NCBI RefSeq assembly: GCF_041381155.1
Contig: NC_091138.1
Span: 38,309,604-38,373,603 of the forward strand
From: Argopecten irradians
Lineage: Eukaryota > Mollusca > Bivalvia > Pectinida > Pectinidae
Direction of reading: 5' to 3'
DNA length: 64,000 nucleotides
This document shows positions 1 through 64,000 of this stretch, piece by piece (within the stretch, counting starts at the first letter, position 1; every line of letters starts with the position of its first letter). The translations under genes and the position numbers were made by a program. The notes below the pieces were generated by a model. The model was not told the DNA's origin. It did not search any database and saw only the letters and a program-made list of their open reading frames with translations.

Positions 1-340
1 GACCAAAAATGATATTCATCATTTGAACAATAATTGGTGTTTAATCGTGTATATAATAGTCTAATTAACACAAAAAATAATATAAAATAATTTATTTTGC
101 CTTTGGTACATGCGCATTCAGTAGTTCATTTCATATAGGACATAGTGGTACGGATTTTTTTCGGGATGCAATTAATTATTTTTCATATTTTTAACTTGAA
201 GTAAAATTAGAAGCTCAAACTTTTCAATGGTGGTAATGGTGTAAAGTAAGTAACTTTTGTAACTGAAGAAAAATACTAAATCGTCTGCTCGAGTTTTTGA
301 TAGTGAAAAAATACCATTTGTCAGCGGTGGAGCATCTTTA
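1..340 (+). mobile_element. MITE family A, copy 1 (left end outside window)
   Basis: This AT-rich stretch ends at 340 in GCGGTGGAGCATCTTTAA. It is closely similar over most of its length to 7361-7645 (same orientation) and to the reverse complement of 23324-23689. The complete copy at 23.3 kb shows the family's inverted ends (TTTAAAGATGC on both sides); this copy lacks roughly the first 40 bases because the window begins inside it. No coding capacity, so it is a non-autonomous DNA transposon. Confidence 0.7.
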
Positions 341-677
341 ACTTCTGTCAATGTTTCTTCTTCTTTACCTTATGTACCTGTACTAGATATAATTAGTTTA
401 AGTGATGACTTCACTATGTTGGTACTGATCTTAACATTATGATATAGTGATAGTGTATACATACTACATTATTTATCAGAGTGCAATACTGTTAGTTTGT
501 TATGTCTATATTTATATTAAATATTTCATTGCACGTTGCCATTTTCTACTATATAATATAATAATGTATGGAAGAGAGAATTATTAAGTTTTATAACTTA
601 TCCAATTTTATTCGAATGAATAAATAAAATATGCTAAAAATTTTAAAGAGATTATTTTCAGTAAATTAAATCATAAG

Positions 678-802
678 GATTAACTTGAGAAGATTTTTTT
701 TATGTTATAGAGATATAACACAAAAATCTGAGTGGTTTATTTAGAAAACACTCAAATTTTGTGTTATATCTCCATAAAATAAAAAATCCATTCAAGTTAA
801 TC
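678..802. mobile_element. Foldback MITE, near-perfect hairpin
   Basis: Two arms of about 54 bases (from 678 and up to 802) are reverse complements with few mismatches: GATTAACTTGA opens the left arm and TCAAGTTAATC closes the right one, around a loop of about 16 bases. Such a short, almost fully self-complementary element is typical of a foldback MITE. Confidence 0.7.
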
Positions 803-3477
803 ATTAACTTACTAGATTTCTTTTAGTTATTATTAAGTTTGAACTATTATCAGCTAAGTGCATGTGCTGTTTTGTCATACGGAATAGTTTAAGATTTCTT
901 GATTGAAAGGTTTAACAACAATCGTCTTGCAATAATGCTTTGCATTTTGATTTGTTTTTGATTGAAAGTACGTCTGTAATCTGGTAAAAGATAGTTACTT
1001 TAGAATCTCACAACTTTGTTGTTGATATCACTACGGTGACTTGTATTATAGTCAGTAAAGAAATGGCTTTACCCAAAAATAATTGCAACAATTTTTTTCC
1101 TCGATTTTCATCCAAATCTGACTTTGTTTCATACAAGAAAAAAAGTCGCCATAGATTATACTTTGGTAAAACGTGGGGTTTTTTTACCTACAAAAATAGG
1201 GATATTTGCTGTATTGGCCAACTTTGAAGCCAAATATAAACTTAAATGGTCATCATGAGATACTAGAAAATTACTGAATGGCAAGAACGTTATAAGGACA
1301 GCCCATATTGCCAAAATCATAAGTTGAAATGAACACATGGAAAAATTATGACAACATAAAAATTGCATAATTATGTCCTTGTAACAGCCAAATAAGCTTT
1401 TATTGAATTGTAAGATAAGGATTTGTAGTAATCAACAATACCATTGATAATTATTTTGGTGAAATCTTTTGATTAAAGAATTAACAAGTAAGTCATTTTA
1501 GTTTCACTCGCTGAGATAAAATAGATGCTCAAAGTAGGTCAGTTTGCCTTTTTTCAAAACTATTTTTAGTCATAATTGAATAATATGTATTTTAATGTAA
1601 GAATTTTTCAGTTAATACCGTTTTGTGTGTTAAGATTGTTATTAATTCATCCTTTTCTTTGTAGGCTATTCTCACCTAAAAGAGACAACTATATCAATAT
1701 ATCCCCAATTATAAAAAGTGAGGTCGATCAAATCTTCATATAGTGTCAATTTGGCTAAACTTCTCAAATTGGTTAAGTCTCTAAGATGAAATATCAAAAA
1801 TGTGAATATCTGTTTTGTGACTCCTCAGATTGCAAAATCCTTTGGCAGATAACCGCCATAATGAAGCTTTCTTTATAAAAAGTGATTAATGTTTCATTAT
1901 CAGTTTTTCGCGTTCACGCAATTAACCTCGTGCTCCATTGGGTTGATCATTTCATAAACTAAGCAAAGTAAGAGGTTAATCCTTAAATAATCAGATGGTG
2001 ATAACATAAATTTCAATAAGATAATGGAATAAATAAAAAGTTATTTTTTCAATTTTATTGCTGCAAATAATCACTGTTCTGATTGATTTGCATGCAAAAT
2101 CTTATGACAGCCGAATAAAGTATGTTCGAAACATTCCTTTTTATGTGTTGCAGATGGACTTCAGTCAAAGATACGTGTTATGTAGTTTTTACTGCTAAAC
2201 AATGTGTGCATAATTATACTGCTCTTTACCACAAATGATCACAATAACACGCACAAACTATACAATAAAGAATATAAACTATTTGGAAGCATTTGCTTTT
2301 CAATTTTATGATATATTGCTACTAAAATAGATGTTTTGTTCAACATAAAAAAAACCAAAATGGTACGATCAGTCAACTTGACAGGTTTATATCTAGGTTT
2401 TTTGGACGAATGCATTATTTTATAATCAATTATTATGTTATTTTATATTTTGCATCTAAAAAGAGCAAATATGGTAAATCTGGTTAAATTAAAAAGGTTT
2501 TCAGCCGTTTTCAACCTTCATTTGCTGACAGAATTTATTGTATCATTTATATGTATACTAAGCTAAAGTTTGTCTTAGTATACACCCGATCTCATATTTC
2601 AAGTATTGCAAAAATAACAATATCGTAATTAATTCAAAAATAGTCAAAAGTGTGACTTTCTTTATGTTCTTGATATTTTCGGGTGTTGATAAAAACGATT
2701 TTCCGTACAATCGATTTTTGGCTACTTTTTTAACCCAAAAAGCAAAAAAAAGAAATTCGGTTGCAATTATTTGAGTGTTAAACCTATCTTTTTGTATTTT
2801 TTTCTGGACTACTATGGTCTTATGAATGGAGTTAGTAAATATAACTGGCGTAGAGATGGAAGCTAATCACAGTTTTTTTTTTTTTTTTTTAATTTCACAT
2901 CATTTCAGGTTTTATTGCAGCTTTTCATTTCTTGTCAGTTTTTTACTTCCTATATCCGAAATAAATGTTCGACTGCATTGAAAAATATAAAACACATCAT
3001 GTTATGTTCTGTACACAAACATGTTCCGTGACTTGTATTTCATTATTACGACCCGCAAATATCTAAATATAAATTAGTGTTACTTAAATGATCTTTTTTT
3101 TTATCTTCTCAACAAATCTCAGCTTTGTATGTGTTAAGAAGAATACTGCGCCATTTCTTTCTCTACCTCTGCACATTAGCACAAATAATTTGTAGTAAAG
3201 TATATGCCTTATATTCTAAGTATGGAGACGATTCAATATAAGTACGCATACATTGTATTTTTTTCCAAATCCAACCTCCCTGTCTCATGGTATGTATGTT
3301 ATACAGTATCATTATTCAATAAAATATTGTTTAAACTAAATATAAAATGTGTAACAATGTTGCAATACATAGGGTTATGTTACAGTTTCAATGTTGTACA
3401 ATTACTGCACTTTTACAATTTATTTTCCCGTCATATGCATGCATTTCATTTCAAATATATATCTTTTTATTACAGTA

Positions 3478-3556
3478 TACATATATATATATTTCATTAC
3501 ATCACGAGTATGTATATATTTATATACATACATGTATATAATAGATATATATATTA
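3478..3556. repeat. AT-rich microsatellite (TA/TATG)
   Basis: Alternating TA runs mixed with TATG and TACA units make a low-complexity stretch. Short open frames across it are composition artefacts. Confidence 0.6.
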
Positions 3557-3784
3557 CGTATGAACAAAACGTCGAAAACATTTAAACATCTACAATAATG
3601 TTACAATTCGATACAATATGTACTATTGAAAATTGAACTTCGATAATGGAAATAATTATACAATGTATTCCAATGTTGTTCATCTTTAAACTCTTCTATT
3701 AGAACATCATTATTTTGTGATCCATAGATTTATTGAGATAAATGTGCGATAACGGGGCTAGAACTAAAGCACACATGTAGCGAG

Positions 3785-3945
3785 CGACGCAGCACACAGA
3801 ACTGTGTGCAGAGCACTGCGACCTAAGATATGCTAATTTCTGACGTCACTCGGGAGTATTATGGGATGTGGTATTTATATCCGTAGCGTTGTGGCGATCG
3901 AACTGATGTCTCGATCGTAATATTTATCTTGTTTGGAGGCATATT
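3785..3945 (+). promoter_or_regulatory. Probable core promoter of the chromobox gene
   Basis: The 160 bases before the first ATG contain a perfect 18-base palindrome in the region 3795-3815 (GCACACAG-AA-CTGTGTGC), a perfect CRE, TGACGTCA, at 3841-3848, and a TATA-like TATTTATAT near 3872-3880. The stretch is less AT-rich than its flank. TSS position is inferred, not seen. Confidence 0.45.
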
Positions 3946-6900
3946 ATGGAAATAAGGACAATGGGGGAACGCGTTTTTGCCGCCGAATGTATACAGAAGA
4001 AACGTATCCGCAGGGTAAGTCTTTGTGCGCTCCTGTGTGGGTGGGGGAGGGGAATTTTCGATCTCCGGGGGCCCCCGATTTCCGTGATTTCTGTACGTGC
4101 CTCCGTACATTATCCTCGCTTTAATGATATGCTCTACTTTACAGGGAAAAGTCGAGTTCTTCGTCAAGTGGAAGGGATGGTCACCTAAGTAAGTACCTCT
4201 ATATACGATACCCGGTCACTGTGTGCATGTCACGTGTCGCCCGTCCCCCGGGCAGGTGCCCTAGATTTGAATACACCTCTTTGTTTTCTTTCCTAGGTAT
4301 AACACGTGGGAGCCAGAGGAAAACATTCTTGATGCCCGGCTGATCCAAGCTTTCAATTCACAGTAAGTTTTATAATAACATATATTCATGGATGTTTGTC
4401 GTTCTAGAGTTATATACAGGAAATATATGCTTACTCTTGTATTTTGTGCATGGTTATTTTAATGTGTTAAATTGCACGCACTACTATTACAACGATTATG
4501 TAATCCGAATTGTCGTTAAATACTGTTTTCAGACGCACAGTGTATTTTTGACTTAACTATGCGTTCGAGGTATAGTACAAAAATGCATTAGAAATATATC
4601 AAATTCGACGTCAATATATTTTGTGAAGTTTTATATAGAAAACTCAATTTGTTTTCTTGTTATCAATTATATTTTTTTTCTTTAAATGACGACAAAATGT
4701 CTCGCCGCTTCAATTTAGTAACAGAAGAATACAATTTAATTAGCATTACAATGAAATTCCACACGGACGCTTTGTCTTTTATAATGTGACATCTTGTCAA
4801 ATATCCAATTGACAGTCCCCTCGACAACGTGGCATTTATTTTTTTTATGAAACGTTCTTGAAAAGTTAAAAGAAAATACCGCTGGCATTTCAGACCGATA
4901 ATCTTGTGAAGTGATTTGTCTCCCATCTCTCTATGACGTGCAGATTCTAAGCTAAGAATCATACATGTATACATATAAGAAATACTAATTAAACTTGTGT
5001 AAACAGGTAAATTGTTAAATTCCTTTTATAATTTAAATTTTAATTAAATCAACAATCATACGTAATATTTTTAATTTTATATTTTAAAATAAACGAGTTT
5101 TAGTTTTTTACCCGGTATTGCACACGGCTGTAAAGTTAATTCGACCAGAAACATATCTTTCTGATTTTACATCCCTACATATATACCTATTAATTTAACA
5201 TTTAAATTCTTCTCTTTACCTCATACATTTGTGTTTTTTTCCATGTATTATCTATATGCATTTTTAATCCTTAAAGTGGATTGAATTTTTTTTTTTGATA
5301 ATTTAGACAGGTTTCTAAATCTCACTATTTCTGGACTACCCGCCCAGTAATAAACCAGGCAAGGTGTGCACATTTTATTTAACGTGTATAAATTAGAGAT
5401 AAACGGATTTCAGTCAACGATTTTATCCATTGATATGGTGGAAAATCATTCCTGACATATTAATGTTTCATTTTAACAATCTCATTTAGAGGTGTTTTTT
5501 TATTAATTCAGTTGAGTAGGTATACAATTATAAATGTTACACTATACATTACTAAATATAGTGACACCCTAACTTTTAAAGAGATATATTTTTGTCTATA
5601 TATGAAAATGAACGTAATGTTTAAAATTCTGCTTGATTAAAACACAGTAACAGTGTAATTTATTTTTTATTTCTGGCTGCATAATTTCCAAAAGGAAGTA
5701 AAAGAATACATTAAATAATGAAATAGCTATCCAAAATGGAAGTAAAATCTTATGCATATACCATGTATTGTGGAACATGAGTTGTCCTAATGTGGGAGAA
5801 TCCGGAGTTCCCGGGGAAACCCCAAGTGATTGGTTTATGTTCGATCGGGAAATCGAATCCGAATTGTCTCGCGAAAGGTGAGAGTGTTGCCTATAGAACG
5901 CTGCACAGGGATAAGAGAATTAGTTACGTTTCTGTACAGGTATTGCCTATTATAAACATGTAAAGTATGATTAATTACCAAATTTTTATTTCCGCAATAA
6001 AAACTATCAAGAAATGGTAAATTAACAATCTGGTGGATCCAACTTTCAACTTTCTTTATCAATCTCTTTATAAAAGTAACGTGTATTGCCAAGAGAAACA
6101 TATTTACTATATTCAGCAAATAATATTGATATATAAGGAGGATATGTTATATAACATTTCAACTCAGAACTTTGATAAAATAAACTGAAGGTTTTGTTCA
6201 TTAGCTGTGAATTTAAATAAATTTGGTATCATATACTAGTATTTATTAATAAATAATTTAACTTTCAAAAGTCAAAAGTGAGCATTTTGAATTGATAAAT
6301 AATGAAATTCATCACCGAAGTCATTGTTATCACAATAAGGACAATTGTTATTTTGATCATTTATTTTTATGCCATCAACCAGTTTCCACAATGAATTTGT
6401 GACTTCAATTACTTGTTCTAAATTTACACATCAAATATATATATATGTACATGTATATATATCAAATATATAATATACACATCTCGCGAAATATATTTAC
6501 ACATCAAATGTATATATAATTAATAAAAAATATAAATAGATATAAATTTAGAACAAGTAAATATATTTACACATCAAATATATATAAATGTACATGAGTA
6601 AAAATGAACCATTTCCGTGTGATGGTTTCCATATACATAAAAAGAAAACACAACTTTAAAACAGTTTTTTCCGCCCTAGCGGCGGAAAGTTGTGTTTTCT
6701 TTTTATGTAAATGTGCTTGTATATATATATCTGTACCTAAATTTCAGATCCCTGCGGAACGATGTAGCTTCCAGAATTCGCTTTTCGTTTGAAACCAAAT
6801 TAAGATGCTGTACAATAATTTGACATTTCTTTTAGTTTGTTCTCGGTAGCGATAAGATAACGAGGCATATTGCGTCGTGTTTCCTGGGCAATTCCGGGAA

Positions 6901-9900
6901 GCGAACATGGTGCCGTCCAACAATATCATTCCGTTATAGAGATCGATATTTAATCTCCGGAATCAATTATGACCCGTCATTATACCTCCTCATAGTATTG
7001 TTGACATTTTCAATCCAGTGATCAAAGTTCTATCTTTAATTTTGTTGGTAGATATTGACGCTTACACTTTATACTTGTATTTCCGTGTGTTTGGCGCGAG
7101 AAATATATATGTTGGTATGGCGATATTCCTTTACTCGTTGGTCTCCCGGGCAAAACTGAATGGAATTCGTTTTCTGGTTTCTATGTTTCAGTGAAAATTT
7201 GACCCGAGCGAGAGCAGAAATAACTTACAGAAAAAAAACCTAAAATGGTTAAAATCGTGTGAATATAGAAAAACGACTTAATGAAATTAATTAATACGGT
7301 CATGTAGACAGTTTTACCTGTACGTAGATATATTTTTATCGAAATCGATCTCTACACTGTCGACAGAGCATTAACGATACTCATCATTTGAACAATAATT
7401 GGTGTTTATTCGTGCATATATATACATGTATGTCTAATTAACACAAAAAATAATATAAAATAATTTATTTTGCTTTTGGTGTATGTGCAATCAATACTTT
7501 ATTCCATAAAGAACATAGTACCACGGATTTTTTTCAGGACGCAATTATGTTCGATATATTTATCTTGAAGTAAAGTAAAATTAGAAGCTCAAACTTTTCA
7601 AATAATTCGTCTGCTCCTGTTTTTGATAGAGCGAATCTTTAAAATATAATTGATTTCATTATTTCTGTTACTTTCATGTATGTTCACAGAGAAGTTCAAA
7701 CGTGTTGTTAGAGGATTATTCGAATGTTAAGACCAGATCGTGTTGAAATACTAAAGAATTAATATTATTTAGCATTTAAAATTAGTTTGTCAGAAATGTA
7801 TGGCTATGTTTTCTTCTCGACAGATATGAGAAAGAAAACCATGTGCGACGAAGGGGACCAAAACCCAAGAAGATGCGATTGCAGGTATAATGGTGCTTTG
7901 GTCTTCATAATACGACAAATATGTGTGTTTCTATAGATACCACAGGGATCTGAGTAAAGTACTTATACGATTTACCGTCGATTAGTTCCACCTTTGGGTA
8001 ATGGAGACATCATATTTTTATGTGGTTTTTGTGACGTCACAAAAGGTGGGATTAGTCGACGGTAAATTGTACTTACTACTCGTTTTGGTGTCTCGAAACC
8101 CCTTTATCACCAACATTGCATTAGGTTGACCTGCACATTGTCCGACTTTGACATCTGTACGATTGATTCTAGCACCTTTTTGTATTGATGTAGATTTCGA
8201 TAGATTGCTTTCATTACAAATGTTTGACTGGCGAATACTTTGCAAGCTTTTTCCATAAAGATCCCTGTTTCAACTAAACGTATGCTCAAAAGGTACTGGT
8301 ATACCCAAGCCTAACCTACGGTGGCTGGGAGCGGACATGAAATGAATAAAATTATTGCGTGGGAACGAAATATCATTGCGTGGGAACGAAATATTATTGC
8401 GTGGGAACGAAATACTATTGCGTTCGGACGAAATACTATTGCGTGGGAACGAAATATTATTGCATGGGAACGAAAAACTATTGCGTTCGAACGAAATATT
8501 GCGTGGGAACGAAATATTATTGTGTGGGAACGAAATATTATTGCGTGGGAACGAAACATTATTGCCTGGGAACGAAATATTTTTGCGTGGGAACGAAATA
8601 TTATTGCATGTGGACGAAATATTATTGCGTGCGAACGAAACGAAATATTTACTATTTCAAATGTGGCAGTCTGCAATTTCATATCAATATTCTTTGTTAT
8701 TGGTCATTTAAAGTAGTTTTGTGTAAACCTTCTTAATTAAGTATATCTTATATAGTATATTTTTCTTTAAAACCATTAATGTAAAGTTTATTGCATATAT
8801 TGTTTGGATTTGTATTCTATTTCAGTATTTGCCTTCAATGATTTGCATTAAAATAGCAGAAAAGTCATGGAAGTTCATTGTTTTACTTTTTAAAATTAGT
8901 TGACTTAGTATTGATACAAAATAATGTCCGTTGTAACACAATTAACACATATTCAAATGGAAATATTGAAACTTAATAACCCGATGTATTACATCATATA
9001 TATACAGTATATAAAAGCACATAGACTGCTTTTATTTCCGGCAGCGTATAAGGACCAAAAAATAATTTTATTTATCATGTTCGTACAAATCTTGTACGTA
9101 TAACTTAGTATTTTATTAGTATCTATTGTTACTGTATCGTGTACGTTTGTACGTACGTATGCACAAACTATTATCTTGTACGTTTGTACGTACATCGTTG
9201 TATCATGTACGTACAGCTAGTATCTTGTACGTAGGAATTAGTATCTTGCACATTTACATGTTTAGATACTATGTTGTACGTACAAGATAAATAAATACAA
9301 TTATATTTATTTAATTGAATATATAAAGTATTATACAATAAACAAAACCTTAAATCGTTGAAAATAAGGAAAACATCTTTTTTTTAGATAAGGTGCCGTT
9401 TCATAAGTTCAAGGACGTATATGAATCCTTGATAAGTTGTAGGCCATATCATATTACTACGGTGGCATGATTACTGTCATATCATCCATGTATAATAATG
9501 AGCTTGATAGTTATTTCGTTTGAACTCAATAATTATTTGGTTCGAACACATTAATATTTCGTTCCCACGCAATAATATTTCGTTCGCACGCAATAATTAT
9601 TTCGTTCGAACGCAATGATTTTATTTATTTCTTGTCCGCTCCCAGCCACCGTACTAACCATATCACAGAGATCTAAGATTAAATTATGGTAAATTCATAC
9701 TCTGGAGTCTTGAGTGGGACGACTGATTTGCCAGTTATCCGAATAATGTGATAGGTATGTTGCTTAGTGTAGCACTTTAAAAAGGGCAGGCAACAGTTCC
9801 ACTATACAAGAAGACACAACATAAATACATGTATACCGCAGTCTCCCAAAACACGAACCATTTCATAAACACAACACATCACATATATTGGAGACCGTAC

Positions 9901-12900
9901 TTACATGACCCTTGCTATTTAAAGAACGTTAGTATAAAGTCCGGCACAATACATACATATTTGTCGGATTTATAAAAATATGTACTCCATTAGCAGCAAA
10001 AGGAAGGGAAATGACCCACGTTGCTATCCCAGGTGACCCCACCGGTCTTTTTGACTTAAGCCGTACTTTGTACGGTTTGAGTCTAAGGCACTACTTCCAG
10101 TAACATTTCAACTATGTAATTTAACTGATGTTGACCTACGACACGCTAATTTAAATGCCGTTGACCTATACTGTGTACTTCATCTCACCCCTCTCCTCTA
10201 ATTTAAATGCTGTTGACCTAAACTGTGTACTACATCTCCCCCTCCCCCCTCCATACTCCCTCTGTGCTATACACACTGGTGACTCCCCCATCTAACTTAC
10301 ATATCTAAGGGTTTTTTTCTGTGTACATTTAACAGACATGTTAACCTTTGGTGAGCAAAAAGAGGTAGATTTTTGACTCAAAAGCGGTAGCATTGCACGC
10401 GGCATTTTTCGCGACGCGTCAGAGATATATAAATATCATATATCAAGGACAACATCTACGCTCTTTAGTTGTGATAATGTCTAGTAACCAAAAATGAAGT
10501 TCCTACTACGTGACAACTGCCATGTGTTGTGTTCCCCACGCTGGTGACAGTACAAAGTCCTGTTACGTTATCTACTGCTGAATTGGCGATAGTTATAGGC
10601 CCCTCCTTAATTATACCTACACAATGTCTATCGTTTGGGTGTTATCGAAAATATCAATGAAACGAGAGTCCTACAGATTGTAGCTTTATCATTACTTGTA
10701 ATAGATTATCCTCTAATATTTATTGCTCAGTGTTCTGAAATCAACAATATAAATATAAGCTAACATTATAGAGAGCGGCTAAACGTTGTCTAGGTAGTCT
10801 ACCCCCCCCCCCCCCCCCCCCCCCCTCCCCCCCCCCCCCCCCCCCCCCACTGTGTCAATAATATGCAAAAATAATATGCAATTAAAATAAATAAAACATA
10901 TTTTGTTAACAAATTATTATTTAACTTTAATTATTACCATAGGCCTTGCATTGGTGGCTCATTTTGTATTTTTTAAATGTTAATTAAGGCTTACATTAAA
11001 TATAGAAGATGAAAAATGCCAATAAATAGATTGTATACTTTTATTTCAATGCTTTTTATCACCTTTTTATTATACATTTTGTCTATTTCTTTTGGGGTTT
11101 TTTTTCCACTTTTTTTTTATAATGCATACTGGACTCATTTTCTTTTGATTTATGCAAGAAAAATTACAAATGTTTGTTTCTAAAATTTACACCAATATTT
11201 AAGAGAAATAATCACCCTGAAAAATTTTTTTTTTAGCGATATTCTGAAAAAATATACCAAAATCCGACTCCTTTATTAGAATCACCCCATTCCAAAATGG
11301 CGGCCATTACGATTGCAAAATTTATGAATTTTTAATGTCATTAAATAATGTTTTTACAAACAGATCTGAGATAAAAGACAATATAAGGCTGCCCTATTGT
11401 GTGCATGGTTTTGCTTACATATATAAGTGAGCAATACAAGAGTGTAGGTCAAAAGTTTTTTTAATGAATATAAGACTTTTGCTTTCTTTGTTTTAAAATC
11501 TTTTCTTTTATTTATAAGAATTTTGATTAAAAAGAATGTCAAACAAAACATACACCCAGTATGGTTTTTCTGTGATCAGTTGAATATTCTTGAAATAATC
11601 TATATCAAAGTCGGTCACAATTTAAGACATTTGACTGCTGATAGATACACAAAGCTTTGAATTAAGTTTCTATAACACACAGTATCTGTTTCTGGGGAAT
11701 GGAAATCTGCCTAACAGCTTAATGTTTTTATAATGAATTACAGTGGAACTTGGATGATACGAACTCGGATAATTCGAAAACCCGACTTAATACGAAGTAC
11801 TTTGCCGGTCCCGGCCGAATTCCCTCTTTATCTTTGTTTTAAGAACTCGAATAATTCGAATTCAGAAAACTCGAAGAACTCAGATAATAAGAACTGAATT
11901 TTTGGTCCGAATGACAAAAATCATACATAAAATGTTCTTATAATTCGAAATGGGGTTTTTTGGACAACGAGATCGCCGAAGATGTTGATTTCTTTTTCCA
12001 AAATCTGCCATAGAACGGCACTTCAAAATATATATTTCAGTTTAATTGCTATAATTTTGCAACTACCATTGGCGATTTTGACATCTCTTGTTTCACATCG
12101 TTTTACGACATGGAACTAGTAAATATATACGTACACCAAGTAAAGAGATCGTCAGTAGACATGAGAACTCGCTTAATTTGAACACTCGAAATTTATCTCG
12201 GTCCCTACGAGTTCTTATTATCTGAGTTCCACTGTACTCATATCATTAGGAAATTATAAGGTTTTTTTTCCACTATAATAACAATAATTGTAAAAACAGA
12301 ATGGTGTATCTTAGTGTCATATAATCAGCATAACTTGAAACTAAAATTATTTTGAATTATATTATCATTTGTGGCAGTACTGCCAAAATTATTATATTTA
12401 CATCTATGGTGAAGTGAAACAAGTACATACAGTCAGACCATGAATTCAAATTGTGGTCTACAATTTCATTTCTTATGTTTGATTTAATTAAGCTGTACTT
12501 TGTATGGTTTGAATCTAAGGGATTACATCCAGTAACATTTCAACTATGTAATTTAACTGATGTTGACCTACGACATGCTAATTTCAATGCAGTTGACCTG
12601 TACTGTATCTGAGCTATATGGATACACTGTTCTTGCAGTTATAATACAACACATCATGTGCTATAAACTGATATGAATAAATGCTATAAATATACTTTTG
12701 GGTATAATAATTATTTTTCATCTCTTAGTTCCAATAAATATACAAATTAATCACATTTATGTAAACTAATGTTCAAAGTGAAATATGTTGTTTGCATCTC
12801 ACTAGCCTAACAAAGATGCAACTTTGGGGGTCTCACTAAAATCATGAAATCCATATACCATATACATGTGTGGCATGATCATTTCTATACTTATATTGAA

Positions 12901-15324
12901 ATAAAATACCTAAAAAAACTTTTATTCCCTAATGATGGTTTGAAAAGTATACATGAAAATTAAAATGTATTTTGATATTTTCAACATTTATAAAATAACT
13001 TGAAATATATATAGGTGGCTTATGATATTGTGTAAAATACAGATATCCTCGAGTGAGTTCCGGTTGTAGATATTAAGCATTGGCATTCAGTTGGCATTCA
13101 TAGTCAATATGAATACCAACTGGAGGGAGGCAAATTTCATGATGAGCTCTAGCTTCATGGAGATCGATTGCTAATGATACAAAAAAGCTTTTCAATCAAT
13201 TTCGATTAAATATGTCGGAATGAAAGAAATAATATGTATATGCTCAAAGAAGTAAGATATAGGATACTATCCAATTGATGTTGTCAGAGTAAATTGAAGA
13301 TTGCCATAAAGGGATTTAAAGGACATGATTAATAAAAGGTACACATAATAACAAAATTTTAGAGCGACAAACGACATTTTGTTGTCATTTTCTCAAAAGA
13401 AAGAGAGAAGGTGATATTTATGTATCATTGACTCACAGTCCAGTGATCTTCTGTAATGATCCCTTTTTTTGAGTTGCTACTAATATATATTTTATAAAAG
13501 AGTGCTTGCATTTATAAAGCAACACTTTTAGCTGGAATTCATAGTTTTCCAACTTGGAATTTACATGAAGTGTATGATATGCTGTTCACCGATATCAAAT
13601 TATTTTATCTTAGAAATTGCAATGTCTTTCAATTACATTTTGTATTGAGTAGAAGGAAATAGAAAATTAACTTTAAAAAAGGTGTATAAACAATTTCTTT
13701 ACCATTGCAATTTGACAATAATTGATGGATATGCTATTGTGCATTGACATTTATCATTTATATAATCAATGCAAATCAGAATTCTTGATTTGTAACTTTT
13801 TTGAGGCTTAAGTCTCAGTACTTTCAGTACTTTGATTTCTTCTTGCTAACTAACCTTGTTATCCCTAGCGTCTCCCATGACACCGCCTCACTTTTGGCCT
13901 TCTGTTGAGCGCTCTCCCCTGTAAGGTAAGCTCTGGGTTCAGTCCCCTGGCTGAGACCAAAGTCTATAAAAGTGGTAGTTTCTGCTCCTGCTTAGCGCTC
14001 AGTATACCGGGATCGGGACAACTGGTTCGCCCGTTGTCTGTATAATTTGACCGCATGGGGTGTGCTGCTTGGTGTCTTCGGCGGCTTGTTTCAGTGATAT
14101 TGCACTATAAAAAGGGCAAGAGTTTCACTATATAAGAAGACACAACACGAATATACCTCAGTCTCCCAAAACAGACACCCACACTTCATACATACAACAC
14201 ACCGCATACATGGGAGGCCGTCCTTACATGACCCTGACTGGTAATAGGACGTTAATTAATGAATCAAACAAACAAACCCCACCGGCGCAATGTGCTAGTC
14301 GTAGATGTAGCAGTAAACCATATTGATGAATTTGTGTATGTATGACTATTTACTTTTCCAGGAGTCGGACGATTCCGACCAGAGACGTCAGGACAGTTCC
14401 GAATTCTCCGCCGGAGACAGTGATAAGGATCCGGCCACCGACGACGAAACAGACGACTCCAGTTCGGAGGAAATCTCGTTCAAGATATCGGACCGAAAGA
14501 GTCCAATGTCCTCCCACCATAGCGATGGTGCTTCCAACTCTGTGATGCAAGAAGGCGATCTTTCTCTATCAAAAGATGGAACTGAATTGCCGCAAAATAA
14601 CGATTCTTTCGCTTCTATGTCGTCTGCTCATGGGTTCTCTCCCCCTGATGGATCTCATTCGCCCCCGCCGCCCCAACTAATCCCCATTAAACGGCCTCGT
14701 GGGCGTCCCCGTCGTCGGCCGCCACTCGCCGGAAGGGGCGGGCCTCCCACACTGAGGCTAAATGTTGGTGTTATTCGTGGACGGGGAAGGGGGCGAGGAC
14801 GTTCTCCTGGTAGGGGACGGGGGCCTGGCCGCCCTCCCACGAGGGGTCGGGGTTTATCTGGTAGAGGGAGAATGCCTCGCGGGAGAGGGCTAGGTAGGGG
14901 GTTGCGTGGTGTGGGACGAAACACCGTGATTAGAAAGCCGAATTCAAGTCTGTTAGCATTAACTAATAAACCAAAAGTCAAGAAAATCCATGAAGGACAA
15001 ATGAAAATTAAAGATATGGAATTCCCTAAAGCTAAAAAGATTGAGACGGGAATGTTTCTGAAGGACAGAAAGGATAACCTTCAAGGTGTTAGTATTCTTG
15101 AGAAGGAATCGCGACACGAGGCCGGCAAATCGATCCATTTCTCTCAGCCTGTAGAACAAAGAGACTATTGGCGTCCTCCTTCTGACGTCAAAACCATGTT
15201 GGACCACGTGATGGTAACTGACGTCACTACAACAGGAGGGGGAACCATTACAGTGCGTGAATCGTCATCCAATTCCGGATTTTTTCAAGAGCGAGATAGT
15301 GAGAATTCTGTGGAACAACCTTGA
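3946..15324 (+). CDS. Chromobox protein, Polycomb class (CBX2/4/6/7/8-like)
   Basis: Coding exons 3946-4014, 4145-4188, 4297-4362, 7824-7884 and 14362-15324 join in phase with GT-AG introns to 400 residues. The protein is the reader subunit of canonical PRC1, binding H3K27me3 in the nucleus. The chromodomain (about 8-60) begins GERVFAAE and carries the methyl-lysine cage F11, W32, W35 at the same numbers as in human CBX7, then [14 protein letters not shown]. Residues 61-80 hold a basic [13 protein letters not shown] stretch like the one after vertebrate chromodomains. The last exon gives a Ser/Asp/Glu-rich segment (81-120), an AT-hook ([11 protein letters not shown], about 190-200), a GR-rich region (about 202-267) and a C-terminal Polycomb repressor box (YWRPP...VMVTDVT...TVRES, about 349-380) that in homologues binds RING1. 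The AT-hook resembles CBX2; the chromodomain resembles CBX8. A single ancestral Polycomb-type gene is the likeliest reading. The first ATG was chosen because the N-terminus aligns with vertebrate CBX proteins. A tiny extra exon in the 6.5-kb last intron cannot be excluded. Confidence 0.93.
6634..6709. repeat. Strong hairpin / foldback element
   Basis: Two perfect 23-24-base arms (ACATAAAAAGAAAACACAAC... and its exact complement) flank a 28-base spacer that includes a second small palindrome, CCGCCCTAGCGGCGG. It looks like a very short foldback MITE. A transcript of the intron would form a stable stem here. Confidence 0.65.
7361..7645 (+). mobile_element. MITE family A, copy 2 (degraded)
   Basis: Similar to 1-340 and to the complement of 23324-23689. 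It starts with a remnant of the terminal repeat (TGTCGACAGAGCA) and ends near GCGAATCTTTAAAA with the last terminal repeat partly deleted. It lies just upstream of chromobox coding exon 4. Confidence 0.6.
8348..8645 (+). repeat. 21-bp minisatellite, left arm of the transposon
   Basis: About 14 tandem units built on TTGCGTGGGAACGAAATAT with point variants such as CGTTCGGACG. Because the unit is a multiple of three, all forward frames and one reverse frame stay open across it; none is a believable gene. Confidence 0.85.
9070..9290. repeat. GTACGTAC-rich interspersed motif cluster
   Basis: The motif CTTGTACGTA, often after TAGTAT, recurs about six times with irregular spacing, partly as palindromic GTACGTAC. 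It occupies the interior of the 8317-9653 element and may be a set of subterminal protein-binding motifs. Confidence 0.5.
9757..9935 (+). mobile_element. SINE fragment (3' half)
   Basis: Carries the SINE block with AAAAAGGGC, CAGTTCCACTATACAAG, AAGACACAACA and CCGCAGTCTCCCAAAACACG, ending at a decayed TACATGACC tail. The tRNA-like head is missing. More diverged than the copies at the right end of the window. Confidence 0.75.
10056..10178 (+). repeat. Dispersed repeat B, copy 1
   Basis: About 120 bases, TTAAGCCGTACTTTGTACGG... to GTTGACCTATACTGTG, closely matching 12488-12607. Its last 35 bases are repeated again at about 10198-10235. The unit contains two TTGACCT half-sites. No terminal inverted repeats were recognised. 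Confidence 0.7.
10801..10849. repeat. Poly-C tract
   Basis: A run of about 48 bases that is all C except for one T. It may be a genuine homopolymer or a sequencing or assembly collapse point. Confidence 0.8.
11741..12234. mobile_element. pogo/Tigger-like MITE
   Basis: The ends are CAGTGGAACTTGGATGAT and the complement of ATCTGAGTTCCACTG, flanked by TA on both sides (11739-11740 and 12235-12236), as expected for the Tc1/mariner-pogo superfamily. The interior (494 bases in all) repeats motifs such as ATAATTCGAA and AACTCGAA and has no ORF. Confidence 0.8.
12488..12607 (+). repeat. Dispersed repeat B, copy 2
   Basis: Direct repeat of 10056-10178 with a few substitutions, in the same intron and orientation, about 2.4 kb away. 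Either two insertions of one family or a local duplication. Confidence 0.7.
13072..13150. mobile_element. MITE family C, degraded copy
   Basis: Starts TAAGCATTGGCATTCAG and shares the core GTTGGCATTCATAGTCAATA plus GAGGCAAATT and CATGATG with the intact copy at 49131-49230, but the right terminal repeat has decayed. Confidence 0.6.
13837..14277 (+). mobile_element. SINE, nearly full length
   Basis: From the TCTTCTTGCTAAC segment through a tRNA-like head with B-box-like GGTTCAGTCCC, a central block (GTGCTGCTTGGTGTCTTCGG), and GGAGGCCGTCCTTACATGAC to an (AAAC)n tail. It lies about 80 bases before the last chromobox exon, so it sits in the splice-acceptor-proximal part of that intron. Confidence 0.85.
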
Positions 15325-16258
15325 ACATTGTATGATTTGTTCCTTTTGTCTAAACTACAATTGAACGTGATGTGTGAACGATATTTGTGTTTGATTAATG
15401 CCATATTTCGCCATATTCTGCTCAGACGCAATAACGGTATACGCCACCAGACACACAGTGACAAAGGTGGGGTTTAAGTGAATTTGTATATTTCTTGAAT
15501 TAATGCCAAAATGCGTTGGAGTTTTAATAACATTGTTCGTTGACATATTCTGTAAGTTTGTCGTTTTTCTATTTACTCATTTGCTGCCATACTCAAGAGA
15601 TTCAAAAGCATTAGAAATTTTCTCAGCGGTTATTTTGATTCCTCTTTATTATATGCAAGGACTTATAAATCCTTGTTATATGTAACTAATTTGGTTTTGA
15701 ATACAGTGTCGCTAATTTAATAGAAGGTCGCTTTTGGGATCAGCATCCGATTTCTCCAAATGGACTTTAATTAAGATATGTACACATGTTTTATTTATAA
15801 CCGTTCATGACTTCTGATGGTATACTGAACTAAATGCCATTTAAAAAGCTGTCGCATGAATAGGTGTATTGTGACTTCACTACAAAGTACACATTATATA
15901 CTAGCCATGTGTCTGTGTGTCTGGATCGTGTAATGTTATAGATTTCATTTTAATTATTCATCCTGTTGACCTATTGTAATTTGACTCTTAATGATTTATA
16001 TTGTGGTAGTCTAGGAATTGGGAGATACACTGAAAGTGTACTGTTGTGGGAGATACACTGAAAGTGTACTGTCGGCGTTACGTGTAAATATATATACCAA
16101 TGTTGAGGGCCAAACATTTTACGCCAACATTGTTTTATGAAATTGCAGACAGTGGATATAAATTGTTGTACAATATAAAACTAAAGATCGGTATACAAAT
16201 GTCCATAGTTGTTTGTTTTAATTTTATATTAATTCGCATTTTCACTTGAAAGTTTCTT
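15325..16258 (+). other. Presumed chromobox 3' UTR and downstream flank
   Basis: No gene is seen here. A short direct repeat (GGGAGATACACTGAAAGTGT) occurs twice near 16020-16070. A weak AATATAAA signal lies near 16170; the actual polyadenylation site cannot be decided by reading. Confidence 0.4.
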
Positions 16259-16262
16259 TTAA

Positions 16263-17191
16263 AGGTAGGTTTCGCCCAACCAAATAAATATTTTTTTGTA
16301 AAATCCGATAAACGGAAGAAAAGATGAAAAAATATATTAAAAATACCTCAATTTAATTTCTGTATGCGTTTGAGATTGAACAAATTTGTCTTGAATACAA
16401 AATTGAAGGAAATCCTTCATTTTTTTATGGTGTCCATCAGACAAAATAGTATGCAAATGAAGCTGCGATGGATTGTGTTGTCGAAGTTTCGCGCATGCGT
16501 ATTGTTACTCACTAAAAGTAAACAAAATGGCTGAACGAAAGTGTGTGAGATAAAAAAAATATATATCTGAATCGGCAACAAAGTGGAGGAAATCATAATG
16601 GAATCGGTAGCACCCTATAGGATATCTATAGGAAATTGAATTCAGAGATAACATGTAGGAATATAGAAGAAACAGAAGCCATATCCCAAGTAGAACTTGC
16701 CCGGATCTGTTGGGACTCGTGTAACGGCGTTGCACGTGGTGAGTTAAATTTCAGCACATACGCCAGCGCACATACAGCCGCAGACTAACTACATGTATGT
16801 TTGGTGTACTAAGCTAGCGAGTGTATGTAAGTAACATGAAGTGTTTTAGATCATATGATATGTATAAACAGTCCACCGCACTTCGATTTTTTTTTTTTTT
16901 TTTTTTTTAACTACATTATGTAAACATGCCAGGCAAACTGTCACTGCCATCTGACTTTTGTTGCACGCTCCTGTTTGTTGCTGCGGCCTCCTCGTTTTGG
17001 AAAAAATACGTCATGTTCTATGTAAAGATTGACTTCGTTCTATTTTTAGAGGAGTATTTTCCTGGTCAAACTAGGCAACTGACCACCCATATTGTTCGCT
17101 GTATGCATTGAAAATGATCTGAAGATTATATCTATGTACAGGATAAATTTCAATTCCGTAGTCTTTATATTTCATTGGGCGAAACCTACCT
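16263..17191. mobile_element. TTAA-flanked DNA transposon, non-autonomous (Kolobok- or piggyBac-like)
   Basis: The terminal inverted repeats are AGGTAGGTTTCGCCCAA at 16263-16279 and its exact complement ending at 17191. TTAA duplications flank it at 16259-16262 and 17192-17195. The TTAA target and RGG-type ends suggest Kolobok, but piggyBac cannot be excluded. The 929-base element has no transposase-like ORF. Confidence 0.8.
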
Positions 17192-17195
17192 TTAA

Positions 17196-18300
17196 TGTCG
17201 TTATATCTACCACTGGACTAGTCAACGTAAAACTATTTCACGAGAGTAAAAAATACCAATTTCAGACTTCTTTTGAAGATTTAATTGAGACGCCAAACCT
17301 CAAAACCAAATTCTATTCTATTCTTCCTATGTGCATCAAAGAATTAAAATATCTGTACCATCTGTTGTCGCACACGGATGCCACAACAGTGATAGCAGGA
17401 ATTTAGATAGTGCATGTACATCTAAATTTCTAGAATATCTAGGATTTGAAAACAATGTAGTTCAGACGATGCTGTTCTAATGCACTTTGAAAATTTCATA
17501 TATATGGCTGGTAGTGCTTATACGGATGAAGGGATACCAAGTTTTCAACAAATGAATTTATCTATTTCAGGAACTTCTACAATGAAGTAAGTTTACCTGC
17601 TATCGTACAAAGGGAAGTAACCCTTACAGATACATATAATCCTGGTAACTATTTAGACGACGGACGAGGTCGTCTGCCGGGTAACGGAGAGATTACACGT
17701 TGATAGTATTCGTTCAAGTCCTTTATATCTTGTTTCAGAGACCTACGTTTGCACCAAGTGACATATAATGTCGGATGTTCACCAGATTTTGGCAGCATCA
17801 CATACATATTTGTTATTTATATATAAACCGGTATATCTGGACTTGGGGTATCTATGATATTGACTATTAAAGTTGTGTGGTCTATCACTTTCGCTCTTTT
17901 TGTCATAGTAAAAACTGTTTAAGTGTTATACACATTTTTCCCCGTTGTCCGAGGTTTAAACTTTCTACTTTTACCACTTTTTATAAAGTTGCAGCACTGG
18001 AAGTATTTTTAATTATAGAAGTAAAAAATCTTTTTAACGTGTACACGTCAAAAATAAGCTCGAAAGATGCCGAATCATTCCGAACTCTTCCGAACATCGT
18101 CGCGACAATCTCGAAGTAACACGAGAGTTGTGAAACCAAATGTCAACAATTTTTTTCATAAACAAAACATGCGGTCGACCTCAGCAGATGTTTTGCAAAA
18201 AACGACAAATAAAGATTTCACTTATGACTTAATGCTAATCAACTTTTGAACACCTGAGCCCAGAATGAAATCCCACAGCAAACGTGAACTCAAAACGACA
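17196..18300. other. Intergenic, no gene recognised
   Basis: Only short open frames, none with a recognisable domain. Includes AAAGGGAAGTAACCCTTACA near 17608, a motif seen at the ends of other small repeats in this window. Confidence 0.5.
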
Positions 18301-18548
18301 AAGTAAAATTAGTTCTTAACAATTTAATAACGTTTGTTGCAATAACAAATAATAACTCATAACAGACGAAATAAGACATGTGTAACAATAAATAAAGCAC
18401 TAGGTAATGTAATTTAAATGATAATTCCACCACGATAACACTTTCCGGTAACAGAAATTCGAGGTAACCGTTCCATAATTTCGGAAAGACGTTGAGTTGC
18501 AAAATTCCATAGTACGTATATATATTATATAAACAACACAAAGGATTG

Positions 18549-19557
18549 TCAGTCGCGAACACACACACTGAGTTCGTATCTCATCTCGTCCTCTAAAGAA
18601 TCAATGTCACTATTGGAGGTGAAGGTCGAATACGCATTACTGATGAGGTCTTCACTATAGTAACGAGGTCTCTTGGCTGAAGGTCGCAGGTCAGTCTCTC
18701 CAGACATCTTCCTCTTCCTGTAGAAACGCGATGACCCTTGGTGTGTACTGAGAAAGAGAGAACCGGTGTTCGATGATTGTGTCGATGAGGACTCCGGGCT
18801 CGGTGTCATCTGGTCGACGTTGTAGGAATCGCACAAAAAATCCTCCCACGTCTCCTCGTCAGAGGTGAAGGTCGACGTTACCAGGTCCAGAGACTGGCCG
18901 TAACCGCTGTCTGCTGGGCTGACCGTGTCCGACATCGTCAACAAGTCATCAGTGAAACCGAGTATATCATCTGTAGCAGAGAAAGAAATGTTTTAGAAAT
19001 AATAAATAATAAAACCATTATAATTTCATGTCCTATATAATATAAATGCATTAATAATTTTTGGAAATGTATTCATATGCGATCGGATATATATAATATA
19101 AATGAAATATATGTTCATGTTCAAAACAATTGTCGTGGTAAAGTAATCTGTCAAAATAAAATTGAATGTAAAAATGGGCTATTTAAGATGTCAAACCCTG
19201 AAAACATTTATATAATTTTACACAATTTTAATCATTAACAAATGATTTCCCATTTAATTTATTAAACCTACCGACAAATGATGAAAGTCCGTCCTCAGAA
19301 GCCTCAATGTCGGAGCAGAGTTCCTGAATCATGTCCTGGAGCTCGTCTTCACTGGTGCTGTATTCCTGTAGGATAGTCTGAAGCTCGTCCTCCGGAGACG
19401 GGTATCCATGGTAACAAGGACAGGATTCCTGGTCGGGGAGGTGAAGCATAAGGGAAGGCTGAGATCTGGCAAAGGGGTCGTCCCACCCAGGGAACCGGGT
19501 CATGTCCAAATCGTACTCAATGCTACAGTCTACGTACAGTGGCTGGCAGGGATCCAT
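18549..19557 (-). CDS. Orphan acidic nuclear-type protein, paralogue 1
   Basis: Two exons on the minus strand, 19557-19272 and 18970-18549, join in phase (donor GTAGGT, acceptor CTACAG) to 235 residues. I do not recognise the family. The N-terminal exon (1-95) gives MDPCQPLYVDCS, FPGWDDP, a CPCY motif, and a repeated acidic helix-like unit (SPEDELQTILQEY, TSEDELQDMIQEL). The second exon gives an acidic, Ser/Thr-rich stretch (VTSTFTSDEETWEDF) and a bipartite basic cluster (RKRKM...AKRPRYY) that could be a nuclear localisation signal. It ends LSVCVRD. Acidic hydrophobic patches plus a basic cluster suggest a transcriptional regulator, but that is inference. The ATG at 19557 is preferred; no other in-frame ATG lies nearby. 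The homologous gene lies head-to-head at 25.4 kb. Confidence 0.85.
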
Positions 19558-20035
19558 CGTCAATTATTGGGTGGTGGTTCTATATCTGTTGTGGTAAGGT
19601 TTTTCGGTAGTGGTAATATCAAATGGTAGGGGTAATGTAAATCCTTGCTGGTAATGTATCACGATGCTAGTCACCATCAATTTATGCCCACACCTCAAGT
19701 TGTAGAGTACTAAATGCTCTCTTCCCATTGGTCAACATCAGCTGGGAGGGCGGTCCGGAGTTTGGCTTCTTCTCGTTAGTTGTAGCGTGTACTCAAATGT
19801 GGTCATGTTTGGACAGTAGTGACAAGTGGTTACGGAAACTAATCGACAACATAAAAGGCCTGTGACGTCACAATGGCCACAGTGATCGGGGTCTTATGGC
19901 AATTAACACCCTAATTACCGACCAGTAAGCCGCGCGCCCCACACAGTGACAGTATACACAGGTAGGTGTTGAAGTTTGGTAATTGTATCGCCATCAACTT
20001 GTGCTTAACAAACACGTAACATATTTTGACATCTG
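19558..20035 (-). promoter_or_regulatory. Promoter region of orphan paralogue 1
   Basis: This upstream region is homologous, in inverted orientation, to 24960-25452 upstream of the second paralogue. Conserved blocks include TGACGTCA (CRE, 19863-19870), GACCAATGGGAAGAGAGCAT with a CCAAT box (read on the minus strand, about 19723-19732), GGACCGCCCTCCCAGCTGATG and CCATAAGACCCCGATCAC. The conservation of non-coding sequence marks it as regulatory or recently duplicated. Confidence 0.65.
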
Positions 20036-21204
20036 GTAGGATTATCGGATATAGCTTACAATTAATAAATAATATGACATTAGGGGATTGAAAACTACAC
20101 GACTAGGTTTGTTTTTATTGCATTGAAGTCGGATAAACAACTGTCGATTTTATTCCTTCTTTTATAAAGTCGGGCATATGTCAAATAATTATAGAAGAAT
20201 AAAATTTAGGTTAAAAAGTGTATTATTACGTCACGCCGGACTTTATCCATTTAGTATACATGTACGTATTACAACCAAAAGGCTTGATTAATCTGTGTTC
20301 CTTCTTCTAAATCTAAATGCAAATATCACACGGGTTCTTATTACATGTATATTCTATTTAATTTGGGTTTTATGTCAGATATGAATTTTTTCTAATGGTA
20401 TTTTTCTTTACGGCTCTTAATCAGGTCTACAATTTACAATTTTTGAATCATTTGATGAAAGAACTAAGGAATAAGATTTCCGGAATTCCTTATTTACACA
20501 AACATGTTTTAATAAGACAGGAAATTCCTCTAGATGTAATGTGATATTATTTCTTGGGATTTTAGATGAAATGATGGGGGAACATGTAGAAAAGGAAAGA
20601 TAAAAGCAAAATGCTTACCAATCAGAGTATCTGTTCATTTTACAATAAGTATGACGATATTGAAATCGAACTTCATTTTCTTATAAATTTAGTGTCAAAG
20701 ATTTTACGAGGCTCACTTATAAATGTAATAAAAAGGATTTATGAAACTCATTTATTTTAATATCAAGGATTTATAAGTGAGATTCACTTATAAATACTTG
20801 GTAATATGTTTGCAAATTAAAGAGTAAAATGTATAACTGCTAGCATGCTTAAGTTAATTCATCTATTTATGCACAACTTTTAAAACAACAGAATAATTTC
20901 TTTTAAGTTAAGAGAATCAATTTTCGCTTTCAATGCTTTCAACTTTTCTTTACTTTAAGGTCAGAACTGGGAAACTAAGCAGAACTTGACCGTCATATTA
21001 ATATGTGAGAACTTTTGGAAGTCAAATGAACGCATTTAGACTGGTTTTCTTTGCCCGACTATTCACTTTAACGTTTATCAATGAAATGGGAAACTGATGA
21101 TAATGATGATGACTGATTTAAATGATTTGAAACTTGGAACTGGGTGATTATGTATGTCATTTAGATACTATTAAGGTACTCGAATGACTAGATATTATCT
21201 GGTA

Positions 21205-21856
21205 GGGGTACAGACAAAAGTCCCCTCCCCCCCCGGACAAAGCCCCTCCATACTAATGGAATAGAGGACAAAAGCCCCTTCATTTTTCAAAAAAATATAT
21301 TTAATTAAAAAATAGTATTTTTTTGACTCTTAAATAATTTTATTTTTCAAATATAGTTTAACATAAGACACAATATAGATATTTACTGGATTTTAAATCA
21401 ACTGAAAGATTTATTGTGAAAAAAAAAATATTATTTTGTTGTTACATTTATAATGATACTTTATGATTTATGATAAAGAAATATTTTTTAATAAAACATA
21501 CTTTCCTTATTATCTACATAATCCATACAATATCAAAACATAAATAATATCTTGTATATATAACATTCCAATGTCTATTTATACATGTGAGTTAATGTTT
21601 TGTTTATCTTTCTTTGATATCAATAACTCAAAAATGACAAATGGATCACACCATAATTATGTTTAACACTCTTCTCTAATAACATCAAAATGTACCAGGC
21701 ATAAAGAGGATAAATATTTTAAAAAGAGAAATTAAAAAAAAATTAAGGAAAAATACATTATTTTATAAAGACAGGGCTTTTGTCCGGAGGGGCTTTTGTC
21801 TTGAGGCTTTATCGGGGGTGGGGAGAGGGGGGGGGGGGGCTTTTGTACTACACACC
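21205..21856. mobile_element. MITE with 9-bp target duplication (Mutator- or hAT-like)
   Basis: The ends are GGGGTACAGACAAAAGTCCCC-type inverted repeats. The flanking 9-base sequence TATCTGGTA occurs at 21196-21204 and 21857-21865. Near each end the motif GGACAAAAGCCCC recurs next to C or G runs; the interior is very AT-rich without an ORF. A 9-base duplication fits Mutator-like elements best. Confidence 0.8.
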
Positions 21857-22163
21857 TATCTGGTACCCGGTTGTGAACATGTTGAAATATTGTTAAGAGA
21901 CATATTTAACAGTAACTTTTAAAAAGTTTTTTTATTATTTCCAAGAACCAAATCAAATATAGATATTAATTTTAGAAAACATATGACTAGCTCCTAATTT
22001 ACAGAACCAAGACATGGCTCTAGTCTACACCGAGTGTGGTAATAAAAAAACCCAACTTTTTAAAAGTAAGTGTTATGTCTTTAAACAATTTCTCAATATG
22101 TTCACAACCAGACACCAGACAGAGTGTAGGACACACCATTCATGGCCAATGTGAACTTGTTTA

Positions 22164-22520
22164 TGGGGCGGGGTACAGACAAAAGTTCCCCCCCCCCCCG
22201 GACAAAAGCCCTTTAGGACATAAGCCCCATAGGACAAAAGTCCCTTCATACTAATGGTAAAGAGGACAAAGCCCCTTCATACAAAAAAAGATAATGAAAA
22301 AAAATTAAATGATTTTTTTTATATATATATAATATTGCATCCTCAAATATGGTTCAATTTATTGAGGAAAAATCATATATTGAGTTAATGATTAATTTAA
22401 ATATATATATAAAATTTTAAGGATTCACTAATTAATCACATTCTATGATAGAAATATTTTGAAAATTAATGTCAACATTTCAACACATTCCCAATTTAAA
22501 AAGCCCCTCCGGACAAAACT
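22164..22520. mobile_element. Second, degraded copy of the 21.2-kb MITE
   Basis: Begins GGGGTACAGACAAAAG and repeats the GGACAAAAGCCCC motifs and CATACTAATGG; the right side retains only AAAGCCCCTCCGGACAAAA near 22500. Terminal duplication not identifiable. Confidence 0.7.
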
Positions 22521-23323
22521 CTCTAGGCCATACTTATATAACAGGTGTTTATAACCATACGTTTAGTAGTATTACTTTCTAAACACTTATATACTTATAC
22601 TCTAGTTAAACCTAATTAATTAAAATATACTTGTATACTAATTAAAATTAATTAGTTAAATATAAGCTTTGATGGTCTAATTACTATACCAGATATGAAT
22701 ATCAGATGATGATTGTTTACTGTTTGAAATATCAACTTGCGAACAGCAAGTTTAAATCATTTGTCGTTTAATCAATAAATGGCCAATTTTAATTCAATCA
22801 TACTTGTCTGTTGTTTTTTTTTTGTTCTTTGGAACAACCTCGTCCTGTCCGAAGTCATGTATAACTTATTTTAGGTATACAATGCTCATAACGTCGAGAA
22901 TGCATTCCGCGTTTTTATTCAAAATTTTCAAGAATTAAATGTTTGAGATCAGATTTTATTGCCTATAAACAGAGATATAAAATCATACTAATTATCATCA
23001 AATGGGTTATCATCTTGTTTTATAAAGAAAATGGATCTAACAGAGAGACTACCCCTTTATAATAAAGTTTTTTATTGATGAAGGTAATGACATTAGATTG
23101 GTATTTTGTGACATAAACAAAGTTTAAATATGGTATGACATATAAAGAATCATAAAGTAAACTTTTAAAATACGGAATCAAAGTTAATTTTTTTCATTGA
23201 AGAACACACATCTAATTATTAAACTATTACTGAGGTTGTACCACAAGGATGCATTCTTGGCCCATTTGTTTTTCTAGCTTTTATAAAAGATAAACTAATG
23301 CATTTCAGATAAATGCTAAATTA

Positions 23324-23689
23324 TTTAAAGATGCTTCACCACTGACAAATGGTATTGTTTCACTATAAAAAACAGCAGCAGACGATTTAGTATTTTTCTT
23401 CAGTTACAAAAGTTAATTACTTTACACCATTACCACCGTTGAAAAGTTTGAGCTTCTAATTTTACTTCAAGTTAAAAATATAAAAAACAATTAAATGCAT
23501 CCCGAAAAAAATCCGTGGCACTATATCCTATATGGAATGAAGTACTGATTGTGCATGACCCAAAGGCAAAATAAATTAGTCTATATCATGTTTTGTGTTA
23601 ATTAGAGTTATGTATACAAGATTGAACACTAATTATTGTTCAAATTATGAATATCATGTATGCTCTGTCGGCGGTGGAGCATCTTTAAA
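23324..23689 (-). mobile_element. MITE family A, copy 3 (complete)
   Basis: Ends TTTAAAGATGCTTCACCACTGACA on the left and the complement-like TGTCGGCGGTGGAGCATCTTTAAA on the right, so about 23 bases of terminal inverted repeat. It is the inverted homologue of 1-340. The target duplication merges with the palindromic TTTAAA and is not resolvable. Confidence 0.75.
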
Positions 23690-24959
23690 TAACACAGCTA
23701 TATATAATTATACATACGTAATTATCTTATTATTATTTCTCTCTCTTTTTTCTCCCTTTAAAAATATCCTTTTTTGTTTAGTTCTCTTTTCTATGATAAA
23801 CTATATAAAATCCTCTTTGCTTCTCTTCATAGATTTTTTTGTCATTTCTTTCACTGCTCATTTGAATATTAAATAATTATATTAATTATCTATATTAGAA
23901 ATTAAGTTTTAATGAAAATTTATAAATGCTAAACCTTTTATCTAATCCTTTTATATGTAATTTCATGTAATAAATCTGTTAAAATGAAATTAAAAATCGA
24001 ACAATAATAGTTTTATTTACAATGTATAATAATGTATAACTATTAACTGGATTCATAGGGAGGACTGGTATAGACATAGCATGTTGTCTATAATGTCTTA
24101 TTTAATTGTTGACATACAATCTAGAATATTTTTAATTTTTTTTTTATTTATGTGAAGATGTAGCTGCTTCATGCCTGTGGTTCATGGAGCAATGACATCC
24201 TAGAAATCCAGGGGAAACGCTTTTGAAAGATTAAACATTTCTAGTTGATGAACACAAAAGCATGTATATTAAAAGGCAACATTGCAATAACATTTTCCTA
24301 TGATAAACCAATATTAGAGCGTGCAGATGTTACGGTACGTAGAATAGTTAGACCGTTGGTTAAACCAAATTCCATCAGTTAATCCAAGCAAATGAAAAAA
24401 TAATGAACTAGAAGTGGAACTTCGTATCATAATGTTTATACACGTGACAATGTGTGACAGCGGTTTTTTTATTTTTTTTTATTATTTTTTTTTAATCTAC
24501 TTAATTAAGTTTCTGCTTATGTTTAAATTTTTCTAGAGTTTAAGAGAAACTTTTCTCCACATGTTCTTTTTTAATGCATTGAAGAAGCACTAGGACTTAT
24601 CATTTTAATTCCTAGTAAAAAAATGAATTTTCAATTCTTAAACTTATTAGATACATTTACTGAATATGCATATTATACTTGTAACTACATGACAATTGTA
24701 TATGTGTCTCGTAAGAATTAACATTTTAATATTTCGTACAGTTACATATATGTACATTGATGCTTTATGCAAATTCACATTTTGACTCTTATAAATTATG
24801 TTTATTTTATTGTTTATACGATGTTATCTTATTTCACACGTTAAAATCATATTTGAACGAAAGATTTTACATACAACTTTTAATCAGGTCTAAAACCAAA
24901 TCATTAGCATAACGATATCGGGTTTTATTTGTCAAGTGACACTTCAACTGAAATTGTAA

Positions 24960-25452
24960 TAAACCATATGTCACAGTTTATTTTGTGTTTTGTTAATACG
25001 TGTTGATCGCGATCCAATTACCACTTCATCACCTACCTGTGTATCTTGAGACCACGTGAAGCGCGCGCGGCTTACTTGGTAATTAGGGTGTTAATTGCCA
25101 TAAGACCCCGATCACAGTGACCATTGTGACGTCACCGGTCTTTTATGTCGAATAGCTTCCGTAATCACTTGTCACTACTGTCCAAACATGACCACATTTG
25201 AGTACACGCTACAACTAACGAGAAGAAGCCAAACTCCGGACCGCCCTCCCAGCTGATGTTGACCAATGGGAAGAGAGCATGGTACTCTTCAACTTCATAT
25301 GCGTGCATAAATTGATGGTGACTTTTGACAATCGTCATCATTGAATTAGGAAGCATCGTAATACATTACCAGCAAGGATAAACATTACCACTACTATCTG
25401 ATATTTCCACTACCAATTACCACAACAGATACAATATTTTTAGAACTTGACG
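24960..25452 (+). promoter_or_regulatory. Promoter region of orphan paralogue 2
   Basis: Homologous to the region upstream of paralogue 1. It carries the same CRE (TGACGTCA, 25127-25134), CCAAT box (25263-25267), GGACCGCCCTCCCAGCTGATG block and CCATAAGACCCCGATCAC block, in the same order relative to the gene. Homology fades upstream of about 24960, which sets one end of the duplicated arm. Confidence 0.65.
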
Positions 25453-26563
25453 ATGGACCCCTGTCAGCCACTGTACATTGACTGTAGCATTGAGTATGAG
25501 TTGGACATGACCCGGTTCCCTGGGTGGGACGACCCCTGGACCAGATCTCAGCCTGCCCTGATGCTTCACCTCCCCGACCATGAATCCTGTCCTTGTTACC
25601 ATGAATACCCGTCTCCCGAGGACGAGCTCAAGACTATCCTACAGGAATACAGCACCAGTGAGGACGAGCTTCAGGACATGATTCAGGAACTCTGCTCCGA
25701 CATTGAGGCTTCTGAGGACGGACTTTCATCATTTGTCGGTAAGTTTAATAGACTTAGGGAAAACATTTGTTTATGACGAATAAGAATATATATGTTGACG
25801 AATAAGAATATGTGATAAAGCTCCTGAATATGTTGATAAGACCGAGTTTCCTCTGATCCTTACACCAATTTTAGACGTTTTGCTAGATATATATATCATG
25901 TTGAGGAAATCTGTGTAAATGTCTCTGATATAATACCTTCTATTGCTGAATTGACCTCACTAACATAACATGACAAGCGTTGTATTTAACGGTTATTTAC
26001 TTAAACATAATTCTGTCTGTATTAACAATAAAATAGTTTTGATAAAAATAATTTTCTCCTACAAAATATCATCGCTTTACGTTCACACATCTCGGAAATG
26101 ATTTGATTTTTTATATTATTTCTAAAACATTTCTTTCTCTGCTACAGATGATGTACTCGGTTTCACGGATGACTTGTTGACGATGTCGGACACGGTCAGC
26201 CCAGCAGACAGCGGTTACGGCCAGTATTTGGACCTGGTAACGTCGACCTTCACCTCTGACGAGGAGACGTGGGAGGATGTGTTGTGCGATTCTTACATCA
26301 TCGACCAGACTATACCGAGCCCGGACTCCTCATCGACACAATCATCGACCACAGACTCTCTCTTCCTTAGTGCACATCAGGGGTCATCGAGTGTCTACAG
26401 AAAGAGAAAGATGTCCGGAGAGACTGACCAGCGACTTTCAGCCAAGAGACCACGTTACTATGGTGACAACAGTGATGTGTATTCGACCTTCACCTCCACT
26501 AGTGACCTGGATTCTTTTGACGACGAGATGATATATGGACTGAGTGTGTGTGTTCGGGACTAA
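25453..26563 (+). CDS. Orphan acidic nuclear-type protein, paralogue 2
   Basis: Exons 25453-25738 and 26148-26563 join in phase (donor GTAAGT, acceptor CTACAG) to 233 residues. Exon 1 has exactly the same length (286 bases) as in paralogue 1, and the proteins align almost end to end: MDPCQPLYIDCSIEYELDMT, FPGWDDPWTRSQ, two SEDEL/PEDEL units, SFVDDVLGFTDDLLTMSD, DSGYGQYLDLVTSTFTSDEE, RKRKMSGETD and AKRPRYY, ending LSVCVRD. Differences concentrate in the linker between the basic cluster and the C-terminus. Function unknown; acidic patches and the basic cluster suggest a nuclear regulator. A possible ATTAAA polyadenylation signal lies at 26778-26783. Confidence 0.87.
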
Positions 26564-27886
26564 AAAGTGTGGTCTATATTTTATATGTGTTTGGATTATG
26601 GAACTGTTTTCATGAACTTCTCCTGTAATTATAAACTGGCAGTTACGCGGAGGTTGTTTGATTGGATGACTTGTTTATTATGTAAATGACATTAACTAGT
26701 GCTTTTTCTTATTGTTAAACATGTATTATATTTACTGTTATGGATTGTTACCTGTTCATGCAACAAACGTTATCGATATTAAACTGTAAAACATATCCTT
26801 TCGTTGTATTTTATTTAGCTGTGCATTTATAAACGTTGTTTTCTTTTGAAACAGCTTAAATCTGGTAAAGAGATCCAGCTCCAGAATTATGAAAAAATCT
26901 TATCCTATCTCGCATTAAAATACTTTTAGTAACATCATCTGTGATTGGTTAACTTAGTCTAAACTTAAGATTGTCTTCAAAATCAGACTGTTTCATAAAT
27001 TTGGGGCTTGAAGACCATATGCTGATAAGATTCATGACTCGTCCGCGATTTATATTGTAAACGCTGAGATGCTACATGACCGGTCAGGCTTTATTTCATC
27101 TATATAAAGACATTCATCATCCGTTATATATAAAAAAAAGTTAATTGGTGTCTTCAGTAGTATTCTAGAAATAATCAAAACTAGGAATCGGTATGGTAAA
27201 ATATATGAGCAAAACTATGGAAGGTTTTGTTATTAGGTAGGATTGTGGAATAAAATGGAGATTCATGTATATACACGTAAATGTATATATATATATATAT
27301 TTTAAAAGTTTAAAAACATAAGATATCAAGTAAGTGTCTGGTTTTCTTCTGTGTCCTCTTGGCGTTCCCCAGGGATAAAGCCTCAAACTACCTGTATTTA
27401 TCTTATTCAATATTTTCAAATAGGTATACATGTTGTTTGGCTTACTTGGTAAAATGTGCAAAACGTTACAAGTATTTCTGAAATTTATTTCCGAAATTTA
27501 CGTTATCACTACTCGAATTTTTGTTTAATTGAAACAACAGAATACACGCTAATCAGCCGGATAAACAGTGGTTAAAGAGGAAAAGTAAACACATTCGTCA
27601 ATTTTTGAATTTAAAACGGACATTTTAGCAATATCACTGCAGATACATTGACTTTCTTTATTGTCTTTTCATTGGGACCTAAACTGCTAGTTTAGTATAT
27701 ATATATGAACATTGATTGATGTCTATGACATTATTGTATTCTAATATAAGAGTTACTTCCCTTTTCTCAGTCAGTATGACAAAGTCACAAATATATATCG
27801 TATATATTGTGTATTCATAAAATGAACTCTATAATATAAGTTATATTTACCATGTCCTTACCATATTTTCTGATGTTATTTAAGCA

Positions 27887-27991
27887 TTGAAGTCACCATT
27901 TTTTTAAGTTCATCGGAGTATGAAAGAAATTTTGTTTGCAAACAAAATTTATTTCATAACCCGATGAAATTGAAAAAAATAGTGACTTCAA
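27887..27991. mobile_element. Foldback MITE
   Basis: TTGAAGTCACCATTTTT... pairs with the complementary ...ATAGTGACTTCAA along nearly its whole 105 bases, with the centre at TTTGTTTGCAAACAAA. The left flank TAAGCA recalls MITE family C at 49131. Confidence 0.7.
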
Positions 27992-28984
27992 CGATTCCAT
28001 TGATTTTTTCCAAGGGATAATTTTTTTCCAAATCAATACGCAACGTCAATTTTTCTATTGTGACGTCACGATAACGTCGGGTTTCCGCGCCATTCTCGGA
28101 TTCTTTTTTCATCGTGGAATGAAAAAAATGAATAGGCCAGTCAGAAAGCCAGAAAGAAAGATAAAATTAATTATTAATGTTTTAAAGAAACCTTGATGTT
28201 TTACTCCGGAAAGGTTGTGGGCCTTCAACCAATTAAAACACTCTTACTTGTATAGTATATCTACATATGTATCGTAAGAACAGAGATCTAATCAAGATAT
28301 CAATAATGAGGGCAAAATCTCCGAAGTAAATTCCTAATTTCTTGAGAGTATATACTTTCTATGAAATCATCAGCCATTCAGGGGCGATGTTACTAGCAAC
28401 GGCGTCAGTTTTAACGATATGATAACATATATTTTTAAGCCAATGCAATTCTAGTTACTAACAAGGTTGGATTATTTTGTAGTCTGATCTTAATAATATC
28501 CATCGTGTACAATTAAAATATCATGGTAATGAAGCGTAGCCCTGATGTACATGGTTGAATAACTCTGAGAGACAGGAAAATAAACTTCTCTATACATTAA
28601 AAAGCTTTGAAAAATATGATAAAAAACAACAGATGTTTGGATTATTTATTTTTATTTTCCTTTATTTAACACAAGACATTATGTTTCATATCTGTATGTA
28701 TCGTGAAATATACGAATTTCGTTGTGCATCGATTAAAGTACAGGAAATCTTAAGCTGACCAGCGTCTGGTAATATTTGACTGTCCGAAGATGACTTCGTA
28801 GTAAAAAAAAAACAAACAACAAAAAACGTGTTTGTCCAATATGAAACATTGAACGAGATATGATCCGTACGGTTATATTCGGTGTAAACACCATGTGTAG
28901 TCATATGAAAACTAAACATTATTATCTTAATTTAATGAAAGTGATCTTCTTGCATTCTGATCTAAGCAAGCACTAACGGATTGA

Positions 28985-29037
28985 AAGAGTTGCTTCCCTT
29001 CGTTTATGACGAAATTAAACAAAGGGAAGTAACTCTG
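28985..29037. repeat. Small inverted repeat with AGGGAAGTAACTCT arm
   Basis: AGAGTTGCTTCCCTT and AAGGGAAGTAACTCT flank a spacer of about 23 bases. The same arm motif recurs singly near 17608, 27750 and 40735, so it probably marks termini of a small dispersed element. Confidence 0.5.
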
Positions 29038-29051
29038 ATAAATCAGAATGG

Positions 29052-29057
29052 TTTATT
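29052..29057 (-). terminator. Possible chitinase polyadenylation signal
   Basis: AATAAA on the minus strand, about 465 bases past the chitinase stop codon. Plausible by position only. Confidence 0.3.
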
Positions 29058-29520
29058 GTGTTTTTAATATATTTATACCTATCAAGCAGTATGGTAGACA
29101 GAAAAAAACTCTCACCAGCATTCAGGTTCGGATGATAGAAAAGGAAGTAACTAAAAAATTGTATTAGATGACTTTTCGTCATCTTTTAAACCCATCTGTA
29201 ACGTGATATCAGTGTATATGAAACTGTAAAGCTTTAACAAGTGAGATTCATGGTAGGGGCGTATGCATGACCGTCTCTGCAACCGGATATATGTAAAAAT
29301 GGATTGAACGTATCACAATCGGTGGTTTTAACCAACACTGAAAAGATAGAACAGATGTTCAGTGGTCGATGTGTACCAATCTCTCTTTGCTCGACAGATG
29401 TAACCCTATGAACATTATTTAAGAAAATCTGATAATATACGAAAACAAACACAACGCAAATACGATAGCTTTTAGATAAATGAGACAATATTTTAGCATC
29501 GTTGTTAGCGTGTTTCACCA

Positions 29521-32500
29521 CTATGTACATCCCTCCACGTTAAATGCATAGTCACAGATGAGGAATTGTGGATGGAACGCACGTCCGGGACCACAGCTCG
29601 TGCGATACGTAATGCCGTGCGAACACTCAATAAACATATCACATGAACGTGGGTCTTTGTAGATGCCATTCATTTTGCTTCGACAAAATTCACTAGTTCC
29701 TCCAAAATCTGCAAAAAATGACAAAAGAAAAGTTTCGTTAAGACATTGTTTTGAAATTATGTTAATTTGTTGATTCGTACGTTCTTTCATTTTAAGAATA
29801 ACGCCACTATATATTTTTTTTTTAAAATAATGACAGAATTTTCTTATTCAAAATCACAACAAAACCCTCCATACCTCTGATCAAAGAAATCTGACACACT
29901 TAAATACCTCAATATTAAAATTGACTCTTTATTCATTTCGTAAATCTCAATAAAATGTTAAAATTCCGTTTTAGATTTAGTTATGATCACATTAGGATCT
30001 GAAAGAAATAGTAAGTGGCAAGGGCGTGCAAAACAGGAGGATGTGTGCTGCTTCAGTACAGATAATCAGGTATAAGGATAGGAAAAGAAGTTACAGTCTG
30101 ACACGTGAAGGCGAGTAGAGTAGTAGATTATGAGTTAATAGTGTAGAGCTGCCTAATATGTAGTGCTCTTTCATCAAAGCATAGTGGCAAAGACACCGAG
30201 CCGGGAACTCCTCTCGGTCGTCCTATTCCCGGACTGCGCCAAGCAGAAATAGAAATTATCACTGTTAAAGGCATTGGGAGTGAACCCAAATGTTGATTCG
30301 AATAAGACATGTGCTATTTACAGTCCTACTGGTTACTGGTAAGTGTTTGTGCATTTCCAGACGGACAGCTGTGCTGATGTGATATATGCAAGCCAAAGCT
30401 TTAGCACAAGGAATGCAATGACAACAAAATAACGTGATTAAATCAAAGACATAAGTACTGGAAACAGTCTCACAGTGCATCACTACAAATACAATGTAAG
30501 TGATTGTGTGATATTGATACATAACGCAGTGGTCAAGCAGGTGATCACGTGACTTTTTACTAATCACGTGACGTTAGTATAAGAAGCGCGCTAAGCAAAA
30601 GATAGACAATGATCACGTGACACAAGTTGATGCAACATGGCGGCATTGTCAGAACTTACACTCTATTCTCACAAATAGATTCTGTACAGACTTTTATCGA
30701 AATTCTGCGACTGCTACCTATACCTGATGAAGGGAAATGTCATGTAAAGGATGATGTGAAAAGATAAACAAGGATTTTCTAAAAGTGTTGAGAAGCATAA
30801 GATTGCATGAAATAGCCGTTAAAAGTCCAGTACAAGTTCAAAACTTCTATGCAAACCAACTTCAAATTAAGAGTGAGGTGAGTACGTGTTCTATTCATAT
30901 TGATATAAAAAATCATCTGGACAAAATGGATGGTATCAAAATAGTTGAAGGTATATTTTCATCAATTTGCGCATGCACAGGTTTCATTTTAAGCTTTGGG
31001 TGATTTATTTTGAAAACTCCATTCCGATATATGTATCATTTCTGATTGGAAATTAACCAAATAAATACCAGGGAACATATACAAGCGGTAACTTACTATT
31101 TAATAACTGGGTTGCGCCTTCAAAAAGTTGTGCTAATTCTATGGCGGTGACCGGGGTATTTGTGTGTAACGGTGCCTGTGTTCCTTGTCCGGCACTTAAC
31201 GTGTCGGGTGGCGGGTTTGGCGCTGATTCCTGGAACATGCCCGTTTGGGGCAGACTTGGTGTTGGGGTCATGTCCTGAACCATTGCATTATTGGCGATAT
31301 CCCAAGAGTTTGGACCAGGGGACTGCGGTGGGTCCCACTGGGGCTGGTTTGGAGACGTGTCCCACAAATTTGTAACCTCTTGTTGGGGTTCAAGACTGTG
31401 AACAGGCTGTGTTACCTGTGATTCTAAAGGAAGCAGAGACTGTGCCACCTGTGGCTCCATGGAAATTGCAGGTTGCACCAGATGGCGCTGTAGTTCCTGT
31501 ACACTTTGCATCTGACGAAGATCTGTTGGAGGAGCGGGAGGAAAATCTGTCCTGGGCCCCTGGTCCCATGTCGGTTTATTTTGGGCAGATACAACGGTAT
31601 TAATGTTTGCACGGACTGTCTCCTTCTGTACTGGTCTTTTAGGTGTAGCCATATTTTTTTTAATTGAACAGTTTGCATCTTGCTTCCAGTCACATCTACT
31701 TTTAACTTTGTTGAATTCCAAGTCTCCGTAGCAACTTAACTCGAGTTTTACTCCACCAAGACATCTAAAGAACTTCTTACATGTGTTTTCGTGAGGAAGG
31801 AAAGAACCATCTGGTACCCCATCACATATAGAACTTTTAGGCGTGTTTGGTCGTATATCACCTGTAATAAAAATAAATATACAAATCTCCTTCAGCAACG
31901 TCTAAGTCATACAACATCATGTGACATTCACGAATTCATACAATGTAAAATTCAGCGGTAAGTGGCAGTTTCTTTCTGATTGAAAATAATAATAAAAACT
32001 TAATTCGTTGATATCATTGTGATCTAAAGAACTGAAACATAACAAAATGTTAATCTTAACTCAAATAATTGCCTCGACTAATACAGATGGATTGCTAATC
32101 AAACGCTCAACCAATCAAATTAACGCTATATTCTCTGGCTACATGGTATATTGTGGATATCTTAAGAGAGATTTCTAGCTACACCGGCATATTGCGGGAG
32201 CTAAAAAAAAGAGAATCTCCTTGGTTATAGGTTATATTTCGGGCAGCATTTCCATGGGGTTACATAACTAGGACTTAACGTAGGAAAACAATTTAAATAT
32301 TGCCCTCTTTACATGGAATGGGTTCCCTTTCTGTGAAAATTTATGGCAATTCTCAGAAAAGTTTAATTTAAACCAAATATAGATATGTACGAGTTTAAAC
32401 AGTCAAATGGAAACCTGACTCACGTGATTTGGGCAGGTCTGGTGGTCTGATGACACTGGTCTGGGATCTGGCGCTTGGTCCTGTCTGTACGTGAATCAGC

Positions 32501-35500
32501 TTCTGTCTGGGTGTATAGATTAGATAGACGTCAGATTACAATTGATAGCCTACCGTCAGTAGGATAACTAAAAAACGATGTTAGTACAACAAGACACCAT
32601 CAGACGATGAGGAATGGCGAGAGCAGAAATACGTATGTAAATACGACTACTGGTACATAACCAAATAGGACTAGTAAACTTTAAATGGTAGAACTTCAAG
32701 ATATTGGACGCACCAGGATCTCACTCATTCATAGATTTGTTTTGCGATATAAAATGTACTTTGCCAGAAAAATCCCGAGGATATTAGCCTACATCTAGGA
32801 GAGGTGAAAGCAGAAGTACGCATCTTTATAAGACTAGTTGGAACCTAACTTTGACTTCACTCAAAAAGCTCCATTTAAAATTGGGAATGACCATCCAAGC
32901 AGTAGATTACAAGAATGCAAGAACCACAATTGCAAAGAAGATTCCGAGGATGTTAGACAAGATTTAGATATTGACTAAACTTTATCGTCGGATATGGCAC
33001 TGTTGGACTTTCTTATTCCGGAACTTACCTTTGTACCTTTTTGGGGCGTTGCATTTTAACCCCTAATGCTTTGTTGATAGCGACGATGAGTGGGTATTTT
33101 TGTCCGTTACATGATCCAGTGAAGTCGTCTAAATCCAATGACCAGATCATGATGCCACCAAATCCACTGTTTATTATATATTTCACCTGAACAAAGAAGC
33201 ATTAGTGCACTGTCTTAATGGCATGTTTACCATTATCATCCGTATATAAATGTCATTTTTGTTATACTACTAAAGAAAGGATAAGGCATGAAAAACATGG
33301 AGATTTAAATATATTCCCCAATATGTTAGTGACAAAGTGTCAGCTAGAAAGCCACCGTCTAATTACTATGTTTCCCCTTATTTGAGACTATAACAACTAA
33401 ATGAGATGTTGATTTTAAAATATGAATCAAATATGCTCACAATTATCCATACAGAAAATACATTTATAATTTGAATTTCAGTTATTCACTGTCTTCAAAA
33501 CGATAACCATTGTATAAATTACTGTGACGTTCCAATGAAATTGGTCCAACAGTTAAGATGTTACAGACAGATTCCAGAAACCCACCATAATTTCGTTAAG
33601 GGTCGATATCAAAGTTTTTCTCTGATACATCTGACATATATACATTACCTTTGTCCACAGACTATATAAAAGTTTTCCTCTGATACTTCTGACATATATA
33701 CATTACCTTTGTCCTCAGACTATATAAAAGTTTTCCTCTGATACTTCTGACATATATCCATTACCTTTGTCCACAGACTATATAAAGTTTTCCTCTAATG
33801 CTTCTGATATATATCCATTACCTTTGTCCTCAGACTATATAAAACTTTCCTCTGATACTTCTGACATATATACATTACATTTGTCCTCAGACTATATAAA
33901 AGTTTTCCTCTGATACTTCTGACATATATACATTACCTTTGTCCTCAGACTATATAAAAGTTTTCCTCTGATACTTCTGACATATATACATTACCTTTGT
34001 CCTCAGACTATATAAAGTTTTCCTCTAATGCTTCTGACATATATCCATTACCTTTGTCCTCAGACTATATAAAACTTTCCTCTGATACTTCTGACATATA
34101 TACATTACATTTGTCCTCAGACTATATAAAAGTTTTCCTCTGATACTTCTGACATATATCCATTACCTTTGTCCTCAGACTATATAAAAGTTTTCCTCTG
34201 ATACTTCTGACATATATACATTACCTTTGTCCTCAGACTATATAAAGTTTTCCTCTAATGCTTCTGACATATATCCATTACCTTTGTCCTCAGACTATAT
34301 AAAAGTTTTCCTCTGATACTTCTGACATATATACATTACATTTGTCCTCAGACTATATAAAAGTTTTCCTCTGATACTTCTGACATATATACATTACCTT
34401 TGTCCACAGACTATATAAAGTTTTCCTCTAATGCTTCTGACATATATACATTACCTTACAGACTATATAAAAGTTTTCCTCTAATACTTCTGACATATAT
34501 ACATTACCTTTGTCCTCAGAGTATATACAAGTTTTCCTCTGATACGTCTGACATATATACATTACCTTTGTCCTCAAACTATATAAATGTTTTCCTCTAA
34601 TACTTGTGACATATATACATTACCTTTGTCCTCAGACTATATAAAGTTTTCCTCTAATACTTCTGACATATATACATTACCTTTGTCCTCAGACCATATA
34701 AAAGTTTCCTTTGATACTTCTGACATATACCTTTGTCCTCAGACTATATAAAAGTTTTTCTCCGATACTTCTGACATATATACATTACCTTTGTCCTCAG
34801 ACTATATAAAGGTTTCCTCTGATACTTCTGACATATATACATTACCTTTGTGGTCAGACTCGTCTCATCATCATAACCAATCCACTGATCACCATCTACA
34901 ATGTAGGGTACTTTCTGGTCTTCGATTAGATAGGTCTTCACACCAGGCTTCTTTCTCTTCTCACAGATCTGAAGACAAGTGCAACAATTCAATTAAGTGA
35001 GTAATTGGTGATTTAGAAATTCTGGTTGATCAAATATACTTTTTAAGAACGTGTAAATATAGGCAAATCTGATACATGTACAGTAACACTTGTCACACCG
35101 ACCACCTGCTTTACTTAATACGACCACTTTTCTACTGTCCCAAGTGACCAATTTTCATACATCTCTACCGAAGTGTCTAAACACTACTTAAGTATAAAAT
35201 CATTTTCTCTGTCCCTTGGGTGGTCTTCATGGACCGGTTTGACTATTCATAATGGTTAGTCAGTTTTGATGTCAATCGTACATGACAAAGTGAAACAGAA
35301 TCAGCGTATTTTCACAAAATATGCTAGTGGCCTTTGCCATACCTCATAGTATGACAAAAATCCTTCCTCACGGGTAAATTTTCCTCCTTTTCCTTTCTTT
35401 GCGGGGGCACCTACACCGTACTCAGATGGGTCAGTGAGGGTAAAAGATCGGCCATACACTGCGAGCCCGATGTTTAGCTTATGTTTGGGCACTCCCATCT

Positions 35501-38500
35501 TAAACCAGTAGTCGGCGGCCCATGCCTGTAAAACCAAGGCTGTATGGATTAAATTATATTTCCATCCGGCCAATATATGGCAATGAGATTTTAGAGAGAA
35601 CAAACAGAAGACAATTCAAATTAAGTTTTGTTGTCTTCGTCTCCGGTAGTAGAAAAGACCAAGAGTGCAATGATCCTTGAAACTAAAATACAGAAAAAGG
35701 GTTTTTACATATATCTATAATGCATAATCTATATATACTTCGAGACTGCTTCTCAAGTAGACATTAAAGGTATAAATGTTTGAAAACCAAACATTTTACT
35801 TTCCACTTCTTCAATATAGACACGTCATATTAGTGGAAATAGCAAACAAATTCATGCTGCAAATGTTTCCTTTTTCCAATACATCAACTTACCAAATTTA
35901 GGAACTTTTCGTTTCCTCTTTCCCATCTCCCCCTAAACAATGGACTGTTATGGCCTGTCTTTTTCTCCCAGCCTCCATGAAGATCATATGTCATCACACT
36001 GATAAAGTCCATGTATCTGCAATAGATTATAGTACCGGAAACATGAATACTTTCGCGTGTTGATGTTTTCGCTCAGTCATCCTTCATATTATCAACGCTG
36101 TGATGTTTTATCCGTTATGACTAAATTATTATTTCACGGTGACAATCAATGCTTGATGATATGGTCGCTAGTACATGTGATCGCAGAGATTTAATGAATT
36201 TATTAATTAATTAATTTATAATTTGATTTATTGTTTTATAAATGAAATATGTAGTAACATTTTTTCAGTTTTTCTCACACTTCCCATGAAATTGTGATCG
36301 CGTCAGCCATTAACATAGTGGAATTGAATCATTTTGGCAAAACTGGAGATTGATGCAATATCAAAATGATAAACATATAAAATGTATGGAAGGATATATG
36401 GCGATAACTTTATCTGATGAATGATATTTTCGATAATTTATAGTAATTGTCTTAAAATAATGCCTTAGTTTAAATTTTAAAAGTTTAAATTAATGACTTC
36501 TATGATTATGTGTTCTATTTACATTAAGTAAATGTCTATAGTTTTTCGTTGATCTAACATCCTGTTCCTCTATAAGTAGACCAGCGATATCTCAGAGTTT
36601 GAACTAACCTGCCTATCTCGGCTATCTCGTATGCTTTGTCGATAGTTTCCTTCCCTGCCGCCACTGCAGCTGTGAGAAGAAGGCGTGGTTTGCCCGTGAT
36701 CTTTGACTCCTTACTAAACTCATCATATAGTTCCTGATTGTTGTTAAAACAAAAATATTAAAAGCATTAAAAACTCATTTGATTTTTCTATTATTTAAAA
36801 AAACACCTTCCTGAGTGAATCCTTATTTGCTTGAAATCACTAATAGACACTCATCAGATATACAAACAGATGATACATATTGGGACATAGAGACGAACTG
36901 ATAAGTTGTAAGAGTCGTCCCAACTCATTCTTCTTTGAGGCCCGTCACTTCAGCGTTCGAAGGTTCGAAATATCTTAGCTTTTTGAATACTAGAAGTCTT
37001 GAATGTTAATTCTTTGACGCCTTTCTTGTTAATCACATTTGATGTCTGTCTTGTAGAATGAAAATCAAAGTCGCTTCTTATTTGAACAGTATTTGTAGCT
37101 TTTAATTCAAGCATACTTCTAACATAATATTCCTAGACCTCTTTGTTTTACAGCGACAGACAACAATGAGAGACTAATATAATCTTTCCCTATCTTGAGG
37201 GTAGGACAGGGAAATCTCTACCCGAGGAGGAGATTCAAGATTGGCTAACTCGAGGCTTGCCGAGGGTTAGACTGCCGTGAATCTCTTCCGAGGGTAGATA
37301 TTTTCCTATCCTACTCTCTAGGTAGGGAATGATCCTTTTTCTGCCAATGTAGTTTCCAAAACAGTTAAAATCTACCTACGCGATTGAAAAAAGCGAAGAC
37401 ATATACCTTTATTTATTTATTAAACTGTGTCAAATTGGAGACTTTTTTAATACTCAACACCTTTGTTAAAGCCGCTGTACTATGACAAATAAGAATCTAA
37501 ATCATTTTGAAATATTTCAAGTCAAAGAAATTTAAATTGAATCAAACCGTTTAAATACAGCGTTTTCGCTGGTACAACAGAATAAGTGAAGACAGGTTGA
37601 CATTCGACTGCGATGATCATCATGTCAAAGTTTAGTAGGTGCGTGAAGCATAAACTCAAGGTTGACATAGAATGTCCAATTGGACTGCACAGGTTAATAT
37701 CTATTTGCATATGAAGTATTACAACTTCCGGTTTATCACGCGAATATGTTCGACGCGTGCAGGCTGTCTTGCCCTGGGTAAGACAGAGAAATCTTACCGC
37801 CACCGGAAGCCTAAATATCTCTTTCCGATGGGGTAGAAATTGGCGTCTGAGATATATCATATACAAAAGACCTATTGAGACTTAAGCGTAAATTATCTTT
37901 TATGCTCTCGTTTGCTCACCGTTGGGCTATGTTCACATGTATGATATATGCTCATGTTTGTATTTTAATTTGATATTCAAATGCTTATTAATGGCGTTAG
38001 AATATGCCTCACCTTGACTAGCTTGGTGAACCTTGCTTTGTCTGCCGCAGGACTACCTCTGTTTCCAGGATATTCCCAATCAAGATCGAGACCGTCAAAG
38101 CCACGTGACCTCATGAACTTTACAGCAGAGGTTATAAATATGCGGCGGTTGGCAGGAGTCTCAACCATTTGTGTGAATGGTTCAGAGCCCATGTTCCACC
38201 CACCAACGGCTATCAGAGTCTTTAATTCGGGATTCACATTCTTCAAATCATTGACTTTGTCGAACCTGATAGATGCAAGTAATAAATAGAAGTCATTGTT
38301 TGTACCGTTGAGGTTAACAGATTATCAGACAAAATGATAGTTAAAATCGTGTTGTTTGGTTACATGGACCATCAATTCAAGCAGCATGAATGTTGAACGT
38401 TAAAGGAAATGGAATTTCCTGAATTGCGGACATTTCAATTATTATGCTTTAAATTCCAAAAGCCACATTCCCTGTGTGTTCGGTTGTGCGTCAGTGTTTT

Positions 38501-39255
38501 ACAAGGCTGTGTTATGTTTCTCGTTATTCGGGAAAAGGTTTTATTACGACAAGGAGACACAACCCGAATACATACTGTAGCCTGCCAAACATTTACACAC
38601 ACAACCCATTGCATACAGGGGAAGGAGGCCGTCCCTAAGCCTAAACAAAAGACATCTTGTAAAGTGAATGCCTAAATTTTCTGAAAATAGTTTGGTTTAC
38701 GAGATATACCAGCCTATTTAACAGCTCTCATGAGATACATCTAAAAGAAATACCTTGCAATACTCACATTCCTTTCGACCATTCCGTGGAGTCATCGTTC
38801 CATTCAAACGGAGTCAGTGCATGATTTGTTAGTTTAGCGAATGAATACACAATATGAGTGCATAATCGATCGTCAATGTTGTCCGGAGTATACTTCCCGA
38901 TCTTAGGTCTATATTGAGCCCAGTTTGTATAATAACATACCCTTCTCATACCATAAGCCCCTGCAATCAAGAAAAATTAGATTTATTGACAACACTAATC
39001 CTTGTATCATTAATATTATTCCAAAGAAAATGAATCGTGATGAAATTGCCGACACCGTAAAGTAATGAATTCTTTACGTATTTTCGTTTTGAAATCGATG
39101 GGATACCATTTTACGCGTGTAAATTACTAAATATTCATTTCTCAATTGTGAAAACAAACATATTATATAGTTAATGCTAACAATCGGTATACATACTTAC
39201 CAAACACCATGGACATAAACAAAAGCCAGAGCGAGTCTTTGTAGTAATGTTTCAT
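29521..39255 (-). CDS. Secreted GH18 chitinase with two chitin-binding (CBM14) domains
   Basis: Eleven coding exons on the minus strand: 39255-39201, 38960-38768, 38265-38013, 36733-36609, 36016-35893, 35525-35343, 34968-34846, 33186-33029, 32506-32424, 31861-31097, 29708-29521. All junctions are GT-AG and in phase, giving 749 residues. Residues 1-20 form a signal peptide (hydrophobic WLLFMSMVF). The GH18 barrel (about 24-400) shows [13 protein letters not shown], the substrate-cleft LIAVGGWN, the catalytic DGLDLDWE (D140, D143, D145, proton donor E147), [31 protein letters not shown] and [15 protein letters not shown]. It hydrolyses chitin outside the cell. CBM14 domains with six cysteines each lie at about 445-490 and 696-748, separated by a Pro/Gln-rich linker of about 200 residues. 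Likely roles are digestion, shell or cuticle remodelling, or immunity. The ATG follows a CAG acceptor-like sequence, so an upstream non-coding exon is possible. Confidence 0.94.
30178..30275 (-). mobile_element. Highly decayed SINE fragment
   Basis: Segments AAAGACACCGAG, TCGTCCTATTCCCGGA and GCCAAGCAGAAATAGAAATT match the complementary central part of the SINE with an internal deletion. It lies in the last chitinase intron. Confidence 0.5.
30538..30660. promoter_or_regulatory. Cluster of three TCACGTGAC sites inside a chitinase intron
   Basis: TCACGTGAC occurs three times in about 80 bases (near 30544, 30564 and 30613), followed on the plus strand by CAACATGGCGGCATTGTC, a YY1-like/initiator-like sequence. 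This looks like a compact promoter, possibly for a transcript opposite to the chitinase, with a GTGAGT splice donor further on at about 30878. No protein of known family follows. Confidence 0.4.
31862..33028. other. Chitinase introns flanking exon 32424-32506
   Basis: Non-coding apart from the 83-base exon. A loose duplication is visible near 32135-32200 (CTGGCTACATGGTATATTG and CTAGCTACACCGGCATATTG). Nothing else recognised. Confidence 0.4.
33605..34845 (-). repeat. 58-bp minisatellite derived from a chitinase exon-intron junction
   Basis: About 21 tandem units of 57-58 bases fill most of the chitinase intron between exons 34968-34846 and 33186-33029. Read in the gene's direction each unit contains GTCTGAGGACAAAGGTAATG, nearly identical to the real exon end GTCTGACCACAAAG followed by the real donor GTAATG. 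The array therefore arose by amplification of the last 14 or so coding bases plus about 44 intron bases, and abuts the true donor directly. Most units keep GTAATG after AAAG or AAAT. Confidence 0.92.
35081..35244. mobile_element. Small pogo/Tigger-like MITE
   Basis: Starts after TA with CAGTAACACTTGTCACACCG, contains ACGACCACTTTTCT, and ends GGTCTTCATGGACCGGTTTGACT before TA. This arrangement is typical of short pogo-derived MITEs. It lies in the chitinase intron 34969-35342. Confidence 0.65.
36734..38012. other. Chitinase intron 3
   Basis: The 1.3-kb intron between the exon with the catalytic motif and the next one. It contains a foldback element at 37187-37328; nothing else is recognised. 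Confidence 0.6.
37187..37328. mobile_element. Foldback MITE
   Basis: TCCCTATCTTGAGGGTAGGA at the left pairs imperfectly with the complement of the right end (CTCTCTAGGTAGGGA). The arms continue to a centre near GGCTTGCCGAGGG, so nearly the whole 142 bases is self-complementary. Confidence 0.65.
38490..38640 (+). mobile_element. SINE fragment (3' part)
   Basis: Contains ACAAGGAGACACAACCCGAATACAT, a decayed CTGCCAAACA block and GCATACAGGGGAAGGAGGCCGTCC. It lies in the chitinase intron between the first and second GH18 exons. Confidence 0.6.
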
Positions 39256-39439
39256 CTGGAACATAAGAAAGCGCAACAGTATTACAAACTTTTCTAAGGT
39301 CACAAAAGTAGACACAGATAAAGACAAACTGATTCCTGTAAACCCAACCACCCAACGTCGTTGTGGGGGTATAATTAATTCTGCAACATTGAATGAATGA
39401 CTTAGTCATCACTTTAAACAAGGTCTGCCACAGAATCAA

Positions 39440-39625
39440 GACAAGGTCCCTCAGTTACTCCATGTCTTTGGCAGTATGCTTCATAACACCATAAAAACGG
39501 CAAGAGTTCCACTATTACGAAGAGATACAGCACTAATATACCGCAGTCTCCCAAAACACACAGACACTTATAACGCAGGTATATGTCTTTAATCAACCTA
39601 GCCGTTAATAGGACGATGAAATGAT
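39440..39625 (+). mobile_element. SINE fragment (3' half)
   Basis: Contains CATAAAAACGGCAAGAGTTCC, CCGCAGTCTCCCAAAACACA and GCCGTTAATAGGACG; the head and the AAAC tail are lost. It lies just upstream of the chitinase start. Confidence 0.7.
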
Positions 39626-42400
39626 AATTGCTGTGCTATTTTAACCAATGTAAAAGCAAACTTAAACCCTTATATCGAGAGGATCAATACATATATCTCT
39701 CCTGAGGATGACTTAAAAGCATTAACAATATAGAAAGTTATATTGTCAATATTTACATTGTCACTGCATAGTACCTATATGTTGCTACTAAGCCCAATGT
39801 ATGATATTTTCAGGTATTAACATTAGCTGTTAGGCTCTGGCGTACTAATACAATAATCAGAGTTCAAAACGTCAAGAAATGACTGGGCTTTACTTCAGTG
39901 TGTAATAATTTACTGAAGAATATAACATTCTAAAAATTGATTAATATGGAAATATATTTTTATGAAAATATTTGAAATGGATTCAAATTTTGGACTGATC
40001 GTTGTGTATCCCATTCTATCGATGAAACTATTTCATCTACTGGTATTGTTAAGTCGGTTGTTCTTGGCAACACGCCGGAGTATACATATGCTTGCATGAA
40101 GATCTGTGACAAAATAAAGTGGTTTAACACAGCCCACATTGAATCATCAATATGTGGCCACAAATAGACAGAGAGGGGTTACTCTTTACTGTATGATACA
40201 GTGACAAGCGGTCATGAGAAAGCGTCACGATTTTGCCTTCTCCAATTGTTCTTGTTCGGCTTAGGTTAATATATGCTAAAAATTCACATTCGTTTTTGTA
40301 AATAAACATGCTAATCAATTCATCGTTTGGTTAAATATAGTTCTATCAATTTATATATGACATGCTGCATATCAAACGAATGGTTAAATGGTGTTACACA
40401 GCACTACTGACGGGCTATCTTATCTCCATGACATTGCATAAAGTTATTAAACCCTTCTACATCGACATCATACACAAATTTTGCTTTGTTGGCACTCTTT
40501 ATAAAGGCCATTGATGGCCGAGTAATGAAAATGTTCTATATTATCCCACATGGCCTCAATCTCTGGGTCAAGGTGGCCAAGTGGTCGAGATAACCGAAAC
40601 CAGATTTTAACGCTAACCTTCTAATTCTAGAACTTCCGTCAGTGATATTTAACCAAGGACCAAGACCTAGCTTGTTATGCCAAGGAATAAAAAAATTAAG
40701 GCAATACAAACAACTGAAAACGGGTCGAATGATTACTTCCCTTCTCCTAAGGATGTTCCAATAATGGTCGAAATCCATGTAGAACTCTATGACTAGTAAC
40801 GACTTAAAGATATTGACGGACAGACGATGGAAGACTAGTAATGGAATAAGCTCACTGGTCATTTAAGGTTATTATCAGTTTAAAACTGTCTGATTGGTGA
40901 TCAGACCATGTATTTAGATATGAAAACACAATACATTTATTCCTTCCTCTATTACTTGCCAATAATAAAATTTTCGTCCTGATATCATAGCATTACTCAT
41001 CACCGACTCTTCCTTACATCGCCGTCATCTCCGTTTACAAAGCCATTACCTCGCTCTCCTCTTTAGATTAAAACTTGTTTCATACATTACCAATATTCTA
41101 TTTGCGTATGTGGAAATGGTTGAATTAGTGATGCTAGTACTTTTCTGGGGTGTTTCTTTCTGTATTATAATTGTGTCTATAAAATCTTTATAAAAATCCT
41201 CATGTGATCCTCTGGATTGTGAATTTGAGACCCAGGGACTGATGCACTGCACGGTACTGACCTTAAAGCAATATTTTTTTTTCACTTAGAACTCCGGCTT
41301 TCACTCAGCATAAAAGTTAAAATAAAATTTAATATTGGTAAATGTTACCACAAGCCTTTATATAAGTGAACATGTCTTGATAAACAATAATAATAAAACA
41401 TTTCTCGGGCAATTGGTCACTAGCCTCGTCAATCACCATTCGTTAGATCACCAACTTCCTTGCTTCAATAAGTATGACACATCATGGCTAAGTATTTTTT
41501 AACCATGGGGTTGGTTCATTACAGATCACGTATAGGTTTTAGTAGGTTAAATATCATTGGGGCTAAATTTAGTAACAATGATATAACGACTGGTCAAGAG
41601 TTCAATAGATTCCGCACTTATCATACCGGGCAATTTGGCCGAGTTCTGAAATTGGTCATTATATCACTTCAACCTCCTTTTGTGAACTCAACACTGATTG
41701 GCTAGTAAAATTTGTGAAATCAGAATCCGTTTAATCATCCAATCAGTATTGACGTTTTACATGCCTGATAAGACTGTTTTATCGCGACCTTATAGGGTGA
41801 GAATGGAGACCATGAACTGTACTTGTGGACATGCGGCCTACGCGACGAGCTATAGATTAGATATCGAAAATCTGCATTAAGTCTCATTGTGATAGTAGAA
41901 CATTCGCATTTATGGCATTTTGAGGTTTTGTTCTGCATAACATCCAGTCGAATGAAAACCGCTAATGTTTAAAACACACAAAATCCGAGAAACCGTATTA
42001 TTTTATTATGTGGTTAAAAGTTTTTTTCCCGACTAGGATGAAGTTCCAGATACACACAGACTTAACAATCTATCACGTTAATGTATTCGGACTGAGGCCA
42101 CATTGTTCCTTGCTAATGAGATACATGAACTGTTGATGTATGTAGTCATTCATACGTTCGTCTACATTATTAATGGTAAAGTGTCGATCATTAATCGGTG
42201 AAGGAGCCCGAAAACACATATCCTGTTCACTGTCGAAACACATTCATTGATAACATAATACGGTGTTCCTATATATCATGTATATGTAAAATATTATGGC
42301 TGAAAATAACGAAACCGACTTAACCTTTGGTAAGGAAGGTTAAAATGCGAGCGCAACATTTCTGAAGATTCAAATGGATATTAAATAACCTGCGATCAAT
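39626..42400. other. Intergenic upstream of the chitinase
   Basis: No gene found. A tRNA-like A-box (GTGGCCAAGTGGTCGAGAT) starts at about 40567, possibly the head of another, decayed SINE. A short inverted pair around ACTGATTGGCT and ATCCAATCAGT lies near 41690-41750. Confidence 0.45.
40561..40760 (+). mobile_element. Possible decayed tRNA-derived SINE
   Basis: GTCAAGGTGGCCAAGTGGTC matches the start and A-box of leucine/serine-type tRNAs. A B-box-like GGGTCGAATGATT lies about 150 bases on, too far for a functional tRNA. No (AAAC) tail is seen. Confidence 0.3.
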
Positions 42401-42449
42401 GACAACGATCATTGTATTATCAAAAAGAATGTAACAAATAAATATAAAA

Positions 42450-42738
42450 AATAGGATCTTTTTTTTCTCTTCTCCTAAACTCTCTTTCTTCTTTCTAACG
42501 TCTCCCATTGACACTGCCTCACTTTCGGCCTTCAGTTGAGCGCTCGCCCTTGTGAGGCAGACTCCGGGTTCTGTCCCCTGGCCGAGACACACCTATAAAG
42601 TCTACAAAGTATTCATTCCGTTAGCGTTCAGAATTAAGGAGGTGGTGCAACTGATTCCCCAACTGGCAGTATAATGTGATCAGGTGGGGTGTGTTGCTTT
42701 GTGTCTTCGGCGGAAAGCTTCAGTGATAACGTACTAAT
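42450..42738 (+). mobile_element. SINE head, interrupted (copy 1 of 3)
   Basis: Contains CTCACTTTCGGCCTTCAGTTGAGC, the B-box-like GGTTCTGTCCC, and GGTGGGGTGTGTTGCTTTGTG up to CTTCAGTGATA, where an intact copy would continue into the CACTATAAAAAGGGC block. The same head recurs in the other two units. Confidence 0.85.
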
Positions 42739-43885
42739 ATGACTGAAGGCAAGACCTTAAAGGGCGCAGCCAGATGTTTCAGTAATCATTAATTACGCAA
42801 TGTTAATAAGGGCGCTCGTGCCCGAAGGGCTAGAAGTGCGAAGCACTTCTGAGGTAACAGATACACGAAAATATAAGAAAACACACAATCTTCAAAATTC
42901 AATCCTACTCACTGACAGCTTCAGTTTGCGGCCGCCATTTTTCCATACATACAAATGTATGGGGAGGTTGTGCATTGCTCAGGTACTGCTCTCCCCAGTA
43001 CATATATATATTTAACTAATGCAAATGCAAAACAGGAGTAATTAAACTTTTTTTTTATTAATTTTTAATAATAATAATAACACTTTAAAAATTAAAAGCT
43101 ATAGAATGCAGTCAAAATATCCACCAAGGCGAAGATGAGCACAGGGAATCATGACATCACATAATGTCAACAAATGGCTCTAAATCATAGGATTCGCATA
43201 CGCGGCACTCCAGGCCTTGAATGGACACAGAGAAATCCGAATCTTTGCGTTCATTTATTTGAGCTTATGCTAGACAATTATTACATCATATATTTCTATA
43301 GTTTAAAGTGCGTCCTTTTATTTCTAAATTATGTCTTTTACATGAAATAGAAAATAAAATAAATAAGTTACGCTCTTCCTATGCCGTGCATGATTCATAT
43401 TAAAACATCTGGCTGCGCCCTTTAAGGCCTTGCCGTCAGTCATATTACGTTCAATTTATGGAAATGACGGAGCCGAATTTTCTGTTTATTTTTTATTCAT
43501 ATATTCACACCTCAAACCCTTACTTGGTAAAGGAAATCCACATAAGAAACTTTTTATTTCTGTAACAGATATTCCGCTTTTGGCCAGCTGATTACATTGG
43601 AAGGTGGTCTATCACTCTAACGCTTGCAAATAAAGAGCAATAGCACTGAGCTTCTGCCAGACGAAGATTACGTTTGTCGGATCATAAAAGCGTTTGAACT
43701 GCTTGATTATATAATGAGCTGACTTCAAAGCACCGCATTCACGCTGATGGGATTTTTTTACAGTGGGGAAAAATGGCGGCCGCAAACTGAAGTTGTCAGT
43801 GTGTAGGATTGAATTTGAAAGATTGTGTTTTTTCTTATAGTTTCATGTATGTGTTATCTTAGAAGTGCTGCGCCCTTATAAAAAG
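42736..43885. mobile_element. Insertion in the SINE with two interleaved inverted-repeat pairs
   Basis: Pair A: AATATGACTGAAGGCAAG...GGGCGCAGCCAGATGTTT at 42736-42783 is inverted at about 43403-43447. Pair B: about 140 bases from AATAAGGGCGC at 42804 to GCGGCCGCCATTTTT at 42943 is inverted at about 43770-43880. The order is A-left, B-left, A-right, B-right, so the pairs overlap instead of nesting. Identical copies occur in units 2 and 3. No transposase. Confidence 0.75.
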
Positions 43886-46800
43886 GGCAAGAGTTCCATC
43901 ATACAAGAAGACACAACACGAATACACAACGCTCACCTCACACACACAAAACAAATAAATATAAAAAAAAATAGGATCTTATTTTTTTTCTCTTCTTCTA
44001 AACTCTCTTTCTTCTTTCTAACGTCTCCCATTGACACTGCCTCACTTTCGGCCTTCAGTTGAGCGCTCTTGTGAGGTAGACTCCGGGTTCTGTCCCCTGG
44101 CCGAGACACACATATAAAGTCTATAAAGTATTCATTCCGTTAGCGTTCAGAATTAAGGAGGTGGGGCAACTGATTCCCCAACTGGCAGTATAATGCGACC
44201 GGGTGGGGTGTGTTGCTTTGTGTCTTCGGCGGAAAGCTTCAGTGATACAGTACTAATATGACGGAAGGCAAGGCCTTAAAGGGCGCAGCCAGATGTTTCA
44301 GTAATCATTAATTACGCAATGTTAATAAGGGCGCTCGTGCCCGAAGGGCTAGAAGTGCGAAGCACTTCTGAGGTAACAGATACACGAAAATATAAGAAAA
44401 CACACAATCTTCAAAATTCAATCCTACTCACTGACAGCTTCAGTTTGCGGCCGCCATTTTTCCATACATACAAATGTATGGGGAGGTTGTGCATTGCTCA
44501 GGTACTGCTCTCCCCAGTACATATATATATTTAACTAATGCAAATGCAAAACAGGAGTAATTAAACTTTTTTTTTTATTATTTTTTTTAATAATAATAAT
44601 AACACTTTAAAAATTAAAAGCTATAGAATGCAGTCAACATATCCACCAAGGCGAAGATGAGCACAGGGAATCATGACATCACATAATGTCAACAAATGGC
44701 TCTAAATCATAGGATTCGCATACGCGGCACTCCAGGCCTTGAATGGACACAGAGAAATCCGAATCTTTGCGTTCATTTATTTGAGCTTATGCTAGACAAT
44801 TATTACATCATATATTTCTATAGTTTAAAGTGCGTCCTTTTATTTCTAAATTATGTCTTTTACATGAAATAGAAAATAAAATAAATAAGTTACGCTCTTC
44901 CTATGCCGTGCATGATTCATATTAAAACATCTGGCTGCGCCCTTTAAGGCCTTGCCGTCAGTCATATTACGTTCAATTTATGGAAATGACGGAGCCGAAT
45001 TTTCTGTTTATTTTTTATTCATATATTCACACCTCAAACCCTTACTTGGTAAAGGAAATCCACATAAGAAACTTTTTATTTCTGTAACAGATATTCCGCT
45101 TTTGGCCAGCTGATTACATTGGAAGGTGGTCTATCACTCTAACGCTTGCAAATAAAGAGCAATAGCACTGAGCTTCTGCCAGACGAAGATTACGTTTGTC
45201 GGATCATAAAAGCGTTTGAACTGCTTGATTATATAATGAGCTGACTTCAAAGCACCGCATTCACGCTGATGGGATTTTTTTACAGTGGGGAAAAATGGCG
45301 GCCGCAAACTGAAGTTGTCAGTGTGTAGGATTGAATTTGAAAGATTGTGTTTTTTCTTATAGTTTCATGTATGTGTTATCTTAGAAGTGCTGCGCCCTTA
45401 TAAAAAGGGCAAGAGTTCCATCATACAAGAAGACACAACACGAATACACAACGCTCACCTCACACACACAAAACAAATAAATATAAAAAAAATAGGATCT
45501 TATTTTTTTTCTCTTCTTCTAAACTCTCTTTCTTCTTTCTAACGTCTCCCATTGACACTGCCTCACTTTCGGCCTTCAGTTGAGCGCTCTTGTGAGGTAG
45601 ACTCCGGGTTCTGTCCCCTGGCCGAGACACACATATAAAGTCTATAAAGTATTCATTCCGTTAGCGTTCAGAATTAAGGAGGTGGGGCAACTGATTCCCC
45701 AACTGGCAGTATAATGCGACCGGGTGGGGTGTGTTGCTTTGTGTCTTCGGCGGAAAGCTTCAGTGATACAGTACTAATATGACGGAAGGCAAGGCCTTAA
45801 AGGGCGCAGCCAGATGTTTCAGTAATCATTAATTACGCAATGTTAATAAGGGCGCTCGTGCCCGAAGGGCTAGAAGTGCGAAGCACTTCTGAGGTAACAG
45901 ATACACGAAAATATAAGAAAACACACAATCTTCAAAATTCAATCCTACTCACTGACAGCTTCAGTTTGCGGCCGCCATTTTTCCATACATACAAATGTAT
46001 GGGGAGGTTGTGCATTGCTCAGGTACTGCTCTCCCCAGTACATATATATATTTAACTAATGCAAATGCAAAACAGGAGTAATTAAACTTTTTTTTTATTA
46101 TTTTTTAATAATAATAATAACACTTTAAAAATTAAAAGCTATAGAATGCAGTCAACATATCCACCAAGGCGAAGATGAGCACAGGGAATCATGACATCAC
46201 ATAATGTCAACAAATGGCTCTAAATCATAGGATTCGCATACGCGGCACTCCAGGCCTTGAATGGACACAGAGAAATCCGAATCTTTGCGTTCATTTATTT
46301 GAGCTTATGCTAGACAATTATTACATCATATATTTCTATAGTTTAAAGTGCGTCCTTTTATTTCTAAATTATGTCTTTTACATGAAATAGAAAATAAAAT
46401 AAATAAGTTACGCTCTTCCTATGCCGTGCATGATTCATATTAAAACATCTGGCTGCGCCCTTTAAGGCCTTGCCGTCAGTCATATTACGTTCAATTTATG
46501 GAAATGACGGAGCCGAATTTTCTGTTTATTTTTTATTCATATATTCACACCTCAAACCCTTACTTGGTAAAGGAAATCCACATAAGAAACTTTTTATTTC
46601 TGTAACAGATATTCCGTTTTTGGCCAGCTGATTACATTGGAAGGTGGTCTATCACTTGAACGCTTGCAAATAAAGAGCAATAGCACTGAGCTTCTGCCAG
46701 ACGAAGATTACGTTTGTCGGATCATAAAAGCGTTTGAACTGCTTGATTATATAATGAGCTGACTTCAAAGCACCGCATTCACGCTGATGGGATTTTTTTA

Positions 46801-46912
46801 CAGTGGGGAAAAATGGCGGCCGCAAACTGAAGTTGTCAGTGTGTAGGATTGAATTTGAAAGATTGTGTTTTTTCTTATAGTTTCATGTATGTGTTATCTT
46901 AGAAGTGCTGCG

Positions 46913-47073
46913 CCCTTATAAAAAGGGCAAGAGTTCCATCATACAAGAAGACACAACACGAATACACAACGCTCACCTCACACACACAAAACACTGCATA
47001 CATGGGAGACCGTTCGTACACGGCCCAGGTTGTTAATAAGACGTTCAATTTTATCAAACAAACAAACAAACAA
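46913..47073 (+). mobile_element. SINE tail closing the triplicated block
   Basis: Only after the third unit does the SINE run on: CATACATGGGAGACCGTTCG, GTTGTTAATAAGACG and an (AAAC)n tail. This shows one SINE insertion existed first and the tandem amplification occurred inside it. Confidence 0.85.
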
Positions 47074-49130
47074 GCATCTTGTCCATGATGAATTGTTTAC
47101 CCAAATTTCCGATATGAATCTAATATTGTCCCTAACTTTACCTGTTAGTGTGCCGGCCTGAATGTTCAAGATAGTGTTTTCTTAAATTTTCACGTAATAC
47201 TTTAGAAGTGCTTCATACTTCACGCCTTTCACGCCCTTATAACCACTTATAAGGTTGCACCGAAAGTCATACGGAGTTGAACAGTTTGATCCACAGTTTA
47301 GCCACGGATTTATTTTATATTTAATTCATTAAATGTGACATAATGAATTAAATATTTATAGGTATAGGTATATGAAAGAAAGCTGTCCCATATTTTCTTA
47401 TTATAATGTAGTACTAGTACGAATATACGTACCCGGCCTACTTTACCATTCGGCCGGGTAGGAATTGGTCATTATGTGTCGTAGTGGAGCACTGCCTCAG
47501 AAAATCACTCAGACACAGTTTTCTTTACTTTTTGTAGGTTTCTGATTATTTTATGCGTAAACATGCATTTATGTATTATTTTTGTCCAAAACAAACATAT
47601 CTGCCATTCTTAATATATACCGTACCGCTCACAAGACGTCATATAAATTCCTTTCAAAAAGATCTTCATATAATATATGTAAAAAATAATGCCTTGATGA
47701 GGATTTGATATCTTATGTGGTTAAGTTTTATTGTCGAGTAGGTAAGCGATATCAAACAAGTACGAAAAAATGCAAACAAACGTTTTATTATGGTTTGCAT
47801 AAACATTACTTTGCTCCATTAGCACTAATAAGCACCAATTGTAGCTCTAAAGACGACACTATTTTCTGTCTAAAAGTCTTTTGAGCTACAATATTGCAGC
47901 TTATTATAATGGTAAAATGTGACTTTCCATTTGTTGCCGATTAGTAATTATTTTGTTTCATCGAAAGTACTCCAATTTTAAAATCAAATAGGCGAGGTAC
48001 GAATAGCACTATAAAATTAACAAGATTTTCACAAAATCCAAACTTACAGTAGTTTTTCAAACACACACCCGTTCACCACATGCGACACATTCCATTCTAA
48101 CTATATACAAGTATTAGCTTCCCAAAAAGCTTAGAAGGCTACCATACAGTATTATTTATTAGGAAGCGATGGTAGGAAAGCTTGACGCATTGTTCTGGTC
48201 ACAGTTAGCTGACATAGTTCTTATGACAATTCATTTTTGAAGAATGATAATTTAAATGCTTCTTTCGTTGTTCAGAAGGTGCAGTGGGCCTTTCCCTAAT
48301 GCTAACAAGTTTTCCGTTTAATAGTACAAACAACATTGCAGGCAAAGCGATCAAGATCGAAAATAACATGTCAAAAATTTCGCCACGTTGCGGCACATAT
48401 AACTTGAAGCAAACCTTGTTGGTACCTTTGTATGTTCACAATAAAGGGGTTGATATGAAAGGTCTATGAAAAGTCTAGTGTTATGATTTCAAACCCCAAA
48501 TAACGGGTTACTTGTATTAGTCTCCTTAAAGTATTAATACGAGGTTATTATGATTTTGGTGACGGTTTATTTTACTAAATTTTTCGTTAACGGCAAGGTT
48601 CCTGCTAGAATTAGCGAAGGAAAGACAGAATACATAGTTTTTTGTAACCGCTTTTCACTGTACTCGGCCATTACTTCCTCTCGTATTGTATCAGTGTTTC
48701 TTGTTTATTTTAGATCATCTGACCAAATGTCAGAATACTCCTTTGCAAATGTCCTTCGTCGTGCGTAAGACTATTTATTTCATTCAAATGTTTAATCCTT
48801 AACGGATCACTACCATGTTTGGTGTGAAACCTCTCTGGAGCAGCACAATCATATTTATTAAAGCAGGTTAGTCCGACCACTGGGGACATAGAAGAGAGTC
48901 TTCAAAGGCAGAACTTTACTGAATGTTTCCTAAAAAATCTTGCAAGTTTGCTTTTATATAGTAAAATTTGTCAAATAACCGTTACGACCCATCGACCTTT
49001 TGTAGGGCAAACGAAAAAAATCCGATATATATTGAGTTAATATGAAACCCGGTATTAATTTTACCCATACATGTTTCTGATCTAGAACAATTACAGTATA
49101 TAGTGCATGTGCAATGAGAATACATTCATT
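47074..49130. other. Intergenic, no gene recognised
   Basis: Short open frames only; none has a convincing domain. A direct repeat of GAATTAAATAT-type sequence is near 47325-47355. Confidence 0.5.
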
Positions 49131-49230
49131 TAAGCATTGAACGTCTTTCAGTTGGCATTCATAGTCAATATGAATGCAAACCGGACAGAGGCAAATTCCA
49201 TGATGCGCGCTGAAAGACGTTCAATGCTTA
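49131..49230. mobile_element. MITE family C, intact copy
   Basis: Perfect 21-base terminal inverted repeats, TAAGCATTGAACGTC... at 49131-49151 and its complement at 49210-49230. The core is shared with 13072-13150. The total is 100 bases. Confidence 0.8.
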
Positions 49231-49482
49231 TATTTACATTTGGTTACAATTTTATGATGAAATCCCAAGGGATTTTGCATCCTTAATGAAATAATCATTA
49301 GTTATCGTCATGGATGGAACAGCCATTTGGACAGCAGCTTTTCCGTTATTGCTGGCACGACAATTGTGACGTCACAATGATAATGACGTCATAAAAAACG
49401 CTTGAAGTTCATTGTCTATATGACTGCCAACTGCACTTGGTAAGGTTACACAGTGGGACTGCGGTGAAAAAGAAAAAATATG

Positions 49483-49845
49483 TGTGTTTGATTAATCAAT
49501 CCTATTAACAGCCAGGGTCATGTAAGGACGGCCTCCTATGTATGTGGTGTTGCGTGTATGAAATGCGATGAGATTGCGGTAGATTCGTGTTTTGGATTTT
49601 TAAATAAAGGAGCAGAAATTATCACTTTAATTGAATTTAGTGTGTCTCGACGATGGGACAGAACCAAGAGCCTACCTCTAAGGAGCAAGCGCTCAACTTA
49701 ACGCCAAAATTGAGGCGGTGTCAAGGGAGCCGTTAGGAAGGAGAAAGTTGCTTAGGAAGAAGAGAAAAGATAAGATTCTAAAAGTCGCCTTTCTTATATT
49801 TTGTCATGCAATAGGAGTAGCAGGTACAGTTCTAACGCTCTCTGT
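49483..49845 (-). mobile_element. SINE, minus strand, internally deleted
   Basis: Tail side first: ATCCTATTAACAGCCAGGGTCATG, GGACGGCCTCC, then a jump over the central block to AGCAGAAATTATCACTTT, the head (complement of GTTGAGCGCTTGCTCC) and the 5' segment ending GCAGGTACAGTTCTAACGC. Confidence 0.85.
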
Positions 49846-51985
49846 ATCTACCGCACGACGACCTTGTCTCTAAACAGGTATAACTTCGTCATGCCAGTTA
49901 TTCTTATCAAGGTTTTTCTATTAAAATTAAAAATTGGATTGATTGATGTCACTACAACTTTTACTTGACAATCTGGGTAAGGGATCGGATCATGATGACA
50001 TGGGTCGGAAATCATACACACTTGTACTTCCAATGAAAACAATAAGATTCAGTATGCAGATGAAAACCCACAGCAATAATCTGCTTTGGCATTATCAAAG
50101 AAATACTACATTTAAGTAAATATCAAAACTTCAGAGGTTGTCATTAAGTAATTCAAGAACATTCTAATATATTTTATTGTGATATTGGTTAAATGGAAAG
50201 CATTATAAAAAGAAAGCAACACAAAAAAACATCTTTTTGTTATCAGCTGAAAAATAGAAGTAGTTAGAATTATTTTAGACCAGAGGGAAATATATTTCGA
50301 AATAAGACTGGCAAAGCGAGGAGACCATTTCATGAACAAGACGATATTGATTGTTTTCAAATGATTTTCGTAAAAGATATTATAAATATCAAAAACGTTA
50401 ACACAGATTAGAACATCTTGACATGGACTAATATTGAAACATCTTGCAAAAGCCTAATCAAAATGCAAGATATTGGTTTTGTTTTACAAAAGGTAACGTT
50501 GATTGGCTGTTCGTCTGCTTTATTAACACATTAATCATTATTCAATATTGTTTGATAAGTGATGTATCTTAGTGTGTTACGGTATAAATATCACTTAATT
50601 GGTATATATTTTAACTTCAGGTAATGCATTGTAGTTGTAGTGTTGGTGATTTAGTAATATTTATTAAAATACATAATAAAATTAATTTTGTTAGATAGTT
50701 AATCAATGTTTATACTTTCATCAACTCACACCAAATACGAAAAAAAGTATTTCGAATGTAATTCCTTTTTCACCTCAATCTATCAAAAGTTGAATGTAAA
50801 GGTAATAATAAATGTTATGGCATTATTTTCGTTTAATTTAAAAGTCATAATAGGTGAATATGTGGAGGCTACAAGAAACAATTAAATATTGATTTGTTTT
50901 AATTCTTTTAGGGCCAAACTGTAATTTTCAAAAACGAAGGAGCAAAATAACATACTTAAACGCAACATGTAAGGTAAATTGTATATAATAAAACATATAC
51001 GGTTTCCCAGGGACATTAAAACAACCAATTGAAAATATCAAATGGTAATAAAATAAAGGCACCGTTTTAAAAGCGACAATTCAGTCTAAGAGTACTCACA
51101 TATCGGACACAAACCAGTTCTAATGGAAGTAAGGTTAATTGGCTTCATTGTGATATGCTATGCCACTGTGGTGAATTGTGTGTAAAACGTTCAAACTTGG
51201 TCACTTCCGCCATTATACATTGTGGTCGGACGTCTTGTAAAAACCCTGGTCCTTATCACTGGAGTAAAGCAACCTTTATATAGAACTACTGAAATCGCTC
51301 TTGGAGAAGTGTGTTTACCTTATTAGGTGTATGCTTCTGTCAATTTTTCACCAACTCCTCGGTGGTTATATATTGCATTTGTTTAACTTGTGTGACATTG
51401 GCTCAGGTGTGGGAACAGCGTACATATTGTACCTACTTAATGGTATTACTATACCATTTGCAATTTCAACGGTTTCAATCAAAATAATTAATTGATAATG
51501 TCGTATTATTTGTCAATATTTTATGTTTCTTAAAGGATCTAGAAAAATGCATTAATGCCATTTTTTGCTTCATGGTTATGTTACTGGTTTACTTTAATAC
51601 TTATATCATTTCATTTCCATTTTAGAATTGTTACCACTGTCTTCATTTGATCATAAACTCCACTAGGAATTTTAATTCGATAAATCAAGTCCATAAAACA
51701 TTAGAAGATATTCATAACTGTGGTAGCAATATCAGGTGTTCACAATAGCCGATGTGGTTGAAAACTTTTAAAACAGAATAACAAGATTAACATATTTAAT
51801 TTAGAAAAGGAATACATTATACAACATAACACTGATTTATTCGTCTTGATTTGAGTTTTATGATTGCTTAACGTGACAAAGATAGGTAGGAAGACATGAA
51901 ACAATATATATCTGTCAACAAAACCTTTATCATGCCTTCTCTTTTCTTTTAGAAAAAAATACTAAATAAACAGCTCAAGTTGTTA
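49846..51985. other. Intergenic, no gene recognised
   Basis: AT-rich, with short open frames only. No repeat family was recognised. Confidence 0.5.
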
Positions 51986-51992
51986 ATAGCTT

Positions 51993-53416
51993 TTGCTTTT
52001 TTACAAAGATTACACGTGTAGTCTACTTTGTATACAGATATGTTTTTAAAAAGATTACACGTGTAGTTTACTTTTGTATACAGATATGTTTTTACAAAGA
52101 TTACACGTGTAGTTTACTTTTGTATACAGATATGTTTTTACAAAGATTACACGTGTAGTTTACTTTTGTATACAGATATGTTTTTACAAAGATTACACGT
52201 GTAGTTTACTTTTGTATACAGATATGTTTTTACAAAGATTACACGTGTAGTTTACTTTTGTATACAGATATGTTTTTACAAAGATTACACGTGTAGTTTA
52301 CTTTTGTATACAGATATGTTTTTACAAAGATTACACGTGTAGTCTACTTTTGTATACAGATATGTTTTTACAAAGATTACACGTGTAGTTTACTTTTGTA
52401 TACAGATATGTTTTTACAAAGATTACACGTGTAGTTTACTTTTGTATACAGATATGTTTTTACAAAGATTACACGTGTAGTTTACTTTTGTATACAGATA
52501 TGTTTTTACAAAGATTACACGTGTAGTTTACTTTTGTATACAGATATGTTTTTACAAAGATTACACGTGTAGTTTACTTTTGTATACAGATATGTTTTTA
52601 CAAAGATTACACGTGTAGTTTACTTTTGTATACAGATAGATTTTTACAAAGATTACACGTGTAGTTTACTTTTGTATACAGATATGTTTTTACAAAGATT
52701 ACACGTGTAGTCTACTTTTGTATACAGATATGTTTTTACAAAGATTACACGTGTAGTTTACTTTTGTATACAGATATGTTTTTACAAAGATTACACGTGT
52801 AGTTTATTTTTGTATACAGATATGTTTTACAAAGATTACACGTGTAGTTTACTTTTGTATACAGATAGAATTTTACAAAGATTACACGTGTAGTCTACTT
52901 TACAGATATATTTTTACAAAGATAACATGTGTAGCCTACTTTTGTATACAGATATGTTTTTACAAAGATTACACGTGTAGTCTACTCTTGTATACAGATA
53001 TGTTTTTACAAAGATTACACGTGTAGTTTACTTTTGTATAAAGATATGTTTTTACAAAGATTACACGTGTAGTTTGCTTTTGTATACAGATATGTTTTTA
53101 CAAAGATTACACGTGTAGTCTAATTTTGTATACAGTTAGATTTTTCACAAGGATTACACGTGTAGTCTACTTTTGTATACAGATATATTTTTACAAAGAT
53201 CACATGTGTAGCCTACTTTTGTATACAGATATGTTTTTGCAAAGATTACACGTGTAGTCTACTTTTGTATACATATAGATTTTTACAAAGATTACACGTG
53301 TAGTCTACTTTTGTTTTCAGATAGATTTTTTACAAAGATAACATGTGTAGCCTACTTTTGTATACAGATATATTTTTACAAAGATTACACGTGTAGTCTA
53401 CTTTTGTATACAGATA
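51993..53416 (+). repeat. 46-bp minisatellite with an E-box in each unit
   Basis: About 31 tandem units of TTTTTACAAAGATTACACGT-GTAGTTTACTTTTGTATACAGATATG type. The left half is nearly uniform; from about 52860 rightward the units diverge (CACATGTG, TTTTCAG variants), as expected when homogenisation acts on one side. Most units carry the palindrome ACACGTGT. Confidence 0.93.
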
Positions 53417-53419
53417 GAT

Positions 53420-55190
53420 AAACAGTATCATCCATGGATAGAACAATAATTAAACACGATTCTTATAAAATTATATTATATAAGCTTCAAATTGGTTGAT
53501 ATAACGTCATGTGATAACCGATAAAATAATTTGTATCCAATGAAAAAATCCATCTTATTGACTAAAACATCAGGGATATTGACAGTTACAATATAATAAA
53601 ATAGATGAGCGTAGTAGAACAAACGAGTAGTCGATAGCTATGTACTATAAACAAGTGCATTAGGTTTTAATAGATTGATGAGATAAATTGTTTCAAGTCT
53701 TCGCCACCACGGTTGGAAACTTTGTTTGAAAAGTATCTTATCATCGCGTTGGAGGTCATTAAGAGACAATAGTGTCCTCTGTGAATCGTTGTCCATACAC
53801 AAAATCTTACACATTTTATATCAAATATATATGTTATTCGCTGGTCATACCGACAAATACACAACATTAAGTGGCTAGTTCCGGTTACCATTACTTAGTG
53901 GGCACTTGTAGTACAATGGGCTGAGTATAATTATGAGTGATTGTACGATATGGTGAAATGCGCGAACGACATGAGGAATGGATACTGCCAAATCTAGAGT
54001 ACGTATCTATAATGGCGCAAATCCTCGCTGTTAACATAGGGCAATGAGAACAACGAGTCCGGCGACAGGTAAATCAGGTGTATATGACATATCGCCATCA
54101 GGTAAAAAACTTGATTGACAGGTAGCTGACTTCGTGTTAATGATCGGGACTATACGAAATGTCTGCGGGATATGGTTCCATCTAAACACTATCTCACCTC
54201 TTAGTGTCCGATATTTATAAACAAGACGTCCGCATTACTAGAGATAAATGACAATTATAATATCGTACAACATAACTAGGTCAAAATAACACTAATCCTC
54301 TATCATTTCCATATAATTTGAAGTGAAAAAATGTTTTTGTCGTTTTAGCATACATTTTACGTATGTATATTTGATGTACGCATACAAGCGGATTTCCGAC
54401 TTAGGTGGGCGAGGATTTAATTAAAATAGGCTTTGCTGGAAATGAATTAACATAATAACAAAGAATTAATTATTCCTATGATCGTTCTCGTGCGTCGAAT
54501 GCCTATCAACAAATGAAATTAGTCGGTTGTCTTTTAACTAAAACTGTATAGAGGCCATTAGAACATATAATGGGACATTATTTCGTCATAGGTTACACTT
54601 GTGTCGTCACAAATGTCAAAACCGATTAGAAAAACGTGTCGTCAGAGATCTTTAACTTTGAAGGTTAAATTGTTCTCGAATGCGTCATAGTCGGCTGTAT
54701 AGTTACATGTAATAGAGGTGTCGTTAAGATTCATTACGTATACACGTCGTTAATAAAAAGTAATACCGTAAATGACATTGGAACAATAGTGCCGATACGG
54801 ATCTATTGATGATGAGTGTGTCGTCACGTGTTACGTTATGAGGTCCTTAACTGAAATGTCCAATTGTCCACAGAAAAAGAAGCATTTCATGTCATTGGGT
54901 CGCAAAGAGGTATACGCGTCTCGTTAGTATGACGTCATACGTTATTACTGTGTCGTCACAAATTATATGTGTGCGGCCAAAGCTTGCGTGCAGTCAGAGT
55001 GTGCTACAGGCTTAGAGTTTGAAGTGTGTGGTCACAGGTTGCAAGTATGTATCAAAAAGCTACAAAAGTGGCGTGCTGTTACATAATATCTTAAAATCCA
55101 GGACAATTGTGTGCAGTGCATTGCATGTCTGAAAGTCCATGATTCGGGAGTCTGCAGTACATTCGGGTAGTGTATCTTTGTGGAAAATCT
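53420..55190. other. Intergenic, no gene recognised
   Basis: No ORF above about 75 codons and no domain. Scattered GTCGTCA/CGTCAT words are frequent between 54590 and 54960 but form no regular repeat. Confidence 0.5.
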
Positions 55191-55194
55191 TGTC

Positions 55195-55512
55195 TATTTT
55201 CTAGTGCTATTACCGTGATACATACTACCAGAGACACCGGACAGCATAACAACAATACCCCCTCCGTCACATTATACTGATAACGCGAACCAGTCGTCCC
55301 CTACCGTTATAATGTATCTTGGGCATGAGACAGAACTCACTACCTTACTCACATGAGGGCAAATGCTTAATGCGATTTCAAAAGTGATACAGTGCCAAAG
55401 CAGACGCTAGGAAAGACAAAATCATTAAGAAGAAGAGAAAAGATAGGTTCCCAAGTTTAATCGCCTTTTACGATCATGCATTGAGAGATGCAGATATTAT
55501 TACAATATCCTA
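55195..55512 (-). mobile_element. SINE, minus strand, decayed 5' part
   Basis: Carries AGAGACACCGGACAGC, CCGTCACATTATACTGATAA, CGAACCAGTCGTCCC, a decayed head and AAGAAGAGAAAAGATAGGTTC with CGCCTTTTACGATCATGCA. The tail part is missing. Confidence 0.75.
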
Positions 55513-57060
55513 TCTTTGGATGAGTCAATACAATCCCACGTTTAATGCGTTGTTTTAAATATGCTTAGTCAACTGTTTGCAAGACGTGCAAAGTTAAATT
55601 AACGTTTGTGGACAAAAAATAGCATTACCAAATTAAGACGTATCTTATATAAAGCTTAGTATCATAAAATAAATTTGACTTCATTACAATAATTACAATG
55701 ACTTATAATATTTAGGTTTTTATATATACAGTTATATCAAATCTTAAGCACACTCATGTTTGCCATTGTTTACCCTCTAGATTGTTTAACCAATGAGATG
55801 ACCCTGTTGGGAAGTGTCAGTGGTGAGACAGTAGATCGCTATTGTACCTGTAACACAGTAATTTCCTGTACTGTCATATCATACGATGACAATTATTGTA
55901 CTTACTGTAGGACCAGTTTCACTCACCTTATTCTCGGAAAATTCTCCAAGTCGTTAAATCCCGTAGCTCGCTGTGTTAATTCCTTGTAATCCCTTAATTG
56001 TATTTTTATTGTTTAGAAATGACGGACCTAAATAAGTCCTCACACATCAAGGAAAGGTGCACCTCATTAGCATTGTGTATGATAGCCCCGGGGCTACAAG
56101 AAAACTAGTCACGTGCTCTGTGACAGATACACGTCAAGGTAATACGTCAACACAAATAACCTGAAGAACATCGTTGTTATCCCGATTTGAACTTATAATG
56201 TTGTTTATGCAACTAATGCGAAAGGCGATAGTCGTTTGACATTTATTAAATTTTTCGAAAACATATACGGAAAAATACGGACAGCAGAAAAAGCCGTTAT
56301 ACGGTATTTTAATTGTTATGACCAGGTGTAACATGGTCACGAGGGCACTAAATACTTTTGAACCAAGACGCCATATTTTAATCTTGATGTAAATTTTTTC
56401 CCGAAATACGTAGAGTAATGATCGTAACAATTACGGCGAACGTTCAGTCATGTAGAACGAAAGTGATTGTTGAGTTGCGAATGCAAGGCTGAGGGTGATG
56501 AATGAACTTCCTAAGCTATGCATGATCGATTGTAATTACTTCGAAGTATCCAGCCCCTTGGCGATAAATGCTTATGTATACGTACACAGAGGGAAGCTTT
56601 AAAACGCATTACGTGCTGATTTAACACCTACAGTCAATAACAATGCATATAATACCTTATTGTTATTTTTCATAAACGATTGCTTTGCATAAGAAGGAAT
56701 TTCGATTTGAAATTGAAAGATGACACTGTGCATAACTGATGTCAGTGACATTAATTAAAATACATCGTGTTAATTGTCCGTTATAGAGACGTACTCCAGC
56801 GTAAATATACTACACCTTTAGGATATAAATGAGCCAGCTAAAGTCTTCTATTTTCAACTTTTTATCCAACAAGTTTTAATGAGGTTGTAAATACGACTAT
56901 TTTAACAAAACTTTACAAGCTGAAAAAATATACTATTTAATATAAATGATGTTTTTCCGTTGCTTGTAATAAGAAATTTTCATTTAATACATTTTGCCAA
57001 TATATTGGTGAGCCAATTGATTTCCATCTTGTCCCAACATACCTCTTCAGTGTGAACATA
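55513..57060. other. Intergenic, no gene recognised
   Basis: Only short open frames without recognisable motifs. Confidence 0.5.
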
Positions 57061-57389
57061 TTGTACTGGACATTTACGTCAGATGAAGGTATCATTTACG
57101 TTTGTTATATCCCTATAAAATAGTTCCTATATAAACTCTATTGCCAAAAATGCCAAAAAATGAACTGTTCCGTCGAGCGGTCCAACGAACTGTTAAAATC
57201 GACTGTTAAAATGTGCTGTTGGACTGGAGTGACGCCACACCTACAATTCGTGACGTCAATGAATTGTTTTGAGTCAATGGGTATAACAAAACAGTTATCG
57301 ACTGGGTTTTCGGCCTCGGGCAACAGTTTGTCTTCGGGTTCAACAAATCATCTGTTGCCCTCAACCCCAGTCAACAACTGTATACTGTT

Positions 57390-58212
57390 GAAGGTAACAT
57401 TTACGTGTGATGAAGGTAACATTTACGTCAGATGAAGGTAACATTGACGTCAGATGAAGGTAACATTTACGTCTGATGAAGGTAACATTTACGTCTGATG
57501 AAGGTAACATTTACGTCTGATGAAGGTAACATTTACGTCAGATGAAGGTAACATTACGTCAGATGAAGGTAACATTTACGTCAGATGAAGGTAACATTTA
57601 CGTCTGATGAAGGTAACATTTACGTCAGATGAAGGTAACATTTACGTCTAATGAAGGTAACATTTACGTCTAATGAAGGTAACATTTACCTCTGATGAAG
57701 GTACGATTACGTCTGATAAATGTAACATTTACGTCTGATGAATGTTTTGTTTGTTTGATTAATTAACGTCCTATTAACAGCTATGGTCATGTAAGGACGG
57801 CCTCCCATGTATGCAGTGTGTTGCGTGTATGTTGCGCGAGGTTCGTGTTTTGGGAGACTGCGGTATATTCGTGTTGTGTCTTCTTGTATAGTGGAACTGT
57901 TGCCCTTTTTATAGTGCTATATCACTGAAACATGCCGCCGAAGACACCAGGCGTGAAGGTAACATTTACGTCTGATGAAGGTAACATTTACGTCTAATGA
58001 AGGTAACATTTACGTCAGATGAAGGTAACATTTACGTCAGATGAAGGTAACATTTACCTCTGATAAAGGTACCATTACGTCTGATAAATGTAACATTTAC
58101 GTCTAATGAAGGTAACATTTACGTCAGATGAAGGTAACATTTACGTCTGATGAAGGTAACATTTACGTCAGATGAAGGTAACATTTACGTCTAATGAAGG
58201 TAATATTTACGT
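57390..58212 (+). repeat. 21-22-bp minisatellite, split by a SINE
   Basis: About 28 units of GATGAAGGTAACATTTACGTCA, with CT or TA in place of CA in many, run from 57390 to 57742 and from 57953 to 58212, with the SINE fragment 57743-57952 between. A lone related unit (ACGTCAGATGAAGGTATC) near 57076-57095 suggests the origin. Many units contain TTACGTCA, a CRE-like octamer. Confidence 0.9.
57743..57952 (-). mobile_element. SINE, 5'-truncated, inserted in the minisatellite
   Basis: Starts (minus-strand tail) at TTTTGTTTGTTTGATTAATT and runs to GCCGCCGAAGACACCAGG, after which the array resumes. Truncation of the head end is the usual result of incomplete reverse transcription. Confidence 0.85.
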
Positions 58213-58221
58213 CTAATGATT

Positions 58222-58744
58222 TGTTTGTTTGATTTATTTACGTCCTATTAACAGCTATGGTCATGTAAGGACGGCCTCCCATGTATGCGGTGTGTTGCGT
58301 GTATGTTGTGCGAGGTGAGTGTACTGGGAGACTGCGGTATGTTCGTGTTGTGTCTTCTTGTATAGTGGAACTGTTGCCCTTTTTATAGTGCTATATCACT
58401 GAAGCATGCCGCCGAAGACACCAAGCAACACACTCCACCCGGTCACATTATACTGACAACGGGCGAACCAGTCGTCCCACTCCCTGTATGCTAAACGCTA
58501 AGCAGGAGCAGAAACTACCACTTTTATAGACTTTGGTGTGTCTCGGCTAGGGGACAGAACCCAGAGCCTTCCTCACAGGGGCGAACGCTCAACTCAAGGC
58601 CAAAAGTGAGGCGGTGCCAAGGAAGGCATTAGGAAAGATAAAGTCAGTTAGGAAGAAGAGAAAAGATAAGATCCTAAATTTAGTCGCCTTTTACGATCAT
58701 GCAATAGGGGCAGCAGGTACAATTCTAACGCCCTACCTAGGCTC
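58222..58744 (-). mobile_element. SINE, full length, minus strand
   Basis: Complete from the (GTTT)n complement tail through the central block and head to GCGCCC-type 5' end (ACGCCCTACCTAGG). Flanked by the 9-base duplication CTAATGATT (58213-58221 and 58745-58753), which places the insertion at the end of the minisatellite. Confidence 0.9.
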
Positions 58745-58799
58745 CTAATGATTGTGTAATATAATCATTCAAAATAATCCAATTTCATCAATGAAATAA

Positions 58800-59108
58800 A
58801 ACGGAGGAAAGGCTGGACTTGGCAACTTCATGCTAGCACCAGAATGTAAGGAGTCAATGCTAGAAATAAATGCCATCAACACCCAGGCAACATGCGATCC
58901 TGAAGACATTGTTGAATCTCTGAAAACATTAGAGTATATAGTGAGCACAATGTCAAAACGTACAAAGGCTGTGCCTAGCAAAATAGTTCGTGCGCAGCAA
59001 ATCAAAATGAGAGACGGAGTATCTTTGTCGGCAAAACTTGGTGTTCTATTGGTTTCAGATGACAGAAGTTTTTACACAGTAACCCGAATCCCTGCATGTA
59101 GGGCGTAA
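58800..59108 (+). CDS. Orphan coding-like fragment between two SINEs
   Basis: An open frame of about 100 codons (MLAPECKESMLEINAINTQA from 58830) has protein-like composition, with an amphipathic stretch DPEDIVESLKTLEYIVSTM, and lies between opposite-strand SINEs. It runs into the start of the next SINE. No family recognised; it may be one exon of a decayed gene, or part of the same locus as the Ulp1-like fragment downstream. Confidence 0.3.
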   Translation, partial: NGGKAGLGNFMLAPECKESMLEINAINTQATCDPEDIVESLKTLEYIVSTMSKRTKAVPSKIVRAQQIKMRDGVSLSAKLGVLLVSDDRSFYTVTRIPACRA

Positions 59109-59619
59109 GAATTGTACCTGCTGCCCCTATTGCATGATCGTAAAAGGCGACTAAATTTAGGATATTATCTTTTCTCTTCTTCCTAACTGACTTTATCTTT
59201 CCTAATGCCTCCCTTGGCATCGCCTCACTTTTGGCCTTGAGTTGAGCGTTCGCCCCTGTGAGGAAGGCTCTGGGTTCTGTCCCCTGGCCGAGACACACCA
59301 AAGTCTATAAAAGTGGTAGTTTCTGCTCCTGCTTAGCGTTCAGCATACAGGGAGTGGGACGACTGGTTCGCCCGTTGTCAGTATAATGTGACCGGGTGGG
59401 GTGTGTTGCTTGGTGTCTTCGGCGGCATGCTTCAGTGATATAGCACTATAAAAAGGGCAACAGTTCCACTATACAAGAAGACACAACACGAACATACCGC
59501 AGTCTCCCAGTACACTCACCTTGCACAACATACACGCAACACACCGCATACATGGGAGGCCGTCCTTACATGACCATAGCTGTTAATAGGACGTAAATAA
59601 ATCAAACAAACAAACAAAC
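59092..59619 (+). mobile_element. SINE, full length, plus strand
   Basis: The best-preserved copy. 5' segment GTAGGGCGTAAGAATTGTAC and GCATGATCGTAAAAGGCGAC, tRNA-like head with B-box-like GGTTCTGTCCC, CTGCTCCTGCTTAGCGTTC, central GTGACCGGGTGGGGTGTG and GGTGTCTTCGGCGGCATGC, then CATGGGAGGCCGTCC and an (AAAC)n tail. The conserved central part resembles the Meta-domain of MetaSINEs from memory; this should be verified. Confidence 0.9.
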
Positions 59620-59960
59620 TTTATCCCGAGTCGTGTAGTCGTGTTTTAGCTGTAAAACTCAGTTTAAATATGCCACTTGAGCAAAATGAAGAAGGCCTAA
59701 GAAATTTGACCAACGTGCGTAAGAATGCACGAGGTCCACAGCGCAAGAAGCCAGGAAGGAAAAATCACCATAGCTGTTAATAGGACGTAAATAAATCAAA
59801 CAAACAAACAAACTTTATCCCGAGTCGTGTAGTCATGTTTTAGCTGTAAAACTCAGTTTAAATATGCCACTTGAGCAAAATGAAGAAGGCCTAAGAAATT
59901 TGACCAACTTGCGTAAGAATGCACGAGGTCCACAGCGCAAGAAGCCAGGAAGGAAAAATC
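59573..59960 (+). repeat. 194-bp tandem duplication joining SINE tail and ORF start
   Basis: 59573-59766 is repeated as 59767-59960 with about two differences. The unit contains the last 45 or so bases of the SINE, the flank TTTATCCCGAGTCGTGTAGT, and the first 32 codons of a reading frame beginning MPLEQNEEGLRNLTN. The duplication must post-date the SINE insertion. Confidence 0.92.
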
Positions 59961-60127
59961 CTAGCGTCGGTGATCTGGACACGGAACAGTCGGAGCGGCC
60001 CACGGAACAGCCCGAAGAACAATCGGAACGGCCCACGGAATATCCGGAACTGCCCACGGAACATCCGGAACTGCCCACGGAACATAAAACTCCCCACGGA
60101 AAAATTGGAACGGCCCACGGAACATGA
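59864..60127 (+). CDS. Hypothetical protein, basic start and PTE-rich repeats
   Basis: 87 codons: a basic N-terminal segment (RKNARGPQRKKPGRK), then an acidic repeat built from ERPTEQPE, ERPTEYPE and LPTEHPE. The start codon lies in the second unit of the 194-base duplication; the first unit has its own ATG at about 59671. It directly precedes the Ulp1-like fragment and may be its N-terminal region, but this was not established. The repeat keeps both strands open. Confidence 0.35.
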   Translation: MPLEQNEEGLRNLTNLRKNARGPQRKKPGRKNPSVGDLDTEQSERPTEQPEEQSERPTEYPELPTEHPELPTEHKTPHGKIGTAHGT

Positions 60128-60535
60128 CTATATATTTTAGTTTCATGCGAGACATTAAATACAGTCAAGCAGTTTGGGTTCCAGCGGACGGTAAAATAAT
60201 TTTGGAAAATCTTAATGCAAGTGACAGGTCACTCATTCTCAATCCTTACGGATGGCTAAACGGAGCAATTGTGGACTGTTGTATGTTTCTAATTAGACAC
60301 CAGTACCAGAGATTAAAGGACTTGAGTCAACATCACTTTCAATCACTCTTGAATTTACCAAGCACGACAGGGAACCATTCATTCAAATAATAAATAGAAA
60401 CCCTGAACATGGCGGAAGTCATTGGTTGACTGTAACAAATCTTAATTGTCAACCTGACGAAATTGCTATTATAGATTCAAGTTTCGACGATGTCCCACGA
60501 CTTGAAAGAATGGCGATATGTATGATGATAAATTT
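60124..60535 (+). pseudogene. Ulp1-like (C48) cysteine protease fragment, probably mobile-element derived
   Basis: The frame at 60124-60390 reads SQAVWVPADGKIILENLN and NPYGWLNGAIVDCCMFLIRH, matching the WLN-x-x-I substrate-entry motif of Ulp1/SENP-type proteases. The stretch that follows encodes GGSHWLTVTNLN and AIIDSSFDDVP, the His-Trp and Asp parts of the catalytic set (near 60420 and 60474). A SINE starts at about 60536 and no Cys motif follows, so the domain is incomplete. Such proteases occur in several transposon groups and in multicopy invertebrate genes; the source is undecided. Confidence 0.5.
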
Positions 60536-61056
60536 TTGTTTGTTTGTTTGATTAATTAACATCCTATTAACAGCTGTGGTCATGTAAGGACGGCCTCCCA
60601 TGTATGCGATGTGTTGCGTGTATGTTGTGCTAGGTGCGTGTTTTGGGAGACTGTGGTATATTCATGTTGTGTCTTCTTGTATAGTTGAACTGTTGCCCTT
60701 TTTATAGTGCTATATCACTGAAGCATGCCGCCGAAGACACCAAGCAACACACCTCACCCGGTCACATTATACTGACAACGGGCGAACCAGTCGTCCCACT
60801 CCCCGTATGCTGAGCGCTAAGCAGGAGCAGAAACTACCACTTTTTTAGACTTTGGTGTGTCTCGGCCAGATGACAGAACCCAGAGCCTTCTTCCCAGGGG
60901 AGAACGCTGCACTCAAGGCCAAATGTGAGGCTGTACCAGGGAGGCATTAGGAAAGATAAAGTCAGTCAGGAAGAAGAGAAAAGATAAGATCCTAAATTTA
61001 CTCGCCTTTTACGATCATGCAATAGGGGCAGCAGGTGCAATTCTAACGCCCTACCT
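60536..61056 (-). mobile_element. SINE, full length, minus strand
   Basis: Complete from (GTTT)n, ATTAACATCCTATTAACAGC and GGACGGCCTCCC to ACGCCCTACCTCC. It separates the Ulp1-like fragment from the reverse-transcriptase remnant. The short repeat TTTTTGTT on both sides could be a target duplication. Confidence 0.9.
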
Positions 61057-61059
61057 CCA

Positions 61060-62050
61060 GGGCCAGTTTTTGTTGTGTGTTTGGAAAAACATTATAGATG
61101 ATTGCTTCATAATTTGGACGAGGTCAAAACAAAGATTAGGAATATTTGATAACATATTGCATAGCCCCAACACGCCAAATCAATTTACCATAAATCGAAG
61201 CGAAACGGAACTATCCTTTTTGGATTTATAAGTGTAAAGATCAGGAAAGTTCATAATAAAAGATTTCCACTACACCGAATACTTAGATTTTCGGTCATAA
61301 TGAGGTAAAAACGGTATAAAGCTAGTATATTATAAATCCGAAATAAAAGGCCAAAATAAATTCAAAGTAAAATCAAAATCATTTCTATGGAATATATATT
61401 CAGCCACTATACGGCCTTCTTCAGTCCAAAATAACACTTATCACAATGTTCAGTCATTTCATCAAACTCGCACTAAGCGTATAATAACTTTACGCCTCGC
61501 AAGACGTTTATGTGCAATACAGATCGACAATGACAAACGAGAAAAGAGAGTAAATTAAAAACACAAGTGGTGACCGGGCTAAATCCATATACTTATGAAC
61601 AAAAATTAGAAAGTCAAATCTACTCCAGTAAACATCAATATATCGTTCGTAGTCGCATATGACCCTTGCCATCAGAACATCGAAGCAAACGGCCATGGAA
61701 ATAATTCCACTCTTACACCGAAGCCGACGAATTACGAGAACTGGTCAAAAAAAGTAAAAGGTACTTATTGATGCAAGATTAAAATATTCATAGGAATGCA
61801 CGTACCCGCTGACAAAGTGGAAACATCCAATGTTAGACCTGTGATTATATCCATGAAGGGACCAATCTTCTTTGAAAGACCGAGAAGAAAAGTGACAACG
61901 AAATATAATAACTGTATATCCCACTTGTAAGGAATACTACAAAGGGCAAATAGGGAATGAATGCATTGAGTGAGATCGTTCATAAGCAGCAAATACGCTC
62001 ATCAGAAATTCGGCAAATCCCACCAACTGGAGATATGTAAAGGAATGCTA
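61060..62050 (+). pseudogene. Degraded reverse-transcriptase remnant, probably Penelope-like
   Basis: Conceptual translation shows NIIDDCFIIWTRSKQRLG, INRSETELSFLDL, YTEYLDFRS, HQTRTKRIITLRLARRLC, in the order found in the catalytic and C-terminal part of Penelope-like reverse transcriptases (YIDD box, SET-LPFLDV, YLDF, HPPHTKRSIPY-LARRLC). A segment of about 160 bases without homology interrupts the order around 61290-61450 and contains the complement of CTGAAGAAGGCCGTATAGTG. The copy is old and clearly broken in several places. Confidence 0.55.
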
Positions 62051-62194
62051 TTTCACTGCATTACCATTCTACATGACGAGAGACGCTGAAATTACAAACA
62101 ATCTTTTCAAAGAAAATACGCTTTTAAATTTATTTAAACCATTATTGAATGTTTATAACTTTGTATATATGCATTGATATGTCTACTGTACTGT

Positions 62195-62625
62195 CCTACA
62201 GGTAGGGCGTAAGATTCTACCTGCTGGCGCTATGGAATGATATCGTAAAAAGCGATTAATTTAAGGATTTTTTACCGCCTCACTTTTGGCCTTCGGTTGA
62301 GCGCTCGCCCTTGTGACGTAGGCTCTGAGTTATCCCATGGCCCAAACACATCTTAGTCTATAAAAGTGGCAGTTTCTGCTTAGTTTAGCATTAAGGGAAC
62401 GGTACGACTGGTTCGTCTGTTGTCAGCATGTCACCGGGTGGGGTGTGTTTGTATGGTGTCTTCGGTGGCATGCGTTAGTTGAATAAGACTATAAAAAGGG
62501 CAAGAATTTCACTATACAAAAAGACAAGACGATTATACCAGTTTCCCAAAACACGCACTTCACACAAAACACGCCGATGTGAGCGTGAGCAGCCGTCCTT
62601 ACATGACTCTGGCTGTTATAAGGGG
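62195..62625 (+). mobile_element. SINE, diverged, plus strand
   Basis: GGTAGGGCGTAAGATTCTAC, TATCGTAAAAAGCGATTAATT, the head with CGGTTGAGCGCTCGCCC, central GTCACCGGGTGGGGTGTGTTT and TCTTCGGTGGCATGC, and CAGCCGTCCTTACATGACTC. The tail has decayed. Confidence 0.85.
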
Positions 62626-63600
62626 TACTTACAATATATGTACGTATTGGGAAAAAACGACCATTATTATAATATTGAATTTAAAATAAACTTATACTAT
62701 CGTTCTTTAACGTGTCAATAAACATAGCATGGTCTATGGAAGGCTGTCGTGTATATTGTACCCGTGTCACAGTCTGTTCTGTGTGATACCTAGGTAACGG
62801 GTAGGCTTGTACGACTAACATTATAGTTTGTTTTATTATACAAAGTTTGATAAATATTATGAGATAAGAACATGTCAGAATTACAGAGTGTTATTATATA
62901 ACATAATAATAAAATAGACGCAAAATAAAAATATAGAATGTTTTATGAATAATGGTCTCTCCCCTTTCAATACGTACATATCCCGCTTATTTTAAGTATC
63001 CCTAATAGGATGTTTACATCATTTAATCAAACAACAAAAGGTTTAAGGACAAGCACCCGAGTGGGTGGTGTCTTGCGTGTTTTGGGAGACTGGTGCACTA
63101 TCTCTTGAGACAAGAAGAACACAAGTCACTATTTTCAGGGTGTAGGAATTTGCTTCGATAGCGTAACTAATCTGGAATATGCAATATAAATTGACGACAA
63201 ACAAAAACGCGTAAAGGAATCAACACCAACAACATTCCGAATCTCTACAGAGTCCAGTTGGTCGACATAACTTGGTCAACAAAAACAGGTTACACAACGA
63301 GAACTTACTTACATTTATACATAATTCAAAAACAAAAAGTCGGTAATTCTGTTTAATACTTTTGGAATCGACAAATGAAACTGACATCGTCACTGATACC
63401 CCTACCTCCAATAACAATGGGCAAGACATTGTTCAACTGTCACAAGTTGTAAAACACAACAGCATTTCATTGTGCTCTACTCCTAATGCTTTTCACAAAA
63501 TATTTCTATGTATCTACATTCAGTGGTGAAACTTTCAACATTAAATTTAGTCACAATATCGGTAATAGTTTTTGCGAGATTGCAACAAAATTATAGTTAT
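62626..63600. other. Intergenic with a SINE trace
   Basis: No gene seen. GTCTTGCGTGTTTTGGGAGACTG at about 63071-63093 is a minus-strand SINE trace. Confidence 0.5.
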
Positions 63601-63625
63601 ACACCTATCGTCTGCTCACAATACA

Positions 63626-63967
63626 TCTGTCCCCTGGCCGAGACACACCAAAGTCTGTAAAAGTGGTAGTTTCTGCTCCTGCTTAGCGCTCAGCCTACGG
63701 GGAGTGAGACGACTGGTTCGCCTGTTGTCAGTATAATGTGACAGGGTGGGGTTTGTTGCTTGGTGTCTTCGGCGGCATGCTTCAGTGATATAGCACTAAA
63801 AAAGGACAACAGTTCCACTATACAAGAAGACACAACATGAATATATCGCAGTCTCCCAAAACACGCACCTGTCACAACATACACGCAACACACCGCATAC
63901 ATGGGAGGCTGTCCTTACATGACCATAGCTGTTAATATGACGTTAATTAACCAAACAAACAAACAAA
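63626..63967 (+). mobile_element. SINE, 5'-truncated, with a 14-bp target duplication
   Basis: Starts within the head at TCTGTCCCCTGGCCGAG and runs to an (AAAC)n tail. The flanking CTGCTCACAATACA is present at 63612-63625 and again at 63968-63981. The long perfect duplication and good preservation indicate a recent insertion by LINE-type machinery. Confidence 0.93.
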
Positions 63968-64000
63968 CTGCTCACAATACAAAACTATCGATGTCCGATT

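Follow-up and report, generated by a model that had tools for sequence, protein, structure and literature searches.

Tandem repeats that span an exon-intron boundary are known from amphioxus as 'mirage' minisatellites and have been described in Adh3, troponin C, the globin genes BflGb6 and BflGb9, and PGBD5 (PMC3087553, PMC3902484). According to the parts of these two reports used here, mirages lie across the donor or the acceptor side of an exon, have units of 10-160 bp with AG/GT signals in many of them, and combine a homogenized interior with divergent boundary units (PMC3087553, PMC3902484). They are unstable in length, with BflGb6 haplotypes of 6 and 3 repeats, and have been proposed as a source of new introns (PMC3087553, PMC3902484). 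Regular splicing of the genes that carry them is described as undisturbed, as determined by RT-PCR (PMC3087553).

In humans, the 31-bp VNTR of CBS, c.1444_1467+7(16_21), lies across exon 13 and intron 13 in 16-21 copies, and by its notation each unit comprises 24 nt of the exon end and 7 nt of the donor and intron start (PMC2630376, PMC1395315). The VNTR is polymorphic in people and, in the sections of these sources that concern it, is cited as being linked to enzyme activity (PMC2630376, PMC1395315). A 68-bp duplication of the intron 7/exon 8 junction of CBS is described as giving normal mRNA, with one of the duplicated sites strongly favored (PMC2630376). Internal tandem repeats at exon-intron boundaries have also been reported in recently duplicated human genes, with altered splicing in transcripts (PMC2812944), and the intronic minisatellites of C. 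elegans, as presented in the excerpted part of that report, have no bearing on exon edges (PMC4039745). An exon-edge minisatellite in a mollusc was not found among the matches listed for the open-licence PMC literature, which is weak evidence of absence.

The array analyzed here lies in a window of 64,000 nucleotides, the whole stretch of scallop DNA under study, which corresponds to C5:38309604-38373603 of a genome of 845,758,899 bases (~846 Mb) in 1508 contigs. Over 107/107 residues, a striated-muscle myosin exon from this genome is identical to the PDB chains 1dfk, 1dfl and 1b7t; 1kk7 and 1qvi score equally, whereas 2ec6, 2os8 and 3i5f have lower scores. The top chains are those of bay scallop, which makes a scallop the most likely source and speaks against an amphioxus. 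Searches for mollusc haemocyanin (PF14830) and COX1 gave 0 matches. The array lies in a GH18 chitinase gene on the minus strand, and its exons can be read one by one. The catalytic exons, joined and typed by hand, match Glyco_hydro_18 (PF00704) with E = 5.2e-99, in line with the preliminary description of the gene as a chitinase, and two frames downstream of them match CBM_14, giving the gene the GH18 + CBM_14 combination. The features of the gene around the array are as follows.

35301..38976, minus strand: upstream GH18 exons of the array-bearing gene, within the stop-to-stop frames 38764-38976, 37977-38321, 36554-36757, 35884-36072 and 35301-35615.
34846..34968, minus strand: coding exon of 123 nt, 41 codons, phase 0 end, last residues SLTTK, compared with 29 homologous exons of the same genome.
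34846..34860, minus strand: last 15 nt of this exon, AGTCTGACCACAAAG, which are also the first piece of the array and match the unit consensus AGTCTGAGGACAAAG at 13/15 positions.
34840..34845, minus strand: authentic splice donor GTAATG, assigned by homology, its position being common to the donors of the 29 paralogous exons.
33606..34860, minus strand: minisatellite with 22 units, 50-58 bp in length, built from 15 exonic nt, the donor and the beginning of the intron, from TRF and unit alignment.
33187..34845, minus strand: host intron of 1659 nt, 75% of which is array.
33029..33186, minus strand: next coding exon, with the acceptor TTGTTCAG/GTGAAA.

GH18 chitinases are expanded in this genome, at C5:38.34-38.56, 47.25-47.28 and 1.23-1.37 Mb, C3:31.17-31.29 Mb and C13:31.4-31.6 Mb, with 154 exon-level matches at E up to 10. 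Several of the expanded genes contain apparently coding mucin-like minisatellites of 30-33 bp.

TRF describes the array with a period of 58, 22.0 copies and a 90% match; the remaining TRF rows across 33606-34860 are multiples or parts of this 58-bp array. The 22 units are the authentic exon edge, with its first intron base at 34845, and 21 intronic copies. Each is made up of 15 exonic bases, the donor and 42-43 intronic bases (57/58 bp), so that, as in mirages, the boundary of the adjacent real exon recurs in the tandem units and, as in the CBS VNTR, the unit spans an exon end and its donor. AGTCTGAGGACAAAG, or a sequence close to it, opens almost every copy and precedes the donor; one copy has a shortened exon part, with 11 nt on the exon side. 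The 13 matches of the exon end to the unit consensus are in register, with a chance probability of ~9e-7, and the two mismatches are adjacent bases, CC in the exon versus GG in the array. GTAATG is kept in 20/21 intronic copies; the exception, at 34730, has an internal deletion and reads AAAG/GTATAT. The preliminary description had correctly recognized that every unit contains a real exon end and its donor and that the array touches the true donor, but 'abutting' is too weak a term, since the array extends 15 nt into the exon. Its spacing of about 58 bases is right as an approximation, but not as 58 each time, because the donors are spaced by a mixture of 57 and 58 with one interval of 50 and one of 53.

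The paralogous genes provide a means of placing the exon end and the array in time. An exon-protein search of the scallop's own genome gave 31 matches, 30 of which were examined at their loci (the window exon and 29 others; the weakest match was left out). All 30 exons end in AAG/GT at the same codon, and the paralogues without an array there share this exon end together with much of the preceding motif. When TRF was run on 1.5 kb beyond each of the 29 other exons, no array reaching the exon end was found. With the boundary conserved in all 29 paralogous exons and no array at this edge in any of them, the exon end is the older of the two and the array a later addition. This indicates that the repeats started at the exon edge and expanded into the intron, the local origin and direction put forward at the outset. 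A DNA search of the ~846 Mb genome with the array, by a tool that may under-count repeats, placed 6/6 matches at the 33606-34860 locus; copies elsewhere, away from this exon, had been named as evidence that would speak against a local origin. The remainder of the host intron, 33190-33604, is likewise single in the genome.

The exon that follows the intron was convincingly found downstream in 22 of the 30 loci by motif search, a 23rd hit (L061) being judged false. Since the donor position is common to the paralogues and the downstream exon is found at these loci, the intron predates the array. Introns made from tandem arrays have reportedly been described by Zhuo in 2007. Unlike these, the window intron is old, as indicated by its shared donor position, and the possibility that it was gained from the tandem array was rejected on the finding that all 30 exons have the AAG/GT donor at the same codon. 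The last codons of the exon read SLTTK and those of the array SLRTK. SLR is present in eight paralogues of the same cluster, which use another arginine codon than the array, and threonine at that position is found in other paralogues too; our guess is that the array may preserve an older exon sequence.

The interior of the array has an internal order. Units 9, 13 and 17 have AAAT/GTAATG in common and units 10, 14 and 18 have several other changes in common, so that units 9-18 make up a four-unit (about 230 bp) higher-order repeat. The recurrence every four units indicates that the middle of the array multiplied in four-unit blocks. Private changes are found in the first, exon-proximal and last units. 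The array has thus evolved in concert with the exception of its boundary units, as judged from the alignment rather than from a tree, which is the pattern described for mirages.

Two further arrays of this design were found in paralogous chitinases, and by eye the units of the three arrays are different sequences. At C5:1367957-1368833 (L068), a paralogue carries a donor array of 46 bp x 19.0 copies with a 98% match, in which 30 nt from the end of a different exon and 16 intronic nt make up the unit. The exonic part is identical at 30/30 bases in all 18 decoys, indicating that the array is very young or strongly homogenized, and 18/18 decoy donors end at one shared stop codon. In a third chitinase gene, at C13:31588800-31590800 (L074), the array is on the acceptor side, with 94 bp x 5.0 copies and an 89% match. 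Its unit runs from the end of the intron across the acceptor into about 64 nt of exon, and the last copy is the real exon. The four upstream copies match the first 60 bases of the exon at 53-56 positions, and 4/4 decoy acceptors lead to stops. FINLMTYDF is read in 3/4 of these decoy copies versus FIILMTYDF in the real exon.

The intronic copies in the window present the splicing machinery with 21 decoy donors. The authentic 9-mer AAGGTAATG is identical in 17/21 of them, one has AAGGTATAT and three have AATGTAATG; AG/GT is thus present in 18/21 decoys and AT/GT in 3, that is, in many but not all units, as in mirages. AAGGTAATG is also found at the donor of one paralogue (L041). Splice-site scoring of the units, proposed in the preliminary description, used a paralogue matrix built from 29 sites and a generic matrix built from approximate frequencies, and places the score of the 9-mer within the range of the 29 paralogue donors. 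Splice-site strength was rejected as a discriminator, the authentic donor and 17/21 decoys being identical, as was RNA accessibility, for which the authentic donor has only rank 12 of 22 by prediction. Neither the 9-mer nor the predicted local structure therefore marks the right donor. Exon definition would lead one to expect the first donor and a shortest-intron rule the last. The first donor is probably the one used, because the conserved protein results, and both homology and the open frame point to the use of this authentic site. The coding outcomes of the decoys are as follows.

34783..34788, minus strand: decoy donor 1, at +57 nt, in frame and open, which would insert +19 aa.
33643..34730, minus strand: decoy donors 2-21 (34730 ... 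33648), all of which would read the same stop.

The stop shared by decoys 2-21 would follow 33 inserted codons, after 74 residues counted from the first of the exon. Premature stops would thus result from 20/21 decoys here and from 42/43 across the three arrays. The expectation that most alternative donors would disrupt the enzyme holds for these 20 decoys but not for the nearest one, and the reason given for it, a shift of frame with each unit, is incorrect; decoys 2-21 fail through one and the same stop codon instead.

To place these arrays among the other tandem repeats of the family, the fetched chitinase loci were merged to 37 blocks of 171,518 bp with 196 coding matches, a survey of GH18 loci only. 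Twenty arrays passed a filter of period at least 20 and copies at least 2.8. Seven of these (units of 30, 33, 75 and 99 bp) appear to be linker repeats within coding sequence and were excluded, and 13 were taken as intronic, the labels being assigned by hand from position, unit length and composition. The 13 comprise the 3 arrays straddling an exon edge and 10 others, of which five were read in sequence and five placed by position only; no exon sequence was seen in the units of the five near-exon arrays that were read. Random placement of units of the 13 arrays' lengths over 152 inter-exon gaps predicts 2.73 edge-straddling arrays versus the 3/13 observed (P(>=3) = 0.54). This fits edge arrays being about as frequent as chance placement gives, in a small sample that would miss moderate selection. 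In the window array the donor columns show no significantly higher conservation than the rest (0/6 variable versus 19/58, P 0.08); 39/58 columns are invariant overall, and other invariant runs of 6 and 7 exist. Selection on the decoy donors was accordingly rejected as having no clear signal in the column test, and together the placement and column results do not call for selection.

Across the genome, three consensus donors at intervals of 23-53 bp occur in 12,235 search windows versus 2,242 for the reversed pattern (5.5x), counts that refer to windows and not to arrays, are dominated by large arrays and include ~100 listed from two places. This excess speaks, if anything, against purely random placement, but no conclusion is drawn from it here. 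At C1:1099220-1100135 and C1:2890660-2897056, whose starts lie in L082 and L083, minisatellites of 48 and 41 bp have a consensus AG/GTAAGT donor in many units; on reading both, no exon beside them was proved. The window itself contains further minisatellites. A donor-like ladder is formed at 57385-57742 and again at 57954-58219 by arrays whose 22-bp unit contains GATGAAG/GTAACA; each array is then followed by a copy of one element (TTTGTTTGATT..ACGTCCTATTAACAG...), and no exon was identified beside either. A 46-bp minisatellite of 31 copies with a 93% match is present at 51998-53416, and a 21-bp array, ATTATTGCGTGGGAACGAAAT, at 8351-8640. A similar 21-bp unit, TTATTGCGTGAGAACGCAATT, adjoins a chitinase exon on C3, and the 21-bp unit may for this reason be a dispersed repeat.

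The window array can be explained, in our judgment quite probably, as an exon-edge ('mirage'-type) minisatellite that arose by tandem duplication at the exon edge, spread in the intron and is tolerated as a neutral by-product. A segment of ~58 bp (the exon's last 15 bases, the donor and the first 42-43 intron bases) would have been duplicated in tandem, and the copies would have multiplied within the intron by ordinary minisatellite turnover, through slippage or unequal exchange, partly as ~four-unit blocks of about 230 bp. The first donor would still join the intact exon to the next one, and the arrangement would be tolerated for this reason. The spliceosome would take the donor adjoining the exon body, that is, it would follow exon definition, as neither the 9-mer nor the predicted accessibility favors the authentic donor over most decoys. 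The difference of two adjacent bases (CC versus GG) between exon and units would suit an independent intronic satellite that resembles the exon end by chance or through capture of array sequence by the exon. This reading is barely credible and largely refuted, since paralogues without an array have the AAG/GT end and much of the preceding motif, the 13/15 match in register has a chance probability of ~9e-7, and the array DNA was not found elsewhere in the scallop's own genome. An error of assembly, in the presence of the array or in its copy number, is very improbable; the array is read from a single assembly, but the many private unit variants and the structured four-unit period, the two other arrays of like design with different units in other genes, and the lack of any run of N across the stretch read argue against it.

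A rather unlikely alternative assigns a function to the decoy ladder, which would titrate U1 or be used at a low level, giving unproductive (NMD-prone) transcripts or transcripts with +19 aa, with array length setting enzyme output. The 9-mer shared by 17/21 decoys, the premature stops of 20/21 decoys with the in-frame form from decoy 1, and the stops of 18/18 decoy donors and 4/4 decoy acceptors in the other arrays are all consistent with such a function, as is the human precedent, the 31-bp CBS VNTR over an exon-intron boundary, which is said to have been associated with reduced enzyme activity by Lievers in 2001. On the other side, conservation of the donor columns does not significantly exceed that of the remaining columns, edge arrays are as numerous as geometry alone would give, in a small sample, and amphioxus mirages, as far as they are described in that report, leave regular splicing undisturbed by RT-PCR (PMC3087553). 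No specific function of the array was detected in the conservation and placement tests, and the observations can be explained without assigning a function to the decoys. The roles suggested in the preliminary description, in which the decoys would regulate splicing, slow it or generate noise, found no support in these tests. Decoys may be used to a minor extent, since a link to enzyme activity is reported for the nearest human precedent, the CBS VNTR.

Each of the three arrays amounts to a natural experiment in how a splice site is chosen: sites that are identical or alike recur at regular intervals in competition with one another, and, with one exception, only the exon-adjoining site keeps the protein open. 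If the outermost site is cleanly preferred, the choice must be made by exon definition, since neither the 9-mer nor the predicted structure of the window array makes it. If inner sites are used, array length would be a fast-changing dial on gene output. A wider proposal, which we consider unlikely, is that exon-edge minisatellites are recurrent in the expanded gene families of this bivalve and serve there as splicing rheostats of variable length. If true, each array would hold 4-21 near-identical competing sites, with 42/43 decoys leading to premature stops, and a fast-changing copy number would tune the productive chitinase mRNA of each paralogue.

Exon-edge tandem repeats are a rare, already described kind of sequence, and the window array belongs to it. 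Like the amphioxus mirages, it has units spanning the exon boundary, AG/GT in many of them, a homogenized interior and divergent edge units. In contrast to those mirages, the scallop arrays reach up to 22 units and occur in three cases within one gene family. The CBS VNTR, compared by its notation only, is similar in repeating an exon end, donor and intron start in tandem, but its unit is mostly exonic, whereas that of the window array has 15 exonic nt. The scallop arrays also resemble the repeats of recently duplicated human genes, as far as these are described in the part of the report used here, in their position at a splice boundary, in belonging to recently duplicated families and in their potential for new introns or isoforms (PMC2812944). 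The scallop case extends the known systems in taxon and copy number, in having three examples within one family for which the paralogues serve as outgroup, and by a small first test in which geometry alone accounts for their frequency. It also suggests that mirage-type repeats are present in molluscs and originate about as frequently as expected from random placement.
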